Both the position numbers and the translations under genes were made by a program. The notes beneath the pieces are model-generated. The model saw only the letters and a list, made by a program, of their open reading frames with translations. It was not told where the DNA came from and did not search any database. From Thermotogae bacterium (lineage in GTDB: Bacteria > Thermotogota > Thermotogae > Thermotogales > DSM-5069), in NCBI GenBank assembly GCA_003641785.1, contig QNAO01000005.1:1-13803 (forward strand): DNA of 13,803 nucleotides, in the 5' to 3' direction. This document shows, piece by piece, positions 1 to 13,803 of the stretch. Within the stretch, counting starts at the first letter, position 1. The number at the start of each line of letters is the position of its first letter.

Positions 1-858
1 GTTTCCAAGGTTCTCCGGTCAAATTTAATAGATTATTTTGAAGCCAACAAATCCTCGCTGAAAGCCATCTTAGAGAAAGCCAGTCATGCGATGCGAGCGC
101 GCGAAGCGGCCAGAAGAGCCAGAGAGCTGGCTCGAAGGAAAAGTGCAATGGAAAGCGCTTCACTACCAGGCAAACTCGCCGATTGTGTAACGCATGAAGT
201 GGGAAAAGCAGAGCTATTTATAGTCGAAGGAGATTCAGCAGGCGGATCCGCGAAACAAGCCAGAGATAGGTATTCTCAGGCGATTTTGCCGCTTAGGGGT
301 AAAATTTTGAATGTGGAAAAGTCATCAATGGTGAAACTTTTAAAAAACGAACAGATAAGCGATATTATAGTAGCTGTTGGCACAGGCATTGGAGACAATT
401 TCGATATCTCGAAAATTCGATATGGCAAGATTATTATCATGACCGATGCGGATACTGATGGTGCCCACATAAGAACGTTGCTCCTTACGCTTTTTTACAG
501 GTACATGAAAGATCTTATAGTCAATGGAAAGATTTTCATAGCAGTGCCGCCTCTTTACAGAGTATCTTATTCAAAAAACGCTCGCTATGTCTACGATGAT
601 GTTGAGTTGAAAAAAGTTCTTGCAGAGATTGGAGATAGAAAAGTTGAAATTCAGAGATACAAGGGTTTGGGAGAAATGAATCCGGAGCAATTGTGGGAAA
701 CAACGATGAATCCCGAAACGAGGAAGCTCATCCGAGTCGATATAGAGGATGCCGAAGAAGCAGACACGTTGTTCAGCTTGCTTATGGGAGAAAGTGTGCC
801 TGAGCGACGGAGCTTTATCGAAAGGCACGCTCTCAAAGCTACAAATCTTGATGTTTAA
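1..858 (+). CDS. gyrB: DNA gyrase subunit B, C-terminal part (5' end outside window)
   Basis: GyrB is the ATPase subunit of DNA gyrase, which introduces negative supercoils with GyrA. The reading frame is open from base 1, so 285 residues are visible and the N-terminal GHKL ATPase and most of the transducer domain lie upstream. The TOPRIM domain is clear: EGDSAGG begins at visible residue 76 (base 226), with the catalytic glutamate, and the metal-binding DADTDGAH is at residues 149-156. Other GyrB signatures are [10 protein letters not shown] (97-106) and the C-terminal [18 protein letters not shown] (218-235). The short form without the large insertion found in E. coli GyrB fits most bacteria. 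ParE is the main alternative, but the C-terminal signature favours GyrB. The stop codon overlaps the start of the next gene by eight bases, linking it to the division genes downstream. Confidence 0.96.
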
Positions 859-1366
859 TTCGCAGAGATTCTTGTTCGCCTTAACATTGATTTGTTTGAC
901 AGCTTTCGCAGCCTATCTGATCAAACTCAATGACTTTGGCACCACCAGTACTTTAAAGGTTAATTCCGCAGATAGGCTCGCTTTGGTAAACTACAAAGAA
1001 AGGTTGTGGTGGATTTCTACAAAAGGTGAACTGCTTTATTCGGCTAAACCCGAAAGTGTTTTGTCAATGGCTTTCGTGAGTGGCGTATCTGTAAACGATT
1101 TGAAAATAGATCCAGCCCAACTGAGACTTATTGAAAGCCTTCGAGAAGTCATTACAGATAACAAAATCGTGGAAGTTGATTTGCAGGAAAAGTGTGTCGT
1201 TACAGTGAAGGGAATAGTGATATACTTTGATAAATGGGAAGATATCATTGCAAATTTGTTATCACTTGATTCAGCAGTGAGCAGGATGGAACCACGATCA
1301 GAGTATTTCTTGACTGCAAATGGTGTTATTCTCAAACTCAGGGGTGGTCAAATTGGCACGGACTGA
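851..1366 (+). CDS. Small bitopic membrane protein, probable reduced FtsQ/DivIB
   Basis: A 171-residue protein with a very short cytoplasmic end, one transmembrane helix (about residues 7-25) and an extracytoplasmic domain. It sits directly before ftsA, the place ftsQ occupies in many division clusters. The text from about residue 40 resembles the end of an FtsQ POTRA domain and the following beta domain: [19 protein letters not shown], then KGELLYSA (58-65), a helix rich in leucine (89-101), [15 protein letters not shown] (117-126), a second helix (129-140), and [12 protein letters not shown] (152-163). Only about 15 residues separate the helix from this region, so a complete POTRA domain cannot be present. 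FtsQ links the early division ring to FtsL/FtsB and septal synthesis. The ATG at 851 was chosen because the membrane helix follows at once; it has no good ribosome binding site, so translation probably depends on coupling to gyrB. The assignment is inference from position and fold pattern. Confidence 0.6.
1341..1349 (+). promoter_or_regulatory. Shine-Dalgarno site for ftsA
   Basis: The bases GGGGTGGTC (preceded by CA) resemble the anti-16S consensus and end three bases before the TTG at 1353, with the GGGGTGG core about five bases away. This site decides the TTG start over an in-frame ATG at 1320, which has no such site and would add 11 unconserved residues. Confidence 0.65.
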
Positions 1367-2624
1367 AACATATGCGGCAATTGACATCGGTTCTCATCTG
1401 ATCAAGGGGGTTGTTGTTTCGGAAAAATCTGATTCTTGGGAGTTGCTCGCATATTCAACGGTAAAAAGTCGAGGAATTGATTCAGGAGAAATTAAGGACG
1501 CGGTAGCTTTTAGAGATAGCATATCAAAGCTTCTGACAAATCTCGAGGAGCAACTTCCTGGTGTGACAAGAGCGAATTTTGTTGTCTCGACGAATTGCGG
1601 GGCATTTGGTTTGGAAAGCCTGACAGAAGAGATGGTTATATCAGAGACTGAGAAGAAGATCATCGGCCCAGAGGAAGTTGAAGAACTCAAGTCTCGCGCC
1701 CTCAAAAAGGAGGAGCATGAAGAAAACCTTAAATTAGTGATGCATGTTTATCCGAAAAAGTACCTTATCGACGACACAAAAGTTGTTTCTAACCCGATAG
1801 ACATGCCCGCGAATAAGCTGGCAGTGGAACTAACAGCAGTTGTGATTGACAAGAGTTTGAGCAACGTTTTTGATTATTCCCTTGATGACATTTTGCCAGT
1901 GGAACCAGAGGTTTCGATGTCATCGTTAGCTGCTTCAGAAGGGGTGCTGACCACTACCGAGAAAGACAGCGGTGTTTGCGTCTTAGATCTTGGTTATGGC
2001 TCTTCCACACTGATCGCGTACTTTACCGGCATTCCAATCAGATTGATAAAGATACCCCTTGGTACAAAGCACATAATAAAGGATATAGCAACAGTCCTAA
2101 GCACCTCTCTGGAAGAATCTGAGAGGCTTCTGAAAACCCATGGTAGCGCCATGTATCAAGATATTGGAGAAAGTCCTTTTGACGTTGAGTACAAAGGACT
2201 TGATGGCCGAACCTCTAAAACTGTAAAAATGGAGATTTTGGCGAGAATTGTTCATGCGCGTTTGCGAGAAATCTTTAACAAAGTTCGTAGAGCCTATAGA
2301 GAAGTGGAAGCTGAAGTTCCTGAGTTCAGAGAAATGGGAATTCCTGGTGGTCTTGTGATCACTGGTGGTGGTGCTAAGATTCCACGACTCATCGATCTAG
2401 CTCTGGACATTCTTAGAAAACCTGTGAGAATTGGAACGTTTGGCACTTCTTCAAATGAAACATTATTAGGTGCTGATGAAATAGTAGAAGACCCGGTTTT
2501 TTCAGCGGCCCTTGGAAGCATCTTTTGTGTGGAAAGTGTAGAGCAAGAGGAAGCACTCGCAGCAAGGAGAAAGACAGGAGGCTTTTTTAGTAAGCTTATT
2601 GAGGTTTTCAGGAATCTCTGGTAG
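1353..2624 (+). CDS. ftsA: Cell division protein FtsA
   Basis: FtsA is an actin-fold ATPase that tethers FtsZ to the inner face of the cytoplasmic membrane and recruits later divisome proteins. The protein has 423 residues from a TTG start, close to the usual length. The phosphate 1 loop AAIDIGS is at residues 8-14, phosphate 2 LDLGYGSST at 211-219 and the adenosine motif ITGGGAKIP at 336-344. The region of about residues 60-165 corresponds to the FtsA-specific 1C (SHS2-like) insertion. The last 14 residues, GFFSKLIEVFRNLW, form an amphipathic helix that serves as the membrane-targeting sequence. It overlaps the FtsQ-like gene by 14 bases and is 20 bases from ftsZ, so the three are likely made together. 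The overall text matches my memory of Thermotoga maritima FtsA closely. Confidence 0.96.
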   Translation: MARTETYAAIDIGSHLIKGVVVSEKSDSWELLAYSTVKSRGIDSGEIKDAVAFRDSISKLLTNLEEQLPGVTRANFVVSTNCGAFGLESLTEEMVISETEKKIIGPEEVEELKSRALKKEEHEENLKLVMHVYPKKYLIDDTKVVSNPIDMPANKLAVELTAVVIDKSLSNVFDYSLDDILPVEPEVSMSSLAASEGVLTTTEKDSGVCVLDLGYGSSTLIAYFTGIPIRLIKIPLGTKHIIKDIATVLSTSLEESERLLKTHGSAMYQDIGESPFDVEYKGLDGRTSKTVKMEILARIVHARLREIFNKVRRAYREVEAEVPEFREMGIPGGLVITGGGAKIPRLIDLALDILRKPVRIGTFGTSSNETLLGADEIVEDPVFSAALGSIFCVESVEQEEALAARRKTGGFFSKLIEVFRNLW

Positions 2625-2630
2625 TTTATT

Positions 2631-2642
2631 GGGAGGTTGATG
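2631..2642 (+). promoter_or_regulatory. Shine-Dalgarno site for ftsZ
   Basis: GGGAGGTTGATG is a strong match to the anti-16S tail and lies just before the ATG at 2645. It is among the best ribosome binding sites in the window, consistent with FtsZ being needed in larger amounts than FtsA. Confidence 0.75.
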
Positions 2643-2644
2643 AT

Positions 2645-3712
2645 ATGCCCTTTGAAATAGGAAGACCAGGTGAAGTCGCTAAGGATAGATACCAGGCAAA
2701 AAGAGTGCCAGTTATAAAGGTGATAGGAGTCGGCGGGGCTGGCAACAACGCCATTAATCGAATGGCAGACGCGGGTATTCATGGAGTAACATTTGTTGCA
2801 GTGAATACGGATGTTCAAGTGTTGGAAGTGAACAGAGCAGATTTGAAAATCCAAATTGGCAGTAAGATAACTAAAGGACTTGGAGCCGGTGGAAACCCGA
2901 AAATAGGTGAAGAAGCTGCCATGGAAGACAGGAGAAACATTCAAGAGATGCTTGAAGGCACAGATATGCTGTTTATTACAGCGGGTTTTGGTGGCGGTAC
3001 AGGCACGGGTGCAGCTCCCGTTATCGCCGAAATTGCCCGAGAACTGGGAATTCTCACTGTAGCTGTTATAACCACTCCTTTTTACTTCGAAGGGAATGCG
3101 AGATGGAAAGTCGCGATGGAAGGTCTCAAAAACCTTAGAGATAAAGTAGATACTCTTATAAAGATCTCCAACAACAAGCTCCTGGAAGAACTCTCATCAG
3201 ATGTCACGGTTGTTAACGCGTTCCTTAAAGCCGATGAAACGTTGCACCAGGGCATCAAAGGTATTTCGGAATTGATCACAAAGCGTGGCTACATCAATCT
3301 GGACTTTGCAGATATTGAGTCGGTCATGCGGAACGCAGGTGCAGCGATGCTTGGTATTGGCATAGGAAAAGGTGAAGACAGAGCTGTAACGAGCGCACGG
3401 AAAGCTATGGAAAGTAAGCTTATGGAACGCCCTGTGGAAAATGCCCGCGCTATAATACTCAACATATCCGCTCCCCCATCAGTTCAGTTGAAAGAGATGC
3501 GCAGGGCAGCGGCTATTATACGCCACAATTGCAGTGAGGATGCTGATGTCAAGTTTGGTTTGGTAATAGACGACGAGATCGCCGACGACGAGATCAAAGT
3601 GACAGTAATCGCAACAGGTTTTGACGAAGAAGACCGCTTTCTGTTCCCGGAAAACGATATTCCCGCGATATACAGGTTTGGCCTGGAGGATCTCGTTGAT
3701 GAATTCGAATAA
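2645..3712 (+). CDS. ftsZ: Cell division protein FtsZ
   Basis: FtsZ is the tubulin-like GTPase that polymerises into the cytokinetic Z ring. The protein has 355 residues. The nucleotide-binding start [13 protein letters not shown] is at residues 28-40, the tubulin signature GGGTGTG at 116-122 and the catalytic T7 loop NLDFAD at 218-223, so GTPase activity should be intact. The globular core ends near ATGF (323-326). The conserved C-terminal peptide that binds FtsA follows as [10 protein letters not shown] (338-347), leaving only about 11 residues between them. Most FtsZ proteins have a disordered linker of tens of residues at this point. The gene overlaps the following pilB-type gene by 14 bases, which couples their translation. 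Confidence 0.97.
3569..3595 (+). repeat. 12-bp direct repeat in the 3' part of ftsZ
   Basis: GACGACGAGATC occurs twice (3569-3580 and 3584-3595), separated by GCC. It encodes the doubled acidic text DDEI-A-DDEI at residues 309-316, in the last strands of the FtsZ core. As I remember it, T. maritima FtsZ has a similar doubled acidic motif, so the protein pattern may be old while the exact nucleotide identity is local. Confidence 0.8.
3685..3690 (+). promoter_or_regulatory. Shine-Dalgarno site for the pilB-type gene, inside ftsZ
   Basis: GGAGGA lies eight bases before the ATG at 3699 and within the last codons of ftsZ. It decides this start over an upstream in-frame ATG at 3621, which would add 26 residues read entirely from within ftsZ. 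Confidence 0.7.
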
Positions 3713-5393
3713 CTTTCGGCGATACAAGCGCCTTGGCGAAATTCTGCTTGAGAAGGGGATCATCACAAAGCAACAGTTAGCCTCAGCGCTTGAAATTCAA
3801 AAAGAAAGCAGAAAAGCACTCGGCGAGATTCTTGTAGACATGGGACTTGTAACATGGGAACAGATAACAGAAGCTGTTGGGGAGCAATACGGTATTCCTG
3901 TGTTGAAAGACCCTCCCAGTACTATACCCATCGAAATTCTCAAAGCGATTCCTAGAGCGTTAATCGATGAACTGCGAGCGATTCCTGTTGACAAAGTTAA
4001 CGATAAGATAGTTGTTGTCACGGACAGCGTTTACAATCTGTCGAGAATAGTTAGCGAAGTAAGATTTCTCACAGGTCAAGAGCCCATCATTTATCTGGCA
4101 AGTCCCGCTCTTTTTTCCATTCTCTACTCTCAACATGTAGAAGGGGCATCGATGGCTTTGGCGGATGAAATTCCACTACAACTTGAGCTACCAGAAGAAG
4201 AAGTAGAAGAAGAATTAGTGATGGAAGCTGAAGCGCCGGTTGTGAAAATGGTGAATGCCATAATTCAAAAGGCGGTTACCATGGATGCCAGCGATATACA
4301 CATAGAGCCCTTCAGAAATTATGTGCGCATTCGGTACAGAGTTGATGGACTTCTGAGACGAATTATGGATTACCCAAAGGTGCAACACGCACCGGTTGTG
4401 ACGCGGATAAAAATCATATCTGGCCTTGATATTTCTGAAAAGCGCCTTCCCCAAGATGGAAAATTTTACATGAATATACAGGGAGAACAGTACGATTTCC
4501 GTGTGTCAACAATGCCGTCAGTGCACGGTGAAAAGATTGTGATGAGGATTTTAAAGGTTTCAGGAGCATATAAACAACTTGAAGAATTGGGGTTCAGTGA
4601 CTACAATTACAATCAAATTTCCAGACTTTTGAAAAGGCCCAATGGCATCATTCTTGTCACGGGACCGACCGGAAGTGGGAAATCGACAACTCTTGTGGCA
4701 ATCCTGAATAAACTTAAAGATATTACAACTAATATAATTACAGCAGAGGATCCCGTTGAGTATACAATTGACGGCGTCACTCAATGTCAGGTGAATCCAG
4801 AAATAGGTTTAACCTTCGCGCGATATTTGCGTTCTTTCTTGAGGCAGGATCCCGATATCATCATGATAGGAGAAATGCGCGACAAGGAAACGGCAAATCT
4901 CGCCATAGAAGCTTCTTTAACGGGCCACTTGGTTCTGAGCACACTTCACACGAACAGCAGTGCAGCGGCTATCGATAGAATGGTGAATATGGGCATAGAT
5001 CGTCACATGATAACTTCTTCCCTTATAGGTGTCATAAGTCAAAGACTCGTTAGAAAGCTGTGTGAGTCGTGCAGAGTGAAAGCTGAATTACGAGAAGAGT
5101 TTCACGGATTATGGAAAGAGGTCTTTCCGGATATTGATCCGGTGGAGTACTCTGCTGGCGAAGGTTGCATAGAGTGCGGCGGAACAAGTTACAAGGGCCG
5201 TGTTGCAATTGGTGAAGTTTTGATAGTAAACGATGATATAAAGGATATCGTTATATCCGGAGCAGGAGAACGTCAAATCTACGACCTGGCGCTTCAAAAG
5301 GGAATGAGACCAATGTTCATAGATGGTTTTGAGAAAGTTCTCAGAGGTGTGACGTCTTTTGACGAAATTCTCAGGGTGACAACTGCTCCATGA
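3699..5393 (+). CDS. GspE/PilB-type secretion and pilus assembly ATPase
   Basis: A cytoplasmic hexameric ATPase of the type II secretion / type IV pilus extension family, which powers assembly of pilin-like filaments through a membrane platform. The protein has 564 residues. The N-terminal part (about 8-145) is an MshEN/T2SSE_N domain beginning LGEILLEKGIITKQQL. A short acidic linker (about 163-178) follows. The ATPase core starts at VKMVNAIIQKA (about 182) and has DASDIHIEP (196-204), Walker A GPTGSGKST (322-330), Walker B PDIIMIGEMRD (385-395) and STLHTNSSAAAIDRM (414-428). Four cysteines at 455, 458, 490 and 493 form the zinc site typical of PilB/GspE rather than PilT. No pilin, platform protein or prepilin peptidase is nearby, so the machine it serves is unknown. 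PilB and GspE cannot be separated from this sequence alone. Confidence 0.93.
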   Translation: MNSNNFRRYKRLGEILLEKGIITKQQLASALEIQKESRKALGEILVDMGLVTWEQITEAVGEQYGIPVLKDPPSTIPIEILKAIPRALIDELRAIPVDKVNDKIVVVTDSVYNLSRIVSEVRFLTGQEPIIYLASPALFSILYSQHVEGASMALADEIPLQLELPEEEVEEELVMEAEAPVVKMVNAIIQKAVTMDASDIHIEPFRNYVRIRYRVDGLLRRIMDYPKVQHAPVVTRIKIISGLDISEKRLPQDGKFYMNIQGEQYDFRVSTMPSVHGEKIVMRILKVSGAYKQLEELGFSDYNYNQISRLLKRPNGIILVTGPTGSGKSTTLVAILNKLKDITTNIITAEDPVEYTIDGVTQCQVNPEIGLTFARYLRSFLRQDPDIIMIGEMRDKETANLAIEASLTGHLVLSTLHTNSSAAAIDRMVNMGIDRHMITSSLIGVISQRLVRKLCESCRVKAELREEFHGLWKEVFPDIDPVEYSAGEGCIECGGTSYKGRVAIGEVLIVNDDIKDIVISGAGERQIYDLALQKGMRPMFIDGFEKVLRGVTSFDEILRVTTAP

Positions 5394-6595
5394 AATACTT
5401 TTCAAAAGATCCAGAAGAATGGAAAAAACAAGAGCAGGAGTTTTTAAAAAAAGAAAAGGAAAAGACCCGAAAATCAAGAAGGAGAGGCATAATGTTGCTT
5501 CTTGTTAATATTGCGATCGTTGCGATCGTGTTTCTTGGTTTGAAAATGTACTACTCACAATTCCCATCCTATGGTAGCTCATCAAGATATCAAATCTTAA
5601 TCAAGACACCAGACGCTTATGTTTCAGGCACACCGCTGGACGTTCAAGTAAGGCTTTACAACAACAATCATCAAGAGACTACAATGAAGATATCCAACTT
5701 TTCCATAATCATATTTTCTCCTGAAGGCAAGGACATTTACAGATTTTCACAAGATGAACCTATCGAAGCCGAGTTTGACGCTTTTTCAAGTCGATTGCTT
5801 TTTCGTTTACTCAACGAGGTAGAACTCTCGTCATTGGTGGCAGGAACGTATAAAGTTGCCGTGTCGCTTGTGGCAGATGGACAAGATATACACAGCGAAA
5901 AGACGTTCACTGTCTTGGAGTGCTATGATATTGCGCTTGATGGTCTTCTTGAATTCTATGAACCTGGCGAGACAATGCACATAGAACTTCGTATTGTCAA
6001 CAACACAGCGTCTGTCAAAGATTTGAGGATTACAGGATTCAAATTTTCTGTGAAACACGATGATGAAATCCTTTGGCAAGATGAGGGTGTTTTCAATTCC
6101 GTGTGGGAAAAGGTTGGGGTAGGCGATTCAGTCCATCTTCAAAAAGACATTGAACTGAAGCTGAACACTCCTGGCGCTTGGGCTTTAAACGTGGCAGTCA
6201 CAGTAAACGGAGTTGATGTCTCAAAAAGTGTTCCTGTTGTCTGCATATCTGAACCCACAACAGACTTAAAGGATGTAGAGGTTTATACGGATATTCCAAA
6301 TCAGTTCTTCGTAGGAGACGATATCGAATTTTCTGTATACCTTCAAAACGCTTCGAACAGGGACATTTATCTTAAAATTGAACAGATGACTATTTCGATT
6401 TTGCCAACTCCGTTCTCTTCAGAAAGGCGGGGGTTCAGAATATGGCTTCAGCCATTTTCCCGTGTAGAGGTGTTCAGATTTCACCCGTGGAACAAGCAGG
6501 TGATCAGCAAGGCTGGTTCTTACAAGATGAATGTTTTTGTCAAAACTATTTCTGATGAAAAACTCTTTGAAACCAATATTCAAGTGCTTCAGTGA
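5390..6595 (+). CDS. Single-pass membrane protein with three Ig-like (BsuPI-like) repeats, function unknown
   Basis: A 401-residue protein I do not recognise as a named family. Residues 1-33 are highly charged and cytoplasmic, with many lysines and arginines just before a transmembrane helix at about 34-52. The remainder is outside the membrane and divides into three similar units of about 105-110 residues: roughly 67-177, 178-288 and 293-401. Each carries an early strand of the form G-polar-hydrophobic ending in paired asparagines or NAS (SGTPLDVQVRLYNNN, PGETMHIELRIVNN, VGDDIEFSVYLQNAS). Each then ends with a G-x-Y/W-hydrophobic strand (AGTYKVAVSL, PGAWALNVAV, AGSYKMNVFV). This pattern suits beta-sandwich domains of the BsuPI/Ig kind. 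ATG overlaps the TGA of the ATPase gene, and AGGGTGA lies ten bases upstream. A role in an envelope complex with the ATPase is only inference. Confidence 0.85.
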   Translation: MKYFSKDPEEWKKQEQEFLKKEKEKTRKSRRRGIMLLLVNIAIVAIVFLGLKMYYSQFPSYGSSSRYQILIKTPDAYVSGTPLDVQVRLYNNNHQETTMKISNFSIIIFSPEGKDIYRFSQDEPIEAEFDAFSSRLLFRLLNEVELSSLVAGTYKVAVSLVADGQDIHSEKTFTVLECYDIALDGLLEFYEPGETMHIELRIVNNTASVKDLRITGFKFSVKHDDEILWQDEGVFNSVWEKVGVGDSVHLQKDIELKLNTPGAWALNVAVTVNGVDVSKSVPVVCISEPTTDLKDVEVYTDIPNQFFVGDDIEFSVYLQNASNRDIYLKIEQMTISILPTPFSSERRGFRIWLQPFSRVEVFRFHPWNKQVISKAGSYKMNVFVKTISDEKLFETNIQVLQ

Positions 6596-6645
6596 TGTTT
6601 ATAATAACTCTTGAAAGTACCAGTTAAAACAGCAGATTTGTGGCA

Positions 6646-8982
6646 ATGCGCAGTGAGAGATCGGAGGTGCCCAAGATTAAAGTTTTAACGCTTGACCGCC
6701 TTGAATACGACCGTGTGCTTTCAGTTTTCGAGGCATTCGCGATGACGAAGAAGGGTAAAGCATTCATCAGGACATTAAGACCTCTCGACGATCCCTCAAA
6801 GGAACTCAACTGTGTGGAAGAAATGATTCTTCTGAAGCACAGTGGGATTGATATTATTCCAGACGACTTCACTTCTATAGATGTCCAGGATATCATCGAC
6901 AAGTTCGCGTACGAAAACGTTATGCTGAATCCCGAGGAGATACTACGTTTACTGAATGCGATGAGAACACTTGGTGAGCTAAAAAGAAGAACTGACAACA
7001 CTGAATTCCAGAATCTGCGGGAGATTTCTCAGTCATTTGCTAATTTCCGCAATTTGATGAAGCTCATTGAAAAATCTATCTCGAAAGATGGAACCGTGAA
7101 AGACTCCGCTTCGGAACGTCTTCAAAATATTCGAAGCAGAAAAAAAGAACTGAACAGGATTATACTAAGGCAGGTTGATAAATTCATAGGTTCAAACAGA
7201 AATTTGCTTCAGGATTCTGTATATGTTCTGCGTGAGGGAAGATATGTCTTTCCAATAAAAGCTAATTTCAAATCCCAAGTAAGAGGTATTGTTCACTCTT
7301 CTTCTGCTTCTGGCGCAACTTGTTTTATCGAACCTGAACTCTTCATACCGTTGAACAACGAGATGCGGGAGTTAGAGAGTAACGAACTTGCCGAGGTTAG
7401 AAAAATTCTCAGACAGATTACACTGGAAATATTCAACAAGCTTGATGTGTTAAAGAAAAACTTAGAACTCGCCGCGTATTTGGATTCAATACATGCACGC
7501 GCACTGTTCGCTCAAGCCTTTCACGCCCGTGTGGTGAAGCCAGCGAACGGCTTTCACTTGAAACTCGTTAATGCGAGACATCCTCTGATATCACCGGAAA
7601 ATGTTGTTCCGATAAATATTCATTTGCCTGAGAAAAAGCTTGGCGTGGTGCTGACAGGACCGAACACGGGTGGTAAAACCGTTACTCTGAAAACGATAGG
7701 CCTTTTTATAGTAATGATGATGAGTGGTTTTCCTCTTCCGTGTGACGAGGAAACAGTTCTGCCAAAGGTTACGAAACTGATAGTTGATATAGGTGATGAG
7801 CAAAGCATCGAGCAGAATTTGAGCACTTTTTCTTCGCACATCGCGAATATTGTGAATGGTTTGCATGAATCGGATCCAGAGACAATAGTTCTGTTTGATG
7901 AGCTTGGAGCAGGAACTGATCCTGTGGAAGGAGCGGCATTGAGTTTAGCCATTATAGAAGAACTCAAGAAGAAAAAGTGTCACTTCTTTGTTACCACACA
8001 TCTAACTCCTGTGAAGATCTATTCTGCAACAGATGATTTGCTCCTCAGCGCGTCCATGGAATTTGATTCTGAAACGATGAAACCAACTTATCGCATTCTC
8101 ATGGGTGTTCCTGGAGCGTCACACGCCTTTGAAATAGCTGAAAAAATGGGGCTTGACAAAGCGTTAATAGACAATGCGAAAAATTTCTTGAGCGCTGAGT
8201 ACTTGGACGTTGAAGGAACGATCGCAAAATACGAAGAAAAAGCCGCTTCCCTTCAGAAGAAGATAGAAGAGTTGAAACTTGAGAAGAAAATGTACGAAAA
8301 TATGAAAGAAGAATACGAGAGGAAACACGAAGAACTCAAAAGGAAGAGAATAGAGGAACTCGATGAAGATCTGAGAAGTATCTACGAATACATGAAGCGC
8401 GTAAAAAAAGATATTGATCAAGCGATACATGATATAAGGAAAAGAGACATCAAGGCTCTTCGACGCGCTTCCAGATCTTTCGAAAGTGAGGCTCGTCATA
8501 TCCGAAGCATTGACTTTCGCCGGGAGCGAGTTGAAGATTCAACCCAGAATGTTGAAATTGGCTGCACAGTAAGGCTAAAGAATGGCTCAGCTATTGGCAA
8601 AGTTATTGGAAAAAGGTCTGACAAGTACATTATCGATTTCAGCGGTGTAAGGATCGAAGCTTCGGCTTCACTTCTTCAAAGAGTGGAAAGAGTGCAAGAA
8701 AGTGCCTCTGATAATTACATGTACGCGCAGTTCTCCCCCATAGATAAACCCGAAATAGACATCAGAGGGCTCACTGTATCTGAAGCTGAGCCACTTGTAG
8801 AAGAGTTTATAGACAAATTGATTCTGTCCAGTTTCAATACTGGATACATTCTTCATGGTAAGGGCACTGGTAGACTCGCGGCGGGTATATGGGAGATTCT
8901 GAGAAAAAACTCACATGTTAAACGATATCGATTCGGCACCCCAAACGAGGGTGGTACAGGTGTGACGGTGGTAGAGGTATGA
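6646..8982 (+). CDS. mutS2: MutS2 family ATPase with C-terminal Smr domain
   Basis: MutS2 is a MutS paralogue that lacks the mismatch-recognition domain. It has been linked to suppression of recombination and, in Bacillus, to rescue of collided ribosomes. Counting from ATG 6646 it has 778 residues. Domains in order are the clamp/lever region (about 15-320), Walker A GPNTGGKT (338-345), Walker B and signature DELGAGTDPVEGAA (418-431), a long charged coiled coil (about 523-630), a small KOW/SH3-like domain (about 636-680) and a Smr nuclease-type domain with IDIRG (704-708) and HGKGTGRLA (737-745). All catalytic motifs appear intact. The start is uncertain. GTG 6640, ATG 6646 and GTG 6667 are in frame, yet the only good ribosome binding site points to an ATT at 6676. 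The gene begins 50 bases after the Ig-repeat gene and overlaps the next one by four bases. Confidence 0.94.
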   Translation: MRSERSEVPKIKVLTLDRLEYDRVLSVFEAFAMTKKGKAFIRTLRPLDDPSKELNCVEEMILLKHSGIDIIPDDFTSIDVQDIIDKFAYENVMLNPEEILRLLNAMRTLGELKRRTDNTEFQNLREISQSFANFRNLMKLIEKSISKDGTVKDSASERLQNIRSRKKELNRIILRQVDKFIGSNRNLLQDSVYVLREGRYVFPIKANFKSQVRGIVHSSSASGATCFIEPELFIPLNNEMRELESNELAEVRKILRQITLEIFNKLDVLKKNLELAAYLDSIHARALFAQAFHARVVKPANGFHLKLVNARHPLISPENVVPINIHLPEKKLGVVLTGPNTGGKTVTLKTIGLFIVMMMSGFPLPCDEETVLPKVTKLIVDIGDEQSIEQNLSTFSSHIANIVNGLHESDPETIVLFDELGAGTDPVEGAALSLAIIEELKKKKCHFFVTTHLTPVKIYSATDDLLLSASMEFDSETMKPTYRILMGVPGASHAFEIAEKMGLDKALIDNAKNFLSAEYLDVEGTIAKYEEKAASLQKKIEELKLEKKMYENMKEEYERKHEELKRKRIEELDEDLRSIYEYMKRVKKDIDQAIHDIRKRDIKALRRASRSFESEARHIRSIDFRRERVEDSTQNVEIGCTVRLKNGSAIGKVIGKRSDKYIIDFSGVRIEASASLLQRVERVQESASDNYMYAQFSPIDKPEIDIRGLTVSEAEPLVEEFIDKLILSSFNTGYILHGKGTGRLAAGIWEILRKNSHVKRYRFGTPNEGGTGVTVVEV
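6663..6669 (+). promoter_or_regulatory. Strong Shine-Dalgarno site near the mutS2 start
   Basis: GGAGGTG lies inside the reading frame, downstream of the usual-codon starts at 6640 and 6646 and covering the GTG at 6667. The only codon at normal spacing is ATT at 6676, six bases after the site. The site may mark initiation at ATT or may be a coincidence of coding for Ser-Glu-Val. Confidence 0.5.
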
Positions 8983-11027
8983 GATTTGTTTTTGCTCTCG
9001 ATATAGGTACCAGGAAGGTAGCCGGATTGCTGACTCAATATGACGGCGATGTTTTGAATATCATTGATGTGGAAGTTGCAGAACATCCCACAAGAAGTAT
9101 GATGGATGGACAGGTTCACGACGTTGAAAGTGTCGCTCGGGTTGTGAAACGTGTTAAAGACGCTCTGCAAGAACGGAATGAGATAGAACTGCGAGAAGCC
9201 GCTGTAGCTGTTGCAGGACGCTTTTTAAAGACATTTGTTGGTGAGTACGAAATGGATTTGAACAACGAAATTGTAGATGAAGCGAAGTTGATGGAATTGG
9301 AATTAAAAGCGATTTCGGATGCAACATCCCAGGCTGCGACTGAAGAGCTCTATTGTGTTGGCTATTCTGTACTTCAATACACTCTTGATGGACTGTGGAT
9401 AAGAAACCTTCTTGGACACAGGGGCAAGAAAGCCAGTGCCTCTGTTGTAGCCGCCATGCTTCCCGCTCAGGTAGTCGATGCTATCATCGCTGTTTTAGAA
9501 CGAAACAACATGAAGCCTTCCTTTATGACGCTCGAGCCAATTGCGGCTATGGAAGTTGCAGTTCCAGAAGAGATGAGAATACTGAATGTCGCGTTGGTAG
9601 ATATTGGAGCTGGCACGAGCGATATCGCAATTTCAAAAGCGGGAAATGTCCTCGGCTATGGAATGGTATCAACAGCTGGAGATGAAATAACAGAGTCGAT
9701 AGCTGAAAAATTTTTGCTTGATTTTCATCAAGCTGAAAGCGTCAAGAGACAGATTTTCTCGAATCAAAACAAGATCGAGATCTGCGATATTACAGGTCAT
9801 GATCAGACGATTTCCTTTGAGAGCGCATTAGAAACATGTCGCCCGGTAGTTGCTTCCATATCTAAAGAGGTTGCAAAGATAATTCTTGATATCAACAAAG
9901 GAAAACCAAGCGCAGTGCTCCTTGTTGGTGGAGGTGCAAGAGTTCCATCGTTTGTTAACGCAATGGCGCAGGAACTCGGTATTCCACAAGAAAGAGTAAG
10001 CCTCAGATCGGCAAATGATTTGAAACGCATTCAAGATCTTACGGGAAAAATCCAAGGAAGCGAATTTGTCACACCAGTTGGAATCGCTTATGCCGCGGCG
10101 AAAAGGATAGGCTCTGTATTCAACACTGTCTTCGTAAACGGCGAAAAAGTTGAAGTGTTGCGTCTCAATCACAAGCCAACAGTGCTGCAGGTTTTGATTC
10201 AACTGGGTTACGACTTAACTCAGATCGTGGGTAGACCTAAATCAGCTATCGTGTACGAATTAAATGGAGAGACAAAAATTCATCGAAGGGGTCTTTCTGG
10301 AGGTTCAGACGTCTTTGTGAATGGTATTGAGGCATCACTTCATGACACGGTTGACAACGGTGATGAAATAAAAGTCGTTTCGAAAAGTGATGATCAAACA
10401 GATGAGCTGAGAATACGAGACATAATAAAGCCTATTGAACTGATTCTGGAAGACATTGGTGAAACAGTTGAGTTCTATCCCACCGTAACTGTTGACGATG
10501 TCGAGGTGTCAAACTACGACTTGTTTGTTCAAGATGGAAACAAGATTGAGTGCAAAGTGACAGTTGATGAGATACAAGAATATCTCAAGGAAAGACTCGG
10601 CTATGTGTCATATGTGCTCAATGGAGAAAGAAGAAGTGAATGCAGGTACACGGTTCATTTTTCCGACAAAGATGTGGCTCCTGGAAGCAAAATCAAAGTG
10701 AGCCTTTGTCGGAAAAAAATTGCAGATATTCTACCCCCCAAGAAATCCATACGGATAACGTTCAACAACCGAGAGGTCAATTTAGATGGCGTTCGTGATG
10801 CAGTGCTCATCGATGACAAATACGTAGATGCGAACACTCCGCTCGAAGAAGGTATGAAAATCACTTTCCACAAAAGTGATTTCATCGTCGCAGACGCTTT
10901 GGCTCTTGAAGAAGTTTACATTTCAAAAGTGAAAGATTACACGCTTAAGCTCAATAACAAAACCGCTTTTTTCACAGATCCATTGAAAGATGGGGATGTT
11001 GTAATCTTTGAAACCAAAGTCGATTGA
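8979..11027 (+). CDS. FtsA/PilM-like actin-fold protein with C-terminal beta-grasp-like repeats
   Basis: A second FtsA-related protein, 682 residues, with ATG overlapping the mutS2 stop by four bases. Residues 1-380 are an actin-fold ATPase: phosphate 1 ALDIGTRKVAGLL (6-18), an FtsA-type insertion (about 70-180), phosphate 2 ALVDIGAGTSDIAIS (205-219), STAGDEITESIA (231-242), adenosine motif VLLVGGGARVP (313-323) and a final FVTPVGIAYAAA (363-374). The other 300 residues hold repeated strand pairs of the form V-x-V/L-N-G ... L-x-x-G-D-x-I-x-V, best seen at 445-466, 503-525, 545-575, 608-630 and 654-678. These resemble the ends of ThiS/MoaD-like beta-grasp domains. There is no C-terminal amphipathic helix, so it should not bind membrane as FtsA does. 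Similar long FtsA-like proteins occur in Firmicutes, to my recollection, without a firm role. Calling it FtsA would overstate what is known. Confidence 0.85.
   Translation: MRFVFALDIGTRKVAGLLTQYDGDVLNIIDVEVAEHPTRSMMDGQVHDVESVARVVKRVKDALQERNEIELREAAVAVAGRFLKTFVGEYEMDLNNEIVDEAKLMELELKAISDATSQAATEELYCVGYSVLQYTLDGLWIRNLLGHRGKKASASVVAAMLPAQVVDAIIAVLERNNMKPSFMTLEPIAAMEVAVPEEMRILNVALVDIGAGTSDIAISKAGNVLGYGMVSTAGDEITESIAEKFLLDFHQAESVKRQIFSNQNKIEICDITGHDQTISFESALETCRPVVASISKEVAKIILDINKGKPSAVLLVGGGARVPSFVNAMAQELGIPQERVSLRSANDLKRIQDLTGKIQGSEFVTPVGIAYAAAKRIGSVFNTVFVNGEKVEVLRLNHKPTVLQVLIQLGYDLTQIVGRPKSAIVYELNGETKIHRRGLSGGSDVFVNGIEASLHDTVDNGDEIKVVSKSDDQTDELRIRDIIKPIELILEDIGETVEFYPTVTVDDVEVSNYDLFVQDGNKIECKVTVDEIQEYLKERLGYVSYVLNGERRSECRYTVHFSDKDVAPGSKIKVSLCRKKIADILPPKKSIRITFNNREVNLDGVRDAVLIDDKYVDANTPLEEGMKITFHKSDFIVADALALEEVYISKVKDYTLKLNNKTAFFTDPLKDGDVVIFETKVD
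10311..11012 (+). repeat. Degenerate beta-hairpin repeats at protein level in the FtsA-like gene
   Basis: Five stretches of the predicted protein share a strand, an N-G or D-D turn, and an acidic G-D/G-N/G-S/G-M turn before a final strand: VFVNGIEAS..DNGDEIKV, VTVDDVEVS..QDGNKIEC, YVLNGERRS..APGSKIKV, VLIDDKYVD..EEGMKITF and LKLNNKTAF..KDGDVVIF. They are similar in pattern and not in DNA sequence, so any duplication is old. Confidence 0.6.
10658..10717. repeat. 14-bp perfect inverted repeat within the FtsA-like gene
   Basis: TTTTTCCGACAAAG (10658-10671) and CTTTGTCGGAAAAA (10704-10717) are exact reverse complements separated by 32 bases. Neither side is followed by a T tract in its direction of transcription, so it is not an ordinary intrinsic terminator. 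It lies about 310 bases before the convergent operon boundary. Confidence 0.85.
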
Positions 11028-11576
11028 TTAGAAAGGCTCTATTAAACCTGCCATAAAGCGAACTCTACCCATCAACAAGTCCACCGACACGAAGAGTTTA
11101 TCTATGAACTGTTTTCCTTGGGGAGGAGTAATGAAGAATTGTGCGCCGACACAAAGTGCTTTATAGAAATCAAATGTGCCCGAGAAGGGATACAGCATCC
11201 CCGCACTGAAACTAACACTTTGATAATTGTATTCTGCAGCAATACCAATCGCGAAAGACGTCTCCCATGAATCCGAAGTGTAGTTTCCACCCATGATGGC
11301 TAAGGCAGGTCCTATCTTGAAATCCTCAAGTGAATACAGCGGAATGACAGAGAATATGTCAATCTGGTAGAAATCCTTGGTAGTGGTAGAATCAGGAACT
11401 GTTTTACCGAGGTCAAAGTTCAGCCCTAAGTCAATTTTATAGTTTTGATCTACCAATCCCCCCGAGAGATTCCATCCTGTGATGTTTCCAAATATGAATC
11501 CACCACCTATCATCAATTCTGTTGCAAAGAGCAGTGAAGCGGATATCAACAGTGCCGTAATGAGTATCTTCCTCAC
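11028..11576 (-). CDS. Small exported protein, probable outer-membrane beta-barrel
   Basis: A 182-residue protein of unknown function. The first 18 residues are a typical signal peptide: MRKILIT, a hydrophobic stretch, and a likely cleavage site after LLFA. The mature part is rich in glycine, aromatic residues and alternating hydrophobic/polar strands, for example IGGGFIFGNITGWNLSGG (23-40) and VSFSAGMLYPFSG. The chain ends in phenylalanine (GLIEPF), as many outer-membrane barrels do. An envelope with an outer membrane or toga agrees with Thermotogales. The start is GTG, chosen because GAGGTG lies seven bases before it. It is last in the nucleoside-type ABC operon, 11 bases after the second permease, so it could be a pore or accessory for the same substrate; that is inference. 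Its stop codon directly abuts the stop of the gene on the other strand. Confidence 0.75.
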   Translation of the reverse strand: MRKILITALLISASLLFATELMIGGGFIFGNITGWNLSGGLVDQNYKIDLGLNFDLGKTVPDSTTTKDFYQIDIFSVIPLYSLEDFKIGPALAIMGGNYTSDSWETSFAIGIAAEYNYQSVSFSAGMLYPFSGTFDFYKALCVGAQFFITPPQGKQFIDKLFVSVDLLMGRVRFMAGLIEPF

Positions 11577-11583
11577 TAAAATT

Positions 11584-11589
11584 CACCTC
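11584..11589 (-). promoter_or_regulatory. Shine-Dalgarno site for the small exported protein
   Basis: On the minus strand this reads GAGGTG, seven bases before the GTG at 11576. It overlaps the stop codon of the upstream permease gene and settles the GTG start. Confidence 0.75.
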
Positions 11590-12541
11590 ACTTCTCATAT
11601 GGAACACCATCTGCGGCAGGAGGTCTCGTCCGTCCTATAAATCCAGCGACAACAACGAGGGTTACGACAAAAGGAAACATGTTAAAGAGCGGCTTCACAT
11701 TTGAAGATACATGAAGAAGCGGACTGCTCTGCAACTGATTGGCAAAAGCCTCAGAGAAACCGAATAGTAAGCTTGCCCACATGGCACCAACAGGATTCCA
11801 ATTTCCCAAGATCATCGCAGCCAAAGCTATAAAGCCTCTTCCGCCGGTCATTAATTCTCTGAAATTTCCCACCTCTCCGACGCTCAAAAACGCGCCACCA
11901 AGCGCGGCCATAACACCGCTCATCAACACGCCAAAGTATCTAACCATATGAACGTTCACTCCAAGCGTGTCCGCAGCTTCAGGGTTCTCTCCTACAGCGC
12001 GCATTCGCAGTCCAAGCTTTGTCTTGAATATAATGAACCAGGTCAACGCGACGCTTCCAAAAGCGATGTATATTAGCGGACTCAATGTTCCTATCGCATC
12101 TCCAATAAAAGGTATATTGGCGAGTCCAGGAATGCGGAACTCAGGTATTCTTCCAACGATATCTGTTTGACCGGGCTGCCCAAAAATTGGTTCCATTAAG
12201 AAACCGGTTACACCCTGCGCCAGCAGGATCAAAGCTGTTCCTGAGACTATTTGGTTTCCACACCATTTGATGCTTGCCCAAGCGTGCAGCCACGCCATGC
12301 CTAAACCGATAACTATCGCAGCAGCCACACCAATCCAGGGGTTACCGAGTGCAAAGGTGAACACAATCGAAAAAAAGGCTCCCATTAGCATTATTCCCTC
12401 TAATGCGATGTTCACCACGCCTGTTATCTCGCTGTAAACTCCACCAAGAGAAGCGAAGATGAACGGAGTTGCGGCTGTCAACGTGAGTTTATAAAACTGT
12501 GGATTTGTGAATATCTCATAAAGCGCCATTAGAAATCTCAT
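11588..12541 (-). CDS. ABC transporter permease, nucleoside/BmpA-type (NupQ-like)
   Basis: The second inner-membrane permease of a BmpA-type importer, 317 residues with about eight to ten hydrophobic segments. Family text is strong: GVVNIALEGIMLMGAF (41-56), the cytoplasmic coupling motif RAVGENPEAADTLGVNV (181-197), GGRGFIALAAMILGNWNPVG (233-252) and a C-terminal PYEK. Together these mark the BPD_transp_2 group that includes NupQ/YufQ. It would form a heterodimeric channel with the permease encoded just before it and be driven by the duplicated ATPase. ATG overlaps the previous stop by four bases and GGGTGA lies seven bases upstream. The substrate is probably a nucleoside. A riboflavin-type (Rfu) or other BmpA ligand cannot be excluded because the binding protein is outside the window. 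Confidence 0.92.
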   Translation of the reverse strand: MRFLMALYEIFTNPQFYKLTLTAATPFIFASLGGVYSEITGVVNIALEGIMLMGAFFSIVFTFALGNPWIGVAAAIVIGLGMAWLHAWASIKWCGNQIVSGTALILLAQGVTGFLMEPIFGQPGQTDIVGRIPEFRIPGLANIPFIGDAIGTLSPLIYIAFGSVALTWFIIFKTKLGLRMRAVGENPEAADTLGVNVHMVRYFGVLMSGVMAALGGAFLSVGEVGNFRELMTGGRGFIALAAMILGNWNPVGAMWASLLFGFSEAFANQLQSSPLLHVSSNVKPLFNMFPFVVTLVVVAGFIGRTRPPAADGVPYEK

Positions 12542-13575
12542 TGGCTTTTCACCCTTTTTCTTATGAGAACTGTCCTGACAATTCTATCCGCCGCGACCAG
12601 AAATATGACGATTCCCTGAACGATTATGATGATGTGTTTTGGCACGCCAACAAATTGCATCTCGTTAGAGCCCGTTCTGAGTGAGCCCATCAGAAGAGCG
12701 GCGAAAATTATTCCAATTGGATGATTTTGTCCTATAAGAGCAATTGAAATCCCATCAAAGCCTTTGCCCCCAGAAAGTGTTCCCAAGAATCTGTGATGAA
12801 CTCCCATAACTTCAAGAGAACCAGCAAGCCCTGCGAGAGCCCCACTAACAGCCATGGCCAAAATTATGTTTTGAGATATCTTTATTCCTCCATATTCAGC
12901 AGCGTATGGGTTGAATCCTGTTGCCTTTATTTCATAACCTTTGGTAGTTTTCTCAAGTATTATATACATCACAAAAGCAGCGAGAATTGCAATAAGAATG
13001 CCGGATGTCAGCTCTGTTGCCTGAACTGTGAGTAAAGGGGGAAGCTTTGCAGAAGGAGCTATCTCAGGACTCTTTGGGGTTCCCATCCCAACTGCCAGAG
13101 GAACCGTTACCATGTATGTGGCAAAATATTCTGCGATCCAGTTCAGCATTATACTGCTGACAACCTCGTGAGCACCTGTCTTCGCTTTCAAAAAACCAAT
13201 AATCGCCGCATACCCCGCGCCGGCGGCCATCCCTGCCAGCATCGTCAGTGGAATAGCTATTACAGCCGGCGTTGAACCCATGTTGATACCGACAGTGGTC
13301 GCCACAAGAGCGCCCATGATCATTTGCCCCTCAGCGCCTATGTTGAACAATCCGGCCCTGAAAGCGAACCCAACCGCGAGTCCGGTCAGTATCAAGGGGG
13401 TTGTCTTGACGATAGTCGTAGCCAGAGACAATTTGGAACCGAAAGCTCCGCGAATCAGCGCTTGATACGCGGTTATTGGGTTTTGCCCAATAAAAAGTAT
13501 CACCAGAGAAGCCAGCAGTAAGGCGATCACTACAGAAACGATTGGAACCAAGAATGCCCATAATCTACTTCTCAA
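12538..13575 (-). CDS. ABC transporter permease, nucleoside/BmpA-type (NupP-like)
   Basis: The first permease of the importer, 345 residues with many hydrophobic segments and a basic C-terminal end (RKRVKSQ). Recognisable family motifs are [20 protein letters not shown] (64-83), [18 protein letters not shown] (134-151), the coupling segment [17 protein letters not shown] and [19 protein letters not shown]. These match NupP/YufP-type subunits, which are longer than their NupQ partners. The start is TTG, overlapping the ATPase stop by two bases as TTGA, with AGGGGG eight bases upstream. Starting here gives the usual short basic N-terminus before the first membrane segment. It is followed by the second permease with a four-base overlap, so equal production of both is likely. 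Confidence 0.92.
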
Positions 13576-13803
13576 GACACATGCCCCCTGACCTCCTCTA
13601 ATCTATGACCAGCCATGAGCAAACCCACTTCCTCAATTGTGGTTTCTTGTGGCAGCACCTCTCCCATAATTTCTCCCTCATACATAACGATTATTCTATC
13701 GCTGAGTGTGAATATCTCTTCAAGTTCCATGGAAATCAGAAGTATTCCGACACCGGCATCTCTCAATTTCAGAATTGAATTGTGGATAAACTCGATCGCA
13801 CCA
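13572..13803 (-). CDS. ABC transporter ATP-binding protein, C-terminal end (NupO-like; 5' part outside window)
   Basis: The last 76 residues of a sugar/nucleoside-type ABC ATPase, open to the window edge. The visible text, [10 protein letters not shown] then [30 protein letters not shown] and a closing LMAGHR, matches the end of the second nucleotide-binding domain of the NupO/RbsA group, in which two ABC domains are fused in one chain of about 500 residues. The Walker motifs lie outside the window. At the H-loop position the text reads SMEL, with methionine where most ABC ATPases have histidine; degenerate second domains are known in this group. Its stop overlaps the permease start. It energises uptake through the two permeases. 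Confidence 0.9.
13584..13598 (-). promoter_or_regulatory. Two purine-rich ribosome binding sites before the first permease
   Basis: On the minus strand GAGGAGGT (13598-13591) is followed by AGGGGG (13589-13584). The second is eight bases before the TTG of the permease. The first is spaced for an out-of-frame ATG at 13582 that opens a five-codon reading frame (MCLEK). Confidence 0.55.

Follow-up and report, generated by a model that had tools for sequence, protein, structure and literature searches.

What kind of FtsQ, if any, does a bacterium of the Thermotogae use when the gene in the ftsQ position seems too short to encode one? The question arises from a small ORF directly before ftsA in a stretch of 13,803 nucleotides (contig QNAO01000005.1, positions 1 to 13,803; hereafter the window). 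A sequence-only reading had described its product as an FtsQ/DivIB with a membrane helix and an apparent beta domain, in which about 15 residues separate the helix from what would be the last POTRA strand, so that nearly all of the POTRA domain is missing. Our analysis indicates, with a probability of roughly 0.9, that the gene is the FtsQ/DivIB orthologue of its lineage, reduced to membrane helix and beta domain. This assignment is made because of the predicted beta-domain fold, the ftsQ-ftsA-ftsZ position, the existence of POTRA-bearing basal relatives and a domain loss that falls on one branch.

The locus and the predicted fold

The ORF is followed by ftsA and ftsZ, the order expected of ftsQ in a dcw cluster, and is preceded by a gene that we take from its motifs to be GyrB-like (Table 1); a GyrB-like gene also adjoins ftsQ in the loci of many relatives. 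The AlphaFold model, computed from a 12-row alignment (pLDDT 87.2, pTM 0.70), consists of a single N-terminal membrane helix, a loose linker of low confidence and one alpha/beta domain that opens with a strand at residue 42. As judged with VIA-align, the predicted fold of this domain matches the FtsQ beta domain structurally, and the two elements claimed from the sequence, helix and beta domain, are thus both borne out. The gap between helix and domain is 11 residues, close to the earlier estimate, and these are too few for any POTRA. In the relatives the best 19-residue hydrophobic stretch is likewise N-terminal, as judged from hydropathy.

Table 1 Features of the ftsQ locus in the window
Feature	Position	Strand	Basis and remarks
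Probable POTRA-less FtsQ (Pfam DUF4894), 171 aa	851..1366	+	ATG 851, TGA 1364-1366
N-terminal membrane helix, residues 4-30	860..940	+	AlphaFold secondary structure
Short linker, residues 31-41	941..973	+	pLDDT <50 at residues 30-36; full-length relatives have a POTRA domain of ~60-70 residues here
FtsQ-type beta domain (predicted), residues 42-165	974..1345	+	AlphaFold model, structural match; DUF4894 match at residues 46-164
GyrB-like gene (presumed), 3' part	91..858 (stop 856-858)	+	ORF list; overlaps ftsQ start
ftsA	1353..2624 (TTG 1353)	+	Pfam FtsA 1.1e-22, SHS2_FTSA 4.9e-8; overlaps ftsQ end
ftsZ	2645..3712	+	Pfam Tubulin 2.7e-48, FtsZ_C 1.5e-23

By sequence, the window protein is assigned to the Pfam family DUF4894 (PF16235; 8.5e-29, 100.9 bits against a curated cut-off of 28), whose title carries no function and which is read here as an FtsQ beta domain. 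Unlike E. coli FtsQ, the protein is not matched by FtsQ_DivIB_C (PF03799), which is absent from its Pfam matches at E<=10. NCBIfam gave no match for the window protein and, for five relatives, a single weak row without meaning, and sequence searches of the PDB returned three unrelated rows for the window protein (E 1.1-1.4) and none for full-length relatives. The Thermotoga maritima control matches DUF4894 and neither PF03799 nor POTRA_1, a pattern that a reduction of FtsQ to a DUF4894-type beta domain would explain.

Two other ORFs of the window are recorded as observations. A second FtsA-like protein of 682 aa is encoded at 8979-11027 on the + strand (Pfam FtsA 7.1e-12, PilM_2 5.7e-9) and has a C-terminal extension of ~300 residues with a weak TGS match (0.095). 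The next ORF, on the - strand at 11028-11576, encodes 182 aa; its start looks signal-like by eye, and Pfam returns nothing for it at E<=0.1.

Short and long forms in the Thermotogota

Matches to the window protein at E<=0.01 are found in 36 of 61 genomes, its own included, and DUF4894 matches 80 of 103 Thermotogota genomes, 63 of them above the curated cut-off. An intact ORF was read in 84 genomes, 36 of which had been picked through search matches to the gene itself, while 48 loci were fetched by the place of ftsA alone and represent 47 further genomes and G022 again. The ORF precedes ftsA in all 48 loci fetched in this manner outside family f5. The recurrence of the ORF at ftsA, its DUF4894 membership and the 36 genome matches together show that it is not a chance reading frame.

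The short protein that had been expected before ftsA across the Thermotogales is present there and extends beyond the window's own order to a clade of six families (f1, f2, f3, f8, f9 and f11), while five more basal families (f4-f7 and f10) carry a longer, POTRA-bearing form, with the canonical gene order murB-ftsQ-ftsA in f7. Among the eleven loci from named Thermotogota that were fetched by FtsA (L031-L041; Pseudothermotoga, Thermosipho, Fervidobacterium and unclassified MAGs), L040 carries the long form and the other ten the short one. In f5 (L106-L112, L154-L158) the longer FtsQ lies behind gyrB and ftsA is located elsewhere; the five f5 loci fetched upstream of ftsA (L154-L158) contain no FtsQ at that place. 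Some f5 loci have what is presumably a RuvC-like gene after FtsQ, and a gene that we take to be thymidylate-kinase-like precedes ftsA. Separately, three Thermosipho MAG loci (L032, L036 and L037, ~4060-4450) share, in L032 only partly, a near-identical ORF (GHKPDSV...LTFRW) upstream of ftsQ, which is perhaps, as a guess, a repeat-borne or rRNA-derived artefact.

The relationship of the two forms to each other and to canonical FtsQ was assessed by comparing profiles. The short-form profile contains 63 rows, with G022 represented twice, the full-length Thermotogota profile 14 sequences, and the canonical set ten, namely E. coli FtsQ and nine pre-ftsA ORFs from Verrucomicrobiota and Bacteroidota that were assigned by position and by eye among 16 outgroup loci read. 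The short and full-length sets match each other at 98.6% (E 1.2e-15), and the full-length set matches the ten canonical sequences at 94.7% (E 6.2e-8) and three of them at 91.2%. Compared directly, the short set and canonical FtsQ give no real signal (2.6%, E 0.017, with ten sequences; 0.1% with three), reversed controls lying at 0.1-0.2%. The FtsQ identity of the short protein therefore rests on its fold and on the bridge formed by the full-length proteins.

An HMM built from the 14 full-length proteins (A7, 234 positions) matches 61 of the 103 genomes. Near-full-length matches occur in 16 of these (its 14 own members and two new ones, G058 and G065) and a fragment match to positions 2-58 in one (G046), while the remaining 44, from f1 (10), f2 (14), f9 (6) and f11 (14), are partial and start at position 80-102 in 34 genomes, at 149-172 in nine and at 56 in one. 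In the window the match covers 950-1330 (E 1.1e-7) and only positions 92-229, so that the model and the full-length profile agree on the absence of a POTRA domain next to the helix, as had been proposed. The short proteins are thus the same protein minus the folded domain that comes first in the long form. A7 leaves 42 genomes unmatched, namely all 20 of f3, all three of f8 and 15 of the 21 of f9, along with three from f11 and one from f1; in these genomes the gene was placed by position, length and partly DUF4894.

The presence of a POTRA domain in the long form is itself unevenly visible. Among the seven full-length proteins scanned, POTRA_1 matches two, both from f7 and with scores that reach the cut-off or narrowly miss it, and PF03799 matches two (L099, 0.0027; L100, 0.044) with scores under its own threshold. 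When the POTRA segment of the full-length proteins is compared by itself with its canonical counterpart, no signal results (0.8%). The POTRA assignment in the other full-length families consequently rests on the alignment and on the model of L040, whose POTRA block has a pLDDT of 62-85, there being no second POTRA-bearing row in its alignment.

A single loss and the competing readings

An RpoB tree of 30 Thermotogota with E. coli and a Verrucomicrobiota outgroup branches in the order f7, f5, (f6, f4) and then a clade of all POTRA-less rows with a support of 98/98.7; neither the window's assembly nor f10 yielded an RpoB, and both are hence absent from this tree. POTRA states were assigned by hand (present in the outgroups and f4-f7, absent in f2 and f11), and with the outgroups taken as POTRA-bearing one change of state suffices. 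Both the window and f10 are represented in the FtsA tree, where the same division recurs with lower support (82/91). The loss of POTRA maps to one branch and, together with the profiles and A7, the trees place the short protein among the descendants of a POTRA-bearing FtsQ.

A full-length FtsQ elsewhere in the genome would speak against such a reduction. Neither the window's assembly (71% complete) nor ten relatives from its family, eight of them at 99% completeness, yielded one, and PF03799 matches none of the 103 Thermotogota genomes at E<=0.01 and 5 of 14 controls. An improbable reading holds that the POTRA function is supplied in trans by another protein, or that the domain persists but has diverged beyond recognition. 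POTRA_1 is indeed weak even where the domain is present, with matches in nine of 103 genomes at E<=0.01 and two above the cut-off, but two of these nine are the f7 FtsQ ORFs and the other seven lie in frames of 699-845 aa, the length of Omp85-type proteins. Family f11 (L113-L118, L138, L153) carries a further ~45 residues after the helix and before the beta domain, and its whole-protein profile matches the full-length profile over the entire length (97.9%); this stretch alone, however, matches neither of two POTRA profiles (0.2% and 0.4%), and it is either a POTRA remnant or a new insert. Against a hidden domain stand the 11 residues of the window protein, insufficient for a POTRA, and the lack of a separate match to the first 50 positions of A7 in any genome of the POTRA-less families.

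The other two readings deny the short protein its role or its ancestry. It could be a decaying remnant whose beta domain is drifting after FtsQ function was taken over elsewhere, for which the high divergence of the family (16-44% identity) and at least 12 f9 genomes without a DUF4894 match may be cited. Such decay is quite unlikely, given that the ORF is intact in every one of the 48 loci fetched by the place of ftsA outside f5, that in the window it overlaps gyrB and ftsA, and that lengths are near-constant inside most families. The most far-fetched of the three would make the gene product a small membrane protein without kinship to FtsQ, one that took over the ftsQ position and came to resemble the beta sheet by convergence; it would account for the failure of every FtsQ sequence model to match the window protein and for a direct profile match to canonical FtsQ at about the level of the reversed controls.

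Proposed recruitment without FtsK

In E. coli the arrival of FtsQ at midcell depends on FtsK, which it contacts through POTRA (PMC7614612, PMC8998562), and the binding site for FtsB lies on the beta domain around Y248 (PMC6134095). FtsK_SpoIIIE has no match in 102 of the 103 Thermotogota genomes (for 19 of the 21 rows listed, scoring covered the 25 best candidates), the sole match being a weak one with an internal stop in G065 of f5 (25.6 bits); the same model matches 8 of 14 controls, and FtsA is found in 101 of the 103 genomes. The POTRA contact therefore seems to have no FtsK partner in this phylum. As f7, f5, f6, f4 and f10 keep POTRA without FtsK, apart from the one weak f5 match, the loss of FtsK cannot alone explain that of POTRA, and it may have permitted the latter without forcing it.

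In the mechanism that we propose, the beta domain of the short FtsQ would still keep FtsB/FtsL at the septum, and with their help FtsW/FtsI as well. For want of FtsK in the phylum, the POTRA-FtsK contact of E. coli would play no part, and recruitment would depend on the membrane helix, FtsB/FtsL or FtsA. A candidate FtsL is a 100 aa helix-plus-coil protein of G008 that is encoded in the FtsL position, between rsmH (MraW 1.3e-106) and a PBP gene (8.3e-30); its best Pfam match is DUF5408 (7.3e-7), with DivIC and FtsL_2 below the cut-off. The DivIC search was rejected as evidence, since most of its matches (in 65 of 103 genomes at E<=0.01, one above the cut-off) are noise from coiled coils, and they were used solely to find candidates through their gene neighbourhood. 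In 8 of the 17 loci read for this purpose (L160, L165, L220, L222, L223, L224, L227 and L230) a small helix-plus-coiled-coil protein, which may be an FtsB/DivIC, precedes a SAM methyltransferase gene (PF04445, 2.2e-9 in L223), and this locus is often followed by what we take to be a miaA-like gene.

Among characterised proteins, E. coli FtsQ (2vh1, 6h9o) has 276 aa with POTRA at 55-126 (PMC4643143), compared with 171 aa and no POTRA in the window protein, and Geobacillus DivIB, whose beta domain is known (1yr1), also has a POTRA and a C-terminal gamma domain (PMC3152878). The nearest precedent is Ct764 of Chlamydia, a proposed FtsQ that is likewise reported to lack an identifiable POTRA; however, it is described with a large periplasmic domain in which no POTRA is recognisable by sequence, and it is not shortened by a domain (PMC4643143). 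In Chlamydia, moreover, ftsK is present while FtsA and FtsZ are absent, opposite to the situation in the window lineage. The accessible text of PMC8871954 sets the Thermotogae aside as hard to place, and neither there nor in that of PMC7614612, PMC8998562, PMC4643143, PMC1845146, PMC6134095 and PMC3152878 is a POTRA-less FtsQ described in the Thermotogota. Literature on DUF4894, on FtsQ with Thermotogae or Thermotogota and on POTRA yielded no FtsQ shortened by a domain loss traced along a tree, though further papers, subscription ones among them, may describe one. The fold, the position and the family are already known; what was not found in print is a POTRA-less FtsQ, shortened by domain loss and traced on a tree.

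A broader reading, to which we give slightly better than even odds, is that the whole clade, comprising the Thermotoga-type families and their sisters, divides with a natural minimal FtsQ and FtsK-free recruitment, POTRA having been dispensable in an FtsK-less phylum and cut once, so that nature itself has separated the part of FtsQ that serves recruitment from the part that binds FtsB/FtsL. As a hub, FtsQ links the early to the late division proteins, and an FtsQ without POTRA in a lineage without detected FtsK shows what its irreducible part may be. The lineage is thus a clean system for asking how a POTRA-less FtsQ gets recruited, and the identification would give a function to the Pfam family DUF4894.
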